From contig DAHUZB010000010.1 in NCBI GenBank assembly GCA_027306785.1, positions 1 to 64,000 of the forward strand: a stretch of 64,000 nucleotides of DNA, written 5' to 3'. This document shows, piece by piece, positions 1 through 64,000 of the stretch. Source of the DNA: Vulcanimicrobiota bacterium (lineage in GTDB: Bacteria > Vulcanimicrobiota > Vulcanimicrobiia > Vulcanimicrobiales > Vulcanimicrobiaceae). Each line of letters starts with the position of its first letter. The first letter of the stretch is position 1. The notes below the pieces were generated by a model that saw only the letters and a list, made by a program, of their open reading frames with translations, had not been told where the DNA came from and searched no databases. Position numbers and translations under genes: made by a program.

Positions 1-10
1 TCCGTGGTGG

Positions 11-81
11 AGCGGGTAGTGGGAATCGAACCCACGCGTCAACCTTGGGAAGGTCGCAGGCTACCATTACATCATACCCGC
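11..81 (-). tRNA. tRNA-Gly (CCC)
   Basis: Read on the minus strand this folds as a 71-nt tRNA with a 7-bp acceptor stem (GCGGGTA/TACCCGC), a T arm containing GGTTCGATTCC and the anticodon loop TTCCCAA, giving anticodon CCC. No CCA is encoded. It lies just upstream of, and divergent from, the DUF4239 gene. Confidence 0.93.
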
Positions 82-149
82 ACGTTCCACGGCGACCCGC
101 CCGATTCGTTGCAGGCGCCGAGCCGTCCTCCGCCGCATCGGGCCGAGGT

Positions 150-932
150 ATGGCGTGGGTCTACGACTTTCCGATCTGGGTGACCAGCCTGATCTTCATC
201 GGCGGCCTGAGCGCGATCGCGGCGGGCGGACTGTTGCTCGTGCGACGCCGCTTCCCGCAGCAGCGCATGACGCACAACGACGTGGCCGGCCCGATCATGA
301 CCGCGCTCGGAACGGTGCTCGCCGTGATGATGTCGTTCATGGTCGTGACCGTATGGCAAGAGTACGACACGGCGAGTTCCTACGTGGCGCGGGAATCGAG
401 CAACATCGCCGACCTCTACCATGAAGCCTCGGTCTTTCCGCAGCCGTGGCGCTCGCAGATTCACGCGGCGTTGCGCCGTTACGTCCACCTCGTGGTGAAG
501 GACGAATGGCCGCGCATGCGCACCGGCGCCGTGAGCACGCGCACGCGCCTCGCCGCGATCACGGCGGTCGATCTGGTGCAGCGATTCGAGCCCAAGACGC
601 CGAGCGAACAGAACGCACAGGCCGATGCGCTGCGTCACGCGCACGGCTTCCTCGACGCGCGCCGCGAGCGGCTCTTCGCGAACGCCGAAGCGGTGCCGCC
701 GCTGCTGTGGACGATGATGATCTTTATCGCGCTCGTCACCCTCGCATCGGCCTACTTCTTCCGCGTCGATAATCTGCGCGCGCACGTGGTCATGACCGTC
801 GCGCTCGCCGCGGTGACCGCGGCGATCTTCGTGCTGATCGCGGAGCTCGATCTGCCGTTCCGCGGGCAGATGCAGATTCCGCCGAGTGCCTATGCGCGCG
901 ATTACAGCGCGTTTGCCGACACGCTGCCTTAG
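150..932 (+). CDS. DUF4239 (bestrophin-like) membrane protein
   Basis: This 260-aa integral membrane protein matches the DUF4239 pattern. It has an N-terminal membrane segment, a second hydrophobic segment around residues 50-70 followed by the typical WQEYDTASSYVARESSNIAD region, a soluble helical middle with an EWPRM motif, and two C-terminal membrane segments ending near LDLPFRGQMQ. The ATG at 150 is chosen because an upstream in-frame start at 45 would begin inside the divergent tRNA, and GAGG lies just before 150. The family's biochemical role is not established. Its stop codon overlaps the stop of the convergent downstream gene. Confidence 0.85.
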   Translation: MAWVYDFPIWVTSLIFIGGLSAIAAGGLLLVRRRFPQQRMTHNDVAGPIMTALGTVLAVMMSFMVVTVWQEYDTASSYVARESSNIADLYHEASVFPQPWRSQIHAALRRYVHLVVKDEWPRMRTGAVSTRTRLAAITAVDLVQRFEPKTPSEQNAQADALRHAHGFLDARRERLFANAEAVPPLLWTMMIFIALVTLASAYFFRVDNLRAHVVMTVALAAVTAAIFVLIAELDLPFRGQMQIPPSAYARDYSAFADTLP

Positions 933-1594
933 CTCAAGATATTGACCGAGCGCGCGAGGATGAGCGCGACGGTGATGAATGAAATCAGCGACTCGAGCAG
1001 CATCAGCATCTTCGCCCAGCGCGAGAGCGGCATCGTATCGGTCGGGCTCACCGCGAGGGCGTTGGTAAACGACAGATACAGATAATCGAGGAAATACGGC
1101 TTCCAGTGTCCGTCGTAGCCTTTGAGGCGCGTCGGATCCATCTGCATCTGCGGAAAGAGAAAGTCGGGCTCGTTGAAATCCATCGCACAGCGATAGCGCG
1201 CGCGCCCGGCCGGACCATCGGAGTCGAGTTCCCAGAACCAAAGGGCGAAGACCACGATGTTCGTGGTCCAGATCAACGCGCCGTTCCGCAGCAGTTCGAT
1301 CGCCGAGACCTGCCGGTGCGCGCCGTGCGCGGCGCCCACCAGATCCGCGACGAGCAACGCGATCGAGACGATGTTGAGCAGGTTCAGGATGGCGATCAAC
1401 GCGACCGAGAGCACGCGCGGCAGCTTGCCGCCGTGCAGCGGCGTGGGCGTGATCGCGACGAGCGGCACGAGCAGCAGCGCGATCAAGAGCGGCGCGGCCC
1501 ACACCGGCCCGAAGGTCAGCTTGGGCGGCAGGAGCATGTAGAGCGCAAGTCCCGCCACCACGGCGGCACGGGCTTGCCAGCGATCCGGCACCAC
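929..1594 (-). CDS. Ion-channel-like integral membrane protein
   Basis: This 221-aa membrane protein has about six hydrophobic segments and starts at GTG. The C-terminal part (about residues 165-221) has the layout of a two-TM potassium-channel pore module: a short re-entrant-like segment YLYLSFTNALAVSP, then a long final helix ending ILARSVNILS. The TVGYGD selectivity filter is absent and replaced by FTNALAVSPTDT. I infer a relative of pore-domain proteins whose conductance, if any, is unknown. It is convergent with the DUF4239 gene and the two stop codons overlap by 2-4 bases. Confidence 0.7.
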   Translation of the reverse strand: MVPDRWQARAAVVAGLALYMLLPPKLTFGPVWAAPLLIALLLVPLVAITPTPLHGGKLPRVLSVALIAILNLLNIVSIALLVADLVGAAHGAHRQVSAIELLRNGALIWTTNIVVFALWFWELDSDGPAGRARYRCAMDFNEPDFLFPQMQMDPTRLKGYDGHWKPYFLDYLYLSFTNALAVSPTDTMPLSRWAKMLMLLESLISFITVALILARSVNILS

Positions 1595-1653
1595 GCGCGC
1601 TCGATTCGCTCGGCGACGGCAACCGCCTTCGTGCAGCGTGCGTTCTAGGGCGT

Positions 1654-2004
1654 ATGGCTACGGATTTTCGCGATGGAAAGACCTTTCCGCGACGCGGACG
1701 CACGCCGATCGGCGATGCGCTCTGGCTTGCGCGTGTCGCCGACAAAGCGCGCGCTGCCGCCGCGGGGACGATTCACGATTACATCTACCCCTGTCCGATG
1801 GACAAAGGCGTGATGGAGCGCTGGGGTATCACACCGCACGACTTCGACGCGGCGATTCGCGCGCACGCGACCGACGAGTCGCTGCACGCATGGCTGCTCG
1901 CGCGGACGACCCCCGAGAAGATCGCGGCCGCGAACGCGTGGCTGCTCGATGAAAAGCAAGAAAATCTCGATCGGCAAGACGCCGAGGAAGGAGCAACCGT
2001 TTGA
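1654..2004 (+). CDS. DUF5069 family protein
   Basis: This 116-aa soluble protein has the DUF5069 layout: PRRGRTPIGDALWLARVADKA near residues 12-32, an IHDYIYPCPMD segment, then a WGITPHDF and LHAWLLAR helix pair. The family has no defined reaction. Its stop overlaps the TTG start of the dienelactone hydrolase gene by 4 bases (TTGA), so the two are almost certainly co-transcribed and translationally coupled. Confidence 0.8.
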   Translation: MATDFRDGKTFPRRGRTPIGDALWLARVADKARAAAAGTIHDYIYPCPMDKGVMERWGITPHDFDAAIRAHATDESLHAWLLARTTPEKIAAANAWLLDEKQENLDRQDAEEGATV

Positions 2005-2690
2005 ACGGGATGATCGAATTTGCGCGTCCGGACGGCGGACGCGCGCCGGGATACTACACGGCGCCTGAGAACGGCGAGCATCTGCCCGGCGTGGTGCTGC
2101 TCGAGGAGTGGTGGGGCGTGACCGACCACATCAAGCACACGGCCGACGCGCTCGCCGCGGCCGGCTTTCGCGTGCTCGTGCCCGACCTCTACCGCGGACG
2201 CACCGCGGCCGTCGGCGACGAGGCGAACCACCTGATGCAGGGGCTGGACTTCGGCGATGCCGCGACGCAAGACACGCGCGGCGCGGCCCAATATCTGAAA
2301 GCGACCGGCAGCGCGAAGGTCGGCGTGATCGGTTTCTGTATGGGCGGCGCGCTGACGATGCTCGCCGCGATGTACGTCCCCGACGTCGATGCGGCCGTCG
2401 ACTACTACGGCTTCCCGCCGCCCGAAGCGGGCGATCCGGGCACGATCAAGATCCCGTTCCAGGGACACTGGGCGACGCACGACGAGTTCTTCCCGATCGA
2501 GCGCGTGGATCAGATCGAGTCGCGTTTCAAAGACGCGGGCGTACCGCACGAGTTCCATCGGTACGACGCGCGGCACGCCTTCCACAATCCGAGCGAAGTC
2601 GGACAGAGCGGCCTCGGCAACTACGATAAGGTGCTCGCCGATCTCTCGTGGGAGCGCGCGCTCGCGTTCCTCAAACGCAACTTGGCGTAA
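2001..2690 (+). CDS. Dienelactone hydrolase family protein
   Basis: This 229-aa cytosolic alpha/beta hydrolase carries the dienelactone hydrolase nucleophile elbow GVIGFCMGGA (Cys about residue 113), a later acid region with GHWATHDEFFP, and the catalytic His in DARHAFHNP. Carboxymethylenebutenolidase opens lactone rings, but most members of the family act on unknown esters. The TTG start at 2001 is preferred over the ATG at 2010 because GGAAGGAG sits about 9 bases before TTG and the start overlaps the upstream stop. Confidence 0.88.
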   Translation: MNGMIEFARPDGGRAPGYYTAPENGEHLPGVVLLEEWWGVTDHIKHTADALAAAGFRVLVPDLYRGRTAAVGDEANHLMQGLDFGDAATQDTRGAAQYLKATGSAKVGVIGFCMGGALTMLAAMYVPDVDAAVDYYGFPPPEAGDPGTIKIPFQGHWATHDEFFPIERVDQIESRFKDAGVPHEFHRYDARHAFHNPSEVGQSGLGNYDKVLADLSWERALAFLKRNLA

Positions 2691-2704
2691 CGCCGAACCA
2701 TCGG

Positions 2705-2739
2705 CGCGGGGACGCTACTTCGAGAAGAGCGTCCCCGCG
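2705..2739. terminator. Hairpin between convergent genes
   Basis: An 11-bp perfect stem (CGCGGGGACGC at 2705-2715, GCGTCCCCGCG at 2729-2739) with a 13-base loop lies between the convergent hydrolase gene and the solute-binding protein gene, overlapping the last codons of the latter. It could end transcription in both directions. Neither side has a clear U-tract, so termination is inferred from position and stem strength. Confidence 0.55.
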
Positions 2740-3533
2740 TTGACGGGCACCGAGCGCAGCGCCCCTTGCTCCAAGCCCCACTTCTTCAGCAAACGATCGT
2801 AGGTGCCGTCCGCGATCACGCCCGCGAGCGCCGCGACCAACCGCGCGCGTAGCGCGACGTTCCCCTTCGCAACCGCGATGCCGTACGGTACGAGCGCAAA
2901 CTGTCGGCCCGCGACCTCGTATTTTCCGCCGCTGCTCTTCGCGAGGTAGGCGACGACCGGAAAATCGGTGATGTGGACATCGGACTTGCCCGCTTCGAAC
3001 GCTTTGAATCCTTCGGCATCGGTTGCGAACGTCGTGACGTGAATCGCACCGAGATGCACGCTCGTGCACGCTTTCGACTGCTCGTCGATCGCGGCTTCCT
3101 GCGAGGTGCCGCGCTGCACGTCGACCCGCAGCCCGCACAGCCCGCCGAGATCGAAAACGTGATGCGGATTGCCCGCCGGCACGAGCATGCCGCTACCCGC
3201 CAGGAGGTAATCGACGAAGTCGACCTGCGCTTCACGCGTACGCGTATCGGAGAGCGCCGAGATCGCGATATCGAACGAGCCCTTCTTGACGCTCGGGATC
3301 AAGTCGTCGAAGGTATGGTTCACGATGACGACCGGCTCGCCGAGCTTCGCCCCGATCGCGCGAACGAGATCGATGTCGAAGCCTTCCATCGCGTGGGACG
3401 GCCCGTAGAATTCGAGCGGCGCGTACGACACGTCGGAGCCGACGCGCAGCGGCGCCGCCGACGCGATCACCGCGACGCACGTAAAAAGAGCGGTGGCGAG
3501 TGCGGAAAGGCCCGCCCGCGTGAATCGATTCAT
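2715..3533 (-). CDS. Amino-acid-type ABC substrate-binding protein (SBP family 3)
   Basis: This 272-aa exported protein has a signal peptide (MNRFTRAG, then a hydrophobic core ending in ASAAP). The two-lobe SBP_bac_3 fold follows: LRVGSDVSYAPLEF, GFDIDLVRAIG, DLIPSVKKGSFDIAISALSDT, then PYGIAVAKGN and a C-terminal TYDRLLKKWGL. Such proteins capture polar amino acids in the periplasm for an ABC importer; no permease or ATPase gene is nearby. The start at 3533 is preferred over an upstream ATG at 3569 because it gives a normal signal peptide and has GAGGG just before it. It may be co-transcribed with the lipoprotein operon 50 bases upstream. Confidence 0.88.
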   Translation of the reverse strand: MNRFTRAGLSALATALFTCVAVIASAAPLRVGSDVSYAPLEFYGPSHAMEGFDIDLVRAIGAKLGEPVVIVNHTFDDLIPSVKKGSFDIAISALSDTRTREAQVDFVDYLLAGSGMLVPAGNPHHVFDLGGLCGLRVDVQRGTSQEAAIDEQSKACTSVHLGAIHVTTFATDAEGFKAFEAGKSDVHITDFPVVAYLAKSSGGKYEVAGRQFALVPYGIAVAKGNVALRARLVAALAGVIADGTYDRLLKKWGLEQGALRSVPVNAGTLFSK

Positions 3534-3583
3534 GCCCTCGTTATCGGCAGAACCGCGCGGACGGGCCACCCGTGCCCCCGGCT

Positions 3584-5212
3584 CTAGGGCATCCAGGCCA
3601 GAGCGCCGGTGCCATTGACCGTCTCGGAGACGGTCACCGCACTCGGCAACCCCGAGGCATCGATGCGTTCGGAGTACCCGCCGCTTGCGAGCGATGCCCA
3701 GAGATTTCCGCTCGGATCGAGCATCAGCGAGCCGCCGCCGAGGTTGTAGAGGCTCGAGTCGGTGAGCGTCTGCGTGACCGACGTGCTCCCGGCCGCCACG
3801 TAGGCGATGTCTTGGTTTGCGATGTCCGAGACATAGAAGTCACCGGCGGCGTCGACCGCGATCGATCCCGGCTCGCCGAGCGATGGATCGTTGAACGTGG
3901 AGCTCGGGCTGCTTTGATTGCCCGGGCCGTAGATTTCGACGTTGCCGTTGTCATCGGGCAGATAGACGTTGCCGCTGCCATCGACGCCGATACCGACCGG
4001 CGCCGTGATCCCCGTGATCGTGTAGGTCGGCGTCGTCGCGCCGCTCGCGAACTCGAAGACCTTCGGAGGGGGCTGTCGGAACCCGGAGCCGCCCGCGGCA
4101 TAGAGCATTCCGTCCTTTCCGATCGCGATGCCGCGCACGATGTGGATTCCGGCGCTCGATCCGAGCACGCGCGTCGGCGTGGTCGCCCCGGGCGCGAAGA
4201 TGTTGATGAGACTCGATTGGCTGAGCCCCAAAAACGAGGTCGTGACGACGTAGATCGCGCCGTTCGCATCGACGGCGTCGGAGGTGGCGACGGTCAGCCC
4301 CATGCAGCCTTGGCAGGCGCGGAACTGCTCGATCAGATTGCCCGTCTCGACGCTGTAGAGCGAGACGAGCAGTCCCGAGGCGACGACGAGCGCGGGCGTG
4401 AAGGTGAACGCCGTGCTCGTCGAGACCGGCGCCGAGGTCGTGCCGTCGGCGAGCGCGACGCCCTGCGCGGTCGCGGTGACCGTCACCGTACGACCGCCGG
4501 CCGTCGCATTCGTCGGGGTCAGCAGATAGGCTTGAGGATCGCTCGTTCCGGCCGATGCCACCGATGCGTAGGCACCGCCGCTCGTCACCGTCACGCCGGT
4601 GATCGTCGGCGCACCCGGGCCGACGATCACATTCCCGTCGGCGTCGAGCGGTTCGGCTTCGAGCGGCTCGGGCGCGAGCCCGGGGGCATGATATCCCGTG
4701 CTCGCCGTGCCCTCGATGTGCGCGGCGCTTCCCGGCACGAGACGGACGGCGACGGGGACACCGGCAAGCGTGACGTTCACCGGCGTACTCGCGCCCGGTG
4801 CGAGGGTCGCGGAGACGACATTCTTCGAGAGCACGTTTCCGGCCGCGTCTTCGATCGAGAGCGCGAATGCGTCGTTCCCCGACGGAGCCGGTACCGAGAA
4901 CGCGCAATCGAGCGTTCCGGCGGTGACGGCACAGCCGGGAGACTGCGCGGTGAGGCCATAGGTCGTCGCGGCGCCGCCGTTGACCGCAACCAGCAACTGC
5001 GCGCTCGACGGCGAGATGTACGCCGGGCGCGCGTGCGCCGACGCCGCTGCGGCAGCGAGCGGGACGTGCACGGAGAGCGTCGCTTGAGCGGCGCCGCCGC
5101 GCGCAGGAGCGACGGGAGGTACCGCGCCTGCGGGCAGCGGCGATGACGCGTGAGAGGCGCACGCGGTGACCGCGACGAGCGCGCACGCGGCGAGAACACG
5201 AAAACGATGCAT
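3584..5212 (-). CDS. Lipoprotein with beta-propeller (NHL-like) repeats
   Basis: This 542-aa protein has a lipoprotein signal ending VTAC, so Cys18 is probably lipidated. Residues 40-270 look like Ig/cadherin-type beta domains rich in Gly, Ser and Thr. Residues 275-542 contain repeated blades such as GNVYLPDDNGNVEIYGPG, GDFYVSDIANQD and GNLWASLASGG, the NHL or virginiamycin-B-lyase type of propeller. I infer a surface or periplasmic binding or scaffold role; catalytic residues cannot be assigned. It is the last gene of the operon starting at 11137, 12 bases after its neighbour. Confidence 0.75.
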   Translation of the reverse strand: MHRFRVLAACALVAVTACASHASSPLPAGAVPPVAPARGGAAQATLSVHVPLAAAAASAHARPAYISPSSAQLLVAVNGGAATTYGLTAQSPGCAVTAGTLDCAFSVPAPSGNDAFALSIEDAAGNVLSKNVVSATLAPGASTPVNVTLAGVPVAVRLVPGSAAHIEGTASTGYHAPGLAPEPLEAEPLDADGNVIVGPGAPTITGVTVTSGGAYASVASAGTSDPQAYLLTPTNATAGGRTVTVTATAQGVALADGTTSAPVSTSTAFTFTPALVVASGLLVSLYSVETGNLIEQFRACQGCMGLTVATSDAVDANGAIYVVTTSFLGLSQSSLINIFAPGATTPTRVLGSSAGIHIVRGIAIGKDGMLYAAGGSGFRQPPPKVFEFASGATTPTYTITGITAPVGIGVDGSGNVYLPDDNGNVEIYGPGNQSSPSSTFNDPSLGEPGSIAVDAAGDFYVSDIANQDIAYVAAGSTSVTQTLTDSSLYNLGGGSLMLDPSGNLWASLASGGYSERIDASGLPSAVTVSETVNGTGALAWMP

Positions 5213-5224
5213 GTCGAACGCCTC

Positions 5225-5671
5225 CTACTGAATCGTGATCGCCGCGGTCGAAACCGCGACCGAAAGGTTGGCCGTACGGCCCGCACTATCGCTGATCGCG
5301 ATCGAGCAGGTACCTGCGCCGAGCGGCGTTACCGCAAACTGCGCTGTGCCGCCGCCGTTCGAGACGGCGTTCACGCTCGCGATCGTTCCCGTGAGCGGAG
5401 CGCACGTGTCGCTCTCGGTAAACGAACCCGAGTATCCGCTCTCGCTGACACTGAACGACTGCGCGGCATTCGACGAGAACGCGAGCGTGCTCACCGATGT
5501 CGTCGGCGGCGGCGGAGTCGGCGTTGCCGTGGGCACCGTCGTCGGTGACGTACTCGGCGTCACACTCGTAGTCGGCAGCGACGCCGTGCCGCCCCCACCG
5601 CCGCCGCATGCCGCAAGCGTGAGGAGCAACGCCGCGGCGCACGCACGGGCGATGCGCGGACGATCGATCAT
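5225..5671 (-). CDS. Small poly-glycine lipoprotein
   Basis: This 148-aa lipoprotein has a signal peptide ending LAACGGGGGG, then a Ser/Thr/Pro linker to about residue 58. A compact all-beta domain follows, containing FSVSESGYSGSFTES and a late GAGTCSIAISDS block that resembles bacterial Ig-like repeats; two cysteines may form a disulfide. The ATG at 5671 lies 5 bases after the upstream stop. The same SVSESGYSGSF motif appears in the adjacent 675-aa protein (VQVSESGFSGAF), so the two share a domain. The function is unknown. Confidence 0.72.
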   Translation of the reverse strand: MIDRPRIARACAAALLLTLAACGGGGGGTASLPTTSVTPSTSPTTVPTATPTPPPPTTSVSTLAFSSNAAQSFSVSESGYSGSFTESDTCAPLTGTIASVNAVSNGGGTAQFAVTPLGAGTCSIAISDSAGRTANLSVAVSTAAITIQ

Positions 5672-5676
5672 CGTAC

Positions 5677-7704
5677 TCACTTGAACGTCACCGATCCGAT
5701 CTGGCCGTAGCCGTTGCCGTCGAGCATCCAGAGCGTGCCGTTCCCTCCGTCGAGAAGACTCGTGATGATCGAATAATTCGGGATGAAGCTCCCGTATTGG
5801 TACACGGCGTTCGTGCTCGGATTGATCACGCCGATCGTCGTGTACGTCTGCATGAAGAATCCGCCGAGCGCCTCGTCTTCGGCGAACCAGAGATTGTGAT
5901 CCGAGCCGACGATGAGCGAGTAGTAGAGACCGCCGACGATGCCGTTGGTGTAGGTCGAGACGGCCCCGTTCGACGGATCGACATTGCCGTAGAGCGAGTT
6001 GCCGGTCGAGGGCGAGTAGGCGAGAAACCACATCTTGCCGTCGGGTCCGGCGACGATCGCGCCGGGCGATTGCGTGGGATATTGCGGCGTGCTCACCTGG
6101 TATTCGCTGATCGCCCCCGAGCTCGGATCGAGCTTGTCGATCGCATAGTTCGCACCGTCGGTGAACCAGATCGCACCGTCGGGACCGACGGCCATCGACA
6201 TGAGACCCAAGACCGGACGCGCACTGTTGCTCGTCTCGTACTCGGTGATCGCGCCGGTGGTCGTATCGATCTTTCCGACGTAGCTCGGCTGACCGCCGCG
6301 CAGTATGCTGTTGCTTCCCATGTCGTAGAACCACATCGTGTTGCTGCTCGCGGGGCCCGCGATGATCGTGGTGACGTTCGGCTGCGATGAGAGCCCGGTG
6401 GAATAGAACGTCACGGCTCCACTGGAAGGCACGTACTCGCCGATCTGCGAGCGGTCCGTGAACCAGATGTTGCCCGATGCGTCGAATGCGAGCGAGCTCG
6501 GTCCGTTCCCGTCGTTCGTGACGGTATAGGTGGTATAGGTGTGTGCGCTCGGATCGAACGCGACGAGATTTCCGTTCGGCGCATCGCCGGTCCAGATGCG
6601 CCCGTCGGGTCCCTTCGCGAGTTCGAGCGGCGCATTGAGTTGATGCTGATTTCCGTAGGCCTGATAGCTGCCGTTCTGCGGAACGATCGAGACCGGCACC
6701 GTGGTACTGGCCAAGCCGTCGCTCACCGTCAGATGCGTGACGTCAAAGCGCGTACCCGCGCTCGGCACCACGGTGACGACGGCGTTGCCCGACCCGAGCG
6801 TGCCCGGCACGACGTTCACGGCCGCGTCGCTTGCATTCGCGAGCGACGCGGTAAATGCGCCGCTGAAGCCGCTCTCGCTCACCTGGACGGATCCGCCGCC
6901 CGCGGCATCGTCGAACATCTGCAGTGCCGACGGCGAGACGGAGAGCGGCGCTGCATCGAGCGTCGCATTCGGCATCGCATCTCCCGAGGCCACGATCTGC
7001 GCGTTCGGGAGCGGTTTGCTCGAATCGTACGTCAACGTGACGACGGTGCCCGGCTGCGTGACGCTGGTCGTACTCAGCGAGAGCGCGTGCGACGGATCGC
7101 CGAGGATTTGCAGCGAGATCGGCGAGCGATACGGTGCCGCGCCGACGATGGCCGCGCCGGAGGCATCGCTCGCAACGACGGTCAGCGCGACGCGATGAAT
7201 GAGTCCGTCGTCGACGAGCGGGAGGTGCGCGGGCGAGAATGCGACCTGCGCCGGCACGCCGTCGAGCGCAACCGCTACCGGTGCGGCGGGCGTCGCCGAC
7301 ACGTTCACGGCAAGCGAGGTCACCGCGAGCGGCGTACCGCTGCCGTCGCTCGATGCATACGAACTGATACGGTAGAGGTCGGTGCCGATGACGCCGCCGA
7401 CCGCGAGCGTGCACGTGATCGTCGCGGCGCTCGACGCGCAGCCCGGCGCGCTCGCCGAGATCGGCGCGATAACCGTGACCGAGGTATTCGCCGCACCGTT
7501 CACGCTTTGCAGCGCGAAGCTCACCGAACCCGCATGCGCGGAGGCAACCGTGAATTGGGCGGTCGGCACCGCAGCCGCGGGGGTAGTCGTCGGCGCGGAG
7601 GTCGGGACGGGCGAGAACGACGATCCGCCGCCTCCCCCTCCGCAGGCCGCGAGCGCGCCTGCGCAAACGCAGGCCGACGCGCGCAGAAGCAAACGCTGGA
7701 TCAT
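5677..7704 (-). CDS. Lipoprotein with virginiamycin-B-lyase-like propeller
   Basis: This 675-aa lipoprotein has a signal peptide ending LAACGGGGGG, Ig-like beta domains over residues 40-345 (one with the VSESGFSGAF motif shared with its neighbour), then a propeller over residues 350-675. Blade signatures include GRIWTGDAPNGNLVAFDP, GNIWFTDRSQIGEYVP, GAIWFTDGANYAIDKLDP and HNLWFAED. This spacing is that of Vgb-type streptogramin-lyase propellers, but lyase activity is not implied. Its ATG overlaps the upstream S53 peptidase stop by 4 bases, so translation is coupled. Confidence 0.78.
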   Translation of the reverse strand: MIQRLLLRASACVCAGALAACGGGGGGSSFSPVPTSAPTTTPAAAVPTAQFTVASAHAGSVSFALQSVNGAANTSVTVIAPISASAPGCASSAATITCTLAVGGVIGTDLYRISSYASSDGSGTPLAVTSLAVNVSATPAAPVAVALDGVPAQVAFSPAHLPLVDDGLIHRVALTVVASDASGAAIVGAAPYRSPISLQILGDPSHALSLSTTSVTQPGTVVTLTYDSSKPLPNAQIVASGDAMPNATLDAAPLSVSPSALQMFDDAAGGGSVQVSESGFSGAFTASLANASDAAVNVVPGTLGSGNAVVTVVPSAGTRFDVTHLTVSDGLASTTVPVSIVPQNGSYQAYGNQHQLNAPLELAKGPDGRIWTGDAPNGNLVAFDPSAHTYTTYTVTNDGNGPSSLAFDASGNIWFTDRSQIGEYVPSSGAVTFYSTGLSSQPNVTTIIAGPASSNTMWFYDMGSNSILRGGQPSYVGKIDTTTGAITEYETSNSARPVLGLMSMAVGPDGAIWFTDGANYAIDKLDPSSGAISEYQVSTPQYPTQSPGAIVAGPDGKMWFLAYSPSTGNSLYGNVDPSNGAVSTYTNGIVGGLYYSLIVGSDHNLWFAEDEALGGFFMQTYTTIGVINPSTNAVYQYGSFIPNYSIITSLLDGGNGTLWMLDGNGYGQIGSVTFK

Positions 7705-9713
7705 TGCTTGGTCACCGCCTTGATGAGCGAACGCGCGAACGGAACGCCGAGACCGCTGACGAGATCGTAGCCGGGACCGGCTTGATAGCCGGCATCGAGC
7801 GGCGATGCGCCCGGCGACGGCTGCACCGCGACTTGTTGATTGTCACCGTAGAGCACGTCATAGAACGTCTGCGCGTACGTCGGCGCAATCGTGCCGTTCT
7901 TCGCATAGAGCGAGTAGAGGAGCGGCGCGGGATTTCCGAGCCGATAGGGTTTCGCGGATGCTCCCGCGGCGCAGGTCGCGCTCGATTTGCACGCCTGCAG
8001 CACGAGCGCCCACATCGCCGCCATCTCCGGGGCCGCAACGCTCGTGCCGCCGACCGACTGCACCACGGGTCCGCCGAGCGACGCATCGGTCAACGCGGCC
8101 ATCCCGGTCGCGTTGTCGCCGAGCAGCGAGACGTCGGGATCGTTGCGGAACGCGCCCTGCACGCCCGGCATCCCTTGCTGCCACGGGGTGAGCGACTGCG
8201 CGAAGTAGGCCGAGATGCCGCCGCCGCTTCCACCGTGCCCCCGGCTCGTGGTCAAACCCCACCCGATGATCTGATTGGTCAGATTGCCGAAGCGGTCGAG
8301 CGGAGCGGTCACGCCGCCGACGCTCGTGACGTTTGGGTCGGTCGCGGGATAACTGACGCAGGTCTGATCGATCGCCGGTTGATAGGCGGGACGCTGGCAG
8401 CCTTCGGCGCCGGAATCACCCGACGAGACGAAGACGGCGATGCCTTCGGCGGCGAGCGCGGCGAATTCGTCGGGACCGAGGCCTTGCGTCGGATCGGTCG
8501 GATCGAACTCGTATGCGGCCTGTGCCGCTTCCGGGCCGCCGTAGCTCAGGCTCAGAATATCGGCGTTATTGTCGGCGATCGCTTGTTGGATCTCGTCGTC
8601 CGAGAGCGTGATGCCGAGCAACGGCGTGAGCGTCTGACCGGTCGTACACGGCGCCGGGGTGATGTTGCCGTTTGCGTCACTGCAATATGCATCGCTGTAC
8701 GCAAGGTAAAAGAGCACGTTCGAACCGGGCGCGAGACTCGCGACCGCTTCGGTGTCGATCTGCGCTTCGACATCCTCGGGATTACACGCGGGTAGCGATC
8801 CGGCGCACGGCGCGGTCACGGGAGGCGGCGTGGAGAATCCGCTCTCGGGAAAGCCGACGCCGTTGGTTATTCCGGATGCGGAAACGCCGCTATCGGTAAC
8901 GTCGACCTGGGTGACCGTCGCGACGTCGGTATCGAACATCGCACCGTAGGCGGGCACGTCGGCGGGACTCATCGGTCCCGTACCGATCACGCCGACGGTG
9001 ATGCCGCTTCCGTTAAACCCGGCTTTGTACGCGCCGGTGTAATCGAATGCGTTCCGAATCTGCTGCGGTGAGTAGCCGCTCGTGGTAAGCGAACCGCCGC
9101 CGAGCGGTACGTCGTCGCGAAACGAACGTTGCGCGGTGACCAAACGCGTGACGCCGCTGACCGGCAGCGCGCGAGTAAAATGCGGCGCCGTGCGCGGTGC
9201 GATGAACGTATCGTCGCCTTGACGATAGAGGCCGAACGTCGTGCCGAAGGCCGCCTCGAGCGCCTTTTGCGGCCCCCACACGAAGAGCGCGAGACGTTGC
9301 GGCCAACCGCCGACGTGCAGATGATAGCTCTCGAAGTAGCTTGCGACCGCCGCGAGATCGCTTGGACTTGCGCCGTAACGCGCGCCGATCTCCTGCGGGG
9401 TAAGGAAGTGCCGATAGAGCGGCGAGCTCGGATCGCTCGCCTGCGCGGCGTAGGACACGAGGCCCGACGCATCGTGCAGTCGGAGCTCGACGTTGACGCC
9501 GAGCGTGCCGGTCGATGCCGGTCCGATGTACTGCGCGTTCGTCAGACTCTCGGCACCGTAGGTGAAATCGGCAAGCGAGGCCGGCCCCGTGTACGGGGAG
9601 GGCGCACCCGCATTCGCGGCGGGCGGCGTGATCCCGGAACCGTGCGACGAGCACGCCGAGAGCAGCAGCGCCGCCGCGAGCGCGAGCACGCCGGAGCGTT
9701 GCGAACGGCTCAT
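7701..9713 (-). CDS. Lipid-anchored S53 family peptidase (sedolisin/pro-kumamolisin)
   Basis: This 670-aa secreted acid protease has a lipobox ending LLSAC. A pro-kumamolisin activation domain spans residues 50-210 (YRHFLTPQEIGARYG, FGTTFGLYR) and the S53 catalytic domain spans 220-660. The Glu/Asp pair is visible in DVEAQIDTEA, the oxyanion Asp in VFVSSGDSGAEGC, the Ser nucleophile in GGTSVAAPEMAA, and the C-terminal calcium site in GPGYDLVSGLG. All the key residues are present, so an active serine-carboxyl peptidase working at low pH is expected. It overlaps both neighbours by 4 bases, in the middle of the lipoprotein operon. Confidence 0.93.
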   Translation of the reverse strand: MSRSQRSGVLALAAALLLSACSSHGSGITPPAANAGAPSPYTGPASLADFTYGAESLTNAQYIGPASTGTLGVNVELRLHDASGLVSYAAQASDPSSPLYRHFLTPQEIGARYGASPSDLAAVASYFESYHLHVGGWPQRLALFVWGPQKALEAAFGTTFGLYRQGDDTFIAPRTAPHFTRALPVSGVTRLVTAQRSFRDDVPLGGGSLTTSGYSPQQIRNAFDYTGAYKAGFNGSGITVGVIGTGPMSPADVPAYGAMFDTDVATVTQVDVTDSGVSASGITNGVGFPESGFSTPPPVTAPCAGSLPACNPEDVEAQIDTEAVASLAPGSNVLFYLAYSDAYCSDANGNITPAPCTTGQTLTPLLGITLSDDEIQQAIADNNADILSLSYGGPEAAQAAYEFDPTDPTQGLGPDEFAALAAEGIAVFVSSGDSGAEGCQRPAYQPAIDQTCVSYPATDPNVTSVGGVTAPLDRFGNLTNQIIGWGLTTSRGHGGSGGGISAYFAQSLTPWQQGMPGVQGAFRNDPDVSLLGDNATGMAALTDASLGGPVVQSVGGTSVAAPEMAAMWALVLQACKSSATCAAGASAKPYRLGNPAPLLYSLYAKNGTIAPTYAQTFYDVLYGDNQQVAVQPSPGASPLDAGYQAGPGYDLVSGLGVPFARSLIKAVTKQ

Positions 9714-11137
9714 CGAGCACCTCCATGAGGAAGCAGTGTGCGCAAGGTACGAATCGCGCGCGTGATGCGTGCGGCGCGCAGCGCGCTCACACGATGGTCG
9801 AACGACGCGCGCAGCGTCGCCGCGATGTCGAGGTGCCCGCCTACGGGCGCGCTCGTCTCGGCATGCCTGCGAGCGGCCGACGACACGTACGTGCCGGGCT
9901 GGAGCGCGAGCGTCTCGCTCGTCGTCGCGATCTCGAGCGGAGGCTGCTGCGTGAAGACGAACGGCTGGTCGCCGTTAAAGTCGTAGTAGAGCGATTGCGT
10001 GTCCGAGAGCTGCGTGCAGAGCGCTCCGTACCCGGCGGCCACATAGGAAGCCGCGGTTTCGTGTTCGGTGTATCCGAGCACCGTATCGACGCGATCGATC
10101 GTGCGCAACACCTCGGTCGCCTGCTGCGGAAATTGTGCCGCGAGCTTGCATGACGCCGGAACCGCGACGACACCGTCGTCGCGATCGCTTTCGTTATAGA
10201 GCGCGGGCGCGGAACCGTACCACGTCGGCATCTGGAAAATGTTGGCCGGCTGGTCGGCGGGCGTCGGATCGAGTCCACCGTAGACGCTGATCGTGATGAG
10301 AGGCGGCCCCGACGGCTGCGGCACGGGCACGCTGTAGAGAATCGTCGTCGCACTCGCGTTCGCAACCCAGGCGAACGAACCGCTGCCATCGCGATTCTCA
10401 CTGATCTGCCCGACTCCGGTGTAGTTCGGCGCGCTGTAACCCGGCGGATAGGTCGTGCTCTCACTGTAGGATCCGTCGCCGTTCACGGTGCGCGCGACCG
10501 TGATCGCGGAGCCGCTCGCATCGCCTGCGAGCGCTTCCTGAATCGTCGCGCCCGCGGGGTTCGACCACTGCGCGCCCGGCGTCTGCGGTAATTCATCGAG
10601 GATGCGCGAGGGTGCATACGTCGTGGTGATCGAGTCACCGCTCTCGTCGGTGAACTGCGTACCGTACGAGAGAAGACGGGATCCGTCCGCGCCGTTTGCG
10701 GTAACGGCCTCGTACGTGTCACTCTGCGACGTCGTCGTTTTCAATCCGCTGACGTACGCATCGGTCTCGGTCGCGTGCAGGTCGTAGAGTCCTTGCGTTC
10801 CGGCAAAGGCTTGATCGCTTTTGACCTGTACCGATTCCGTCACATCGATCGCGGTCTGTGATGTCGGTTCGGGAGAGGGCGTACCGGGCGCAACGATTTC
10901 GGGGAAACTCTGAAATGACTGTGTCAGCGTCCCGGCGTAGAGCAACTGATCCCCGTCGGCCGTCGGATACGTCGCCGGCGACGAAGCGGGCGTCGGACTC
11001 GATGTCGCCGCGGATGCACCCGCACCGTGTGCCGTCGACGGCACCACACCGGAACTTCCACCTCCGCCGCCGCCCCCGCAAGCGGCCAAGAGAAAACACA
11101 AACACCCCAGGGCGATAGAGCAGGCCCTTGCGCGCAT
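9710..11137 (-). CDS. Poly-glycine lipoprotein, operon leader
   Basis: This 475-aa lipoprotein has a signal peptide ending LLAACGGGGGGG and a long Ala/Ser/Thr linker, then a beta-rich domain of unknown family (YAGTLTQSFQSFPE, later LGYTEHETAASYVAAGYG) and a basic C-terminal helix. The ATG at 11137 is chosen because GGAGG lies about 9 bases upstream and an earlier ATG at 11188 would prefix a non-signal sequence. It is the first gene of the minus-strand operon running to 3584 and is divergent from the SARP regulator. No function can be assigned. Confidence 0.7.
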   Translation of the reverse strand: MRARACSIALGCLCFLLAACGGGGGGGSSGVVPSTAHGAGASAATSSPTPASSPATYPTADGDQLLYAGTLTQSFQSFPEIVAPGTPSPEPTSQTAIDVTESVQVKSDQAFAGTQGLYDLHATETDAYVSGLKTTTSQSDTYEAVTANGADGSRLLSYGTQFTDESGDSITTTYAPSRILDELPQTPGAQWSNPAGATIQEALAGDASGSAITVARTVNGDGSYSESTTYPPGYSAPNYTGVGQISENRDGSGSFAWVANASATTILYSVPVPQPSGPPLITISVYGGLDPTPADQPANIFQMPTWYGSAPALYNESDRDDGVVAVPASCKLAAQFPQQATEVLRTIDRVDTVLGYTEHETAASYVAAGYGALCTQLSDTQSLYYDFNGDQPFVFTQQPPLEIATTSETLALQPGTYVSSAARRHAETSAPVGGHLDIAATLRASFDHRVSALRAARITRAIRTLRTLLPHGGAR

Positions 11138-11266
11138 ATGATCGCATCCTCCACGACAGAACTCGACGGGTGCACACACCGCGAACACCGCCTTCCGACA
11201 TTGATATCAAGCGACCGTAAATCGAACGTAAATGGCGCGAGCGCTTCGCTGCGACCACAGCTGCGA
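11138..11266. promoter_or_regulatory. Divergent promoter region with 11-bp direct repeat
   Basis: These 129 bases separate the lipoprotein operon from the SARP regulator. A direct repeat CGTAAAT occurs at 11216-11222 and 11227-11233, exactly 11 bp apart. SARP regulators are known to bind direct heptamer repeats with 11-bp spacing, so this is a candidate operator for the adjacent regulator. This is inference; no other copy was checked. Confidence 0.4.
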
Positions 11267-14032
11267 ATGCGCCTTCTCGGCACCTACGAGATCGAACTCG
11301 ACGGCGATCGGCTCAAGCCGCCCGCTACTTCGAAAGCGCGACTGCTGCTCGCGTACCTTGCTATGCGCCGAGGCGAAACGATCCGCCGCGACGCGTTGAT
11401 GACGGAATTCTGGCCGGAAGCCGACCAGACGAGCGCTCGCAACAATCTTAAAACGACGCTCTCCACGATTCGTCGTCTGTTCCGCGAGGCGATCGCGCAG
11501 CCCGACGCGATCCTCTCCGTCGAACGCGACAGCGTTCGATGGAACGCGCACACCTGGATCGACGCGCGCGAATTCCAGCGTTGCTCGACGGCCGTTGCCG
11601 AAGAGCGCCGTTGGGCGCTCGACCTCTACCTCGGCGAATTCGTTCCCGGCGAGCGCAACGCGTGGGCAGACGAGCAGCGCGAACACCTGGCTTCGCGCCA
11701 CGAGCATATGCTGCGGACCGAGTTGCGCGCGTCGCCGAACCCGGCGCTCGCGGAACGCCTGCTCGCACTCGATCCCTTCAGTGACGAAGCATACGTGGCG
11801 CTCGTCGAGCACGCCCTCGCGTCGGGGGATGTACGCGGCGCGCAATCGGTCTTCGCGCGCTATGCCGCGGCGCTCGCGGAGTTGGGCGAGGAGCCGCCCG
11901 TCGATCTCGCCACGCGCGTCGGCGTGCGCACGCAGCCCTCGCGCGACGACGTCTTCGCCTTCTGCGGACGCGGCGACGCCTTCGCCGAGTTCGAAATGAT
12001 CCTCACGGAGCGGCATACGCGCGTGCTTCTTCTTTCCGGCATCGGGGGGATCGGCAAACGAAGCTTCGCGCGCGAAGCGCAGCGCCGCTTTCCCGAGGCC
12101 CGAATCACGATCTTCGAGACGCCGAATGCGCTCGACGAACAATGGACGACCCGCGCGCTCGACGCACCGTTCGCGATCGTATGCGCGCAGCCGGAGCACC
12201 TGCGCGCGTTGCGCGCGCAATTTCCGGGCGCCGCGGAGATGAGCCTCGGCGCCCTCGCGTACGATGAAGTCGCGGTGGCGCTGCGTCGACGCTTCGGCGA
12301 TGCCGACCCCGAGTTGATCGAGGCGATCTGGCAGCGCAGTGAGGGCCACCCGTTGCTGCTCAAGGCGCTCACCGAATTCGCCGGTGCACGCGGCGAGGTG
12401 ATCGGCGCGGCCGCCGTTCGTCGGCTCCGTTTGCCGCGTGAGCTCGAGCGACACTTCGAGATGCAACTTCGCGCGGCGGGTGACGACGTGTGGGATATCG
12501 CGATCCTACTCGGACTCGAACAGCAATTGGACAACGACGACGTCGTCGCGCTCGCCGACTGGTCTCTGCAGCGCGCGACCGATGCGCGCGCGCGGCTGGC
12601 GCGGCTGCACTTCGCGCTCTTCTCGGAGATCGCGCTGCGCTCGCTCTCGCCCGGGCGGCGCGCGCAGATCGTCGAGCGCATCGCCGAACGTCTGCGGCTG
12701 CACGAAGATCCGAGCGCAAAGCTGCGACTCGGGGAACACCTTCGTTCGCTCGGACGCGATCGCGAAGCGGCTCGTGCCTACTACGACGCGGCGGCATCGT
12801 TTGCGGCCTTCGCCGCATGGGAGAATGCGACGCGGGCTGCCGACCGCGGTATCGCCCTTCTCGAACCGATGGCGACCTCCGCCGAAGCACTCGACACGCT
12901 GCGCGAGCTCTACGGCTTGCGCGGACGCATCCTCTACCAACGCGGTGCATTCGTCGCGTCCGTTCGATCCTTTGAATCGCTCATCGAGATATCCGACGAG
13001 CAGCCCGCGGACCGCGCTAGCGCGCTCGTTTCAATGGGCCATGCGCTTGCGCGCGTCGGCTCGGTCGGCCCCGCATGGAACGTGGCCCGCCAGGCACTCG
13101 AAGAGAGCCGTTCGGTGAGCCTCGGAGCGGAGTTGCAGGCGCTTCACCTAGTCGCGCGCGTGCTGCGCGATCGCGCGGAGTACGACGAAGCGGTCCGCAT
13201 CGCGCGAGAAAGCTTCGAGCGCGCGCTCGACGCGCGCGAATGGAGCACGGCGATGTTCTTCGGCAACATGATCATCGAGGTGTCGCGCCGTCAACTGCGC
13301 TTGGCGGATTGTTTCTACTGGGCGAACCGGCAGCGTGACGCCGCCGTACTCGCCGGCCCCATCCTCGAAGCCGAGGCGCTCTTCATGCTCGCTTCGGCGA
13401 AATTCGTCGTCAATCGCATCGACGAGGCGATCGCGGATATCCGCTCCGCGTTACCTTTGATCGAAGGTATGCGACGACACAACGTCCCGTCCACGACGCC
13501 GACCGGACAACTCGAATGGATGCTGCACCACGGGCTCGCGCATGCCTACAATTGCGCGCGGCGTCCGGATGAAGCGATTGCCGAAATCGAGTGGCTGCTT
13601 CGCTCGCCCTGGACGTTCAACACGATTCTCCCGGGCGCGCAGGTGACATCGGTAGCCGTCACCGCGCGGCTCATGCGCGGAACGAGCGCCGATATCGCCG
13701 CGACCCGCGCGATGTTCGAGCGAATCCCCCCGCCGACCGGACACGAGCTCGCAATGGCGATCGACGGCCTTGCGCGCACGCGCATCGCCGTGCGCGACCA
13801 CGCCCCGGAAAGCGCGCGATTGTTGCATCGCGCATTCACCGAGCACGAGCGCATTGCGCTTCTGCACCCCGATCAGGTCCACGTCGCGTTTCACATGATC
13901 GCCGAGGATGCGCGCGGGCTCGACGACGCACTCGCCGAGCGCGCGGCCGCTGCGGGAAACCTCTATGAGTCCCGCTTGATCGCCGCTGCTGGCGACCTTT
14001 GGAACGCGCCCGCGCAACCCGCGCACGCATAA
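11267..14032 (+). CDS. SARP/BTAD transcriptional regulator with ATPase-like and TPR domains
   Basis: This 921-aa regulator is of AfsR/LuxR-like architecture. Residues 1-95 form an OmpR-type winged helix (MRLLGTYEIELDG, LLAYLAMRRGETIRRDAL, RNNLKTTLSTIRRLF). Residues 100-235 form the bacterial transcriptional activation domain, and 240-480 a STAND-like NTPase. Alpha-helical TPR-like repeats run to the C-terminus. The P-loop reads GIGGIGKRS, with Arg where Thr/Ser normally coordinates magnesium, so nucleotide hydrolysis may be altered. The start at 11267 aligns with the conserved start of the winged helix; in-frame upstream starts would run into the divergent promoter. It probably controls the divergent lipoprotein operon. 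Confidence 0.87.
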   Translation: MRLLGTYEIELDGDRLKPPATSKARLLLAYLAMRRGETIRRDALMTEFWPEADQTSARNNLKTTLSTIRRLFREAIAQPDAILSVERDSVRWNAHTWIDAREFQRCSTAVAEERRWALDLYLGEFVPGERNAWADEQREHLASRHEHMLRTELRASPNPALAERLLALDPFSDEAYVALVEHALASGDVRGAQSVFARYAAALAELGEEPPVDLATRVGVRTQPSRDDVFAFCGRGDAFAEFEMILTERHTRVLLLSGIGGIGKRSFAREAQRRFPEARITIFETPNALDEQWTTRALDAPFAIVCAQPEHLRALRAQFPGAAEMSLGALAYDEVAVALRRRFGDADPELIEAIWQRSEGHPLLLKALTEFAGARGEVIGAAAVRRLRLPRELERHFEMQLRAAGDDVWDIAILLGLEQQLDNDDVVALADWSLQRATDARARLARLHFALFSEIALRSLSPGRRAQIVERIAERLRLHEDPSAKLRLGEHLRSLGRDREAARAYYDAAASFAAFAAWENATRAADRGIALLEPMATSAEALDTLRELYGLRGRILYQRGAFVASVRSFESLIEISDEQPADRASALVSMGHALARVGSVGPAWNVARQALEESRSVSLGAELQALHLVARVLRDRAEYDEAVRIARESFERALDAREWSTAMFFGNMIIEVSRRQLRLADCFYWANRQRDAAVLAGPILEAEALFMLASAKFVVNRIDEAIADIRSALPLIEGMRRHNVPSTTPTGQLEWMLHHGLAHAYNCARRPDEAIAEIEWLLRSPWTFNTILPGAQVTSVAVTARLMRGTSADIAATRAMFERIPPPTGHELAMAIDGLARTRIAVRDHAPESARLLHRAFTEHERIALLHPDQVHVAFHMIAEDARGLDDALAERAAAAGNLYESRLIAAAGDLWNAPAQPAHA

Positions 14033-14069
14033 AAACGAAAGCCCCGCGTCCGTATCGAACGCGGGGCTT
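14031..14069 (-). terminator. Intrinsic terminator after tRNA-Phe
   Basis: On the minus strand an 11-bp GC-rich stem (AAGCCCCGCGT with its complement, 14039-14049 and 14059-14069) is followed by TTTCGTTTTT. This is a good rho-independent terminator for the tRNA-Phe transcript. It overlaps the end of the convergent SARP gene. Confidence 0.8.
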
Positions 14070-14076
14070 GTCACGA

Positions 14077-14152
14077 TGGTGCCAAGGGCCGGAATCGAAC
14101 CGGCGACACCGCACTTTTCAGGCGCGTGCTCTACCGACTGAGCTACCTTGGC
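14077..14152 (-). tRNA. tRNA-Phe (GAA)
   Basis: A 76-nt minus-strand tRNA with acceptor stem GCCAAGG/CCTTGGC, anticodon loop CTGAAAA (anticodon GAA) and T-loop sequence GGTTCGATTCC. The 3' CCA is encoded. It lies downstream of the TonB-family gene on the same strand. Confidence 0.96.
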
Positions 14153-14207
14153 GCGACTGCTGCGGGTTCGGCGGTCATGGCGTTCTCCCTTTCTGACAAA
14201 CGTCGCG

Positions 14208-14867
14208 CTAGCCGGAAAAATCCACCGTGAAGAGATACGAACCGCCCACCGGGGAGCAATTCTGAATCGCCGGCTGATACGTGCTCATCCGCGCCGCGCG
14301 CAGCGCCGCACGATCGAGCATCATATCGCCGCTGGATCGATAGATCGCGACGGCGGCAATCTCACCCGCGGCCGTGAGCGTGACCTCGATCTTCGCCTCG
14401 CCCGTGCGCTGTTCAGCATCGTCGGGCGCACTCGCGGGAATGACGTTGACCGCTTTGGCCTGCGCGAACGGAACCGAGCACGCGGGCTTCGGGGTCGGCG
14501 TCGGAGCCGGCGGCGCCGAGGGACCATCCGTTGACGGCCCGTCGAGCGGACCAGGCGCCGCCGACGGCGCCGCTCGCGGCACGTCGGTCGGCGGCCCCGG
14601 ATCGGACGGTTGCCGCAGGACCGGGGGCGCGACTCGCGGCCGCCTCACAGCGATCGTACGCGGATGCACGATCGGCTGCACCCTCGGCGGCGGAGGCGTG
14701 GGCGTCGCAGGCGGCGGCGAATGCAGGATCGTCACGGTGATCGGAGCGGGCGTCTGTTCGGGATGCGCATCGACCTTCGGAAGACGGAAGACAAGCGCCG
14801 CCGCTCCGTGGGCGATGAGCGAGAGGGCGAGAGCCCAGAGAAGAATTCGGTCTCCTGATCGCTTCAT
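14208..14867 (-). CDS. TonB-family energy transducer protein
   Basis: This 219-aa protein has a short cytoplasmic start, one N-terminal membrane anchor (ILLWALALSLIAHGAAALVF), a long Pro-rich periplasmic linker (residues 45-135) and a C-terminal TonB domain. The latter shows GEAKIEVTLTAAGEI, VAIYRSSGD, MLDRAALRAARMSTYQPA and a terminal YLFTVDF strand. This is the layout of TonB proteins that couple inner-membrane energy to outer-membrane receptors; exbB/exbD are not nearby. The ATG at 14867 gives a normal anchor; an upstream start would lie near the tRNA terminator. The C-terminal domain is closely similar to that of the kinase fusion at 32364. Confidence 0.85.
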   Translation of the reverse strand: MKRSGDRILLWALALSLIAHGAAALVFRLPKVDAHPEQTPAPITVTILHSPPPATPTPPPPRVQPIVHPRTIAVRRPRVAPPVLRQPSDPGPPTDVPRAAPSAAPGPLDGPSTDGPSAPPAPTPTPKPACSVPFAQAKAVNVIPASAPDDAEQRTGEAKIEVTLTAAGEIAAVAIYRSSGDMMLDRAALRAARMSTYQPAIQNCSPVGGSYLFTVDFSG

Positions 14868-14928
14868 GCCCGTTCGAATGCATAGCAGCCGACCACTGTG
14901 ACGTTTCCGACACGATCGGCGCTTCGGC

Positions 14929-14966
14929 AAAAAAAACGTCCCCGGCGCTTAAATACCGAGGACGTT
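14929..14966 (-). terminator. Intrinsic terminator after tRNA-Asp
   Basis: On the minus strand a stem of about 11 bp with one G-T pair (AACGTCCTCGG against CCGGGGACGTT) is followed directly by a run of eight T. This is a strong rho-independent terminator closing the tRNA-Val(CAC)/tRNA-Asp transcript. Confidence 0.88.
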
Positions 14967-14973
14967 TCGAATA

Positions 14974-15050
14974 TGGCGACGCTGGTGGGGCTCGAACCCA
15001 TGACCTCCGCCGTGACAGGGCGGCGCTCTAACCAACTGAGCTACAGCGCC
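14974..15050 (-). tRNA. tRNA-Asp (GTC)
   Basis: A 77-nt minus-strand tRNA with acceptor GGCGCTG/CAGCGTC, anticodon stem CCGCC/GGCGG and loop CTGTCAC (anticodon GTC). CCA is encoded. It follows tRNA-Val(CAC) by 31 bases on the same transcript. Confidence 0.96.
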
Positions 15051-15081
15051 ATCGCCATTTTCAACTGCTCCGAGAACCTGA

Positions 15082-15156
15082 TGGTGGGCACGGTTGGGAT
15101 TGAACCAACGACCCCCCGCGTGTGAAGCGGATGCTCTCCCACTGAGCTACGCGCCC
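15082..15156 (-). tRNA. tRNA-Val (CAC)
   Basis: A 75-nt minus-strand tRNA with acceptor GGGCGCG/CGTGCCC, anticodon stem TCCGC/GCGGG and loop TTCACAC (anticodon CAC). CCA is encoded. It is first in a two-tRNA transcript with tRNA-Asp. Confidence 0.95.
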
Positions 15157-15186
15157 GAAGCGTCCAAGATCGTTGGACAAGACGGG

Positions 15187-15215
15187 AGTTTATCCTATCA
15201 ACGGCATGTTGTCTA
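15187..15215 (-). promoter_or_regulatory. Promoter of the tRNA-Val/tRNA-Asp transcript
   Basis: On the minus strand TAGACA (15215-15210) and TAAACT (15192-15187) are separated by 17 bases, close to the housekeeping -35 and -10 consensus. The predicted start of transcription is about 25 bases before the tRNA-Val 5' end. Confidence 0.65.
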
Positions 15216-15240
15216 GCCTCCTCGGTAGAAACGGCCGCCC

Positions 15241-15672
15241 ATGCTCGAAGGCTTTCCCCTGGTCTCCCGCTTCACCGTGCCGTTTGCGGACGTGGACATG
15301 ATGCAGCACGTGAACAACGTCGCATATATCCGCTGGTGCGAAATGATGCGCGCCGAGTATTTCGCGCAGGTGATGAACACCCCGATCAACGGGGAACGCG
15401 GCATGATCCAGGCGACGATCAATTTTACCTACGAGCGCGAACTGCAGTATAGAGAGGCGATTGCGATCGGCGTGCGCATCCCGCGCCTCGGAACGAAATC
15501 CTGGGACTTCGGTTACGAGATCTGGAGCGAGACCCACGGACACCGGGCGGCGCACGGCATCACGACCGTCGTGGCCTACGATTTCGTGCACCATGCGACG
15601 ATTCCAATCCCCGACGATTGGCGCGCGGAGATCGCGGCCTATGAAGCGGGGCCGCAGCGTTCGTTCGTCTGA
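15241..15672 (+). CDS. Acyl-CoA thioesterase, 4HBT hotdog fold
   Basis: This 143-aa cytosolic protein is of the 4-hydroxybenzoyl-CoA thioesterase/YbgC class. The active-site strand-helix VPFADVDMMQHVNNVAYIRW (residues about 13-32) contains the catalytic acid Asp and the HVNN turn. The later strands INFTYERELQYREAI and ITTVVAYDF complete a single hotdog domain of normal length. It hydrolyses short or aromatic acyl-CoA thioesters; the actual substrate is unknown. It stands alone, divergent from the tRNA transcript. Confidence 0.87.
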   Translation: MLEGFPLVSRFTVPFADVDMMQHVNNVAYIRWCEMMRAEYFAQVMNTPINGERGMIQATINFTYERELQYREAIAIGVRIPRLGTKSWDFGYEIWSETHGHRAAHGITTVVAYDFVHHATIPIPDDWRAEIAAYEAGPQRSFV

Positions 15673-15699
15673 TCCGCGTGCCCTCGGGGCAAGCGATCG

Positions 15700-15897
15700 T
15701 CATGCGCGGGAAGGCTCGCGCAGACGTATCGCGAGATCCGCGAACACATCGCTCAACGCTTGAGCGATGGCCGCGAGCCGTGCGCGGATGCCCATACTTC
15801 GGCCGCTCTCGCACAACCGGGCCATCCGGCTGCGCTCTGCGGCGACGAGGAGAGCATCGCGGCGCGCACGGACTTCGGCTTCCAACCAATAGTCCAT
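15700..15897 (-). CDS. Small helical protein of unknown function
   Basis: This 65-aa reading frame starts MDYWLEAEVRARRDALL at an ATG preceded by GTGAGG at good spacing. It is Arg/Ala-rich, wholly helical in character, and has no membrane segment or signal peptide. I do not recognise it. It sits downstream of a terminator-like hairpin in a long leader, which suggests conditional expression. An ordinary chance frame in GC-rich DNA remains possible. Confidence 0.45.
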   Translation of the reverse strand: MDYWLEAEVRARRDALLVAAERSRMARLCESGRSMGIRARLAAIAQALSDVFADLAIRLREPSRA

Positions 15898-15926
15898 GAT
15901 TGCCTCACAAGAAGAAACGAGGAGAG

Positions 15927-15963
15927 AAAAAGAGGAGACCCCCGGGAGATCGTCTCTCGGGGG
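15927..15963 (-). terminator. Terminator-like hairpin in the leader of the small ORF
   Basis: On the minus strand an 11-bp stem (15953-15963 with 15939-15949, one G-T pair, 3-base TCG loop) is followed by CTCCTCTTTTTC. It lies 30 bases before the 65-aa reading frame and could act as an attenuator or end an upstream minus-strand transcript. The surrounding stretch 15898-16199 contains no other convincing gene. Confidence 0.5.
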
Positions 15964-16199
15964 CCTCCGATCACTGAAACGAAGCGCGGCTCCGGTTACG
16001 ATCCGGTCAGCCGCCCTCGGTCGATCGAAGGCACGCCCGCATTCACACCGGAAACGGCGAAACGCAGAAACGACGAAAGGCGATTGGTGTACATGCGGAT
16101 CATCGAGCGTGGTGCCTCCTTCCGATTTCAGAGCGCGCGGAGCGCGCAGAGTGTTCGACAACAGTAGCACGCGCGGCGAGACCTGTCAAAGCGCGCGCA

Positions 16200-16228
16200 T
16201 TGACGCCCCCGAGGCGCTTTGCTATACT
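16200..16228 (+). promoter_or_regulatory. Promoter of tRNA-Val (GAC)
   Basis: TTGACG at 16200-16205 and TATACT at 16223-16228 are separated by exactly 17 bases and lie 15 bases before the tRNA. This is a near-consensus housekeeping promoter, the clearest in the window. Confidence 0.85.
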
Positions 16229-16242
16229 CCCGGAGGTCCCGC

Positions 16243-16317
16243 GTGCGTGTAGCTCAGTGGGAGAGCACCACCTTGACACGGTGGGGGTCGTAGGTTCAAT
16301 CCCTACCACGCACACCA
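16243..16317 (+). tRNA. tRNA-Val (GAC)
   Basis: A 75-nt tRNA with acceptor GTGCGTG/CACGCAC, anticodon stem CCACC/GGTGG and loop TTGACAC (anticodon GAC). CCA is encoded. It has its own promoter and terminator. Confidence 0.96.
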
Positions 16318-16326
16318 TGAAAGAAG

Positions 16327-16360
16327 GCCCCGCGATGCATCGCGGGGCTTTCTCGTTTTC
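16327..16360 (+). terminator. Intrinsic terminator after tRNA-Val
   Basis: GCCCCGCGAT at 16327-16336 pairs with ATCGCGGGGC at 16339-16348 and is followed by TTTCTCGTTTTC. This is a strong hairpin just downstream of the tRNA, also facing the end of the convergent tyrosinase gene. Confidence 0.85.
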
Positions 16361-16379
16361 GTCGCTCTTCAGCACGCGT

Positions 16380-17792
16380 TCATTGACTCGCGGTCTCCAA
16401 GCGAACGCGTCCGACCTTCACGAACTCCTCGCCCGCTGTTGCGTGCTCCGCCGAGCCGAATCCGACGAACGAAACCAGAACGTCCTTCGCATTCAGCGCG
16501 CCCGCGTGTGCCTGGTCGGCGAGCGCGCGAGCCGCGGAGAAGGTCAGCGAAATAGGGCCGTGCTCCATCATCTGCTTCGTCGAGATCGAGAAGCTGTCGA
16601 CGCTGCCGATCAGATATCGCTCGTCGCTTTCGGCCGTTTGCGCGATCGCCTTTTTCGGCAGATTCACGTAGACGTTGATCACGAAGCCGCCCTTCTTCCC
16701 GAGTTCGGTAAGCTGCACGTCTTCGAGCACGAGATTCACGCGCGCGGCCGCCGCGCTCTTCGCGAGTGCGCGCAATCGCGGCTGATCGTTCTCCGCGATC
16801 GGAAGGGCGAGCGTAAAATTACGTCCACCGAGCGTAAGCGGGCCGGAAACACTCTTCGCGCCGCGCAGCAGCACCGGCGGCTCGGTGGGAAGCGCCGTCG
16901 CGACCTTCGTCGGCAGCGTGAGATCGGCGAACGTATAGCCGAGATTGCGACTGTCGGCCATCTGATGAGCGTCGAGGCGCCAATGCCCCGCGCGGTCCCA
17001 AATCCACGCTTTGTTCCACCACGGATCGTTGCTCGGCGGCATGCTGCGCCCGTCGCCCGCCCGCAGCCACGCCGACCACAGCCGATCGATATTGCAGTGA
17101 TGCACCCAAAACACGGGATCGAGCGCGGCCGTGCCGACACCGCCCATGCTGCCGCCGATCGCGCCGTGCACCACGTTATGCGGATTCGACTCCGCCGCCG
17201 GTTCAAACGCATTCTGGAAGCCGCGCGGAAAATTTTTGTACACCGAACCGAATGCGGAGAGCGAGAGACCGCTCACGCGCGTATTCACGCGGTTCGCCCA
17301 ATAGAGCGGATTCTCCGAGCCGTCCGGAAGTCGCGCGTCGGTGAAGATGTTCGGCATCACCGGATTCTTGTAGTAATCCCAGTACGGTAATGCGAAATCG
17401 GCGTTCCCCGAAAGCTCGCGCACCTTCTTCTCGAAGAAATACACGAAGCCGCGATGCCAAGCGTAGAAATACGCGCGGCCGTGCGGACACTGGTTCCACA
17501 GCGTGCGAAACGGTTCGGGCGGCGAGCCGCTCGCCATCATATGGCTGTTGTGCCAGTACTGCCAACTCGACTCGGTGCATTTCGCCCAGTCCGGTCCGTT
17601 GCACTCGGCCATGCGATCGCGCATCGCTTTAACGCCGTCGCGGAAGGCTTTGACCAGGCGCGCGTCCTTCGCGAACTCGGTAATTTCGAGACGCGTGTAC
17701 ATGCGCTCGGGCGCGGCGAAGATTCGATCCGGAAAGAGCGAGAACATCGCGGCCGTCACGGCCGACGACGCGACGAACGTCGTGCGTTTCAT
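16380..17792 (-). CDS. Tyrosinase/polyphenol-oxidase-like type-3 copper protein
   Basis: This 470-aa exported protein has a signal beginning MKRTTFVASS, which resembles a Tat motif with Lys-Arg instead of Arg-Arg. The CuA site histidines are in WHNSH (about 81/84), PHGRAYF (104) and WHRGF (113). The CuB site is in NPHNVVHGAIGG (205, 209) and DPVFWVHHCNIDRLW (231/232). PYWDYY and a C-terminal beta domain (residues about 290-470) match plant-type polyphenol oxidases. The enzyme would oxidise phenols to quinones with oxygen. The ATG at 17792 follows GAGGAG; an earlier ATG at 17825 has no such site. Confidence 0.9.
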   Translation of the reverse strand: MKRTTFVASSAVTAAMFSLFPDRIFAAPERMYTRLEITEFAKDARLVKAFRDGVKAMRDRMAECNGPDWAKCTESSWQYWHNSHMMASGSPPEPFRTLWNQCPHGRAYFYAWHRGFVYFFEKKVRELSGNADFALPYWDYYKNPVMPNIFTDARLPDGSENPLYWANRVNTRVSGLSLSAFGSVYKNFPRGFQNAFEPAAESNPHNVVHGAIGGSMGGVGTAALDPVFWVHHCNIDRLWSAWLRAGDGRSMPPSNDPWWNKAWIWDRAGHWRLDAHQMADSRNLGYTFADLTLPTKVATALPTEPPVLLRGAKSVSGPLTLGGRNFTLALPIAENDQPRLRALAKSAAAARVNLVLEDVQLTELGKKGGFVINVYVNLPKKAIAQTAESDERYLIGSVDSFSISTKQMMEHGPISLTFSAARALADQAHAGALNAKDVLVSFVGFGSAEHATAGEEFVKVGRVRLETASQ

Positions 17793-17931
17793 GGGACACT
17801 CCTCACGCGACCGCAGCGCACACACCCGAATGCGGTGCGCCCGGAGGCTATGAGTAGCGCCTTCGCGCCGGTTCGGCCCCCTCCTCGACGCACGGCGAGA
17901 AATGAGCCGTTCGGCTCAGGGCAGTTCGCAG

Positions 17932-18903
17932 CTACGAACTCGCAACGACGCGCCGCAGCGCGATCCGCTGCATCAGCCGTCGCAGCGAGACGAGCCACTG
18001 CACCGACGCGATCGCGATCGTCACCCACAGCGTCGCGGCGGCGGCGAGATTCAACACCGCGGCATCGGGCGTGAACCACGGCCCGCCGCGCAGCGTCACC
18101 GCCGCGCCTACGATCGTGGCGGCGCTCGCGAGCGCCTGCAGCAGTTCGTACACGCGCGACGCCTGCGGGCGCACGAACGCGAGCAGCGCGCCCGCAGCTA
18201 CGAGCGCCGTCGCGGCAAGCGCGCCCAGATACGCCGCGTGCCACGCCGACGTCAGCGAGACGTGCGCTTCACGCAGCGCGGCGACGATCGTGCGCGTAAG
18301 CGGTGTGCGCTGCGCGCCGCCCGCGTCGATCAACACGACGAGTACGAACAGATTCACGACGAGCGACGGTAACGAAGCCGCGCGCGAGATCGGACGATCC
18401 GCGGTCGGCATCGGCAGACGACGCGGATCCCAGCGCCCCACCAGACGCTCCACGCCGCCGCGCCCGTCCGCCACGCGTTCGCTCGCGGCGAAGACCGCGG
18501 TGACGATCGCGAACACCCACACGAGCGACTGCCCCGCCGAACCGAGCGCCGCGAACACCGCGCCCGCGTCGTGCGTTACGAGCGAGCCCGCGGCGCCGCC
18601 GAGCAGTTCCAGCACGACCACCGTCACTGCAACCGCGCGCAGGGTGGCCCAGTAGAACGGCAACGTCTGCGGCCCGATCAAAAACGGCACGCCGCCGTAG
18701 CGCGCCGCGATCACGCGCGGATGCCCCTGCGCTTTGAGCATCGCGGCGATCTCGTCGTCGGAAAGCGGGCGCCCGAGCGACGCCGCGCGCGCCGCGATGC
18801 GTTCGTCGAGATCCTCGCCGAGTTCGGCGACGATATCGTCGGCGGGTGCCGATGACGGCAGCGCATCGCGCACCGCCGCGAGATACCGATCGAGCAACGT
18901 CAT
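17932..18903 (-). CDS. HAAS-domain membrane protein paired with PadR
   Basis: This 323-aa protein has an N-terminal HAAS-like helical domain (residues 1-70: LLDRYLAAVRDALP, ELGEDLDERIAARAASLG, ALKAQGHP-type end with HPRVIAARYGG) followed by seven or so membrane segments. Such proteins are commonly encoded just after PadR regulators and are thought to be membrane sensors or the regulated target. Its ATG overlaps the PadR stop by 4 bases, so translation is coupled. The ligand is unknown. Confidence 0.75.
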   Translation of the reverse strand: MTLLDRYLAAVRDALPSSAPADDIVAELGEDLDERIAARAASLGRPLSDDEIAAMLKAQGHPRVIAARYGGVPFLIGPQTLPFYWATLRAVAVTVVVLELLGGAAGSLVTHDAGAVFAALGSAGQSLVWVFAIVTAVFAASERVADGRGGVERLVGRWDPRRLPMPTADRPISRAASLPSLVVNLFVLVVLIDAGGAQRTPLTRTIVAALREAHVSLTSAWHAAYLGALAATALVAAGALLAFVRPQASRVYELLQALASAATIVGAAVTLRGGPWFTPDAAVLNLAAAATLWVTIAIASVQWLVSLRRLMQRIALRRVVASS

Positions 18904-19250
18904 GCGTTTCCAACCTCCGCGATGATGCGGTCGAGCGACGCGTTGATGCGCCGCAACTCGGCCGCGAGCAATTCGAATACCCGCTCGCCGGCGGGACGTA
19001 GGCGGTAGAAGCGTTTGCGGCGCTTGTTCTCCTCACGCCATTCGCTCTGCAAAAGCCCCTGCGCCTCGAGCCGGCGCAGCAACGGGTAGAGCGTGCCCTC
19101 GTCGATCTCCAGGCCCGCTTCTTCGAGCGCCCGGCGCAGCGTATAGCCGTAGCGCTCCGTTCGCAGTTGCGAGAGCACCGCGAGCGTCAGGCAGCCGCGC
19201 CGCAGCTCCAGCCGCAGATTTTCGAACGCGGCCGCCGAGGCGTCATCCAT
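18900..19250 (-). CDS. PadR-family transcriptional repressor
   Basis: This 116-aa winged-helix protein has the classic PadR N-terminal domain: LRRGCLTLAVLSQLRTERYGYTL, GLEIDEGTLYPLLRRLEAQGLL, SEWREENKRRKRFYRLRPAGERVF, then a dimerisation helix. It probably represses its own operon through the palindrome 12 bases upstream and responds to an unknown ligand or stress via the co-encoded membrane protein. Confidence 0.9.
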   Translation of the reverse strand: MDDASAAAFENLRLELRRGCLTLAVLSQLRTERYGYTLRRALEEAGLEIDEGTLYPLLRRLEAQGLLQSEWREENKRRKRFYRLRPAGERVFELLAAELRRINASLDRIIAEVGNA

Positions 19251-19261
19251 ACCGTTCTCCG

Positions 19262-19284
19262 TACACTATGCATCACATAGTATA
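19262..19284. promoter_or_regulatory. Candidate PadR operator and promoter
   Basis: The inverted repeat TACACTATG (19262-19270) and CATAGTATA (19276-19284) has a 5-base spacer and 8 of 9 matching positions. It lies directly upstream of the padR gene. PadR proteins typically bind ATGT/ACAT-rich palindromes of this size. TATACT on the minus strand within the site may be the -10 box, so binding would block transcription. Confidence 0.6.
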
Positions 19285-19301
19285 CGACACACAACACCCC
19301 G

Positions 19302-20774
19302 TCAAGCGGAGGTGGCCCCGCAACGGCTCCACGCGGGGTCGGTCAGGGGCGCAAGCTCCGGCGGCGCGTCGGTATCGGGCGTCCACGCCGGGTCCACGAA
19401 CCCCGCGTTCGCAAGCGCGGTCGCGAGCGCCGCAATGCGCGCGAGCGGCACGCTGCAGTCCGCGCCGCCGCATCCCGCGAAGCGCACCGGCGCCACGCGC
19501 ACCCCGCCCGCCACGCGCGTCGCCGAGCGGAACTGCCCGAGCGTCTCGTACACGATGCGCAGCCGCACGCGATACGCTCCCGCGGGCGTGCGGTAGAGCT
19601 CGAACACGAGCGCGCTTCCCGGCGGCATATCGTCATCCACCAAACCGCTCCCGAAATGCCAATGCGCGTGTAAGATGCCGCCGAGCGCGCCGAGTTGCGT
19701 ATCGTGCCCCGAAAAGATCGCGATGCGATCGTGCGCGAGCGGCGGCAACGCCACGCTCGCGGGTGCTTCGCCCGCCTTCTCCTCCAGCATCGCGGCGATG
19801 TGCGCGAAGAGCGTCCCGCCGCGCACGAGTGGATTGTAGGCGTTGCGCGCATTCACATCGTAGGCGAGCACGTGCAAGCGCATCGCCGCCTGCAGGCGCT
19901 CGACGAACTCCACCGGATCGGTATCGCCCAATTGCGCTTGCGGCCGACACTCCGCATATTCGAGAAACAGATCTTCCGCATAGCTCGACGCCGTCGCGAG
20001 CGGGCCGCCCAGCTCCGCGAGGCCGCCGTGCGCGCGCACCGCGCTCGCGCCGCGAATCACGCTCGTACACGGCGTGCCGTCGAGACACCGCGCGTCGAGC
20101 ATGGCCTGCAGCGAGCTGAAATCATCGGCGTGCTGCGTCACGATCGCATCCGGCGGCGTCGGCGCCGCGCGCAGCACCGCGTCCCGCGAGCGCGCGAAAT
20201 CCGTGCGCCCGTGCGCAACCATCCACGCCGTCGCGTTGAAGAGCGGGTCTTCGCTCGCACCGCTCGTATCGAGCTGATGGTACATCGGCAACGCCGTCGG
20301 CGATCCGCACAGGCCCTCGATCAGCGCGCGCCCCGTTTCGAGCGTCCGCTGATCCGTATCGGCGTACACGTACGCGCGCTTGCGCGTGCAATCGAGCGTA
20401 ATCCCCCGTGACGCGAAGTAGCGTCGCTCGAACGCTCCCACGTACGTCACCAACCGATACCCGTGCGCGGTGAGAAAATCGCGCTCCACCGGCGCCCACG
20501 TCGCCCACGCATAGGCCTTCGGCGGCGCACCGATGCTGCGCACGCCGTGCCGCGAGACCACCACCGCAAAGCTCAGCCGCACATGCGTCGTCGCGGGGGC
20601 GTGCGCCGCGCGCGCGGGCGTCCGGGCGCACGCGATCGCGAGCGCCGCCGCCAGCGCCGCCGCGAGCACCGGCAGCCGGCGTATGCCGAATCCGCGGCGC
20701 GGCGAGCGAAGTTCTTTATCCGTCGTTAATGTTTGCAAGTGGTCGCTTTCCTTTGTGCGAATGACCGTCGGCAT
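19302..20774 (-). CDS. Histidine acid phosphatase (phytase/glucose-1-phosphatase type)
   Basis: This exported protein of about 490 aa has a signal-like hydrophobic segment around residues 34-50 ending AIACA. The histidine acid phosphatase signature is VVVSRHGVRSIG (His about 76) and the proton-donor motif is IFSGHDTQLG (HD about 357-358). Four or more cysteines suggest periplasmic disulfides. Such enzymes release phosphate from phytate or sugar phosphates. The start is uncertain: the ATG at 20774 lies only 30 bases from the divergent gene, while a TTG at 20738 is preceded by AAGGAAAG. The neighbours (phospholipase-like protein, pst genes) support phosphate scavenging. Confidence 0.85.
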   Translation of the reverse strand: MPTVIRTKESDHLQTLTTDKELRSPRRGFGIRRLPVLAAALAAALAIACARTPARAAHAPATTHVRLSFAVVVSRHGVRSIGAPPKAYAWATWAPVERDFLTAHGYRLVTYVGAFERRYFASRGITLDCTRKRAYVYADTDQRTLETGRALIEGLCGSPTALPMYHQLDTSGASEDPLFNATAWMVAHGRTDFARSRDAVLRAAPTPPDAIVTQHADDFSSLQAMLDARCLDGTPCTSVIRGASAVRAHGGLAELGGPLATASSYAEDLFLEYAECRPQAQLGDTDPVEFVERLQAAMRLHVLAYDVNARNAYNPLVRGGTLFAHIAAMLEEKAGEAPASVALPPLAHDRIAIFSGHDTQLGALGGILHAHWHFGSGLVDDDMPPGSALVFELYRTPAGAYRVRLRIVYETLGQFRSATRVAGGVRVAPVRFAGCGGADCSVPLARIAALATALANAGFVDPAWTPDTDAPPELAPLTDPAWSRCGATSA

Positions 20775-20804
20775 CACGCTCTCGCAACGCCCCGGAGGAC
20801 CTTC

Positions 20805-22499
20805 GTGAAGCGCATCGTCGCTGCTTTCCTCTGCTCACTCACCCTGCTCGCCACGACCGCGCCGCTGCACGCGCAAGCGCCCGCGACGAAGGCCGTCGAC
20901 GAAAGCGCGCTCGTCGCGCTCGTTCGTCAACGCATCAAACACGTCTTCGTGATCTATCAGGAGAACCGTTCGTTCGATTCGTACTTCGGTACGTTTCCCG
21001 GCGCGGAGAATCTCACCTCACCGCTCGCGCAGATGAACGGATTCAAACAGTACGATCCGCTCGGCAATCAGTGGGTGACGCCGTTCCGCATCACCGCATC
21101 CGACACCGCCGACGCCAATCATTCGCGTCCGGCGCTCATCACCAAAGCCGATAACGGCCGCATGGATCTCTTCGTGAGCACCGAGGAATTCGGGCTGCTC
21201 GCACGCGGCTACTCGCGCGAAGACGCGCAGCGCGTCGGCCTGCTCACGATGGCCTTCGAAGACTGCGATACCGTGCCGTATCTCTGGATGTACGCGCACA
21301 ACTTCGCGCTTTTCGATCATTTCTTCCAAGGCATGTACGGCCCGTCGACGCCCGGCAACATCGATCTTATCGCCGCGCAGACCGGCCAAACGCAGTGGGC
21401 GCGTCACGCCACGCTGCAGTCGAACGCGCTGAGCACCGGCCCCGGCGTTCCGGTCGTCAACGATCTGCCGCCCGCGTTCGGCCCGTATCGCAGCGGCGTC
21501 ACGCCGTTGCCGTTCCACGCGCAGGACGATCTCACGTTCGCCACGCTCTTCCTCACGCTCAGCGGCAAGACCGCGGTCGAAGCCAAGCGCGACAACGACG
21601 ACATCAAAGAAGATATCGCCGATCTCGCGCATCGCGGCCGTCCGGCGATTCCGTGGGGCTGGTATCAGGAAGGCTTCGCGGCCAAGCCGGGGGATCTCGA
21701 CAATCCCTACGTCACGCATCACAACGCGCTGCAATACTTCGGCTATCTGCGCAAGAACGCGTACTTCTGGCGCGGCGTGCACGATCTCACCGATCTGATT
21801 CCGGCGATCAAAGAAGGCAAACTCGGCGATCGCGGCGTCGTCTTCGTCAAAGGCGGCTACGCCGATCCGTTCGGCTTCAAACCCGCCGACAAGAGCCCGT
21901 ACGTGCAAGAGAACTTCCAAGGCGACGACGATCACCCGGGCTACTCCGATAGCCAAGTCTCCGAAGCGATGGTGGCCAAGGTCGTCAACGCGATCGCGAA
22001 GTCGAAGTATTGGAAAGATTCGGTGATCCTGATCACCTACGACGATTCCGAAGGTTTCTACGATCACGTTTCGCCGCCGCAGTTCGAACGCTGCCCCGAC
22101 GGACATCCGTGCGGCGACGGCCCGCGCGTGCCCGCGATCATCATCTCGCCCTTCGCCAAGGATCACGCGATCATCCACGATCAATCCGATCACGCGTCCT
22201 TTGCGAAGATGCTCGGCAAGATCTTCCATCTGCCCGCGCTCGCGTCGCTCCCCGACGAATCGCCGTATCTGCCCGAAGGCCCGCGCGATCTCGATCCGCG
22301 CCTCTCCGATCTGCTCGGTGCGCTCGATCCCGAACGTCTCTCCGGCACCAAGGCGCCGATCCCCGCAAGCCAAGCGATCGTTCCCGATATCGGCGTTCCG
22401 CCGCACATGTCGTGCGCGTCGCTCGGCATCACGCCCGACGTCGTTCCCGGCGAGAACACGCCGCCGAAGGGCTTCGCCCCGCTCACCCTCGAGCACTAA
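20805..22499 (+). CDS. Phosphoesterase, phospholipase C/acid phosphatase AcpA-like
   Basis: This 564-aa exported enzyme starts at GTG 20805 with GGAGGAC 5 bases upstream. It has a signal peptide ending APLHAQ, then the family motif VFVIYQENRSFDSYFGTFPG (about residues 47-66) and later DSVILITYDDSEGFYDHVSPP and GDGPRVPAIIISPFAK. This is the phosphoesterase family of non-haemolytic phospholipase C and acid phosphatase AcpA. It likely releases phosphate or phosphorylated head groups outside the cytoplasm. It is divergent from the histidine acid phosphatase and convergent with pstA. Confidence 0.9.
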   Translation: MKRIVAAFLCSLTLLATTAPLHAQAPATKAVDESALVALVRQRIKHVFVIYQENRSFDSYFGTFPGAENLTSPLAQMNGFKQYDPLGNQWVTPFRITASDTADANHSRPALITKADNGRMDLFVSTEEFGLLARGYSREDAQRVGLLTMAFEDCDTVPYLWMYAHNFALFDHFFQGMYGPSTPGNIDLIAAQTGQTQWARHATLQSNALSTGPGVPVVNDLPPAFGPYRSGVTPLPFHAQDDLTFATLFLTLSGKTAVEAKRDNDDIKEDIADLAHRGRPAIPWGWYQEGFAAKPGDLDNPYVTHHNALQYFGYLRKNAYFWRGVHDLTDLIPAIKEGKLGDRGVVFVKGGYADPFGFKPADKSPYVQENFQGDDDHPGYSDSQVSEAMVAKVVNAIAKSKYWKDSVILITYDDSEGFYDHVSPPQFERCPDGHPCGDGPRVPAIIISPFAKDHAIIHDQSDHASFAKMLGKIFHLPALASLPDESPYLPEGPRDLDPRLSDLLGALDPERLSGTKAPIPASQAIVPDIGVPPHMSCASLGITPDVVPGENTPPKGFAPLTLEH

Positions 22500-22502
22500 C
22501 GC

Positions 22503-22571
22503 GCTCGCGCGAACGCGCGCGAGCACACAATGAATGAGGGCGATGACGCCGCGGCGTCATCGCCCTCATTC
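22503..22571. terminator. Two hairpins incl. a 40-bp perfect palindrome between convergent genes
   Basis: The first hairpin pairs GCTCGCGCG and CGCGCGAGC (about 22503-22524). The second is a perfect 40-bp palindrome at 22532-22571 whose halves begin GAATGAGGGC and end GCCCTCATTC. It lies between the phospholipase-like gene and pstA, so it is probably a two-way terminator, though it lacks a T-run. Such a loopless palindrome would extrude or form a very stable RNA hairpin. Confidence 0.65.
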
Positions 22572-22593
22572 GTATCCCGCCCCGCGCGGAGGA

Positions 22594-23451
22594 TCAACGC
22601 GAGCGGTTCGTCCGGTACTCCACGAAACTGCGCGCGAGCAGGTTCGTCGCGAAGATGAAGATCATCAAGAGCGCCGCCGCCGCGTACGCGAGTTGATGCG
22701 ACGCTTCGAACGGTTGGCTGATGTACGTCCACACCACGTACGTCAGATAGCCCACCGGCGAATGCGTCGGCGCGAGCGTCGGCAGATAGTTCGACCAGCC
22801 CGCCGTGTAGATGAGCGGCGCCGTCTCGCCGAGGCCGATGCCGGTTGCCACCAGCAGCCCCGTGAGAATGCCCGGCAGCGCCCACGGAAAGTCGATCGAG
22901 AAGATCACCATCGCGGGCCGCGCGCCGAGCGCTACCGCGCCTTCGCGCACCGTGCGCGGCACGTTCGAGAACGCCACGTCGGCCGCGCGCACCACGTAGG
23001 GCAGCATGAAGATCGCAAGCGCGATCGCGCCCGCGACGAGCGAGAATCCCCAGCCCGCTTCTTCCACGAGCGCCACGTAGAGAAAGTAGCCGACCACGAT
23101 CGACGGCACGCCCGCGAGCACGTCCACCATGAAACGAATCACGCGTTTGGCCCACAAGGGCGCAAACTCCACCGTCCAAATCGCGGTGCCGAGGCCCACG
23201 AGCGTCACGATCGCTAGTCCGATCACGACCAGCAGAAACGTGCCCGCGATCGCATTGAGCAATCCGCCCGCCGTGCCGTGCGTGGACGTGGTAAAGAGAC
23301 TGAGTTTGATCGCCGGAAAGCCGCGCGCCATCACGAACGCGAAGATCGAGAAGAGCACGCCGATCACCGCGATCAAACACGCGGTGCTGAACGTCCACCA
23401 GGTGCGGCTCGCCCAGCTCTTGGGCGCGACACCGGTTCGTGCGATCGCCAC
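22594..23451 (-). CDS. pstA: Phosphate ABC transporter permease PstA
   Basis: This 285-aa inner-membrane permease has six predicted membrane segments and the binding-protein-dependent transport motif region EGAVALGARPAMVIFSIDFP followed by ETAPLIYTAG, typical of PstA. With PstC it forms the channel for phosphate. The GTG start overlaps the pstC stop by one base. The ATPase gene pstB, normally next, is absent: the operon ends here against a convergent gene. Confidence 0.93.
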   Translation of the reverse strand: MAIARTGVAPKSWASRTWWTFSTACLIAVIGVLFSIFAFVMARGFPAIKLSLFTTSTHGTAGGLLNAIAGTFLLVVIGLAIVTLVGLGTAIWTVEFAPLWAKRVIRFMVDVLAGVPSIVVGYFLYVALVEEAGWGFSLVAGAIALAIFMLPYVVRAADVAFSNVPRTVREGAVALGARPAMVIFSIDFPWALPGILTGLLVATGIGLGETAPLIYTAGWSNYLPTLAPTHSPVGYLTYVVWTYISQPFEASHQLAYAAAALLMIFIFATNLLARSFVEYRTNRSR

Positions 23452-24494
23452 TACGCGGCCCGCCCTTCACGTCGATCGGCGCCGCGCATGATGCCGCGCG
23501 CCACCACGTTGATGATGAGCGTGATCACGAAGAGCGCGCAGGCGAGCTCCGCGAGCGAACGCTGCGCCATGCCGCTCGCATCGGTCAGCGCCGATTCGAG
23601 CTGCGAGACGATCACCGCCGCGATCGTATTCACCGGCGAGAAGATGTTTTCGGGATAGCTGTTGATCGCGGCGCCGCAGACCATCAGCACCGCCATCGTC
23701 TCGCCGAGCGCGCGTCCGAACGCGAGCAGCACCGATGCGACGACGCCCGAGCGCACGCTCGGCAGCACCGCGCGCGTCATCGCCTGCCAACTCGTGCTCC
23801 CGAGCGCCATGCTCGCTTCGAAGAGCGAGTTCGACTGCGCGAGCATCACGTCGCGCGTGGTCGCGACCATGATCGGAATCACCATCAGCGAGAGAATGAA
23901 GACCGATGCGGCGAGGCCGTTACCGCTGCCCGCCGAGCCGCCGAGAAACGGCACGAAGCCCAGATGCGCGGTCACCCACGGCGCGAGCTTCTCGCCGATC
24001 CACGGTACGAGCACCACCATGCCCCACAGGCCGTACACGACCGACGGCACGCCCGCCATCAGTTCCACCAGGGCGTTCGCGATCGGGCGAAGGCGTTTGG
24101 GTACCGTGTAGACGAGCGAGAGCGCCACCATCAGCGAGAGTGGCACCGCCACGACCATCGTGAGCGCGCCGGTCAGCAGCGTTCCGAAAATGAACACGAG
24201 CGCCCCGAACGAAGCGCCCGGCTGCGCGCTGAAACCGTTGCGCGTCATCGTGCCGCTGCCGTACTGGTTGCCGATGTTCCAGATACCGCTCGTGAAGAAC
24301 TCGATGCCGTTGAATCGGATCGCCGGATAGGCGTACGCGATCAAGAAAAACAGCATCAAGAAAATAATGGCAAAGCTCGCGAGTGCCGCGAGCCCGGTGA
24401 GAACTGCAAGGATCGTCTGCGATCCCGACCGCTGTAAGGCGGCAGGGGATACCGCTCGCGCGGTATCCCCGACTCGAATATCCATCGAGGCCAT
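23451..24494 (-). CDS. pstC: Phosphate ABC transporter permease PstC
   Basis: This 347-aa permease has six membrane segments, an N-terminal cytoplasmic tail (residues 1-25) and the EAA-type loop EASMALGSTSWQAMTRAVLP followed by GRALGETMAVLMVCG, diagnostic of PstC. The ATG at 24494 has AAGGG 5 bases upstream and lies 12 bases after the pstS stop. Confidence 0.94.
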   Translation of the reverse strand: MASMDIRVGDTARAVSPAALQRSGSQTILAVLTGLAALASFAIIFLMLFFLIAYAYPAIRFNGIEFFTSGIWNIGNQYGSGTMTRNGFSAQPGASFGALVFIFGTLLTGALTMVVAVPLSLMVALSLVYTVPKRLRPIANALVELMAGVPSVVYGLWGMVVLVPWIGEKLAPWVTAHLGFVPFLGGSAGSGNGLAASVFILSLMVIPIMVATTRDVMLAQSNSLFEASMALGSTSWQAMTRAVLPSVRSGVVASVLLAFGRALGETMAVLMVCGAAINSYPENIFSPVNTIAAVIVSQLESALTDASGMAQRSLAELACALFVITLIINVVARGIMRGADRREGRAA

Positions 24495-24506
24495 TGTGCC
24501 CTTTGC

Positions 24507-25559
24507 TTACTTGATCTTTTCGATCTGTTCTTTGCTGAGCTGAACGATCTTCTCCGGCAGCGGCAGGAAGTGCACCGCGTTCAGGAAGCGCGCCTGCTGG
24601 CCGCCGTCTTTCGCGATCGCCCACATCAGGAACTTCTTCAGGTCGGCGGCTTTGCCGGCATCCTGCTGATGCGGGTTCACGATCGCATATTCGTAGTTGA
24701 TGATCGGGTACGATTCGGCGCCCGGCGCGAACACGAGCGAGATACGCTCGTCGCGCGGGGTCTTCGATCCGAGCGCGGAGGCCGCGGCGTGGATCGTCGA
24801 AGCGTTCGGGAGCACGAAGCGGCCCGAGCGGTTCTTCAGCGCTGCGTAGCCGAGACCGGCCTTGTTGGTCTCGTCGAGGAAGCTGACGCCGATGTAGGCG
24901 ATCGAGTAGCGCGTGTTGCGGCAGGTCTGCACCATGCCCGGGTTACCGTTGGCGCCGACCGCGTTGCCGACCGACGGCCAGCTGATCGTCGTGCCGTAGC
25001 CCGGTCCGTTCTTCCACGAAGGCGTCGAGAACGAGAGGTACTGCGAGAAGATGAACGTGTCGCCCGAGCCGTCGGCGCGGTGAATCGGCACGATCTCGTG
25101 GTGCGGAAGCTTGATGCCGTGGTTCAGTTCGGCGATCTGCTTGTCATCCCAGTACTTGATCTGTCCCGAGTAGATGCCCGCGAGCACCGGACCGGAGAGG
25201 TGCAGATGCTTGTTGTTGAGGCCCGGAATGTTGTAGTTGATCTGCTGCGCCGAGATCGCGAGCGGGATGTTGAGCATCGGCGAGCTCTTCATCTGCGAAT
25301 CGGCCATGTAGGCGTCCGATGCGCCGATCTGCGCCACGCCCGAGATCGCCTGCGAGATGCCCGTGCCCGAGCCGGTGCCCTGCGTGGTGATCTGGACGTC
25401 CTTGTGGTCTTTCTGATAGTCCGCGACCCAGAGGTTCATGAGCGGGTACACGAGGGTCGAACCGGTCTCGAGAAGCGAGGTCCCGGCCATAGCTTTGCCG
25501 CTGCCGAGCGCGCCGGCGGCGAGAAGCGCTGCGAACGCGAGCGCCAGGGTCTTACGCAT
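24507..25559 (-). CDS. pstS: Phosphate-binding protein PstS
   Basis: This 350-aa periplasmic protein has a signal peptide ending GKAMAG. Its phosphate-binding loops are ETGSTLVYPLMNLW, TQGTGSGTGISQAISG, GASDAYMAD and HRADGSGDTFIFSQYL, where Thr/Ser and Arg/Asp/Gly residues contact phosphate. The length is normal for the family. It is the first gene of pstSCA; a possible Pho box lies about 75-110 bases upstream. Confidence 0.95.
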   Translation of the reverse strand: MRKTLALAFAALLAAGALGSGKAMAGTSLLETGSTLVYPLMNLWVADYQKDHKDVQITTQGTGSGTGISQAISGVAQIGASDAYMADSQMKSSPMLNIPLAISAQQINYNIPGLNNKHLHLSGPVLAGIYSGQIKYWDDKQIAELNHGIKLPHHEIVPIHRADGSGDTFIFSQYLSFSTPSWKNGPGYGTTISWPSVGNAVGANGNPGMVQTCRNTRYSIAYIGVSFLDETNKAGLGYAALKNRSGRFVLPNASTIHAAASALGSKTPRDERISLVFAPGAESYPIINYEYAIVNPHQQDAGKAADLKKFLMWAIAKDGGQQARFLNAVHFLPLPEKIVQLSKEQIEKIK

Positions 25560-25635
25560 GAAAAGTTGGCTCCTGTTACAAGGCTGACGAGCAGTGATGC
25601 TCTCATCCGTATGGTGCGGGTTTCAAGCTATGACC

Positions 25636-25668
25636 GCTTTAAGTGCGCCTTATGGCCGCCTTAATGTT
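25636..25668. promoter_or_regulatory. Candidate Pho box, three 11-bp direct repeats
   Basis: Three consecutive 11-mers GCTTTAAGTGC, GCCTTATGGCC and GCCTTAATGTT run from 25636 to 25668 between the divergent pstS and thrS. PhoB/PhoP-type regulators bind direct repeats with an 11-bp period, and the CTTAA-type core resembles the cyanobacterial Pho box. Placement upstream of pstS fits phosphate control. The assignment is inferred from pattern only. Confidence 0.45.
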
Positions 25669-25742
25669 GCATCGAAAGCGACTTGAGTCGCAGCCCGCAA
25701 CGTTAAGGAGGCGCCCGCGCCTGCGACGAATCGGGCACCCTT

Positions 25743-27472
<1,730 letters not shown>

Positions 27473-27476
<4 letters not shown>

Positions 27477-28459
27477 CCCCCCCCCGGTGTCACCCTGAGC
27501 CTGTCGAAGGGCGCGGCCCCCGTGTCACCCTGAGCCTGTCGAAGGGCGCCCTCGCGTGCTTCGCAGCCCTCGCGCTCGCCGCGTGCCAAGGCGGCTTCGG
27601 CGGCACCTCCGCACCCGGCAGCATCACGCCGCCGGTCAATCAGCAGATGCCCGCGCAGCCGCAAGTAACGGAGCCCACGCATCCGCCCTCGCCGCAAGCC
27701 TCGCCGAGCATCCCGCCCGGCACGAGCGCCACCTATCCGTTCGCCGACGGCCCCAAGGGCTTACAGTGTCCGCAGGACCAGGGCTTCACGTGCGTGCTGC
27801 GCTTCAACGTGCCGAATGCTTCGCCGTCGCCCGGCGCGTCGTCGTCCGCCTCCGCATCGCCGAGCGCAAGCGCCTCCGCGTCACCCACACCCACGCCGAC
27901 ACCGACACCGACGCCCACGCCCTCAGCGTCGCCGAGCCCGAACGGCTCCGCATCGCCGTCGGCGCATCCGTCGGCGACGCCCGGCGGCGCGCAGCTCACG
28001 CTGAGCATCGCCGCGATGCCCAAAGACGCGCCCGCGATGACGAACCCCGATCCCAAAGCGGTCGCCACCATCGCGCTGATGAGCGTGCGCCTGCGCCCGA
28101 GTGCCGACGTGCTGCTCAACGGCACGGCGATCGCGCAGTTCACGCTGCCCAAAGCGCAGATCGGCGGCCGCGGCTTCGCCGTGCAACTCTTCCACGAGCA
28201 AACGAAAAAGAAGAAAACGACCGAAACGTTCTTCGGCTCGTATTCGCAGTCGAAGCTCGATAAAGAGACGCTCATCTTCACGCTCGACGTGCCGAAGCTC
28301 CAGATTAAAAAAGACGAAACCTGGATGCTCGTGCTCTACGGCGACGAACGCCCCGACGCCACCCCGAGCGCAAGCGCCTCGCCCTCGTCGTCGGCGAGTT
28401 CATCGCCGAGCGCGAGCGCATCACCGTCGGCCTCGCCGCAAACGAGCGCCACGCCGTGA
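27473..28459 (+). CDS. Lipoprotein whose signal N-region is repeat-derived
   Basis: This 328-aa lipoprotein begins at an ATG overlapping the thrS stop (ATGA). The first 25 residues are a literal translation of two copies of the dispersed repeat (CHPEPVEG, then VTLSLSKG). The hydrophobic core and lipobox ALALAAC follow, with Cys at about 38. Residues 50-165 are a Ser/Ala/Pro/Thr low-complexity linker. Residues 170-295 form an unrecognised beta domain with KKKKTTETFFGSYSQSKLDK, and a second Ser/Ala tail closes the protein. No other in-frame start precedes the core, so the repeat seems to have been recruited as the signal N-region. Confidence 0.68.
27488..27547 (+). repeat. Dispersed repeat, two copies inside a coding start
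   Basis: Two 25-bp copies (27488-27512 and 27523-27547) start TGTCACCCTGAGC and end GTCGAAGGGC. Both fall inside the N-terminal codons of the lipoprotein gene that follows thrS. Confidence 0.9.
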
Positions 28460-29685
28460 ATCCCGCAGCGCGTCGAACGTTCATCGCGAGCTTCCTCGGG
28501 TGGACGCTCGACGCGTTCGATTTCTTTCTCGTCATCGTCGTCGTTCCGCATCTCGCGAACGATTTCGGGCGGAGCGTCGCGGAGATTCTCGTCGCCGTCA
28601 CGCTCACGCTCGCGCTGCGCCCGGTCGGCGCGCTGATCTTCGGCTGGTTCGGCGATCGCTACGGCCGCCGCGTGCCGCTGATGGTCGATATCGCGCTCTA
28701 CTCCGTGCTCGAACTGCTCACCGCGTTCTCGCCCAATTTCACCGTGTTTCTGGTGCTGCGCGCGCTCTTCGGCATCGCGATGGGCGGCGAATGGGGCCTC
28801 GGCGCCGCGCTCGCGATGGAATCGCTCCCGCCCAAATCGCGTGGCCTCTACAGCGGCATCTTGCAAGAAGGCTACGCCGTCGGCTATCTGCTCGCGAATC
28901 TCGCGCTCTGGCTGCTCTTCCCGCACATCGGCTGGCGCGGCATGTTCATCGTCGGCGCGGTGCCCGCGTTCCTCATCTTCTTCATCCGCGCGGGCGTGCC
29001 CGAGTCACCCGCATGGCAAGCGCAAGCGCACGAACGCCTCGCCGTCGGCGGCGACGTCTTACTCGGCGCGATCAAACGCCACTGGCCGCTCTTCATCTAC
29101 GGCATGCTCTTCATGGGCGCGTTCAACGCGATGTCGCACGGCACGCAGGATCTCTATCCCACCTTCCTCGCGAAACAGCACGGCTTCTCGCCCGCGCTCG
29201 TCGGCCAACTCGGCGCGATCACCTCGATCGGCGCAATCCTCGGCGGCATCGTTTTCGGCGCGCTCTCGCAGCGCTACGGCCGCCGCCTCGGCATCGTGGT
29301 CGCCGCCGTGCTCGGCCTGCTCGTGATCCCGCTCTGGGCCTTCAGCTCCACGATCGCCACGCTCGCGATCGGCGGCTTTCTCATGCAGTTCATGGTGCAG
29401 GGCGCCTGGGGCATCATCCCCGCGCACCTCAACGAAATCGCCCCGCCGCTCGCGCGCGGCACCTTCCCGGGCTTCGTCTATCAAATCGGCAACCTGATCG
29501 CCTCACCCGCGTCGCAGTTGCTCGCGGTCCTCGCCGCCACGCGCTACGCCACCGCCGCCGGAGCCCACGATTACGGCCGCGCAATGGCCGTCGTCACCGC
29601 CTTCGTCTTCGCCGCCGTCATCATACTCACGCTCCTCGGCAACGCCATCCGCCGAGAATCCCGCAACGCCCCCTTCACCGCGTAA
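28456..29685 (+). CDS. MFS transporter, sugar-acid/carboxylate symporter-like
   Basis: This 409-aa inner-membrane protein has 12 predicted membrane helices. It shows FLGWTLDAFDFFLVIVVVP in helix 1, the MFS loop motif GWFGDRYGRRVPLM between helices 2 and 3, and GIAMGGEWGLGAALAMES in helix 4-5. These features match the sialate/carboxylate (NanT, JEN1) branch of the major facilitator superfamily. The substrate is probably an organic acid. The GTG start overlaps the upstream lipoprotein stop (GTGA). Confidence 0.85.
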   Translation: MNPAARRTFIASFLGWTLDAFDFFLVIVVVPHLANDFGRSVAEILVAVTLTLALRPVGALIFGWFGDRYGRRVPLMVDIALYSVLELLTAFSPNFTVFLVLRALFGIAMGGEWGLGAALAMESLPPKSRGLYSGILQEGYAVGYLLANLALWLLFPHIGWRGMFIVGAVPAFLIFFIRAGVPESPAWQAQAHERLAVGGDVLLGAIKRHWPLFIYGMLFMGAFNAMSHGTQDLYPTFLAKQHGFSPALVGQLGAITSIGAILGGIVFGALSQRYGRRLGIVVAAVLGLLVIPLWAFSSTIATLAIGGFLMQFMVQGAWGIIPAHLNEIAPPLARGTFPGFVYQIGNLIASPASQLLAVLAATRYATAAGAHDYGRAMAVVTAFVFAAVIILTLLGNAIRRESRNAPFTA

Positions 29686-29692
29686 CCTAAGC

Positions 29693-29905
29693 GTGTCACG
29701 CTGAACTGTATGTGTCACCCTGAGCCCGTCGAAGGGCCGCCGCCCCCGGTGTCACCCTGAGCCCGTCGAAGGGCCACATGTGTCACCCTGAGCCTACATG
29801 TGTCACCCTGAGCCTACACCTGTCACCCTGAGCCTACATGTGTCACCCTGAGCCTACATGTGTCACCCTGAGCCTACATGTGTCACCCTGAGCTTGTCGA
29901 AGGGC
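29693..29905 (+). repeat. Dispersed repeat array with 20-bp tandem units
   Basis: Two full copies (29713-29737, 29750-29774) precede five tandem 20-bp units, tgtcaccctgagcctacatg and close variants (29781-29880), and a final full copy (29881-29905); a degenerate copy begins the array at 29693. There are no unique spacers, so it is not CRISPR. The following 29906-30207 holds no convincing gene, only a palindrome GTAAGCG-CT-CGCTTAC at 30155-30170 that could be an operator. Confidence 0.9.
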
Positions 29906-30207
29906 GCTATCGGTTTGGCGTTCTTCGCAGCCTTGACGCGGCCACGCCCGGTTTTGACGCACGTGCGCGACATGGTTGTGATCATCCCGACCGCACTCGA
30001 CCGTGAGCTATCGCAAATGCCGCCACGCCGGCGAGACCGCGCCGATGGTAACCCCGGTCACCATGCCGAGTTTCCGCAATAGGATTCGCGCGCGTGAAGC
30101 CTCGTTTCGATAGGCCATTACTCCCATTGCGGCGGGAGTCGCACCGAGAACCGCGTAAGCGCTCGCTTACCATTTTCGGTTCGGGTCATACGGAAGGGAA
30201 ATATCTC

Positions 30208-30765
30208 GTGCGCAAAGTGCTTATCATGCTCTTGGTTGCGTTCATTTCCGTGTCGGGCATCGCCCACGCAGACGGAAGCGTCGAGAACGGGACCCTCCTC
30301 GAGGGAACGCTAAGCGCCGGGCTCTCCTCCGCATCGGCGCACGTCGGCGATCCGGTCGTCATCGAGAACGTCCACGATGCTTCCGGCACGATCTCCGGGA
30401 CGCTCTATGGGCACATCACGCAAGTGCAGCCCGCCGGACGCGGCCAACACGCGCAACTCGACTTCGTCATCGACCGTTTAGCAACGGCCGGATCCAGCTA
30501 CTCCGTCGTCGCCGTTTCAAAGGGCATCACGCCTCCCGGTGCTAATGCCGGTCGCGAAGAAACCGCGGCGCTCGTCGGGGCGCTCGCCGGTGCGTTGCTC
30601 GGGAAGGCGTTGGGACATTCGTCCGGGGCAGTGATCGCAGGCGCGGTCGCCGGAGCCGGTACGGGCTTCCTGCTCACGTCGAACAATTATCAGGACATCG
30701 TGCTTCCGCAAGGCTCGTCGGTGAAGGTGCTCTTGCAGAGCGTCACCCGCATGCAGAGCAACTAA
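30208..30765 (+). CDS. Exported glycine-zipper protein, first gene of the kinase operon
   Basis: This 185-aa protein starts at GTG 30208 with GGAAGGGAA 8 bases upstream. It has a signal peptide ending GIAHA, a beta-rich domain (residues 22-115) and a C-terminal glycine-zipper hairpin (ALVGALAGALLGKALGHSSG, VIAGAVAGAGTGFLL) that could insert in or span a membrane. Similar layouts occur in outer-membrane SlyB/TrbI-like proteins. It is 12 bases before the vWA gene and probably belongs to that operon. Confidence 0.7.
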   Translation: MRKVLIMLLVAFISVSGIAHADGSVENGTLLEGTLSAGLSSASAHVGDPVVIENVHDASGTISGTLYGHITQVQPAGRGQHAQLDFVIDRLATAGSSYSVVAVSKGITPPGANAGREETAALVGALAGALLGKALGHSSGAVIAGAVAGAGTGFLLTSNNYQDIVLPQGSSVKVLLQSVTRMQSN

Positions 30766-30777
30766 CGAGAGACGCCG

Positions 30778-31632
30778 ATGCCGTACAGCGCTAAGATCAC
30801 CCGCAAAGATCCGGGTTACTTCATCTTTCTCGTCGACCAGTCGGGCTCGATGGAGGATCCGCAGGGCGGCGGCTATGCAGCGAGCAAGGCGATCGTCGTC
30901 GCCGACGCCATCAACCGGCTGCTCAACAACCTCGTCATCCGCAGCTCGCGCGGCAACACCGTGTACGATTATTTCTCAATAAGCATCGTTGCGTACGGCG
31001 ACGATCGCGCATGGGCTCCTTGGCAAGGCGGGCTCGCGGGAAGCACGATCGTCACGACCTCACAGCTCGATGCCAATCCGGCGCGCGTGGAAGAGCGAAT
31101 CGAACGCGTCCCCGACGCAAGCGGAAACGAGCGGGACCTCGCGATCAACGTCCCCGTCTACGTCGATCCGGCCGCCGGCGGCAGTACGCCCATGTGCAAA
31201 GCGCTTGAAAACGCCACGCGTCTATGCGAATGGTGGGTCTCGAAACATCCCGCCGGCTTTCCGCCGATCGTCCTAAACCTCACCGACGGCGAAGCGACCG
31301 ACGGCGACCCGGTACCGATCGCCCGCCGTCTCACCTCACTTGCAACGACCGACGGCAACGCGCTCCTCTTTAATCTTCACGTTTCCTCGGGAGACGACGC
31401 AGCGCAACTCTATCCGCGCAGCGACGCGGCCTTATCCGACGATTTTGCCAAACGCCTCTTCGCGATGTCGAGTGCACTTCCCGAACCGATGCTCCGAGCC
31501 GGCGCTGGACTCGGGCTCGCGCTCGCACCGGGGAGTCGCGGCTTCGTCTACAATGCCGATCCCGCGCAGCTGGTACAATTTCTCGAAATCGGGACGACGC
31601 CCAACACCTACGCCACGGCTCCGGATCGCTGA
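30778..31632 (+). CDS. von Willebrand factor A (vWA) domain protein, TerY-like
   Basis: This 284-aa cytosolic protein is one vWA domain. The metal-ion site DQSGSM lies at residues 20-25 (D20, S22, S24), Thr is in GSTPMCKALENA, and the Asp is in LNLTDGEATDGDP. All five metal-binding positions look intact, so it should bind a divalent metal and a protein ligand. Next to a PP2C phosphatase and a kinase it matches the TerY component of TerY-P triads. It is spaced 3 bases from the phosphatase gene. Confidence 0.85.
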   Translation: MPYSAKITRKDPGYFIFLVDQSGSMEDPQGGGYAASKAIVVADAINRLLNNLVIRSSRGNTVYDYFSISIVAYGDDRAWAPWQGGLAGSTIVTTSQLDANPARVEERIERVPDASGNERDLAINVPVYVDPAAGGSTPMCKALENATRLCEWWVSKHPAGFPPIVLNLTDGEATDGDPVPIARRLTSLATTDGNALLFNLHVSSGDDAAQLYPRSDAALSDDFAKRLFAMSSALPEPMLRAGAGLGLALAPGSRGFVYNADPAQLVQFLEIGTTPNTYATAPDR

Positions 31633-31635
31633 GGC

Positions 31636-32361
31636 GTGCGCGTCTACGATCTCATTTTTCCCAAGAGCGACGACACCGCCGACGATTGCGAAGATCGCTT
31701 GGCATACGTACGCGACGAATTGTCCGGCAACGTGCGCGCAGCGGTTGCAGACGGCGCCACCGCAACCGCATTTTCCGGAGAGTGGGCGGAGCTTTTGGTC
31801 CGCGCTTACTGTGACGCACCGTTCATGCAATGGAGCGATCTTTTGCGGTGTTGCGATGACGCGGCGCGTCGCTGGACAGCCGTCGTCTACGGAGAGGATC
31901 GCCCATGGCACTCCCTCATGCGGGCCAAAGCGGGCGGCGCCGCCGCAATTGCGGGTATCGAGGTGCGTAGCCCCGATCGCACGTGGACTGCTGCGGCACT
32001 CGGCGATAGCTGCATCTTCCACGTACGCGACGACCGCATTCGCGCAGCCGTGCCGCCGTACGGTGCCGACGACTTCGACAATCACCCCTCGCTGCTCTCG
32101 ACCGACACAGCCCGCAACGCCGGGCTCGAATCGCTCTTCACGGCGGTTACCGACACCTTCGTGAGCGGCGATCGCTTCGTCCTCGCGACCGATGCGGCGG
32201 CGCAAGCGCTGCTCGTCGCCGACCGGAGCGCCGACGGGCTACGCGACTGGATCGTTGCTCTCACGTCCGAGCGAGAAACGGCAGCGCGCTTTATCGCATC
32301 GTCCCGAGCGGTCGGCTCCCTCCGCGACGACGATGTTGCGATCGTGGTTATCGAGGTCTAA
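31636..32361 (+). CDS. PP2C-like serine/threonine phosphatase
   Basis: This 241-aa protein has a PP2C fold. An N-terminal acidic DDCEDRLAYV and AAVADGATATAFSGEWA provide the first metal-binding Asp, AALGDSCIFHVRDD matches the central GDSR-like motif, and FVLATDAAAQALL plus LRDDDVAIVVIEV give the last Asp residues. It would reverse phosphorylation by the adjacent kinase. It starts at GTG, 3 bases after the vWA stop and 2 bases before the kinase gene. Confidence 0.82.
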   Translation: MRVYDLIFPKSDDTADDCEDRLAYVRDELSGNVRAAVADGATATAFSGEWAELLVRAYCDAPFMQWSDLLRCCDDAARRWTAVVYGEDRPWHSLMRAKAGGAAAIAGIEVRSPDRTWTAAALGDSCIFHVRDDRIRAAVPPYGADDFDNHPSLLSTDTARNAGLESLFTAVTDTFVSGDRFVLATDAAAQALLVADRSADGLRDWIVALTSERETAARFIASSRAVGSLRDDDVAIVVIEV

Positions 32362-32363
32362 CG

Positions 32364-34016
32364 ATGCATCTGCCGTCGCCGGAGCAATACCGCTCCGCCG
32401 TCCAACATCCGGACGTCGCCTTCGCGGAAGATCCCGAGCTTGCGGCATCACAAGCCGAAAGCAACCGCCACGGAATACCGAGCACGTACTCCGGCAATTT
32501 CACCGCCACGTTTCATTTACGCGGAGCGGAGCGGGAATGGGCCGTACGCTGCTATACGCGGGAGATCGGTTTCGTCGGCGAGCGGTATGCCGCCATCTCG
32601 CACTTTCTCGAAAGCTCGCCCGACGAAGCGTTCACGATGGCTCGACTCGTTCCGGGCGGCATCGTCGTCGAAGGCGCTCGCTACGATATCATCCGCATGG
32701 ATTGGATCGACGGCTCACTGCTCAACGAGTATGTCGAGCACCTCGTGCAGAACGGCGACACCGCGAAAATCGCGTCACTTGCGGAAGCTCTTCTTGACCT
32801 CGGCCTGCGACTCGAGCGCTTGGGGATCGCCCACGGCGATATCCAACACGGCAATGTGCTGGTCGACCGTGCAGGCCGACTTCGCCTCGTCGATTACGAC
32901 GATCTGTTTCTCCCCGAGCTCGCACATCTCGGCTTCGCGAACGGCATCGGCCAAGAAAATTATCAGCACCCGCAACGCGACAGCGGCCGCTACGATGCCG
33001 CACTCGATCGCTTTGCATTCGTCTCGCTCTACGTTACGCTTCGCGCGCTCGCTCAGGCACCGCAGCTTTGGGACGATTTCGACGGCGGCGAAGATTGTCT
33101 CTTATTCCGCAAGAACGACTTCCTGGACCCGCGTTCGTCGCAGCTCTTCCGGCGGCTCGACACGATCGCTCCCATCAAGGAATTCGTGGATCGCTTCGCT
33201 TCGATCTGCTGCGGCACGTATGAGGAGGTTCCGACTCTCAGAGCATTCATCGACGGTCGCTTCCGTTACGGCCGTTACGTACCGATCGCGGCAAAAACCC
33301 GCCCAATCATGCCGCCTCCGCCGCGCATCGTCGCCTCGTCGCCCGACGCAACGCCAACGCCGCCCCGCCCGCTCTCGCCGGTCGCACGCGCCGTCGGCTC
33401 GCTCCGGCGCGTCGAAACACTGCTAGCGCTTGTGAGCATCGCCGTCATCCTCGTCATGACGACGATCGGCCTACTCCTCCACCGCCCCTCGGCAAAGCCC
33501 CCCGCACCGCTGCGCATCGCCGCTCGAACCCCGCGCCCCACCGCGCGCGCAACGGTCACACCGCCTCCCGCTACGCCTCGCCCGCGCCCCCGTCCCACCG
33601 CGACGCCGCGCGCGCAGCCCGCACCGACCCCCATCGTGCGAATTCTTCCGGCGCCTGCTCGCGCAACGCGCGCCCCGCTGCCGACGGCAGCTCCCACCGC
33701 AACGCCGCGACCGCAGACGCCGCAACCCGCGGCCACCCCACTCTGCGCCGCGCCGAATGCTCCGCCGCACGTCATCGCCTTGGCATCGCCTCCAGGCGCC
33801 TACGACGCGACGAGCAGCGCGGCCGGACGTAGCGTCATCGTGGCGGTCGACGTCTCCGCCGCGGGAAGCGTTATCGATGCAGCCGTCAAGCAGTCCTCCA
33901 ACGATGTCACGCTCGATTTCACGGCGCTCGCCATCGCACGGCACAGCAGCTATGCACCGGCTGAGAACAACTGCAAAGCCGAACCCGGCTCACTCGACGT
34001 CACGGTCACATATTAG
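32364..34016 (+). CDS. Membrane protein kinase fused to TonB-type C-terminal domain
   Basis: This 550-aa protein has an N-terminal kinase (residues 1-290) with catalytic loop HGDIQHGNVL (D159, N164) and metal-binding DYDD (D177). The usual VAIK lysine is Arg in WAVRCYTR. One membrane span follows at about 355-378, then an 80-residue Pro/Thr/Arg linker. The C-terminal 80 residues (SVIVAVDVSAAGSVIDAAV, TALAIARHSSYAPA, NCK) match the TonB C-terminal fold and resemble the TonB protein at 14208. So a cytoplasmic kinase is joined to a periplasmic TonB-like domain. It forms a vWA-phosphatase-kinase triad with the two genes before it. Confidence 0.85.
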   Translation: MHLPSPEQYRSAVQHPDVAFAEDPELAASQAESNRHGIPSTYSGNFTATFHLRGAEREWAVRCYTREIGFVGERYAAISHFLESSPDEAFTMARLVPGGIVVEGARYDIIRMDWIDGSLLNEYVEHLVQNGDTAKIASLAEALLDLGLRLERLGIAHGDIQHGNVLVDRAGRLRLVDYDDLFLPELAHLGFANGIGQENYQHPQRDSGRYDAALDRFAFVSLYVTLRALAQAPQLWDDFDGGEDCLLFRKNDFLDPRSSQLFRRLDTIAPIKEFVDRFASICCGTYEEVPTLRAFIDGRFRYGRYVPIAAKTRPIMPPPPRIVASSPDATPTPPRPLSPVARAVGSLRRVETLLALVSIAVILVMTTIGLLLHRPSAKPPAPLRIAARTPRPTARATVTPPPATPRPRPRPTATPRAQPAPTPIVRILPAPARATRAPLPTAAPTATPRPQTPQPAATPLCAAPNAPPHVIALASPPGAYDATSSAAGRSVIVAVDVSAAGSVIDAAVKQSSNDVTLDFTALAIARHSSYAPAENNCKAEPGSLDVTVTY

Positions 34017-34087
34017 CCGCCATGCCGCACGCACCCAACGGTTTTCCCTTGCAAACTCACCAATCGCTCCAGGAGTAGTCTGCACTC

Positions 34088-35353
34088 ATGGGTCATCAGA
34101 CAGGCGCCAATCCCGTCGTATTCTGGCTCATCGTCATCGCGATAGCCTTCATTATATCGCTCTTCTTCAGACCCGTTCGCGTCTGGCTCTGGGGAACGTG
34201 GCAACGCTTTCAGGGCTACGTGCTCGGCCGGCGCGCTGAAAAATACGTCGATACGCGCCGCGCGGGTGCCGAGATCGACCACCGCTTCAACAACATCAAA
34301 GACCACTATCTGAAAGAGACGGTCCGCGATATACAGCGCTTCACCAACGGTGATCAGAAGCGCGTGCTCAAGCGCCTCAGCACCCTCCGCAAGTATCAGG
34401 AAGTGACGATCGCGCGGCAGATCGAGCTCGAAGAACAACTCGCCGAAGAGAGCAAGAACCCGCCGCGCGAGCGCCCGCGGATCAAGGGCATCCTGTACTA
34501 TTCGGTCGCGTGTCTGTTGGCGCTCGCCGATATCGCGATCACGTTCATGTCGCTTCAAGCGCTGAACTACCCGGTCATTTTTCTTCTTCCGTCGGCGGTG
34601 ATGCTCGGCGTGATCGGCTTTCTTGCGGGCGATTTCCTCGGCAAAAATATCGAACCGGCTCAAAAGAACCCGAACAAAGACAAAAATCGTATGGCGATCA
34701 TTCTGCTCGCCTCATTCTCGCTCTTGTATTGCGTCGTTTTCGGCACGATGCGCTTCGTATACACGCAACACGATCCGACCGTTCCGCTCACACTCAACAT
34801 CTTCGGCTCGTACGGTTTCATCTCGATTATCGTCGGATGCTCGGTGATGCTCGGGTGGCTGCATGAGGGAATCACCACGAAGGAGCGCCTCGCGCAGGTC
34901 AAAGCGTATCGCGCACGATTGGAAGTCGGCCTTGAGCGGTGCGATAAACAAGGTGCCAAGATGACCGAAGCGTTCCGGGCGCACCTCCTTTCGCTCGAGA
35001 GCGAATCGGCGTTGGTACGGTCCCAGTTCCGTAGCGGCTTCGACAGCTCGTGGACCGGGAGAGCACCTTACGGTGTCGAGGCTCCCGATTCGCCGCTCGG
35101 GTTCGACGAAGAGATGCTCAAGAGCCTCACCTGGCCTGATCCGCCGAGCGGCGTCGTCACGCTCAAGCCACGCGAAAAGAAGACCGTTGATTACACGCGA
35201 TATGAGGAGCCCCCGGCCCCGGAGCCTCCCGTCTCAGCCACGCCGATCGCACCGGCGCAGGTACCCATCCAACAACAGCCGTCGATGAGAACGCCGCAAT
35301 CGCTTCGCCCCCATGCATCGCCGTTGCAAGACGGTCCGCCGCCGATCGGATAA
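34088..35353 (+). CDS. Polytopic membrane protein with helical cytoplasmic loop
   Basis: This 421-aa protein has one N-terminal span (residues 9-27), a charged, probably coiled-coil segment (50-130), and four further spans (about 134-156, 162-184, 202-224, 236-258). A second helical stretch (262-310) and a Pro-rich tail complete it. There are no enzyme motifs and I do not recognise the family. It follows the kinase by 71 bases and precedes the lipoprotein by 5, so it is probably a membrane partner or effector of the triad. Confidence 0.65.
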   Translation: MGHQTGANPVVFWLIVIAIAFIISLFFRPVRVWLWGTWQRFQGYVLGRRAEKYVDTRRAGAEIDHRFNNIKDHYLKETVRDIQRFTNGDQKRVLKRLSTLRKYQEVTIARQIELEEQLAEESKNPPRERPRIKGILYYSVACLLALADIAITFMSLQALNYPVIFLLPSAVMLGVIGFLAGDFLGKNIEPAQKNPNKDKNRMAIILLASFSLLYCVVFGTMRFVYTQHDPTVPLTLNIFGSYGFISIIVGCSVMLGWLHEGITTKERLAQVKAYRARLEVGLERCDKQGAKMTEAFRAHLLSLESESALVRSQFRSGFDSSWTGRAPYGVEAPDSPLGFDEEMLKSLTWPDPPSGVVTLKPREKKTVDYTRYEEPPAPEPPVSATPIAPAQVPIQQQPSMRTPQSLRPHASPLQDGPPPIG

Positions 35354-35358
35354 CACTC

Positions 35359-36147
35359 GTGCCACGTTTCCCTCATCGCATTGTGATTCGTCGCCTCCCG
35401 CTCCTGATCGCGGTCGCACTGCTCGCGGCGTGTTCGAGTCGGCCGAGTCACGTTGAAATCCTGGCCGCGATTCGCGCGGACGCACCCGGACAAGCATGGC
35501 CGCTCGAAACCGCAGCGTATCGCGAGCTGGGCACTGCCCTGTTCGGGCCGGGACAACACGTCGTCGTGACGCCGCTGAGCGATCTCTCGGCAACCGAAGC
35601 CTCGGTCTTCGATCAGAGCGTCGAAAGCGATTCCTTGGTCGGCGCCAACCCCATGCAGATCAAAGAGCGAGCCGCCAAGATCCGCGCAGACTACGATCGG
35701 GCCATCGTGCCGCTCGCCGAGCGCCATGTCGATCGTCCTCGAACCGAGATCATTAGCGCTGTCGTTGCGAGCGCCTCTCGTTTTGAGGACGATCCCGCGG
35801 ATGCGGACAAGGTACTCGTCATCCTCTCCACCGGGTTCGAGCAGAGCGGGGTGCTCAACATGGGAGACGCTTCCCTCAGCTTAAGAGCAGAAACACCCGC
35901 CATTCTCGCCTCACTCCGCCATCGAGACCTGGTTCCGAACCTTGCGGGTGTCCGCGTATGTATGGCAGGTATCACGGCAGGCGCGAACGGCTGGGCCGAC
36001 ACGAACGCCGCGCTCGCTATCAAGACCTTTTGGGATGACTACTTTCGAGCAACCGGGGCGAGACTGATCGACTTCAGCCCGACGATCTCGGCGACGTGTC
36101 TCGCCGCGGTTCGTCGTGTCGATCTCTTCGCGGGCTCGCATACCTGA
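35359..36147 (+). CDS. Lipoprotein with degenerate vWA-like fold
   Basis: This 262-aa lipoprotein starts at GTG 35359, with lipobox ALLAAC and Cys at about 25. The mature part has the alternating strand-helix order of a vWA domain: HVVVTPLSDLS, TEIISAVVASASRFED, ADKVLVILSTGFEQSG, NLAGVRVCMAGI and FWDDYFRATGA. The metal-site DxSxS is not conserved. A periplasmic vWA-like protein beside a cytoplasmic vWA protein suggests paired partners on both sides of the membrane. Confidence 0.68.
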   Translation: MPRFPHRIVIRRLPLLIAVALLAACSSRPSHVEILAAIRADAPGQAWPLETAAYRELGTALFGPGQHVVVTPLSDLSATEASVFDQSVESDSLVGANPMQIKERAAKIRADYDRAIVPLAERHVDRPRTEIISAVVASASRFEDDPADADKVLVILSTGFEQSGVLNMGDASLSLRAETPAILASLRHRDLVPNLAGVRVCMAGITAGANGWADTNAALAIKTFWDDYFRATGARLIDFSPTISATCLAAVRRVDLFAGSHT

Positions 36148-36172
36148 GTCGCCTGCTTTCAGGAAGGGCATT

Positions 36173-36388
36173 GTGAATAATTCCGACCTCATATCGACCA
36201 TTGCTACGCTCGGGCTGATCAATCTGATCGTCGGCATGTTGGCGTTCGTTATCGTCGGTGTGCTGCCAGTCTTCTGTTTTTGGCGCATTTACGAAAAGGC
36301 GGGGTATGCGCCGCAATGGAGTCTCTTCGCCTTCATCCCCGGAGCGCAGATCATTCTTTTACTCGTGATCGCGCTCATGGAATGGTAA
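36173..36388 (+). CDS. Small two-span membrane protein
   Basis: This 71-aa protein starts at GTG 36173 with AGGAAGGG just upstream. It has two hydrophobic spans (about residues 15-38 and 50-70) joined by FWRIYEKAGYAPQWS, a turn typical of small bacterial inner-membrane proteins that carry a W-x-I-x-EKAG motif. It is the last gene of the kinase operon, 25 bases after the lipoprotein, and a degenerate repeat array follows. Confidence 0.65.
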   Translation: MNNSDLISTIATLGLINLIVGMLAFVIVGVLPVFCFWRIYEKAGYAPQWSLFAFIPGAQIILLLVIALMEW

Positions 36389-36412
36389 CCCCTTCGAGCC
36401 GCACAACTCACG

Positions 36413-36540
36413 TGTCACCCCTTAGCCCACACGTGTCACCCATGGGCCCACATGTGTCACCCTGAGCCTTTCACGTGCCACCCTGGGCCCTAACGTGTCA
36501 CCCCGACCCGTATGTGTCACCCTGAGCCTGTCGAAGGGGC
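36413..36540 (+). repeat. Degenerate dispersed-repeat array
   Basis: Five diverged units of TGTCACC type with GAGCC/GGGCC variants run from 36413, and a full copy lies at 36515-36539. The full copy supplies the last codons and stop of the secreted protein encoded on the opposite strand. Confidence 0.8.
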
Positions 36541-37377
36541 GAAGGTACCGGGCGGCAGTTGCGCGGGAAAGCGTACGTTCGTGAGCCGATAGCTCCACGT
36601 GCCGTGATGCAGCGAGATGCCGAACGCGCGCAGCGTGCCGTCCATAAAGCCGCCGGTCTGCAACCAGTAGCCGTCCACGTTGCCGTAATACTGATCGAGA
36701 TAGCCGTGAAACCCGATGCCGCCGTGTTCGTCGAAGCGCATCATGCAGAAGCGATCCGATGTCGTATCGACGATCACGTCGGTCAACTGATGGCGCCCGC
36801 CCTTCAAGCGCGACACCAGGTGCAGCGCGCGTCCGGCATCCCCGTTCGCGCACGTCGTCGCTCCGCGATCGTACACGCGGTAGATCCGCGGCCCCATCAC
36901 CGACGACATCGCAATCGTGCTCAAACCGAGGTCCGGCGAGGGACCCGGATGCGGATCCAGATCGCGCGGCGGCGCGGCATCCTGCGTATCGAACATCCCT
37001 TGATGGAGCGCGCGGTACGCGCCGTACCACGTGGGATCGAAGAACGAGCGCGCGGTGAGGTACTGCTTCGAATCCGCGGTAAACACGGTTTCGTAATCAT
37101 AGGTTCGATGCGCGATCGGCCAGCGTTCCGTACCGGAGCCGCCGTGAATATCGAGCCACACCGCACCGCGCTGTACCACCGGGTCGACCATCAGCCCGTC
37201 GCCCTTGCTCTCCATGTCGTAGGAAAGGTAACGCGGCTGAGGCAGATCGGTCATCGCCGCAATCGCGCGCAGATAGAGCGCCGAAGCCGCCGCATCATCC
37301 GCGCGCGCAGGCGCCCCGCCTCCGGCGCATACAAGGAGCGCCGCAACGAGCGCAATCACACAACAGCGTATCCGCAT
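36517..37377 (-). CDS. Exported protein of unknown family, repeat-derived C-terminus
   Basis: This 286-aa protein has a signal peptide from MRIRCC to APARA. The mature part contains PRYLSYDMESKGDG, YDYETVFTADSKQYLTARSF and ISLHHGTWSYRLTNV, and is probably a beta-rich periplasmic domain with two possible disulfides. I do not recognise it. The last seven residues (PSTGSG and stop) are translated from the dispersed repeat, so the original stop has been replaced. The ATG at 37377 is chosen for its signal peptide. Confidence 0.68.
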   Translation of the reverse strand: MRIRCCVIALVAALLVCAGGGAPARADDAAASALYLRAIAAMTDLPQPRYLSYDMESKGDGLMVDPVVQRGAVWLDIHGGSGTERWPIAHRTYDYETVFTADSKQYLTARSFFDPTWYGAYRALHQGMFDTQDAAPPRDLDPHPGPSPDLGLSTIAMSSVMGPRIYRVYDRGATTCANGDAGRALHLVSRLKGGRHQLTDVIVDTTSDRFCMMRFDEHGGIGFHGYLDQYYGNVDGYWLQTGGFMDGTLRAFGISLHHGTWSYRLTNVRFPAQLPPGTFAPSTGSG

Positions 37378-37443
37378 ACACCGAATACGCACCTCGAACC
37401 GAACTGTTTCACTCACTCGCCCCCCAATGCGCGACCTCACCCC

Positions 37444-37510
37444 GTGTCACCCTGAACTCACCCCCCGTGTCACCCTGAGCTTGTCGAAGGGCGGAGCTTG
37501 TCGAAGGGTT
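37444..37510 (+). repeat. Dispersed repeat, partial and full copies
   Basis: A partial copy at 37444, a full variant copy at about 37468-37492 and a trailing GCTTGTCGAAGGG fragment to 37510 lie between two minus-strand genes. Confidence 0.75.
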
Positions 37511-37514
37511 GAGC

Positions 37515-38273
37515 TCAGGAGCGCTGTGCGCACCTCATCGCATGCGCTTCACTCGGGCCGACCGAGCGAATGACGGCGACGGCTTCTCCATTGCGCTCGA
37601 TGGCCGACGTCGCGACGAGTTCCCCCGTGTGGAACGTCTCGCGTGTGGCTCCCTTAACGTATTCCGTGAGATCGTGATGCGGATGTGACCAAGTGATACA
37701 TGCGCCGTACCGCAACCGCAACTGAATTACGTCCCCGCGTGCCTGCACCGAGGTCACTCGCGCCACGTCCTCGGGAGCAATCATGAAGTGCGAAGTCATG
37801 TACATATATTGCGGATTCATGACATCGCCAACAGACGGCTTCGTCGCGTTACCTTTATCTTGACTCACCGCGAGCTTGTAGAGGCTTTGAGCGGTTGCGA
37901 GCGGCATCGCGGGCGCGTACCGGCGCAACGCATCGGGCGTCAGCTGGCCGCCGGTGCGCTTGACGATGGCCCACCTCCCGGCTTTGCGCTGCAAAAGCGC
38001 GGTCAGTCCGGCGTGCTCGTTGTAGTAGCCGACGAGCGCATACGAGCCCGCCACCGCATGCTCGTCGATCGTCCAACGTCCCTTCGGAGGCGGCGCGGGA
38101 GCGAGCGCCATAAACGCGCGCATCTCGTTCGCCGTCGCGGGTCGCGCGGTCGGCGCCGGCATCGGCGCCGCAGCGTGTGCAACCGCGCGCGCCTCGCCAT
38201 ACGCGGTAGCAAAAATACCCGCCGCAGCACATGCGGCCAACACCACGTTACGCATTGCTTTCATGCGATACAT
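37515..38273 (-). CDS. Exported protein of unknown function
   Basis: This protein of about 252 aa has a signal peptide (MRNVVLAACAAAGIFATAYG then EARA) and a soluble domain of about 210 residues. Its features include WTIDEHAVAGSYALVGYYNE, AGRWAIVKRTGG, and LRYGACITWSHPHHDLTEYV, the last with three His and a Cys that could bind metal. Starts at 38273, 38264 and 38255 are all possible. No family is recognised. Confidence 0.6.
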   Translation of the reverse strand: MYRMKAMRNVVLAACAAAGIFATAYGEARAVAHAAAPMPAPTARPATANEMRAFMALAPAPPPKGRWTIDEHAVAGSYALVGYYNEHAGLTALLQRKAGRWAIVKRTGGQLTPDALRRYAPAMPLATAQSLYKLAVSQDKGNATKPSVGDVMNPQYMYMTSHFMIAPEDVARVTSVQARGDVIQLRLRYGACITWSHPHHDLTEYVKGATRETFHTGELVATSAIERNGEAVAVIRSVGPSEAHAMRCAQRS

Positions 38274-38304
38274 ATCGCACGGCGGCCGCTCGCTTCCTTC
38301 TGCG

Positions 38305-38490
38305 TCAATCGGCGATCGGGCCGTCGGGAAGTTCGCTCTCCAACTCCTCGATCCGTCGGCGTTCCAAGCGGTCGCGAATCTCCGCGCGAATGTCGTCGGG
38401 CAGATCGTCGCGCGCGAGCAATCGTCGCTCTTCGTCGGTCAGCAGGTCGTCCAGCTCTTCTTCCGTCGGTTCTTGATCGGTCGGCCTCAT
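38305..38490 (-). CDS. Small acidic helical protein
   Basis: This 61-aa reading frame starts at ATG 38490 with GAGGATGG upstream. It is very acidic and helical: EPTEEELDDLLTDEERRLL, DLPDDIRAEIRDRLERRRIE, ELPDGPIAD. There are no membrane segments or cysteines. The charged, well-defined helical pattern and the ribosome-binding site support a real small gene, perhaps a protein partner or anti-sigma-type peptide. Its function is unknown. Confidence 0.55.
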   Translation of the reverse strand: MRPTDQEPTEEELDDLLTDEERRLLARDDLPDDIRAEIRDRLERRRIEELESELPDGPIAD

Positions 38491-38537
38491 ACGCCCATCC
38501 TCGCGCCCGCCGGAGAACATTCGATGAAGGCCGCGCT

Positions 38538-41000
38538 TTAGAGCGCGTGCAGTTCCACGAGGGTAAAGCCGCGTCGATCCAACTGCAGCGCCATCCCGCG
38601 CGCGAACGCGCGCCCGTCGGTCTCGCCCTGCTCCACCCACTCGCCGCGTCCGGTCGCGTAGGTGCGCACGCGATAGCGCCCCGGCAGCCGCCGCTTGAAG
38701 CGCAACGGCGCCGCCACCGTGCGCCCCGACGTATTTCCGGCGAAGATCGCGTAGCCGTCCGCCCGCTCGAAGGCAATCGCCACCACCTCGTCGTTCAGCG
38801 TTTCGAGCAACTCGTCGGTCACGTCGCGATCGTAGGCCTCGTAGCCGTGTTCCTGCGCAAAGCGAAACGTCGCGTAGGTCGTCACCTCCGGCGCGCGCAC
38901 CGCAAACCACGACACGTACGCGCCGCGAAAGCGCAAGCGCCGCACGCCGAGCCAGCGCCACTGCGGCGCCAGGCGCGGCGTGCACGTCGGCTCGCCGCCG
39001 GAAAGATCCAACCCCGCCGCGCCTTCGATCGCCGCCCACAGATAGCGCGGCGGAAACCACGGCGAGAGCATCATCCCCTGATTCACGAGCGTCTCGCCGT
39101 GCAGCCACTCGGAGAACTGCCCCGGCACCGTGTTGTTCCGACGCGGATCGCGCGAGTAATGCACGAAACTGTCGTGCAGCGCCGAGGCCATGAAATCGGG
39201 ATTGAACCGCGCCGCCGCGAACGCAAACCAAAACGTGACGCCCACCCACACGCCGCCGAGCAAGCCGAAGCCGTGCGTCGGCCCGTACTCCAAATCGCCG
39301 CGCGGCACCGTGCGCATGCCCGCCTGCGTCCAGAAGTTCTCCACGCTCAAGCGACTGACGATGCGCGCCGCGCGTTCTTCGTCGGCGACGCCGAACATCA
39401 CCGGAAAGACCAGATCGCACGTCACGTTCGTGTGCTTGAATCCGTCGACGCCGATGTTCAAGTAGTAGAGCCCCGTCTCCGGATCGGTGAGCTCGCGATT
39501 GATCGCCTCGCGTAGCGTGCTCGCCGCCTCCGCGTAGCGCTGCGCATCGCGCCGCTTACCCAAGCGCGTCGCCATCTCCGCCACCGCCCGCAGCGCCGCA
39601 TAACACTCCGAATTCAGCTCGGTCGTCGCGCCGCTCAAGCGATAGCCTTCGATCACGTTCCGCCAGCCCGCGATCCCCCAATCGGCCGTCCCGTCGGCGC
39701 TACACCACACCAACCCCGCGCGATTGCGCGCCGCTAAAATCGCGCGCGCCGCGCGCACCGCGCCGCGATAGACGCGCGCGAGAAACGCTTCGTCGCCGGT
39801 CGCATTGTAATGATGCCACAGCGCGAGAATCAAGAGCGGCGTATTGTCGTTGATGTTGAGCCCGTAATCTTCGGCTTTGCCGGTGCGGATGTCGTAGTAC
39901 TCCACCACCTCGCCGCTGCGCTCGAGATGCTCCGCGTACCACAGCAGCGATTCCCGCGCGAAGTCGGGCAGCACGTAATCGGCGCCGAAGGCGAACCACG
40001 CCGTATCGCGTCCCACGCTGTTGTTCGATCGCGCGGGATCGTTCACGAAGCACCAGCCGGTCGGCGCGAGCAGCATCGTGCGCAGCATGTTCGCTTTCGC
40101 CCAGAGCACGCCGCGATTCACCGCCGCATCCGGCGTCATCACCATCGCCCGGCTCAAAATCTCTTCGTAGCGCGCGCGCGTGCGCGCCTCGGCCTCCTCG
40201 AACGACGGCGCCGCATCGAGCACCCGTCGCAACGACGCCATGCTCTCCGCCGCCGCCAGCACGAACGTGATCTCCGTGCGCGCGCCCGGCCGCAACCGTA
40301 TCCGATGTTCGAACAGCGCCACGAACTCGCTACCGCGCCGCGCGATCGTCTCGGCGAGCGGTCCCGCAAAACGCGCGCGACTCGCTTTGCCGTGATCGTG
40401 CGTCAGCTCCCAACTCGACGGCGCCCGCATGCTCGCAAACGCCCGCGCCGTCGCCGGATTCGAACGATTCACCGCCAGAAACGCCGAGCGCCCCTCGTCG
40501 TAGCGCACGCGGACGTCGGCGCCGGTCGATCCGCGCAGATTCGCCGCACCCAACACCGCGAGCGCGAGCGGATGCGCGGTCGTATTCTCCAATTCCACGC
40601 GATAGTACGTCATCGCCGGATCGGCCGAGGTGCGACTCGGCACGCCGCTGCGCATGAACACGCGCTCCGTCACGAGCACGCCGTTATCGAGTTCGTACAG
40701 ATGCTCTTGCCGATCGGGGTGGATCACCACTTTCCCCGGCAGCGCCCCGACCGCCGTGCCGCTCTCACCATCCCAAAATCGCACCTGCATCGGCCCGATC
40801 AGCCGCTCGCCCACATCGCTTGCGTAAAACGTCTCGATCGCGCCGTTAGCCTTCAGCACCGTCACGCCTTTCGGCGCCCCGAGCGTACTGCCGACCGCCA
40901 ACTGATCGTCATCGATCTCGTAGGTAGAGAACCGATCCCCCGCCCCACGCACCCGCGAAATCACAACATCCCCCATCGCATCGTAAGAAATACCCCACAC
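38538..41000 (-). CDS. Six-hairpin glycosidase-like protein (GH94/GH63-type)
   Basis: This protein of about 820 aa has an N-terminal beta-sandwich (residues 1-270: MGDVVISRVRGAGDRFSTYE, FYASDVGERLIGP) and a six-hairpin alpha/alpha barrel (290-700: RDTAWFAFGADYVLPDFARE, NINDNTPLLILALWHHY, AEMATRLGKRRDAQRYAEAA, YGPTHGFGLLGGVW). A C-terminal beta domain follows. This is the layout of glycosyl hydrolases or phosphorylases acting on alpha-glucans or related oligosaccharides; acid residues in the barrel cannot be assigned with certainty. There is no signal peptide, so it is probably cytosolic. An ATG at 40976 is an alternative to the GTG at 41000. Confidence 0.75.
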   Translation of the reverse strand: MWGISYDAMGDVVISRVRGAGDRFSTYEIDDDQLAVGSTLGAPKGVTVLKANGAIETFYASDVGERLIGPMQVRFWDGESGTAVGALPGKVVIHPDRQEHLYELDNGVLVTERVFMRSGVPSRTSADPAMTYYRVELENTTAHPLALAVLGAANLRGSTGADVRVRYDEGRSAFLAVNRSNPATARAFASMRAPSSWELTHDHGKASRARFAGPLAETIARRGSEFVALFEHRIRLRPGARTEITFVLAAAESMASLRRVLDAAPSFEEAEARTRARYEEILSRAMVMTPDAAVNRGVLWAKANMLRTMLLAPTGWCFVNDPARSNNSVGRDTAWFAFGADYVLPDFARESLLWYAEHLERSGEVVEYYDIRTGKAEDYGLNINDNTPLLILALWHHYNATGDEAFLARVYRGAVRAARAILAARNRAGLVWCSADGTADWGIAGWRNVIEGYRLSGATTELNSECYAALRAVAEMATRLGKRRDAQRYAEAASTLREAINRELTDPETGLYYLNIGVDGFKHTNVTCDLVFPVMFGVADEERAARIVSRLSVENFWTQAGMRTVPRGDLEYGPTHGFGLLGGVWVGVTFWFAFAAARFNPDFMASALHDSFVHYSRDPRRNNTVPGQFSEWLHGETLVNQGMMLSPWFPPRYLWAAIEGAAGLDLSGGEPTCTPRLAPQWRWLGVRRLRFRGAYVSWFAVRAPEVTTYATFRFAQEHGYEAYDRDVTDELLETLNDEVVAIAFERADGYAIFAGNTSGRTVAAPLRFKRRLPGRYRVRTYATGRGEWVEQGETDGRAFARGMALQLDRRGFTLVELHAL

Positions 41001-41025
41001 CCACTATCCCCACCCAGCCCCACCG

Positions 41026-41094
41026 CGTCACAGCCGAGCTCCACACTGTGTCACAGCTGAGCTCCACTGTGTCACCCTGAGCCTGTCGAAGGGC
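41026..41094 (+). repeat. Dispersed repeat, degenerate plus one full copy
   Basis: Two degenerate units (GTCACAGCNGAGCTCCAC type) precede a full copy at 41070-41094. The array lies between the glycosidase gene and a lipoprotein gene. Confidence 0.75.
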
Positions 41095-41158
41095 GTCGCG
41101 ACAAAAATGTGCATCAGCAGGCCCAGAAAGGCTGCGGGTCCGTGGGCGACTGCCGGTT

Positions 41159-42037
41159 TTATTGGAGAACGAGGATTTCCGAGAAGTGGTTCTGCGGAAG
41201 GTTCGGATTGTTGCCGCCGAGATTCGGGCACGGTGCGCCACTGATCATGTCGTTAAACCCGGCGTACATGACGCCTTGCTGTGCGGTGAGGCCGATTTGA
41301 GACGGCCAATCGCTGTAGTACGGCGTCGAGCCACCCTCGGAGGCGATTGAGGTTGCCCCACTTGCGTAGCTCAGAGCGAACGACGCGAAGCTATTCGGCA
41401 CGTTAGCCACGCTGCACGATCCCGATGCGTCGACAAGATGCGTGCTCAGGCGAGCGAGCATCTGCGCGGCGGTATCGCTTACGACGACGGGAAGCCCCGC
41501 AGTCGCTCGCGCCGCGTTGTACGCGCTGAATCCCGCCTGCTCCGAAGCCGTGAGCGTATCGAGGTAGAACGTCGGTTGAGTCCCGGCGCTAACCACGCCA
41601 TGCGCGAGCGTATAGCCGCGATCCGTTACGCCGGCGTTCGTGACGCTCGTGCCGTCCACGACGATGATGCCGTAGCTGCCTTGCGTCGGCGTCGGCTCGG
41701 TGAGCGTGAAGGCGCCGTTCGGCGCCGTGGTCGCGACCGCGAGCGGCGAAGTGGGGATGCCGCCGAGCGCGGCGTTGCTCGCCACGAGGTACACCGTCGC
41801 TCCGCTGATCGGTGCGCCCGCAGCGGGCGTCGAGGAGGCGTTCGGCGTCGCCGAAGGAGCGGCGGAGAGCGGGCCCGCGAGACTCACGACGGTGCCACCG
41901 AGCGTGGCGGGCGTCGCGATCACGGTGGGCGTCGGAGGCATCGTGGAGGAACCGCCACCTCCGGTGGTTCCGCCGCCGCCGCCTCCACACGCCGTCAGAG
42001 TGAGAGCGAGAGAAAAAATCGGAAGGGCAAATTTCAT
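41159..42037 (-). CDS. Poly-glycine lipoprotein with carboxypeptidase-regulatory-like domain
   Basis: This 292-aa lipoprotein has ATG 42037 preceded by GAGGTACC and a lipobox ending LTLTAC followed by Gly residues. Residues 45-150 look like a carboxypeptidase-regulatory-like beta domain (LGGTVVSLAGPL, APISGATVYLVASN, APNGAFTLTEP). Residues 170-292 contain AYNAARATAGLPVVV, which recalls the first helix of CAP/SCP domains, but the CAP histidines are not evident. It is probably surface-exposed; the function is unknown. Confidence 0.65.
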   Translation of the reverse strand: MKFALPIFSLALTLTACGGGGGGTTGGGGSSTMPPTPTVIATPATLGGTVVSLAGPLSAAPSATPNASSTPAAGAPISGATVYLVASNAALGGIPTSPLAVATTAPNGAFTLTEPTPTQGSYGIIVVDGTSVTNAGVTDRGYTLAHGVVSAGTQPTFYLDTLTASEQAGFSAYNAARATAGLPVVVSDTAAQMLARLSTHLVDASGSCSVANVPNSFASFALSYASGATSIASEGGSTPYYSDWPSQIGLTAQQGVMYAGFNDMISGAPCPNLGGNNPNLPQNHFSEILVLQ

Positions 42038-42123
42038 GACGGTACCTCGTTCTTGTCGGGCGGAGCGGCCCCGTTTGAAACGCTGCGGGCAGGAACCTGC
42101 CATGGAACGCCAATTATGCCGTC

Positions 42124-42363
42124 ATGGAGCAGCACCGCAATTTTGCCGTCGTGCTCGAACCCGCCGAAGACGGAGGGTTCACGGTTATCGTTCCCGCCCT
42201 GCCGGGCGTGGTCACCGAGGGAGACTCCCTCGAAGAAGCACTCGCCAATGCTCGCGAGGCGATCGAACTCTGCCTTGAGGACCTCGCCGAACAGGGCTCC
42301 GAGATCCCGCAAAGCGACCCTGACGCTCGCCTTGAGCGAATCGAGGTTCCCATCGCGAGCTAG
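42124..42363 (+). CDS. hicB: HicB-family antitoxin
   Basis: This 79-aa protein has the HicB partial RNase-H fold: FAVVLEPAEDGGFTVIVPALPGVVTEGDSLEEALANAREAIELCL compressed into one domain with the invariant GGF/Y, P-LPG and GDS elements (residues 8-52). It would neutralise HicA and repress the operon. It precedes hicA, the reverse of the E. coli order. The toxin gene is frameshifted, so the antitoxin may now act alone. Confidence 0.87.
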   Translation: MEQHRNFAVVLEPAEDGGFTVIVPALPGVVTEGDSLEEALANAREAIELCLEDLAEQGSEIPQSDPDARLERIEVPIAS

Positions 42364-42372
42364 GTCCATCGA

Positions 42373-42595
42373 GTGACGCGGCTGCCACGCGCAAGCGGCG
42401 ATGAAGTGCTCCTAGCTCTGCTCCGCGCAGGTTTCATCATCGTCCGCCAACGTGGCAGCCACGTGCGCTTGCGTCATACGGACGGCCGCGTGACGACAGT
42501 CCCGATCCACAGCGGTCGGGTTCTTAAACCCAAAACGCTCCGCAACGATCCTGCAACAAGCCGGCATAACGCCGACCGACTTCGCGAGCCTCTAA
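42373..42595 (+). pseudogene. hicA: hicA mRNA-interferase toxin, frameshifted
   Basis: The frame starts at GTG 42373 and encodes the HicA double-stranded RNA-binding fold: [32 protein letters not shown] with the catalytic His, [18 protein letters not shown]. At about 42544 one extra A shifts the frame. Dropping it continues as [16 protein letters not shown] and a stop at 42593-42595, the normal HicA ending. As read, the frame instead runs on into the downstream repeats. This is either an inactivating mutation or a base-calling error. The RNase core precedes the shift, so partial activity is conceivable. Confidence 0.85.
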
Positions 42596-42675
42596 CGCAC
42601 GTACCACACCTCACAATCGCACGCCATCGTGCCAACCCTATGGCGAAAGTCAACACCCGTATCCCCCCACCCCGG

Positions 42676-42830
42676 TGTCACCCTGAGCCCGTCGAAGGGC
42701 GTGTCACCCTGAGCCCGTCGAAGGGCGTGTCACCCTGAGCCCGTCGAAGGGCGTGTCACCCTGAGCCTGTCGAAGGGCGTGTCACCCTGAGCCTGTCGAA
42801 GGGCGTGTCACCCTGAGCCCGTCGAAGGGC
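42676..42830 (+). repeat. Six tandem 26-bp dispersed-repeat units
   Basis: Six copies start at 42676, 42702, 42728, 42754, 42780 and 42806, an exact 26-bp period, each starting TGTCACCCTGAGC and ending GTCGAAGGGC with C/T variation in the middle. The last copy encodes the C-terminal residues and stop of hipA. Confidence 0.95.
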
Positions 42831-44079
42831 GCCCCGCGAGCTCGAACGCAGACGCCATCAGTTCTTGTTCGCTGCGCGCAATCCCGACCTCGGTTGCGAT
42901 CTCGCGCCATGCGGCAACACCCGTTTGCAGACGTTCGATGATCTCGTCGGGCCGTCGCACGCGAAAGTACGGCGCGACGGAGCGCACCAGCTCGAGATCG
43001 AGCGCGTTGTCCGCCTCGTCGATATCCAGAGCGAGACCAGTGCCGAACGGGTTCGGGTTCATGTCGAACGCAGGCGCAAGCCGCCAGCCCTTCGCGGTCA
43101 GCAGAAATCCGTGATTCCGCAAGTGGTCGTCGGTATTGCTCACGAGCACATTGAAGACGATACGCGCCCACAATTCCGCGAGATCGCGGTTCGCTTCCGC
43201 GCCTTGCGACGCGAGCACCTCGGCGATCTCCACGTAGCTCGCCTGATCGCCGTCGCGATGCCCGGTCAACGTCATCGCCGATGCAAAATGAATCCGCCCA
43301 ACCGAGCCGACACGATCGAAACGACGCACGAGAAACGTGTGCCCGCGCTCTCCGAATCGTCGCAGCTCGGCATCCGGCACCACGATCTCGCAGCGCTGCG
43401 CGAGACGATGCACGACATACTCCCACGCTCCGATGTTCATGCGGTCGCTCTCGCTCGGAAACTTCGCGATCCACAGCGAGCCGCCGGGATCGCACACCGT
43501 CGCTTTGGGCCGCGCGCCGCCGAGCGATGCACCCGGCGCAAGCAGCAACTGCAGTTGCGCATCGAGATGCGGATCATCCTCCGCTTCGCTTTCGAGCGCG
43601 CGGCTTGCCGCTTCCAACTCGCGAAGGCGAACGAACGGCGGCGCCGCGCTCGCAGCATCATCGGCAAGAAATGGACCATCGTCGTTCAGCTTGAAGCGCA
43701 ACGCACCGGAACGGAACGGATCGTGAACGCCGAGCAGATAATCCGTTTCTCGCGGCCGAACGCTTGCGGGCAGCGCGCCCGAGCGCCGCAATTGGGCAAA
43801 TCGTCGATCGATCAGGCGCCGTCCCCAACGATCGGGCGACGCATCCGCAAACATGCCGAACTGCGTGCGCCCGTCGCGCGGATATTGCGGTCCGCTCCCC
43901 TGCGCTACGTCCGGATCGAGCCGCTGCCTCGACAATCGCGCGTCGCCGATCGCCTTCTCGGTGAGCGCGAATGAGAAGATCTCCGCATTGCGCCCGGGAC
44001 GCGCATGCAGCGTACCGAGGTGAATCGGCGCGTCCCCCGGCGACCAATCCGCATACACCGCGATCGTGCGATCGGTCAT
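42808..44079 (-). CDS. hipA: HipA-family toxin kinase with repeat-derived C-terminus
   Basis: This 423-aa protein is a HipA-type Ser/Thr kinase. The N-terminal HipA domain covers residues 1-115 (FSFALTEKAIG, FGMFADASPDRWGRRLIDRR). GASLGGARPKATV gives the P-loop-like segment and LWIAKFPSESDRMN the lysine. VLVSNTDDHLRNHGFLL contains the catalytic NTDDH and the downstream WRLAPAFDMNP the metal-binding Asp. HipA kinases phosphorylate glutamyl-tRNA synthetase or other targets and induce persistence. The last six residues, PSTGSG, come from a dispersed repeat. The start overlaps the antitoxin stop by 4 bases. Confidence 0.9.
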   Translation of the reverse strand: MTDRTIAVYADWSPGDAPIHLGTLHARPGRNAEIFSFALTEKAIGDARLSRQRLDPDVAQGSGPQYPRDGRTQFGMFADASPDRWGRRLIDRRFAQLRRSGALPASVRPRETDYLLGVHDPFRSGALRFKLNDDGPFLADDAASAAPPFVRLRELEAASRALESEAEDDPHLDAQLQLLLAPGASLGGARPKATVCDPGGSLWIAKFPSESDRMNIGAWEYVVHRLAQRCEIVVPDAELRRFGERGHTFLVRRFDRVGSVGRIHFASAMTLTGHRDGDQASYVEIAEVLASQGAEANRDLAELWARIVFNVLVSNTDDHLRNHGFLLTAKGWRLAPAFDMNPNPFGTGLALDIDEADNALDLELVRSVAPYFRVRRPDEIIERLQTGVAAWREIATEVGIARSEQELMASAFELAGRPSTGSG

Positions 44080-44387
44080 CGCCGCACCACGCGCTGCCGC
44101 TGCTTGAGATTGCTATCCTGCAGTTCGCGCCCCAATGGATCGGCCGCCGCCACGGCATCGAAATCGCCGTCGAGACCGAGCACCTGCAACACCGCAGCGT
44201 ACGCCCCGATCGTCACTCCCGGCCGCCCCCGTTCGATCCCGCGCAAGGTCATCAGCGACATTCCCGCCCGCTCGGCAACCAGCGCCGCAGGCAAGCCGCG
44301 CCGCTGCCGAGCCGCGCGAATCCGCCCCCCCAGCTGCTCCAACCGACGAACGAGACGCGGCAACAGCGCCGCCGTAGTACGAGCCAT
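44076..44387 (-). CDS. HipB-like XRE-family antitoxin
   Basis: This 103-aa helix-turn-helix protein has LGGRIRAARQRRGLPAALVA, ERAGMSLMTLRGIERGRPG and VTIGAYAAVLQVLGLDGDF, a complete Cro/CI-type domain with a short C-terminal tail. Encoded directly before hipA with a 4-base overlap, it is the antitoxin and autorepressor of the module. Confidence 0.87.
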   Translation of the reverse strand: MARTTAALLPRLVRRLEQLGGRIRAARQRRGLPAALVAERAGMSLMTLRGIERGRPGVTIGAYAAVLQVLGLDGDFDAVAAADPLGRELQDSNLKQRQRVVRR

Positions 44388-44442
44388 GCCATTATTCTAG
44401 CGCTTATCCCCGATAACGTCCACAATTATTGCCCCCCCCCCG

Positions 44443-44504
44443 TGTCACCCTGAGCCCGTCGAAGGGCGCCCCCCCCCTGTGTCACCCTGAGCTTGTCGAA
44501 GGGC
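44443..44504 (+). repeat. Dispersed repeat, two copies before tsaD
   Basis: Two full copies at 44443-44467 and 44480-44504 are separated by a C-rich run. They fill the gap between the HipB gene and tsaD. Translation through them would add residues such as VTLSPSKG to TsaD, but the canonical TsaD start lies after them. Confidence 0.9.
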
Positions 44505-44548
44505 GACGGGCGAAGGGCGCATCGCGTCAGCCCCGTATCTGCTCCCCC

Positions 44549-45562
44549 GTGCTCATCCTCGGAATCGAGACCTCGTGCGACGATACGGCCACCGCGCTCG
44601 TGCGTGACGGGCGCACCGTGCTCTGCTCCGTCTCCACCAACCAAGACGCGTTCCACGCGAAGTACGGCGGCATCGTCCCCGAAATCGCGTCGCGTCAGCA
44701 CGTCGCGCTGCTCTCCGCCGCGGTCGACGATGCGCTCGCGCGCGCCGACCTGCGCTTCGACGACGTCGATGCAATCGCGGTCACGCGCGGCCCGGGCCTG
44801 ATCGGCAGCCTCGTCGTCGGCGTCGCCGCCGCCAAAGCGCTCGCCTTCGCGCTCGAAAAACCGCTCTACGCCGTCAACCATCTGCACGGCCACATCTTCG
44901 CGGCGTTCCTCGATCGCGATGAGATGCCGCCCTATCCGTTCCTCGCGCTGCTCGTCTCGGGCGGCCACTCGCAACTCGTCGACGTGCGCTCCGCAACCGA
45001 GATGCGCGTCATCGGCCGCACGCGCGACGACGCCGCGGGCGAAGCCTACGATAAAACCGCGCGCCTGCTCGGCCTCGGCTATCCCGGCGGTCCGCAACTC
45101 GACGCGCTCGCCAAGCGCGGCAATCCGAAAGCCTACGCCTTCCCGCGCCACCGTCCGGACGCAGGCAGTCTGGATCTCTCGTTCTCCGGCTTGAAAACCT
45201 CGGTGCGCTACTTTCTCGAATCCGATGCGGGCCGCGCCGCCGCACCCGAAGACGTGGCCGCGTCGTTCCAAGCCGCCGTGGTCGACGTGCTGCTCGCCCG
45301 CGTCGATCGCGCGTTCGACGAGGGCGACTACAACGCGATCGTGCTCTCCGGCGGCGTCGCGTCGAACTCCGCGCTGCAAGCCGCGCTCCGCGACTGGAGC
45401 GAACGCCGCCGCGTTCCCGCCTTCATCCCGCCGCCGAAATACTGCACCGACAACGCCGCCATGATCGCCGCCGTCGCGTACTACCAGCGCAACGCGGTAC
45501 GCGCCGACGCGCTCACGCTCTCGGCCGATCCGAATCTGCCGTTCGTCCTCCGAGCATCGTAA
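44549..45562 (+). CDS. tsaD: tRNA threonylcarbamoyladenosine synthase component TsaD
   Basis: This 337-aa ASKHA-fold protein starts at GTG 44549, where the conserved sequence LILGIETSCDDTATAL begins. The metal-binding HLHGH occurs at about residues 112-116 with EKPLYAVNHLHGHI, ATP-binding loops are in LLVSGGHSQLV and DDAAGEAYDKTARLLGLGYPGG, and the C-terminal metal Asp is in KYCTDNAAMIA. TsaD transfers threonylcarbamoyl to A37 of ANN-decoding tRNAs with TsaB/TsaE; those genes are not nearby. The 3' end overlaps the convergent membrane protein gene by 50 bases. Confidence 0.96.
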   Translation: MLILGIETSCDDTATALVRDGRTVLCSVSTNQDAFHAKYGGIVPEIASRQHVALLSAAVDDALARADLRFDDVDAIAVTRGPGLIGSLVVGVAAAKALAFALEKPLYAVNHLHGHIFAAFLDRDEMPPYPFLALLVSGGHSQLVDVRSATEMRVIGRTRDDAAGEAYDKTARLLGLGYPGGPQLDALAKRGNPKAYAFPRHRPDAGSLDLSFSGLKTSVRYFLESDAGRAAAPEDVAASFQAAVVDVLLARVDRAFDEGDYNAIVLSGGVASNSALQAALRDWSERRRVPAFIPPPKYCTDNAAMIAAVAYYQRNAVRADALTLSADPNLPFVLRAS

Positions 45563-46553
45563 GCAGCGCGCCCGTCAAGCCCGCGTAGATCACCGATCCG
45601 CTGATGATGTCGGGCGTCCACCACAGGCCGCCCATCGTCGCCGCGAGCAGCGCGAGCATCGCCGCCCAATACACCGCGGGCGTGCAGAATGCGAAGGCCA
45701 GCACCCGCCACTCCGGCGACGCGGGCGTAATTGCGAAGGCATCCGCGCACGCGCCCGCGAGCACGCTCGCGATCAGCACCGCGAAAAACTGCGCGGGCGT
45801 CGTCGATTGCTCGCCCGCGATGAAGATGTTGCCGATCGTGAAGAGCAGCACGTATCCGCCGCGCGCCACGCCGATGCGCCGCGCCAAAAAGAGCCCGAAG
45901 CCCGCGATCAGCAGACTCTGCACGATCACCGCCATCAGCCCGATCGCCTGCTTGTAATATTGCAGGGTAACCAGCGTCAACGTATCGTGCGGATGTCCGC
46001 CCAGCGGCAGCATCGCGTTCATCTTCTCCGCCTCGCTCTCGAAGATGAACTGCATCCCCCAATGCACGAGCTCCATCATCGACGCGGTCGCCGCAAGCAT
46101 CGGCAGTTGCCCGATCAGCGTGCGCGGTCGCCGCGCGAAGCCCGAACCGATCACGCCCGCGATCACGAGGAACATCCCCGCGCCGATCACCAAGTGCGGC
46201 GGGCTCACGAGCGCGTTGAACGCCTCTTCGAATCCCCACAGCGAGTGTTTGATCATGTCCAACACGCCGCCGATCAGAAAGACCCCGAGCCCGATCGCCG
46301 TCGCCTCATATCCGCGCGGCAGCGCGTCGCGCGTCGCAAAGCCGCGCCTGCGATTGATCGCGATCGTTATGCCCGTAAACACGTAGGCCGCGAGCAATCC
46401 CGCGTAGAGCATCGCGTGCCCCGGCTCGAAGAACGTCTCGATCGTCTCGTGATAGTGATGCCACGAGTCGTATAAAATGCCGCCCGAGATCCACAGGCTC
46501 GCAAAGGCCATCGCCCAGTCGTACAACGGCATCGGCTCGGGGCGCTTCGTCAT
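45513..46553 (-). CDS. Polytopic membrane protein of unknown family
   Basis: This protein of about 346 aa has roughly nine membrane segments. Conserved-looking His-rich turns near the first segments (YDSWHHYHETIETFFEPGHA) and later (MELVHWGMQFIF, GGHPHDTLTLV) could bind a metal or haem. The family is not recognised with confidence. The start is uncertain: the ATG at 46595 overlaps the start of the divergent lipoprotein gene, so 46553 is chosen. Its last 50 bases overlap the end of tsaD. Confidence 0.65.
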   Translation of the reverse strand: MTKRPEPMPLYDWAMAFASLWISGGILYDSWHHYHETIETFFEPGHAMLYAGLLAAYVFTGITIAINRRRGFATRDALPRGYEATAIGLGVFLIGGVLDMIKHSLWGFEEAFNALVSPPHLVIGAGMFLVIAGVIGSGFARRPRTLIGQLPMLAATASMMELVHWGMQFIFESEAEKMNAMLPLGGHPHDTLTLVTLQYYKQAIGLMAVIVQSLLIAGFGLFLARRIGVARGGYVLLFTIGNIFIAGEQSTTPAQFFAVLIASVLAGACADAFAITPASPEWRVLAFAFCTPAVYWAAMLALLAATMGGLWWTPDIISGSVIYAGLTGALLTMLGGRTADSDRPRA

Positions 46554-46593
46554 GCCGGGAGCCATTCGCACCCGAGCCGAAACGTCCGCCTCC

Positions 46594-47025
46594 ATGAGGC
46601 TTCACGCGTTGCCGTTCGCCATGCTCGCCCTTCTGCTGCTCGCGCACTGCACGCCCGCAACGCCCGCCGGTCGCCCGCTCACCGATGCGCAGGTCCTCAC
46701 CTCGCCCAATCCGTGGCCCACGCCGCTCAAACTCCCGAGCAGCGCGCCGCCGCGCATCCTCGCCGTCTGGATGAACGAAACCACCATCCCCAACGGCAGC
46801 AATTGGATCGGGCGCGTCATCACGAGCACCAATACCGCGAGCCTGGAGGTACGCACCGAATCGTTCTCGTTCGGCGCGCATCGCAGCACCTTCGGCGACT
46901 TCTCCTTCCGCCAGCACCTCCTCGACATGGTGCCGCAGTATCGCCGCGGCTACACCCTCCTCATCATCGCCCGCAATCCCGCAGGCACCGAAGACCGCGT
47001 CATCGTCCCAATCAACTTCAAATAG
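46594..47025 (+). CDS. Small lipoprotein of unknown function
   Basis: This 143-aa protein has a signal peptide with lipobox LLLLAHC (Cys about 19), a Pro-rich linker and a beta-sandwich-like domain of about 90 residues (ILAVWMNETTIPNGSNWIG, TASLEVRTESFSFGAHRST, YTLLIIARNPAGTEDRVIVP). The shape resembles single Ig-like carrier domains. It is divergent from the polytopic membrane protein. Confidence 0.62.
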   Translation: MRLHALPFAMLALLLLAHCTPATPAGRPLTDAQVLTSPNPWPTPLKLPSSAPPRILAVWMNETTIPNGSNWIGRVITSTNTASLEVRTESFSFGAHRSTFGDFSFRQHLLDMVPQYRRGYTLLIIARNPAGTEDRVIVPINFK

Positions 47026-47031
47026 CGGCGA

Positions 47032-47298
47032 TCACGGCTGAGCCCCCGGCGGCCAAGGGCCGGTATGACCGTTGTAATGGTGCTCCCACAGCCACTTCCA
47101 GCAGTGCTTTGGCGGCGGTGGTGGCTTCATGCGGTAGTTTAGCCAAATGCCGCAATCAATCTTCGGCCGAGCAGACGGTGAAGGCCGCGAAGTCGCGCGA
47201 CGCGGGGAGCAGCAGGCACAGACGAGCAGCAGCACGGCAATCAGAGCAAGTCCGCGCACGGGAAAGACAAAGCGAACTATTTTCAACGACGCCCCCAC
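47032..47298 (-). CDS. Possible small exported protein
   Basis: This 88-aa frame has a hydrophobic stretch LALIAVLLLVCACC and a C-terminal tail rich in Pro, Trp and His (PPPPPKHCWKWLWEHHYNGH). The predicted start is GTG 47298, directly beside a dispersed repeat. The signal-like segment supports a real small lipoprotein, but there is no ribosome-binding site and a chance frame is possible. Confidence 0.4.
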   Translation of the reverse strand: MGASLKIVRFVFPVRGLALIAVLLLVCACCSPRRATSRPSPSARPKIDCGIWLNYRMKPPPPPKHCWKWLWEHHYNGHTGPWPPGAQP

Positions 47299-47300
47299 CG

Positions 47301-47365
47301 TGTCACCCTGAGCCCCCCTGTGTCACCCTGAGCCCCTCTGTGTCACCCTGAGCCTGTCGAAGGGC
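47301..47365 (+). repeat. Dispersed repeat, three 20-25-bp units at the argD end
   Basis: Units start at 47301, 47321 and 47341, the last full-length. They overlap the final codons of argD on the opposite strand. Confidence 0.9.
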
Positions 47366-48523
47366 CAGCACCGCTGCGAGCGCATCGATCGCGCGATCGA
47401 TCTGCGCTTCGTCGATCACGAGCGGCGGAGCAAATCGCAGCGCGTTCCCGCCCGCCGTACCGACCAGCACGCCGTGCTCGCGCAGCGCCGCCGCACACGC
47501 CGCCGCCGCGAGCGGTTCGCGCAGCGGCAGCGCCGCGAGCAGCCCCATCGCACGCGGCGCCGCCGTCAGGTGCGGATGCGCCTCCGCAATAGTCTGCAGC
47601 CGACGCGCGAGATACGCCCCCATTCGCGCCGTGTGCTCTTCCAAACCCAGCGTATCGCGCACGCGCAGATGCGCGAGCGCCGCCGCCGCCGGAATCGGCG
47701 ACCCGCCGAAGGTCGAGCCGTGATCGCCCGGCTGCAACGCATCGGCGGCATGCGCCGCAACGAGCACCGCCCCGATCGGCAGCCCGTTCGCGAGCGCCTT
47801 CGCCATCGTCACCGCGTCCGGTCGCACGCCGAACGCCTCGAATGCAAAGAGCGGGCCCAAACGCCCCATCCCGCACTGAATCTCATCGAAGATCAAGAGC
47901 GCGCCGCGCTCGTCGCACACTTCGCGCGCCCGTTGCAGAAACGCACGCTCGGCGGGATGCACCCCGCTCTCTCCCTGCACCGGCTCCACCACGAACGCCG
48001 CCGTGCGCTCGTCGATCGCCGCCTCGAGCGCCGCAACGTCGTTGAACGGCACGAACGCGAAGCCGTCCGGCATCGGCCCGAAGCCCTGCTTGTACGCATC
48101 GTTCGCCGTCGCCGCGAGCGCCCCGTAGGTGCGTCCGTGAAACGATCCCGTGCACGCGAGGATCGTCGTACGCGCCGATTCGCCGCGACGAAACGCGCGC
48201 TTGCGCGCGAGTTTGATCGCCGCCTCGTTCGCCTCGGTACCGCTATTGCAAAAGAACGCCCGCGCGAAACCGCCGCGTGCCGTCAACTCGCGCGCGAGCG
48301 TTCCGGCCGGCTCATGATGGTACAGATTGCTCACGTGCACGAGCGTGCGCGCTTGTTCCGCCACCGCATCCGCGATCGCGGGATGCGCGTGCCCGAGCGC
48401 GCACACCGCGATCCCGCCGATGCAATCCAGATAGGCCCGCCCCGCATCGTCGTAGAGCTCGCAGCCCTCTCCGCGCACGAACGTCACCGGCGCGCGCGCG
48501 TAGTTTTCCAGCAGCGCGCTCAC
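47303..48523 (-). CDS. argD: Acetylornithine aminotransferase with repeat-derived tail
   Basis: This 406-aa class III PLP aminotransferase shows CNSGTEANEAAIKLAR, SFHGRTYGALAAT, LLIFDEIQCGMGR and the PLP lysine in TMAKALANGLPIG, followed by GDHGSTFGGSP. It converts N-acetylglutamate semialdehyde to N-acetylornithine. The GTG start overlaps the argJ stop (GTGA). The natural end is near AIDALAAVLA; about 20 more residues come from dispersed repeats, including LRQAQGDT and LRVTQGGSG. It is the last gene of the arg operon. Confidence 0.95.
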   Translation of the reverse strand: MSALLENYARAPVTFVRGEGCELYDDAGRAYLDCIGGIAVCALGHAHPAIADAVAEQARTLVHVSNLYHHEPAGTLARELTARGGFARAFFCNSGTEANEAAIKLARKRAFRRGESARTTILACTGSFHGRTYGALAATANDAYKQGFGPMPDGFAFVPFNDVAALEAAIDERTAAFVVEPVQGESGVHPAERAFLQRAREVCDERGALLIFDEIQCGMGRLGPLFAFEAFGVRPDAVTMAKALANGLPIGAVLVAAHAADALQPGDHGSTFGGSPIPAAAALAHLRVRDTLGLEEHTARMGAYLARRLQTIAEAHPHLTAAPRAMGLLAALPLREPLAAAACAAALREHGVLVGTAGGNALRFAPPLVIDEAQIDRAIDALAAVLALRQAQGDTEGLRVTQGGSG

Positions 48524-49731
48524 GTGCGATAGCTCGCGTTGATGCGCACGTAATCTTTCGAAAGATCGCAGCCCCAACCGGTCGCGCTCGCCTCGCCGAG
48601 CCCGAGATCGAGCCCCACCACGATCTCGCTCTCCTCCAATTCGCGGTGCGCCTCGGCCTCCGAGAGCAGCTCGACCGCTCCCGCGGCCACCCACGGCGTG
48701 CCGTTCACGCTGAGCGACCACGCCGTCGGATGCAAGCCCGCTCGGGCCGCGCCCGCCGCCGCGATGATGCGTCCCCAATTCGGATCTTCGCCGTAGAGCG
48801 CGGTCTTCACGAGACTGCTGTTGATCACGGCGCGCGCGATCGTGCGCGCCTGCGCGGTGCTCGTCGCCGAGGTCACGTGCACGGTCAAGCGCTTCGTCGC
48901 GCCCTCGCCGTCGGCCACCATCGCGCGCGCCAGATCCAAGCACACCGCGCGCAGCGCCCGCGCGAACGCCGTGGGCGCATCCTGCTCGTGCGCGGGCGCA
49001 AACGCGTACACCGCGTCGTTGGTCGACATGTCGCCGTCGACCGAGATCATGTTGAAGCTCTCGTCCGCGGCGCTCGCGAGCGTGCGCTGCAGGGCCGCCG
49101 CGTTCATCGGATAATCGGTCGCGATGAACGCGAGCATCGTCGCCATGTTGGGCGCGATCATCCCCGAGCCTTTGGCGATGCCGCCGACCACGTATTTCTT
49201 GCCGTCCACGTAATAGGCGTAAGCCGAAAGCTTCGGCACGCGATCGGTCGTCATGATCGCCTCGGCCGCATCGTGACTCGCCTTCACGCCGCCTTCCAAC
49301 TGCGCGTGCGCGCGCTCGATGCCGCGCTGCACGCGATCCATCGGCAGCGGCACCCCGATCACGCCGGTCGATGCCACGATCACCTGCTCCGGCGCCACCC
49401 CGAGCAGCGCCGCCGCCTGCCGCGCGGTCGCGCGCGCGTCGCGGTCGCCGCGTTCGCCGGTACAGGCGTTCGCGCAGCCCGAATTGCACGCGACCGCTCG
49501 CATCGCGCCGCCCTCGAGCGCGAGATGCTCGGCGCTCACGAGCACCGGCGCCGCCTTCACCTCGTTGGTCGTCGTCACCGCCGCGCACGCCTGCGCCGAA
49601 TCGAACGCGATCAGCGCCAAATCGCGCTTGCGCGGTTTGATGCCGGCGTGCACGCCCGCGAGACGCACGCCCGGCACCGCGCCGAGTCCGCCGCGCACCT
49701 CGATCAACCGCAGCGCATCTTCAACCAACAC
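48520..49731 (-). CDS. argJ: Bifunctional ornithine acetyltransferase/N-acetylglutamate synthase
   Basis: This protein of about 403 aa shows PGVRLAGVHAGIK at the start, NSGCANACTGERG and the self-cleavage site NMATMLAFIATD, where the Thr is the nucleophile. SVDGDMSTND and GEDPNWGRIIAAAG follow. It recycles acetyl groups from acetylornithine to glutamate, so no separate argA is needed. The start is uncertain: GTG 49731 has GGGAG at good distance, and a TTG at 49740 is the alternative. It overlaps the 3' end of argC. Confidence 0.93.
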   Translation of the reverse strand: MLVEDALRLIEVRGGLGAVPGVRLAGVHAGIKPRKRDLALIAFDSAQACAAVTTTNEVKAAPVLVSAEHLALEGGAMRAVACNSGCANACTGERGDRDARATARQAAALLGVAPEQVIVASTGVIGVPLPMDRVQRGIERAHAQLEGGVKASHDAAEAIMTTDRVPKLSAYAYYVDGKKYVVGGIAKGSGMIAPNMATMLAFIATDYPMNAAALQRTLASAADESFNMISVDGDMSTNDAVYAFAPAHEQDAPTAFARALRAVCLDLARAMVADGEGATKRLTVHVTSATSTAQARTIARAVINSSLVKTALYGEDPNWGRIIAAAGAARAGLHPTAWSLSVNGTPWVAAGAVELLSEAEAHRELEESEIVVGLDLGLGEASATGWGCDLSKDYVRINASYRT

Positions 49732-50686
49732 GTTCCGCAACTCCCAATCCGGTGTGCTCGGGAAGTCCGAGCATCAGGTTCACGTTCTGCACGGCCTGCC
49801 CGGCCGCGCCTTTGCCTAAATTGTCGATCGCACAGAGCACGCGCACGGTGCGCCCGAGCACGTCCGCGCGCAGTTCCGCGTCGTTCGTTCCGATCACCGC
49901 CGCCACGCTCGGCGCGAGATCGTCCACCATGCGCACGAAGGGGCTGCCCGCATAGCTCTGCGCAAACGCCGCGCGCACCGCGTCCGCATCGAGCTCGCGA
50001 TCGTACACCGCGTACGCATCCACCAGCATCCCGCGCGCAAGCGGCACCACGTGCGGCGTAAACGCAAGCGGCGCGCCCGCCCCGAACGCCGCGAGCCCAC
50101 GCTCGATCTCGGGCTGATGGCGATGCCCGTCGAGCCCATAGGCGCGTACGTCGTTCGCAACCTCCGCAAAGAGCGCGCCGACGCTCGGCGTGCGCCCCGC
50201 ACCGGTAATCCCGCTCTTGGCATCCACCACGATCTGCAGCGGCGCACCGAAACGCGCGAGCGGCAGCAGCGCGAGCAACGTGGCGGTCGGATAGCAGCCG
50301 GGATTCGCCACCAGCCGCGCCCCCGCGATCGCCGCCGCGTTCCACTCCGCGAGCCCGTACGTCACCGCGTCGTCGAAACGAAAATCCGCGGAGAGATCCA
50401 CCACGCGCGCGCCCGCCTGCAAAAACGCCTCCGCGCGCGCACGCGCCTCGCCGTGCGCACCCGCGCAGAGCACCACGTCGCCCGAATGCACCGCGGCGAG
50501 CACCGCGCCTTCGCCGGCAAAACGATACGGCGCCGTGCGCAGCGCCGGAAAATGCTCGCCCACGCGCGCACCCGCGTGACTGCGGCTCTCGAGCACGCCC
50601 ACCTCGAGCAGCGGATGCCCGTGCAGCACGCGAATCGCCTCGCTCGCCGCATAGCCCGCCGCACCCCACACGTGCACGCGGCTCAC
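49721..50686 (-). CDS. argC: N-acetyl-gamma-glutamyl-phosphate reductase
   Basis: This 321-aa NADPH-dependent enzyme has an N-terminal Rossmann start (VHVWGAAGYAASEAIRVLHGHP), the catalytic Cys in NPGCYPTATLLAL, the conserved DGHRHQPEIE with the active-site His, and a C-terminal AIDNLGKGAAGQAVQNVN. It reduces acetylglutamyl phosphate to the semialdehyde. The GTG start overlaps the argH stop (GTGA). Confidence 0.95.
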   Translation of the reverse strand: MSRVHVWGAAGYAASEAIRVLHGHPLLEVGVLESRSHAGARVGEHFPALRTAPYRFAGEGAVLAAVHSGDVVLCAGAHGEARARAEAFLQAGARVVDLSADFRFDDAVTYGLAEWNAAAIAGARLVANPGCYPTATLLALLPLARFGAPLQIVVDAKSGITGAGRTPSVGALFAEVANDVRAYGLDGHRHQPEIERGLAAFGAGAPLAFTPHVVPLARGMLVDAYAVYDRELDADAVRAAFAQSYAGSPFVRMVDDLAPSVAAVIGTNDAELRADVLGRTVRVLCAIDNLGKGAAGQAVQNVNLMLGLPEHTGLGVAERVG

Positions 50687-52092
50687 AGGGTCGCCTCCAC
50701 TTCGAGCAGTTCGCGCCGCAGATCGGCGAGCGCCGCGAGCACCGCGTGCGGCGCGGTCGATCCCGTCGTCACCTTCGCGCGCACGCTCGCCGCCGCATCG
50801 AGCGGTGCCTGCAGTTCGTGCACGCCGACCGCCGCCGCGAGCGCGGCTAGATCGCTCGCATCGAGCGCGCGCCCCGCCGCCTCCGCCGCGCGCACGCGCG
50901 CGCCGACGAGCGCATGCGCCTCGCGCGCCGTCGCGCCCGCGCGGATCACCGCATCGGCCACATCGGTCGCCGCGGTGTACCCGTCGCCTGCGCGCGCACC
51001 CATCGCCGCGCGATCGAAGCGCACGTCCGCGAGCGCCACGGCGAACGCGTCGAGCATCGCGCCGCCGCGCTCGATCGCGAGCAGCACCAGTCGCTTCGTC
51101 TGCTGAAGGTCGCGGTGATACGAGAGCCCCAGCCCGCACAGCGACGCGAGCGCCCCGCTATAGTAGCCGAGCAGTTCGCTCGCCCCGCCGCGCACGAGTT
51201 CGAACACGTCGGGATTGCGCTTCTGCGGCATCAAACTCGATCCGGTCGCGCTCGCGTCGCCGATGCGCGCGTAGCCGAACGCGGGCGCCGCCCACAGCAC
51301 GATCTCTTCCGCAATGCGCGATGCGTCGGTCACCGCGCGCACGAACGCGTGCGCCGCGTCGAGCGCGGCATCGCGCGTTCCGATCGCATCCATCGCGTTA
51401 CGCGAGGGTGCCGCAAAGCCGAGCGCCGCCGCCGCCGCCTCGCGCGCAAGCGGCAGCGTCGATCCCGCCACCGCCGCCGATCCGAGCGCGCACGAGCGCG
51501 CCGCCCCGTGCGCCGCCGCCGCAAAACGCGCCGCCGCCCGCGCGAACGGCTCCGCCGCCGCGAGCAGCCAAAAGCCCAGGAGCACCGGCTGCGCGGGCTG
51601 CCAATGCGTCGTCGCCGCGAGCAGCGTGCCCGCCGCGCTCTCCGTTTCACCGCGTTCGCAGAGCGCCCGCGCGATCGCAAGCGCCGTGCGTGCGCCGCGC
51701 TCGGCGCGATCGCGCGCGTAGAGCGCAAGCGTGGTCGCCACCTGATCGTTGCGGCTGCGCCCCGCATGCAGCAGCGCGCCCGCATCGGGTGCGAGTTCGC
51801 GTACGCGCGCATCGATCGCGCCGTGCACGTCCTCCGCGCCGCTCGCGCGCGCCCACGCCGCAAAGTCGCCCGTCGCGATCTCCGCTGCCACCGCGCCGAG
51901 CGCCGCGCGCAATTGCCGCGCCGCATCGGCCGAAATCGTGCCGCCGCCCGCGAGCGCCTCCACGTGCGCAAGCGAACAGCTCACGTCGAACCGCGCGAGC
52001 ACCAGATCGTCTTCAAGCGACGACCCGAACGCGAGCAACGCCGAATCCGGGGCGGCGTCGAAACGTCCGCCCCACTGCAGCCCCGCGCTCAT
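50683..52092 (-). CDS. argH: Argininosuccinate lyase
   Basis: This 469-aa fumarase-superfamily protein has the signature GSSLMPQKRNPDVFE. Upstream are LLHAGRSRNDQVAT and HTHWQPAQP-like TTHWQPAQPVLLG, with the catalytic region near EDVHGAID. It splits argininosuccinate into arginine and fumarate. Its ATG overlaps the argG stop by 4 bases. Ala content is very high, typical of this GC-rich genome. Confidence 0.95.
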   Translation of the reverse strand: MSAGLQWGGRFDAAPDSALLAFGSSLEDDLVLARFDVSCSLAHVEALAGGGTISADAARQLRAALGAVAAEIATGDFAAWARASGAEDVHGAIDARVRELAPDAGALLHAGRSRNDQVATTLALYARDRAERGARTALAIARALCERGETESAAGTLLAATTHWQPAQPVLLGFWLLAAAEPFARAAARFAAAAHGAARSCALGSAAVAGSTLPLAREAAAAALGFAAPSRNAMDAIGTRDAALDAAHAFVRAVTDASRIAEEIVLWAAPAFGYARIGDASATGSSLMPQKRNPDVFELVRGGASELLGYYSGALASLCGLGLSYHRDLQQTKRLVLLAIERGGAMLDAFAVALADVRFDRAAMGARAGDGYTAATDVADAVIRAGATAREAHALVGARVRAAEAAGRALDASDLAALAAAVGVHELQAPLDAAASVRAKVTTGSTAPHAVLAALADLRRELLEVEATL

Positions 52093-53417
52093 GCGAGTGC
52101 CGACGCCGTCTGCAGCCGCGCCACGCGGTCGAGCGGCAAGCCGTAGCAGCTGATGAATCCGCTCGCCGCCGCGTGATCGAACGTGTCGCCCGCTCCGTAG
52201 GTCGCAAGCGCTTCGTCGTAGAGCGCGTACGGCGAACGCACGCCCACCGGCACCGCGCTTCCGGCAAAGAGTCGCATCCGCACCTCGCCCGTGATGCGCG
52301 GCGCAAACGACGCGTTGAACGCATCGAGCGCGGTGCGTAGCGGCGAGAGCCACAGACCGTCGTACGCAAGCTCCGCATAGCGCTGATCGCTCGTCGCCTT
52401 AAAGCGCAGCTCGTCACGCGTGAGCGTGAGCCGTTCGAGTGCTTTGTGCGCCGCGATCAACACGCTCGCCGCCGGCGCCTCGTACACCTCGCGCGATTTC
52501 ACGCCGATCACCCGATCCTCGACCAGGTCGATCCGCCCCACCCCATGCGCCCCCGCCACCGCATTCAACCCCCCAATCACCCCAACGAGCGTGTCACCCT
52601 GACCCAATGTGTCACCCTGAGCCTGTCGAAGGGCTGCGTCACCCTGACCCTGTCGAAGGGCCGTCTCACCAACCGTGTCACCCTGACCCAATGTGTCACC
52701 CTGAGCCTGTCGAAGGGCGGGCACGCCGCTTGTGAAGGTAATGGTGATCTCCGTAGGGTGCGGCGGGCGCGCGGCGGGCGATGCCGTCCACGCGTACGCG
52801 TCCTCGGGCACGCTCGTCCACGGGTCTTCCAGCACGCCCGCTTCAATCGATCGCCCCCACAGATTCGCATCGATCGAATACGGCTTCGCCGCGGTGTGCG
52901 CGATCGGAATGCCGTGCGCGTTCGCATAGGCGATTGCATCCGGGCGCGAGAGCGGCGATTCGCGCAGCGGCGCGCGCACCGCGATCGTAGGATCGAGCCC
53001 ACGCACGCCGAGCTCGATGCGCACCTGATCGTTGCCTTTGCCCGTGCAGCCGTGCGCCACCGCATCCGCGCCGTACCGCCGCGCCGTCTCCACCAGCAAC
53101 GCGGCGATCAGCGGGCGCGAAAGCGCCGCCGAGAGCGGATACAAGCCTTCGTACATCACGTTCGCGGCGAGCGCGGGCAGCACGTATTCACGCACGAATC
53201 GCGCGCGCGCATCCACCACCACCGCGTCGATCGCGCCGAGCGCGAGCGCTTTCGCGCGCACGCGCTCCAACTCGGCCGCCGCGCCCGCGCCCGCGGTCGC
53301 ATCGCTCTCGCCGAGATCGGCGGTGAGCGCCACCACCTCGTGCCCCTCCGCGATCAAACGCTTGAGCAGAACCGACGTATCGAGTCCGCCCGAATAGGCT
53401 AAAACGATCCGGCTCAC
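52089..53417 (-). CDS. argG: Argininosuccinate synthase with a 44-residue repeat insertion
   Basis: This 442-aa enzyme has the ATP pyrophosphatase motif VLAYSGGLDTSVLLK, ANVMYEGLYPLSAALSRP, GCTGKGNDQVRIE and DANLWGRSIEAG. It joins citrulline and aspartate. Residues 234-277 (52587-52718) are translated from dispersed repeats (ALRQAQGDTLGQGDT repeated), inserted in frame between TFTSGVP and VIGGLNAVAGAHGVGRIDL. Removing them gives about 398 aa, the normal length. The insertion lies in a loop where other ArgG proteins are variable, so function may be kept. The GTG start overlaps the argR stop. Confidence 0.95.
   Translation of the reverse strand: MSRIVLAYSGGLDTSVLLKRLIAEGHEVVALTADLGESDATAGAGAAAELERVRAKALALGAIDAVVVDARARFVREYVLPALAANVMYEGLYPLSAALSRPLIAALLVETARRYGADAVAHGCTGKGNDQVRIELGVRGLDPTIAVRAPLRESPLSRPDAIAYANAHGIPIAHTAAKPYSIDANLWGRSIEAGVLEDPWTSVPEDAYAWTASPAARPPHPTEITITFTSGVPALRQAQGDTLGQGDTVGETALRQGQGDAALRQAQGDTLGQGDTLVGVIGGLNAVAGAHGVGRIDLVEDRVIGVKSREVYEAPAASVLIAAHKALERLTLTRDELRFKATSDQRYAELAYDGLWLSPLRTALDAFNASFAPRITGEVRMRLFAGSAVPVGVRSPYALYDEALATYGAGDTFDHAAASGFISCYGLPLDRVARLQTASALA
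52592..52718 (+). repeat. Dispersed-repeat array inside argG
   Basis: A 43-bp composite (partial copy plus full copy) occurs at 52592-52634 and again at 52676-52718, with two more copies between them, an 84-bp duplication. The array is in frame with argG and has no stop on the minus strand. Confidence 0.92.
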
Positions 53418-53887
53418 GCGGCGCTCTCCCCTTGCAGATCGATGAAGCGCTGCTTGACGACGGGCATCTCGTTCACGCCGCGCACGATCACGAGAATCGT
53501 ATCGTCGCCGCCGACGGTGCCCAGGATCTCGGGCCATTCCGCTTCATCGATCGCCGATGCCACCATCTGCGCGCTGCCGGGCGGTGTTTTCAGCACGATC
53601 AGGTTGACCGCTCCTTCGACGCTCGTCACCAACTCCGCGACGACGCGATGCAGACGGCTCACGTAACTCACCGTTGCACTCGGCACCACGTATTTGAAGA
53701 GGCCGTCGTCCTCGTGCGCGTCTTTGATCGGCACCTTCACGAGCCCGAGTTCTTTGATATCGCGCGAGACGGTCGCCTGCGTGGCGCTGTAGCCTTGCGC
53801 TTCCAGCAGCGCGACCAGCTCCTCTTGCGAATGAATCGGGCGCGTGGCGACGAGCGTGAGGATCGCTCGCTGTCGACGGTCTTTCAC
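53414..53887 (-). CDS. argR: Arginine repressor ArgR
   Basis: This 157-aa protein has an N-terminal winged helix ([34 protein letters not shown]) and a C-terminal arginine-binding oligomerisation domain with [15 protein letters not shown], where the GDD motif contacts arginine. As a hexamer with arginine it binds ARG boxes and represses arginine synthesis. It is embedded in the operon it is expected to control, and overlaps argF and argG by 4 bases each. Confidence 0.95.
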
Positions 53888-54861
53888 TGGGGCATTCCTT
53901 TCGCGTCGGTCAACAACGCAACGAGCAGCGCCTTTTGCGCGTGCAAACGATTCTCGGCCTGATCGAAGACGGCGCTATGCGCTCCGTCGATCACGCCCGC
54001 GCTCACCTCTTCCCCGCGATGGGCGGGAAGGCAGTGCAGAAAGACGGCGTGCGGCGCCGCATAGCTCAGCAGCTCCGGCGTCACCGCGTACGGCCGCAAC
54101 ATCGCGTCGTTGCGCTCGCGGTAGCGTTCTTCTCCCATCGACGTCCACACGTCGGTGTACACCGCGTCGGCGCCGCGCACCGCGCGCACCGCATCGGCAA
54201 AGGCACGCGCGCTTCCGCCGGACTCGGCGCCGAGCGCGTTCAGCCCCGCGAGCGTCGCTTCGCTCGGACGATGCGAGTTCGGCGCACCGAAATGCACGCG
54301 CGCGCCGAGCATCACGCAGGCCTGCGCGAGCGAGAACGCCACGTTGTTGCGCGCGTCGCCCACGTAGGCGATCGTCAGCCCTTGTAGCGCGCCGAAACGC
54401 TCTTCGATCGTGAGCACGTCGGCCAAGGCTTGGCAGGGATGCGCGTAGGCCGAGAGCCCGTTGATCACCGGCACCGTCGCGGCCCGTGCGAACTGCGCGA
54501 GCGGCTCGTGCGCGTGCGTGCGAATCACGATTGCATCGACGTAGCGAGAGAGCACCGCCGCCGCATCCTCGGGCGACTCGCGCGTGCCCACCAAAAACTC
54601 GCCGCCGCTTGCAAAGAGCGTCTCGCCGCCGAGCTGCTGCATCGCCACCTCGAACGAGACGCGCGTGCGCAGGCTCGGCTTCTCGAAGAGCAGGGCCAGG
54701 GTGCGCCCGCGCACGAGCGCCCGATGCTCCTGCGCAGGAGCGGCCTTCAGGTAGCGCGCAAGGCGAACGAGCCAGGCGAGCTCCGCCGAGGTCAGATCCT
54801 CGACAGAAAGCAAGCTCCGCCCGAAGAGCGGATTCGCGGGGGCTGGCGCAACGGCATACAT
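53884..54861 (-). CDS. argF: Ornithine carbamoyltransferase
   Basis: This 325-aa protein has the carbamoyl-phosphate motif [43 protein letters not shown], the ornithine-site region DVWTSMGEE and [11 protein letters not shown]. It makes citrulline. The ATG at 54861 is chosen because upstream sequence overlaps the ARG boxes and divergent argB. It is the first gene of argFRGHCJD. Confidence 0.95.
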
Positions 54862-54865
54862 AACC

Positions 54866-54899
54866 TGTATATTTATGCACGATGCAGCATAATTATGCA
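54866..54899. promoter_or_regulatory. Two ARG-box-like operators shared by argF and argB
   Basis: Box 1 TGTATATTTATGCA (54866-54879) and box 2 AGCATAATTATGCA (54886-54899) match each other at most positions. Box 2 contains the perfect palindrome GCATAATTATGC. Their centres are 20 bp apart, as in classical paired ARG boxes. The site covers both promoters and the first codons of argB, so ArgR could shut off both directions. TATATT at 54868 would be a -10 box for a leaderless argB mRNA. Confidence 0.75.
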
Positions 54900-55700
54900 A
54901 CCCCCTCCGCCCCGCTCGTCGTGAAGTACGGCGGCAATGCACTCCCGCCCGATGGCGAACCCGATCCGCTCCTGGCCGAGATCGTGTGCCGTCGCCGGGC
55001 GGGCGAGGCGATCGTGCTCGTGCACGGGGGCGGCCCCGAGATCGACCGGCGGCTCGCCGAGCGAGCCATCCCCACCCGCCGCGTGGACGGCCTGCGCGTC
55101 ACCGACGCCGAGACGCTCGCGATCACCGAAGCCGCGCTGTGCGGAACCATCAACAAGCGCCTGGTACGCGCATGCAGCGTGCTCGGCGCGCGCGCCGTCG
55201 GCATCAGCGGCGAAGACGCGCGCACGCTCGTCGCGCATCGCGCGTACGGATCGCGCGGCGAAGACCTCGGCTTCGTCGGCGATGTCGCGCACGCCGATCC
55301 CGCGCTCGTGCGCGCGCTGCTCGACGCGGGCTTCCTCCCGATCGTCGCACCGCTCGCAATCGCCGACGACGCCGCGCACGCCTTCAACGTCAACGCCGAT
55401 CTCGCCGCCGCCGCGCTCGCGGGCGCGCTTCGCGCGCGCGCCTTCGCGATCGTCACCAACGTCCCGCGCGTGCTCGCCGACGTGCGCGATCCGCGCTCCG
55501 GCATCGCGCACCTCTCGCTCGACGAAGCGCGCGCGTTTCTCGCAAGCGATGCGTGCGCCGCGGGCATGCAGCCCAAACTGCGCGCCGCGATCGAAGCCGT
55601 CGCGTGCGGTGCCGACGCCACGTACATCTGCGGCGCTCAGCTCGATACCCTCGCCGCCGCGCTCGAGCGTCACGACGCAACGATCGTAACCCCCGCGTAA
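54882..55700 (+). CDS. argB: Acetylglutamate kinase
   Basis: This 272-aa amino-acid kinase has [54 protein letters not shown] and [16 protein letters not shown]. It phosphorylates N-acetylglutamate, the second step of the pathway. It is shorter than ArgB with the N-terminal arginine-sensing helix, so feedback inhibition by arginine may be absent. The ATG at 54882 has no ribosome-binding site and lies inside the operator, which suggests leaderless translation. Confidence 0.94.
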
Positions 55701-55746
55701 CCCGCAGGAAACGCGAGAGCACATCGGGCACCGTAACCTGAGAGCA

Positions 55747-56208
55747 ATGAGCGCCGTCCCCACCGCCACCGACCTGATGACCGCGATCGTCCATCTCGGC
55801 GATGCCGTCCAGCACGGCTTTACCCGTGCGGAAGCGAACGTGAACGCTCGCTTCACGGGCGTCGAGCAACGCCTCGACCGCGTCGAAACGCGCATCACCG
55901 CCGTCGAAGGCCGACTGACCGGCGTCGAAACCCGCTTCGATCGCGTCGAAACCCGCATCACGGCCGTCGAAACCCGCCTCGACCGCGTCGAGACGCGCAT
56001 CACCGCCGTCGAAAGCCGACTGACCGGGGTCGAAACACGCCTCGACCGCGTCGAAACGCGCATCACCGCCGTCGAAGGCCGACTGACCGGCGTCGAAACC
56101 CGCCTCGACCGCGTCGAAGCAGGCCTGACCGGCCTCGACGAGCGCCTCGGTCACGTCGAGGACCATCTGCGGCGCCGTCGGCGGCGCCCCGACGATCCGA
56201 AGAGGTAA
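55747..56208 (+). CDS. Coiled-coil protein made of 21-residue repeats
   Basis: This 153-aa protein is almost entirely a parallel-type coiled coil. A 21-residue unit (three heptads, VETRLDR VETRITA VEGRLTG) is repeated about four times. At DNA level it is a 63-bp tandem repeat, so recent expansion is likely. The N-terminal 40 residues are less regular and the C-terminus is Arg-rich. It may be a spacer or fibre-like protein; no enzymatic role is expected. It follows argB by 46 bases. Confidence 0.75.
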   Translation: MSAVPTATDLMTAIVHLGDAVQHGFTRAEANVNARFTGVEQRLDRVETRITAVEGRLTGVETRFDRVETRITAVETRLDRVETRITAVESRLTGVETRLDRVETRITAVEGRLTGVETRLDRVEAGLTGLDERLGHVEDHLRRRRRRPDDPKR

Positions 56209-56211
56209 CCG

Positions 56212-56835
56212 ATGCTCGCGACCACCTGCACCACCCCGTACTTTCCGGATGCTCCCGGAACGTCGTGGACCTATCGCATCGGAGGCGCCGCGCGACAACG
56301 CTTTCGCGTGAAGATTCTCGCGGCGAACGCGCGCGGGTTCATCGAGCAGCGCACCGGCAGCACGCCGCTCACCCTGCATTGGACGTGCACGCCGAACGGA
56401 TGGACGCTCCCCTCGGCCGATGTCGTCGGTGCTCTTCCCACGATGCAGCGCGGCTTCACGATGCACGCGAGCGCCGTCGTCGGTACGATTCTTCCCGCCG
56501 CGGCATTATGGCATCCCGGCACCGCCTGGACCTATGCGTTCCCGTTCCGCTCCACCACCACCGCCGCGAACGTGACGCAAACGCTGGTCGGACGCGTGAC
56601 CGTCTCGAACGAATTCACCCGCACCGCGCACGTCACCGTTCCAGCGGGCTCGTACGAGGCCCTCGAAGTGCGCTCGCGCATCGTTGTCTCCGGCACCGAA
56701 TCGCTGATGGGACACACGATTCCGGTCAACGTCGCGCAAACCACGATCGCCGATTACGTGCGCGGCGTCGGCATGATCCGCACCACGAGCGGCCTCGAAA
56801 CCACAAGCCTCGTCACCCTCACGAAGCGCAGGTAG
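56212..56835 (+). CDS. Protein of unknown function with twin beta domains
   Basis: This 207-aa protein contains two similar blocks, each starting with a hydrophobic Trp-Thr-Tyr: FPDAPGTSWTYRIGG and WHPGTAWTYAFPF, and ending TVPAGSYEALEVRSR and TIADYVRGVGMIR. The second half resembles DUF3108-like extracytoplasmic domains (TVPAGSYEA, DYVRGVGMI). There is no clear signal peptide, though the start at 56212 may be downstream of the true one. It is 3 bases after the coiled-coil gene and probably co-transcribed. Confidence 0.6.
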   Translation: MLATTCTTPYFPDAPGTSWTYRIGGAARQRFRVKILAANARGFIEQRTGSTPLTLHWTCTPNGWTLPSADVVGALPTMQRGFTMHASAVVGTILPAAALWHPGTAWTYAFPFRSTTTAANVTQTLVGRVTVSNEFTRTAHVTVPAGSYEALEVRSRIVVSGTESLMGHTIPVNVAQTTIADYVRGVGMIRTTSGLETTSLVTLTKRR

Positions 56836-56878
56836 TCGCAACAGAGGTCGCGGACGGCGGCGGTCCGTACCATGCGCC

Positions 56879-58435
56879 ATGCGCCGTCTCGCGTTCGCGC
56901 TCATCGCGCTTCTCGGCATCAGCGCCTGCTCGCGCCCGGTGCGGCCCGCCGACCGCGTGGTCGTGGTGCAGCAGCGCGAGCCGATCTCGCTCAACGCCGC
57001 GCTCGAAAACGGCGTCGCCTCCACCGAACTCGGCCTGCTGCTCTACAACTACTTACTGAAGTGGAACGATCGCGGGCAACTCGTCGGCGACGTTGCGACC
57101 GCGGTGCCCACCCGCGCGAACGGCGGCATCAGCCCCGACGGCCGCACGATCACCTACCATCTGCGCCCGAACGTGCGCTTCGCCGACGGTACGCCGCTCA
57201 CCGCGCGCGACTGCGTCTACTCGATCCACGCGATTCAAAACCCGCGCAACAACGTGCAAACGCGCTACGGATACGATCGCATCCTGCGCGCCGAGGCGCC
57301 GAACCCGACCACGCTCGTGCTGCATCTGCGCGAGCCGTTCGCGCCGATCTTCACCCTCGTGCTCGCGCCGCAAGGCTTTCCCATCCTCCCCGCCCACCTG
57401 CTCGCGAAGTATCCGAATTTCAACCATATCGCCTTCGATCGGCACCCGATCGGCGGCGGCCCCTACGTGGTGCAACGCTGGATTCACGGCGACCGCATCG
57501 AGCTACGCGCGAACCCGTATTATTTTCGCGGCGCACCGAAGATCGCGCACCTCACCATCCGCTTCGTCGCCGATCCGAACACCGCGATCAATCAACTCCG
57601 CACCGGCGAAGCCGACCTCTTCTTCAACGACGAGGACATGGGCAACGTCACGATCCTGCGCACGATTCCGCATCTCACCGTGCTGCGCACGCCCATGAAC
57701 GCCGTCGGCGCCTTGATCTTCAACACCGCCGATCCGCAGTTGCGGCACGCGAACGTGCGCCGCGCCATCGCGCAAGCGATCGACGCACCGACGCTCGTCG
57801 CCAAAACGTATCGCGGCGCGGTCGATGCGCGCGACGTGGGCCGCGGCCTCTTCGAATGGGCCTACGATCCGCGCTTCCCGCTCGCCGTTCCCTACGACCC
57901 GGCCGCCGCGCGCCGCACGCTCGCCCCGCTGCACCTGCATCTCCTGATGGCCATCGAAGCGGGCCTCCCGGGCGATGCGATCATCGGTAGCGCCGTGCAG
58001 CAATATCTGCGGGCCGCGGGCGTCGATCTGCAGCTCAAAGCCTTCGAAGCGACGCAGTTCGTCTCGCCCGCGGCGATGGGCGGCCCCGTGTACGACGGCA
58101 AGTTTTCACTCGCACTCTACCCGTTCGTCAACGGTGACGACCCCGATGTCATCGATCAGTTCGCCTGCGCGAACGTGCCGCCGAACGGCTATAACAAGTC
58201 CCGCTTTTGCGATTCCGCGCTCGATGCGGTAATGCGCCGCGCGCGCAGCACCTACGACCCGCACGCGCGCCTCGCCGCCTACGCGCGGGTGCAGTCGATC
58301 CTAAGCCGAGCGCTGCCGATCGAACTGCTCTACCAACGCCGCGAGATCGACGCCTACACCGCGCGTCTGCGCGACGTCACCGGATCGGTCTCCACCATCT
58401 TCTGGAACGTCGCACAATGGCACACCGCGCCGTAA
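56879..58435 (+). CDS. Oligopeptide-type ABC substrate-binding lipoprotein (SBP family 5)
   Basis: This 518-aa lipoprotein has a signal ending GISAC. The SBP_bac_5 fold shows VVQQREPISLNAALENG, TYHLRPNVRFADGTPLTARD, HPIGGGPYVVQRW, NPYYFRGAPKIAHLTIRF and FNTADPQLRHANVRRAIAQAID. Such proteins bind peptides, nickel or sugars outside the membrane for a permease that is not encoded nearby. Its end overlaps the next gene by 19 bases. Confidence 0.9.
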   Translation: MRRLAFALIALLGISACSRPVRPADRVVVVQQREPISLNAALENGVASTELGLLLYNYLLKWNDRGQLVGDVATAVPTRANGGISPDGRTITYHLRPNVRFADGTPLTARDCVYSIHAIQNPRNNVQTRYGYDRILRAEAPNPTTLVLHLREPFAPIFTLVLAPQGFPILPAHLLAKYPNFNHIAFDRHPIGGGPYVVQRWIHGDRIELRANPYYFRGAPKIAHLTIRFVADPNTAINQLRTGEADLFFNDEDMGNVTILRTIPHLTVLRTPMNAVGALIFNTADPQLRHANVRRAIAQAIDAPTLVAKTYRGAVDARDVGRGLFEWAYDPRFPLAVPYDPAAARRTLAPLHLHLLMAIEAGLPGDAIIGSAVQQYLRAAGVDLQLKAFEATQFVSPAAMGGPVYDGKFSLALYPFVNGDDPDVIDQFACANVPPNGYNKSRFCDSALDAVMRRARSTYDPHARLAAYARVQSILSRALPIELLYQRREIDAYTARLRDVTGSVSTIFWNVAQWHTAP

Positions 58436-58878
58436 TCCTCGTCGCGCTGTTGGTCGCGCTCCTGCCGTTTGCAAGCAACGCGCAAACGCTGCCGCAATCC
58501 ACGCTCGATCGCCAAGAGATCGCGCAGCTCCAACAGCAACTCGCGCAACCCGGCCTGAGCGAGATCGATCGCCTTCAGATCGAGCAGCGCATCACCGAGT
58601 TGCAATACCGCATCAGCACGCGCCCGCCGATCGCCCCGCAGCCCACGCTTGCGCCGTTTGCGCCGGGCCATCCGCTTCCGCGTGCCGTACTGCCGCCGCT
58701 ACCGCTCATGCTCGGCTCCCCGGCTCCGCCCGCCTCGCACTGCGAGACGCTGCGCATCCTCGTGACCTATCTCACCTCGCTCCAACGCGACCCGCAGATC
58801 AGCCCCGCCGAACGCAATTACACGGCCGAGCGCATCGCCGCCCTCCGCCGCGAACAGCAGGCGGATCGATGCCCGTAA
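58417..58878 (+). CDS. Small exported protein of unknown function
   Basis: This 153-aa protein has a signal peptide ending ASNAQ, a helical segment (QEIAQLQQQLAQPGLSEID, RLQIEQRITELQYRIS), a Pro-rich stretch and a second helical block with two Cys. It resembles periplasmic coiled-coil proteins. It overlaps the preceding and following genes, so all three are co-transcribed. Confidence 0.65.
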   Translation: MAHRAVILVALLVALLPFASNAQTLPQSTLDRQEIAQLQQQLAQPGLSEIDRLQIEQRITELQYRISTRPPIAPQPTLAPFAPGHPLPRAVLPPLPLMLGSPAPPASHCETLRILVTYLTSLQRDPQISPAERNYTAERIAALRREQQADRCP

Positions 58879-59522
58879 AGCGCCTACTGCTCGCAAGCGC
58901 CCTAGCGCTTGCACTCGCCGCCTGCGCACAACTCGAACGTTCGAAGATCGACGACGACGTCGCCGACGACGTTGCGCAGCAATATCACGCATGCGTGCCG
59001 CTCGGCTGGGACACTGTCCCGGTCGACGGCGGCGATGTCCTCGGTGCAAGCATTGAGTTCGTGCCGAACGGCTGGTGGATCAACCCGACCTGGTCCGGAT
59101 ACGTACCGAACGACGCCGTGCGAAATCCCGACGTGCGCAAGATCACGGCTTTTATGCGCGTGCTTGAGCGACACGGCCTCGTGCAGCAAACACGACATCA
59201 TCACGGGACGCTCTACGATCTCACCATGCGCGGCGTGCGGTATTACTCTGACGATGATTTTTTTCGCGATAACCGACTGGACTCACCGCTGCTCTGCTAT
59301 ACGCACTATGATGTTGTCGGGCACCGCGTTCAGGCATCAGGTGCCGGCTTCCGCGAACTTCGCATCGATTGGCATTCCAGCCGCGCCGCGTCCTGGGCCG
59401 AGCACGATTCGGCGATTCGCGCGAACACGATCATCATGGGTCCCCGCACGAGCCCGATATTCGTCCGCTACACCGCCACCGGCAACAACTGGCAGATCAC
59501 CGCGATCCGCTCGCAGCCCTAG
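58869..59522 (+). CDS. Lipoprotein of unknown function
   Basis: This 217-aa lipoprotein has a signal ending ALAAC. The mature part contains VEFVPNGWW-like IEFVPNGWWINPTWSG, YYSDDDFFRDNRLDSP and a C-terminal block IRANTIIMGPRTSPIF with YTATGNNWQITAI. It overlaps the previous gene by 10 bases. A decayed copy of its last 60 or so codons follows 80 bases downstream. Confidence 0.65.
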   Translation: MPVKRLLLASALALALAACAQLERSKIDDDVADDVAQQYHACVPLGWDTVPVDGGDVLGASIEFVPNGWWINPTWSGYVPNDAVRNPDVRKITAFMRVLERHGLVQQTRHHHGTLYDLTMRGVRYYSDDDFFRDNRLDSPLLCYTHYDVVGHRVQASGAGFRELRIDWHSSRAASWAEHDSAIRANTIIMGPRTSPIFVRYTATGNNWQITAIRSQP

Positions 59523-59602
59523 CGCGCGGCGAGAGGCGATCGTCGGGTGGCGGGATCGTCCCTCGCGTGCACCGCGCCATGCCCGGCTGTCGGGCGATGC
59601 GG

Positions 59603-59774
59603 CGCGTCTTGGTCTCGATATCGAATGGAGCCTGCGACCGCCGGTCGCATGCGCCCACGATCCGGCAACCCGCGCGAACGCGATCCTCCCAGGCCCTCGC
59701 ACGAGCCCCATGTACGCGGATATACCCGCACCGGCAGCACGTGGAGCATCACTTCGATTCGACCGCGACCGTAA
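59603..59774 (+). pseudogene. Decayed partial copy of the preceding lipoprotein gene
   Basis: One frame gives LDIEWSLRPP and HDPATRANAILPGPRTSPMY, matching LRIDWHSSRA and HDSAIRANTIIMGPRTSPIF of the upstream gene. A shift into another frame then gives YTRTGSTWSITSIRP, matching YTATGNNWQITAIRS, with a stop at 59772-59774. So this is a duplicated 3' end that has lost its frame. The stretch 59775-59958 contains no convincing gene. Confidence 0.75.
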
Positions 59775-59958
59775 CGCCCCGATCAACGCAGCATGGCTAT
59801 CATTTCGATCTCCCGGGGATCGGGCTGAATCGCGGTCGCTATCGGATATACCGGCGATGATAGGGACAGCGCTGCGGTGTTCCATAGTCAGAGCATCGCT
59901 TGAGGTGCGCAAGCAAGCCTCTAATCCTGAATCCGCAACTAGCGCGGAGACTGTGAGC

Positions 59959-60093
59959 CTATAGACATTTCTTGCTTACAGGATCGGGAGCGTCCTCAGG
60001 ACTCAAGGTAACGTAAGCCGTCAAACCACCTCTCAACACTTTATGTGCGCGCAAGACAATGTGTTTTTCGGCAAGCATGTCAATTGACTGCAT
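59959..60093 (-). CDS. Possible 44-aa remnant after the Z1 gene
   Basis: This short frame starts at ATG 60093, overlapping the Z1 gene's last codons, and encodes MQSIDMLAEKHIVLRAHK followed by LTAYVTLSPEDAPDP. Its codon use resembles the Z1 gene. In typical Z1 loci a nuclease gene follows; this could be its truncated start, or a small partner, or a chance frame. Confidence 0.35.
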   Translation of the reverse strand: MQSIDMLAEKHIVLRAHKVLRGGLTAYVTLSPEDAPDPVSKKCL

Positions 60094-62206
60094 AGAGCGC
60101 CGGCGTAGCTGACGACGGAACCTGCACGACTGGCCACCAGAATCCCAATCCACGCCAGCCCCTTTCTTCGGTGCCACTTTGACGCATCAAGTAAAGCACA
60201 GGATTTGTCCGCGCCACCTCGGCGGCGAAATCGTGCTGTTGCTTCGTGGTGGGAGAGTTCGACAACCGATTGCCACGCAGGCGACTGACCTCACGGCCCC
60301 GAGCCACGATCACATATACGAGTTGATTAGCGCTCGGCGCACTAGATAGCCATCGAAGACTGGTCAGCATTGCCGCCTTGTATCCGCCACCATCCTCGTC
60401 CTCGAAAACCAGGTTTGAGAATGCCATATCCAGCAAGCGCTCGGCCTCGTTGACCGGTAGCGGAGTCGGCGACTGTTGCGGATCAGGGATTAATCGAGAG
60501 ATTTCCGCGTCCAGCTGGTCAAGTCGTCCCTGCCCGCGAAGCGCAGCCACTGTATTGAAACCCGTTGGCGTCATCCGATGCCCGGGCCTAAGCGCGTAAA
60601 CCTCAGAGCTCAGGAGCTTATTCGGTGCACACGGAACAACGCGACCGCTTTGATCCTGTTGAACGAAGTAGACCCCCTGATCGTCGTAATCGCCACGAAT
60701 AAACGCCTCACGAAGCGCCGCATCCAGATGATGAATCTGGCGCATTCGATTATATACAGCCTGCGGCGCGTACAAGCGCGTAACACCAAGATCGCCCTGC
60801 GATCGTGCACCATACATACGTGAATGCTGAAGCACCGTGTCTTGCTGAGACTGCTGTGGGTTTCGACCATAATAGAAACCTATTAGATTACGAATCGTAA
60901 TCCCTCGATCCAAGATTTGCCCTCCGATGAAAAGGTTCATCGGCGTACGAAGACGGAGTTGGCCAGAGCTATCCAGCAAAGCGGTTACGTCGCCGTCCGA
61001 ATTGACCTTTTCCGCCGTTAACTCACCGTCGCGCAACGAACGCGACACTTCGACGCGGATCTCGTCGAAACTCGGCATTGACTGACCGGAAAGGAGCACG
61101 GACGCCTCGATGTCTTCGTACGACTCGTGTACCAGGTCCTCGAAAAGCGTAGTGCCGTCATCGATCGATTCGACAAATCCCTGCCAAAGCGCATCGACCA
61201 CCTGCAACTGCCACTCATGGGAAGGCCGGCCACGTTCGGTATGCACGACGAAGGAGTATTTCTCGCGTTGCTGACCAGCGGCGGCCTGCGCTAACCGGCG
61301 TACCGCGACACCAACCACAAAGTTCATCAGAGCCCGCCGAAGCACGGCAATCCTCGGACTGATTAGGGCGTCTTCTATTTTGAAGCTGCGACGGTCCGGC
61401 GCACGCAATATGTCCCGTTCGGATGCGGGAACCGGTTCATAGAAGCGTGACGCTGGAGAGTTTGCGTCGAGGCTATGCTCAAAGTAATACTCGCCACCTA
61501 CATAGGCCGCATGCGTCGGAAGAACCACCGTAAATCCCGGGCGCCTCGGGCGCATGATCGGAATTCCGTTCACGACAACACCTTGCTCCGGCTGCAGGTA
61601 CAAAGAGTACGGGGTCGCCGTGACCTCAAGAAACTGAGCGTTGTGCAAAGCCTCGCGAAGGTCTTCGATTTGCTGATTAATGGTTCCGGGCACCACTACC
61701 GTTCCATCGCGGCGAAACGTAATCGAAGCAAAATCCGCTTCGTCATCGATTATCAGCCAGCGACGATCTCGCCATTCCGGATAGTCTTCTGAAACCAGTT
61801 CGAGCAGCGCAGCCAGATTATCGTCTTCTTTCTTTGCGACGATAATAATTCGCTGATTTCGCTCGAACGGTGACAAACGAGACGGCATATTAAGGATGTC
61901 GAACATTTGGCATTCGTCACGATCGCTCAAATGTGCGAACGCTTCCTCGATCCGTGCAAGGGTCTGCTTTGCGAGAGTTACTGTTCCCTTCGTAAGAACA
62001 ATCACGCCTCGATAACCCTCATCAAAACAGGCTGCGATCACACCGAGAAATGCCCGGGTCTTGCCGCTCTGAATCTTACCCAGGAGCATTCCCGGATGAT
62101 TTGTATCCGTCTCCATTGCCTGCAAGCGAGCAACAGTGTCAGCGACCACGCCGCGCAGACTTGCATCATCACCGCGAGCGTTTGCGAGGTCCTCATAAAA
62201 AGACAT
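60080..62206 (-). CDS. Z1-domain superfamily II helicase-like protein
   Basis: This 708-aa protein has helicase-type motifs: Walker A GKIQSGKT (about 43-50), Walker B WLIIDDEADFAS (about 151-162), motif III LEVTATPYSLYL, and C-terminal motifs LDRGITIRNLIGFYYG and QDTVLQHSRMYGAR. These are hallmarks of the Z1 family, known from predicted defence and restriction neighbourhoods with MORC-like ATPases, nucleases and methylases. None of those partners is seen here. The ATG at 62206 is preferred with AAGGAG about 10 bases upstream. Base composition and codon use differ from the flanking genes, suggesting transfer. Confidence 0.85.
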   Translation of the reverse strand: MSFYEDLANARGDDASLRGVVADTVARLQAMETDTNHPGMLLGKIQSGKTRAFLGVIAACFDEGYRGVIVLTKGTVTLAKQTLARIEEAFAHLSDRDECQMFDILNMPSRLSPFERNQRIIIVAKKEDDNLAALLELVSEDYPEWRDRRWLIIDDEADFASITFRRDGTVVVPGTINQQIEDLREALHNAQFLEVTATPYSLYLQPEQGVVVNGIPIMRPRRPGFTVVLPTHAAYVGGEYYFEHSLDANSPASRFYEPVPASERDILRAPDRRSFKIEDALISPRIAVLRRALMNFVVGVAVRRLAQAAAGQQREKYSFVVHTERGRPSHEWQLQVVDALWQGFVESIDDGTTLFEDLVHESYEDIEASVLLSGQSMPSFDEIRVEVSRSLRDGELTAEKVNSDGDVTALLDSSGQLRLRTPMNLFIGGQILDRGITIRNLIGFYYGRNPQQSQQDTVLQHSRMYGARSQGDLGVTRLYAPQAVYNRMRQIHHLDAALREAFIRGDYDDQGVYFVQQDQSGRVVPCAPNKLLSSEVYALRPGHRMTPTGFNTVAALRGQGRLDQLDAEISRLIPDPQQSPTPLPVNEAERLLDMAFSNLVFEDEDGGGYKAAMLTSLRWLSSAPSANQLVYVIVARGREVSRLRGNRLSNSPTTKQQHDFAAEVARTNPVLYLMRQSGTEERGWRGLGFWWPVVQVPSSATPALYAVN

Positions 62207-62354
62207 CAAAAATATTCTCCTTTAGCCGGATACACTTGCTAAACCACCGAACAAAACACGTTATTCGCGTTCGCACGTCATACCAAAAGAGTTCGCCGAA
62301 GGCCGGACGTGATCGACGTGATCGTCGAGACCAAGTTAGACGGCTCGGACGCAA

Positions 62355-63881
62355 TTAGAGCCCGTCCTCACGTAGCTTCGCAAGGAGCTGATATTCGCCC
62401 GTGACTGCGAATGCGCGATAAATGCGTTGCTTGTGTATGCGGACCGTATTCGGGCTCATCGAGAGCCGTGCTGCGATTGCCTCGGTTGCTAATCCTTCGT
62501 CCTTGATAAGGGTAACAATTTCGTTTTGCCGCCTCGTCAGGCGCTCCGGCACATTGCGGCCAAGAGTGGCTAAGCGCTTGTACTCGACGCCCAGAAAGCT
62601 CCTCGGAAACGTCTCCGCGTCCGCCTTTGCCCGCTGAAGCCACTGTTGACCTCCGCTGAGACGGAAGAGGAGCAGCGCCAAGTTTGCGGCGCGCCAGCGA
62701 TATCCGTAGCGCTCAAATATAACGATCGCAGCTGTCGCATGACGCTCGGCTTTACGGCGACTGTGTCTGGCCGCACACACGAATGCAGCCGCCTCATCGC
62801 GGAATGCGCGTAGCCGTTCGTCGTGCGCAAAACTAATGTGAGCAGGAACTGCAACTTTGTCCGCCTGATCAAGATAGCCGATAGCCAGATCAACATCGAC
62901 GTCTGACATCAAACGGGCCAACAAAAGCAGTCCGCCTACCTCTTCACCCTTTACCGCATCCCACTCTATCGAGCGCGCGCATCGTCGAGCCTCCCCGAGT
63001 TCGATGCGTTGATGGACACCTTCGCGCGATGCTGCGGCAATCCAAGCGCGGTCCAGGTGAACGAGCATTTGCTGGTAAGGCGTTGCCGCAATCGAGAAGG
63101 CTTCCGCAAGCTCCTCTCCGGCAAGCAAGTGTTGGCCACGCATTGCATGGGCCCATGCCGTCGTGCGTAAGACGGAAAAGCGCTCATCCGCCAAATCGTG
63201 GGTCCATTGGATATCGTCGTAGCCTTCGACACAGGCAATCGCATCGGTATCGACCGTCTCTCGCGCCAACGCAGCTAGAACGCGCAGTGTTCGTGCGGCA
63301 ATAATGCAATTTCCACGATCGCTGGCGAGTTGTAGGCCCACGTAAAGGCAGTCCAATTGAGATCGAATGTTGCGCTGAAATGCCAGGCACCAACCTCGAA
63401 AAAACCAGTTCATCTCGCTCCGATCGGTTTCATTGATCGAGTCGAGTTCGGAAAGCGCCCGGACGTAGTCGCCTGCGGCGAGTCGAGCCGAAGCACGGTA
63501 GCAGGCAACATCGTCGTCGACCGCAGCCGCTGCGCCGTCAAGTACATCTAGCGAGGTCTTCACGTCGCCCGTCGATGCAAGACAGGCCGCGAGAATCGCT
63601 TGCACCAGCGGGTCCCGATCGATATCCGAGATCACGCGCCCGACGTTCGCAATCAGCGTCACGGCATCTTTACGGCGCCCGCACCAATAAAGCACTTGCG
63701 TCTCCAGCCGCACGCGTTCGCGCGAAAGCGACTGATACGCCAAGGCGTCCAATGCCGCGGCAAAAGCGCCACGACGGAATAAAACATACGCGTCAACAAG
63801 CGGCGAGGCACAGCCGCTCGAGTCCGAAGCCCACACATGAGTGACCTTCGCGCTCTCGAGCGCCTGACCTCGTCGCCGCAC
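62355..63881 (-). CDS. LuxR-type regulator with helical repeat sensor region
   Basis: This 508-aa protein has an N-terminal region of about 430 residues composed of TPR-like helical repeats (FAAALDALAYQSLSRERVRL, LVQAILAACLASTGD, HATAAIVIFERYGYRWRAA). A C-terminal LuxR helix-turn-helix follows (LTRRQNEIVTLIKDEGLATE, AIAARLSMSPNTVRIHKQRI). It likely binds a peptide or protein signal through the repeats. It starts at GTG 63881, five bases after the stop of the repetitive-peptide gene, so the two form an operon. No phosphoacceptor domain is present. Confidence 0.85.
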   Translation of the reverse strand: MRRRGQALESAKVTHVWASDSSGCASPLVDAYVLFRRGAFAAALDALAYQSLSRERVRLETQVLYWCGRRKDAVTLIANVGRVISDIDRDPLVQAILAACLASTGDVKTSLDVLDGAAAAVDDDVACYRASARLAAGDYVRALSELDSINETDRSEMNWFFRGWCLAFQRNIRSQLDCLYVGLQLASDRGNCIIAARTLRVLAALARETVDTDAIACVEGYDDIQWTHDLADERFSVLRTTAWAHAMRGQHLLAGEELAEAFSIAATPYQQMLVHLDRAWIAAASREGVHQRIELGEARRCARSIEWDAVKGEEVGGLLLLARLMSDVDVDLAIGYLDQADKVAVPAHISFAHDERLRAFRDEAAAFVCAARHSRRKAERHATAAIVIFERYGYRWRAANLALLLFRLSGGQQWLQRAKADAETFPRSFLGVEYKRLATLGRNVPERLTRRQNEIVTLIKDEGLATEAIAARLSMSPNTVRIHKQRIYRAFAVTGEYQLLAKLREDGL

Positions 63882-63886
63882 CGTGA

Positions 63887-64000
63887 CTAGAAGCCGCCCC
63901 CGATGGTATCGGCCGCGGTTACTGTCGGCGCCACGGCTTTAAATCCGCCACCGATCGTGTCCGCGGGCGTCACGACCGGGGCTTTAGCCGTGAACCCCCC
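63887..64000 (-). CDS. Partial gene for a repetitive C-terminal peptide
   Basis: Only the last 37 codons are in the window. They encode two near-identical units, VTPADTIGGGFKAVAP and VTAADTIGGGF with stop, plus the end of a third, GGFTAKAP. So the full protein carries tandem copies of ADTIGGGFKA-like sequence. It is directly upstream of the LuxR gene. The start, length and export signal lie outside the window. Confidence 0.65.
   Translation of the reverse strand, partial: GGFTAKAPVVTPADTIGGGFKAVAPTVTAADTIGGGF

Follow-up and report, generated by a model that had tools for sequence, protein, structure and literature searches.

Candidate peptide-communication module of an exported repeat precursor and a TPR-GerE regulator in a diderm bacterial phylum

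At the right edge of the window (the whole stretch of 64,000 nucleotides analysed here, G000:C30:1-64000), a minus-strand open reading frame (ORF) that encodes DTIGGGF units is cut by the end of the stretch; its stop codon lies at 63887, and it is followed by the gene of a LuxR-type regulator. Does the repeat gene encode a signal, and is the regulator its receptor? The sequence was followed past 64000, where contig C30 runs on, and the pair was compared with its relatives. The two genes are read here as a peptide-communication module, made up of an exported repeat precursor and a TPR-GerE regulator, with a probability of roughly 0.6.

The precursor gene and the adjoining regulator

63887..64000, (-): precursor, C-terminal 37 codons and stop; start 81 bases past the window edge
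63890..63910, (-): third DTIGGGF unit, abutting the stop codon
63941..63961, (-): second DTIGGGF unit
C30:63992-64012, (-): first DTIGGGF unit, split by the window edge
62355..63881, (-): TPR-LuxR regulator, 508 aa, GTG start 5 bases past the peptide stop
62568..63803, (-): helical-repeat (TPR-type) sensor, about residues 27-438, from an AlphaFold model and family-level TPR matches
62385..62543, (-): GerE (LuxR-type) DNA-binding domain, residues 447-499 (Pfam PF00196, E 6e-8)

Extension past 64000, proposed in the first-pass annotation for finding the start and leader, located the ATG at C30:64081, with a Shine-Dalgarno sequence (AAGGAG) 5 nt 5' of it, and a hydrophobic N-terminus that was called by a hydrophobicity rule as a Sec-type signal peptide with a plausible signal-peptidase site. 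The complete gene (C30:64081-63887, minus strand) encodes 64 aa, MLFIHALFSLFLCLAPQGHVHA-MDTIGGGFTAKAPVVTPADTIGGGFKAVAPTVTAADTIGGGF, then stop, or, split by unit, MLFIHALFSLFLCLAPQGHVHA MDTIGGGFTAKAPVVTPA DTIGGGFKAVAPTVTAA DTIGGGF, stop. The tandem units that had been annotated on the truncated gene are thus present in the whole one: after the signal peptide, three identical DTIGGGF units begin at residues 24, 41 and 58 (17-residue period), and the last abuts the stop codon. A large repetitive structural protein lacking an export signal, which the annotation had named as the outcome that would speak against it, was rejected, the whole gene having 64 codons and an export-type signal.

Between the three copies, 6 of 7 positions differ in synonymous codons and no amino acid differs (15 synonymous and 0 non-synonymous codon pairs), an absence of non-synonymous change that is partly built in because copies were chosen by amino-acid pattern. 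The informative point of the comparison is, at the level of codons, the synonymous divergence, which was likewise seen between unit copies in over 20 other precursors; because of it, the DTIGGGF repeat does not count as a recent duplication at the DNA level. The spacers between the units vary in amino acids. That a small ORF had arisen by chance was rejected on two grounds, the codons used in the repeats and the homologous small ORFs of relatives. The DNA word for DTIGGGF occurs 3 times in the 3.14-Mb genome, always in the precursor gene. In related genomes, which the annotation had also proposed to search for the motif, the DNA word was found nowhere else among 149 genomes of the phylum; D-x-GG-type motifs were found in the precursors of relatives. 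Pfam matched no family in those precursors that were scanned.

The regulator gene indeed starts five bases after the repeat gene (stop 63887; ORF 62355-63881), and the helical-repeat sensor first noticed in its translation was borne out by structure prediction: AlphaFold, run on a five-sequence alignment, models an all-helical superhelix of repeats with an HTH after it (mean pLDDT 87, pTM 0.80). Searched against the PDB, a profile of 47 homologues (about 484-527 aa in length) matched consensus TPR proteins as well as HTHs of the GerE/NarL type. Pfam TPR models were significant in a minority of the homologues and only sub-threshold in the window regulator itself. The TPR fold serves protein interaction in general, and Foldseek matched the model to general TPR proteins, mostly eukaryotic ones. 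Among the significant matches listed, the highest target-normalised TM-score (0.58; rank 34 by E-value) belonged to the Rap receptor of phage Phi105 with its peptide, a match that fits peptide sensing by the regulator and is no proof of it. Within its own genome, a search for paralogues of the regulator gave matches at the level of the HTH domain only and no full-length paralogue.

Homologous pairs and their precursors

Within the same family, 69 of 99 genomes have regulator homologues, often several each and up to 10 per genome, as do 2/4 genomes of a neighbouring family of the order and 3/14 of a further family of the class; none was matched in the single-contig genome G086. A conserved-stretch search of genome contigs with four regulator sequences returned 5 named loci, all from Candidatus Eremiobacterota MAGs, and no relative was found on viral contigs. 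Vulcanimicrobium alpinus, a cultured member of the phylum with a genome of 3,508,363 bp, has a typical Gram-negative cell wall (PMC9758169).

A small precursor or a long lipoprotein is encoded directly upstream of about 105 of the 136 regulators with enough upstream sequence. These 136 fell into 45 with a small Sec-type precursor, 34 with a small lipoprotein, 26 with a long lipoprotein and 31 with none recognised; 91 precursors were called automatically, and manual addition brought in 13 long lipoproteins (alternative starts or low scores) and L011. Signal peptides were assigned with the hydrophobicity rule, not with SignalP, and some of the short Sec-type calls are doubtful. The small exported precursors consist of a Sec or lipoprotein signal and one to nine copies of a private motif, mostly of D-x-GG type. 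Repeats in such precursors include DTPGGPIP x3 (L041), ADSIGGPL x3 (L091), five DS(I/V)GGP units (L077), D(T/S)SGGPM x3 (L038), DTGTTTGK x3 (L034) and DAGGPSG x2 (L015). DSVGGGPVP x5 (L086), DSVGGGPP x4 (L047) and nine (V/I)VGGGPTPAG-type units (L066) were found in lipoprotein-type precursors, and EGSHPPY x3 (L153) and DGTLPPY x2 (L154) in those of the neighbouring family. In other precursors a single motif lies near the C-terminus (...GDSVGGGPG in L009, ...LDSTGGMDGD in L070). The third class is an upstream lipoprotein of about 300-340 residues, mostly with a DTLGG-, DTHGG- or DVIGGG-like motif soon after the lipobox; one of these gave a weak DUF4382 match, below the cutoff. That the motif of one subfamily sits in so long a lipoprotein, of ~320 aa, counts against a simple pheromone precursor.

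The association was compared with control ORFs, which were other long ORFs of the same loci. A 20-150-aa ORF with a D-x-GG motif and a hydrophobic N-terminus was found in 49/106 loci (the first 106 testable ones) versus 4/262 controls (Fisher p 2e-26, which is optimistic because the loci are related). Precursors differ strongly between clades, and their class tracks the regulator tree (22 changes versus 73 in shuffles). Because paralogues within one genome carry different motifs, such as DTPGGPIP, DSFGEGGGG and NDSGGAMTGD in G076, they are probably separate channels. Sequence comparison shows that the pairing of a precursor with a TPR-GerE regulator has been kept in a large family whose motifs are private.

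Two groups of homologues depart from this plan and weigh against the peptide-communication reading. A clade of 13 TPR-LuxR homologues (L156-L163, L155, L167, L170, L114, L116), all counted among the 31 regulators above, has no recognisable upstream peptide; its peptides may be encoded elsewhere, or it may have another ligand. Sensor-only homologues of about 460-490 aa, which lack GerE (L173, L174, L175, L176, L177, L178, L179, L181, L182), are mostly still preceded by exported peptides (DSTHGGAV repeats in L173, IASWGAIIVG x2 in L178), and are possibly Rap-like receptors that work without DNA binding.

Promoter dyads, neighbouring genes and alternative readings

C30:64118-64133: candidate operator dyad TAGTCG-CGGA-CGACTA (on the other strand TAGTCG-TCCG-CGACTA)
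C30:64190-64205: candidate operator dyad TAGTCG-TCGA-TGACTA (on the other strand TAGTCA-TCGA-CGACTA)
C30:64256-64819, (+): divergent degenerate HD-GYP-like gene, 187 aa

Both dyads lie upstream of the peptide gene, in the about 175 bp that separate it from the divergent gene. The pattern was taken from the window before being searched for. In its relaxed form (TAGTCR-N4-YGACTA) it occurs twice in the whole genome, both times in this upstream region, and across 699 kb of loci 7/7 occurrences lay upstream of a peptide gene, at a distance of 300 bp or less. For the strict form (TAGTCG-N4-CGACTA), the 99 genomes of the family gave nine sites. Four lie upstream of a peptide-regulator pair in the window's clade or among its relatives (G000, G065 and two loci of G023), and a fifth, at L197 (G097:C42:80095), adjoins an ORF that the regulator profile matched more weakly. 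Since a reversed control pattern was overall not rarer than the dyad, the signal is one of site placement, not of number. Near-matches (0-2 mismatches) numbered 10 versus 0.8 expected. The dyad is taken as a conserved candidate operator of the peptide promoter, and local autoregulation is suggested.

The small exported proteins might be targets rather than ligands, namely surface or secreted peptides (adhesive, antimicrobial, metal- or matrix-binding) whose operon is under a TPR-LuxR protein that senses something else. In favour of this, the conserved dyad points to operon control and not to the ligand of the regulator, structural and antimicrobial peptides, too, often have tandem repeats and lipoprotein anchors, and the same slot is held by the longer DUF4382-like lipoproteins. 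We regard this reading as unlikely, although it is the strongest of the rivals: some precursors offer little building material, with a single motif within 38-50 aa (L070, L090, L095), paralogues carry private motifs, immunity or transport genes do not lie alongside, and the regulator has a fold of protein- or peptide-binding type.

The divergent HD-GYP-like gene recurs at this position in the window's clade; its product, which can be aligned to a canonical protein of HD type (L173, HD_5), lacks the metal-binding core. In the long-lipoprotein class, a recurrent gene lies directly 3' of the regulator in about 24 loci and encodes a PAS-GGDEF-EAL protein in the one that was typed (L102); the order long lipoprotein, TPR-LuxR, third gene is nearly contiguous and kept across genera. 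Next to the regulator in L026, L032, L044, L048, L049, L067, L068, L086 and L090 (DSVGGGP-type and some other loci) is a gene of nucleotide-cyclase plus NB-ARC type, the domains having been typed in L068 only. Neighbours were clustered with an arginine filter against frame-shadow ORFs. Second-messenger proteins are recurrent partners of the regulator family, and because the neighbours in sister subfamilies encode GGDEF-EAL or nucleotide-cyclase proteins, second-messenger control is a likely theme.

Around the module itself, a Z1-domain ATPase gene (PF10593; window 60080-62209) follows the regulator, a gene with a LigD-type primase-polymerase domain (L002 4870-6129) adjoins the divergent gene, and a C5 methyltransferase, a Vsr endonuclease and an NgoMIV-type restriction enzyme are encoded a few kb to the other side (L002 8023-10431), as if the peptide module, together with other genes, had interrupted a restriction-modification island.

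Under the peptide-communication reading, the precursor would be exported and cut into short DTIGGGF-containing peptides, which would return to the cytoplasm through an Opp-type ABC transporter. Their binding there to the TPR superhelix, on its concave side, would switch the regulator, and the regulator, acting on the TAGTCG-N4-CGACTA dyads, would control both the divergent HD-GYP-like gene and the operon to which it belongs. The genome has 11 genes for OppA-type binding proteins (SBP_bac_5), one of them at window 56879-58435; these permit peptide re-import, and no more. A dedicated protease or importer linked to the module was not found; of the protease and transporter genes that the annotation had proposed to look for past 64000, no dedicated peptidase or exporter turned up among those ORFs of the 20-kb extension that were typed.

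Neither protease nor importer is necessary if the pair is an export monitor, in which the TPR-LuxR protein binds the unexported precursor or motif in the cytoplasm and reports on Sec or lipoprotein export instead of on other cells. Such a monitor would account for the motif on the long lipoprotein and for the cotranscription of precursor and regulator; it leaves unexplained the several identical units per precursor and the private motifs of several paralogues in one cell, and we hold it somewhat less probable still than the target-gene reading. A ribosomally made and modified natural product (RiPP) with its pathway-specific regulator, the other option raised at first, is very improbable, for although some RiPP precursors are known with repeated core units and the regulator adjoins the precursor, no modifying enzyme, cyclase, dedicated peptidase, exporter or peptidase-exporter was seen among the typed genes of the 20-kb extension or the recurrent neighbours, Sec or lipoprotein signals stand in place of RiPP leaders, and the core motifs of paralogues follow no consistent Cys/Ser/Thr pattern.

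Peptide signalling through a helical-repeat LuxR protein, as the first-pass annotation had proposed, is thus the best supported reading, by comparative genomics, with an exported precursor, a TPR fold, ~100 pairs, units conserved at the peptide level and a promoter dyad. For the family, the best reading of the sequences is an RRNPP-like peptide communication whose receptors have an inverted architecture and whose hosts are diderm. We put at even odds the wider proposal of a large, hitherto undescribed multi-channel peptide-pheromone family, whose TPR-GerE receptors would sense exported peptides of tandem D-x-GG type and would govern second-messenger proteins, as an independent counterpart of the RRNPP systems of Firmicutes.

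Comparison with known signalling systems

Intracellular-receptor peptide signalling has been described as a trait of Firmicutes (PMC10075063), and the open-access literature held no report of LuxR-type or peptide signalling in Eremiobacterota, nor of DUF4382 with LuxR. If the reading is true, the ~100 pairs with private motifs extend such signalling to Gram-negative-type cells. They would also supply ready synthetic peptides and predicted operators for reporters in a mostly uncultured phylum, and form a natural data set on which TPR residues read which peptide.

With the LuxR/LuxI systems for AHLs the module shares a C-terminal GerE domain, a (here candidate) dyad operator and the local autoregulation suggested here. 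It differs in having a TPR superhelix in place of the autoinducer-binding domain (no such Pfam match), and a LuxI-type synthase was not seen beside the regulator; identity as an AHL LuxR protein was rejected, the N-terminal part being TPR. MalT and other LAL regulators likewise combine helical repeats with a C-terminal GerE domain, but the present regulator has no N-terminal STAND ATPase (no NTPase match) and about 500 aa versus about 900, and a MalT-type identity was rejected on the missing NTPase match. In enterococcal sex pheromones the signal peptide is embedded in a lipoprotein precursor; here the motif belongs to the mature part, past the lipobox, and the adjoining gene encodes a TPR-GerE regulator.

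The closest likeness is to RRNPP/RRNPPA systems (Rap-Phr, NprR, PlcR-PapR, AimR, AloR-AloP), which likewise have a small exported propeptide adjoining an intracellular TPR receptor, the peptide often being C-terminal in the propeptide. Propeptides with multiple pheromone copies are known among them (PMC9765709), as are many parallel peptide-receptor pairs per genome, in Paenibacillus (PMC7425212). In a survey that covered Firmicutes and viruses only, they were recognised by a Sec-exported propeptide of 10-100 aa encoded directly adjacent to the receptor gene (PMC10075063). The precursor of the window has 64 aa, a hydrophobic signal peptide (rule-called) and a 5-base gap to the regulator gene, and the receptor is of TPR type by its AlphaFold superhelix and the family profile matching TPR structures. 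At 508 aa, the regulator lies marginally outside the receptor length of 250-500 aa. Its HTH is a C-terminal GerE domain (residues 447-499) placed after the TPRs, whereas RRNPP(A) receptors have an HTH N-terminal to the TPRs or none. RRNPP(A) hosts are Firmicutes or mobile elements, whereas the named relatives here all belong to Candidatus Eremiobacterota, a phylum of Gram-negative type. The module further differs in that the precursor gene lies upstream, many precursors are lipoproteins, the motifs are different, the window's clade has the TAGTCG-N4-CGACTA dyad and several subfamilies have second-messenger neighbours. From its sequence, the module is predicted to work most like RRNPP(A), as peptide/TPR-receptor signalling with another HTH position and type, another phylum and, marginally, another receptor length.
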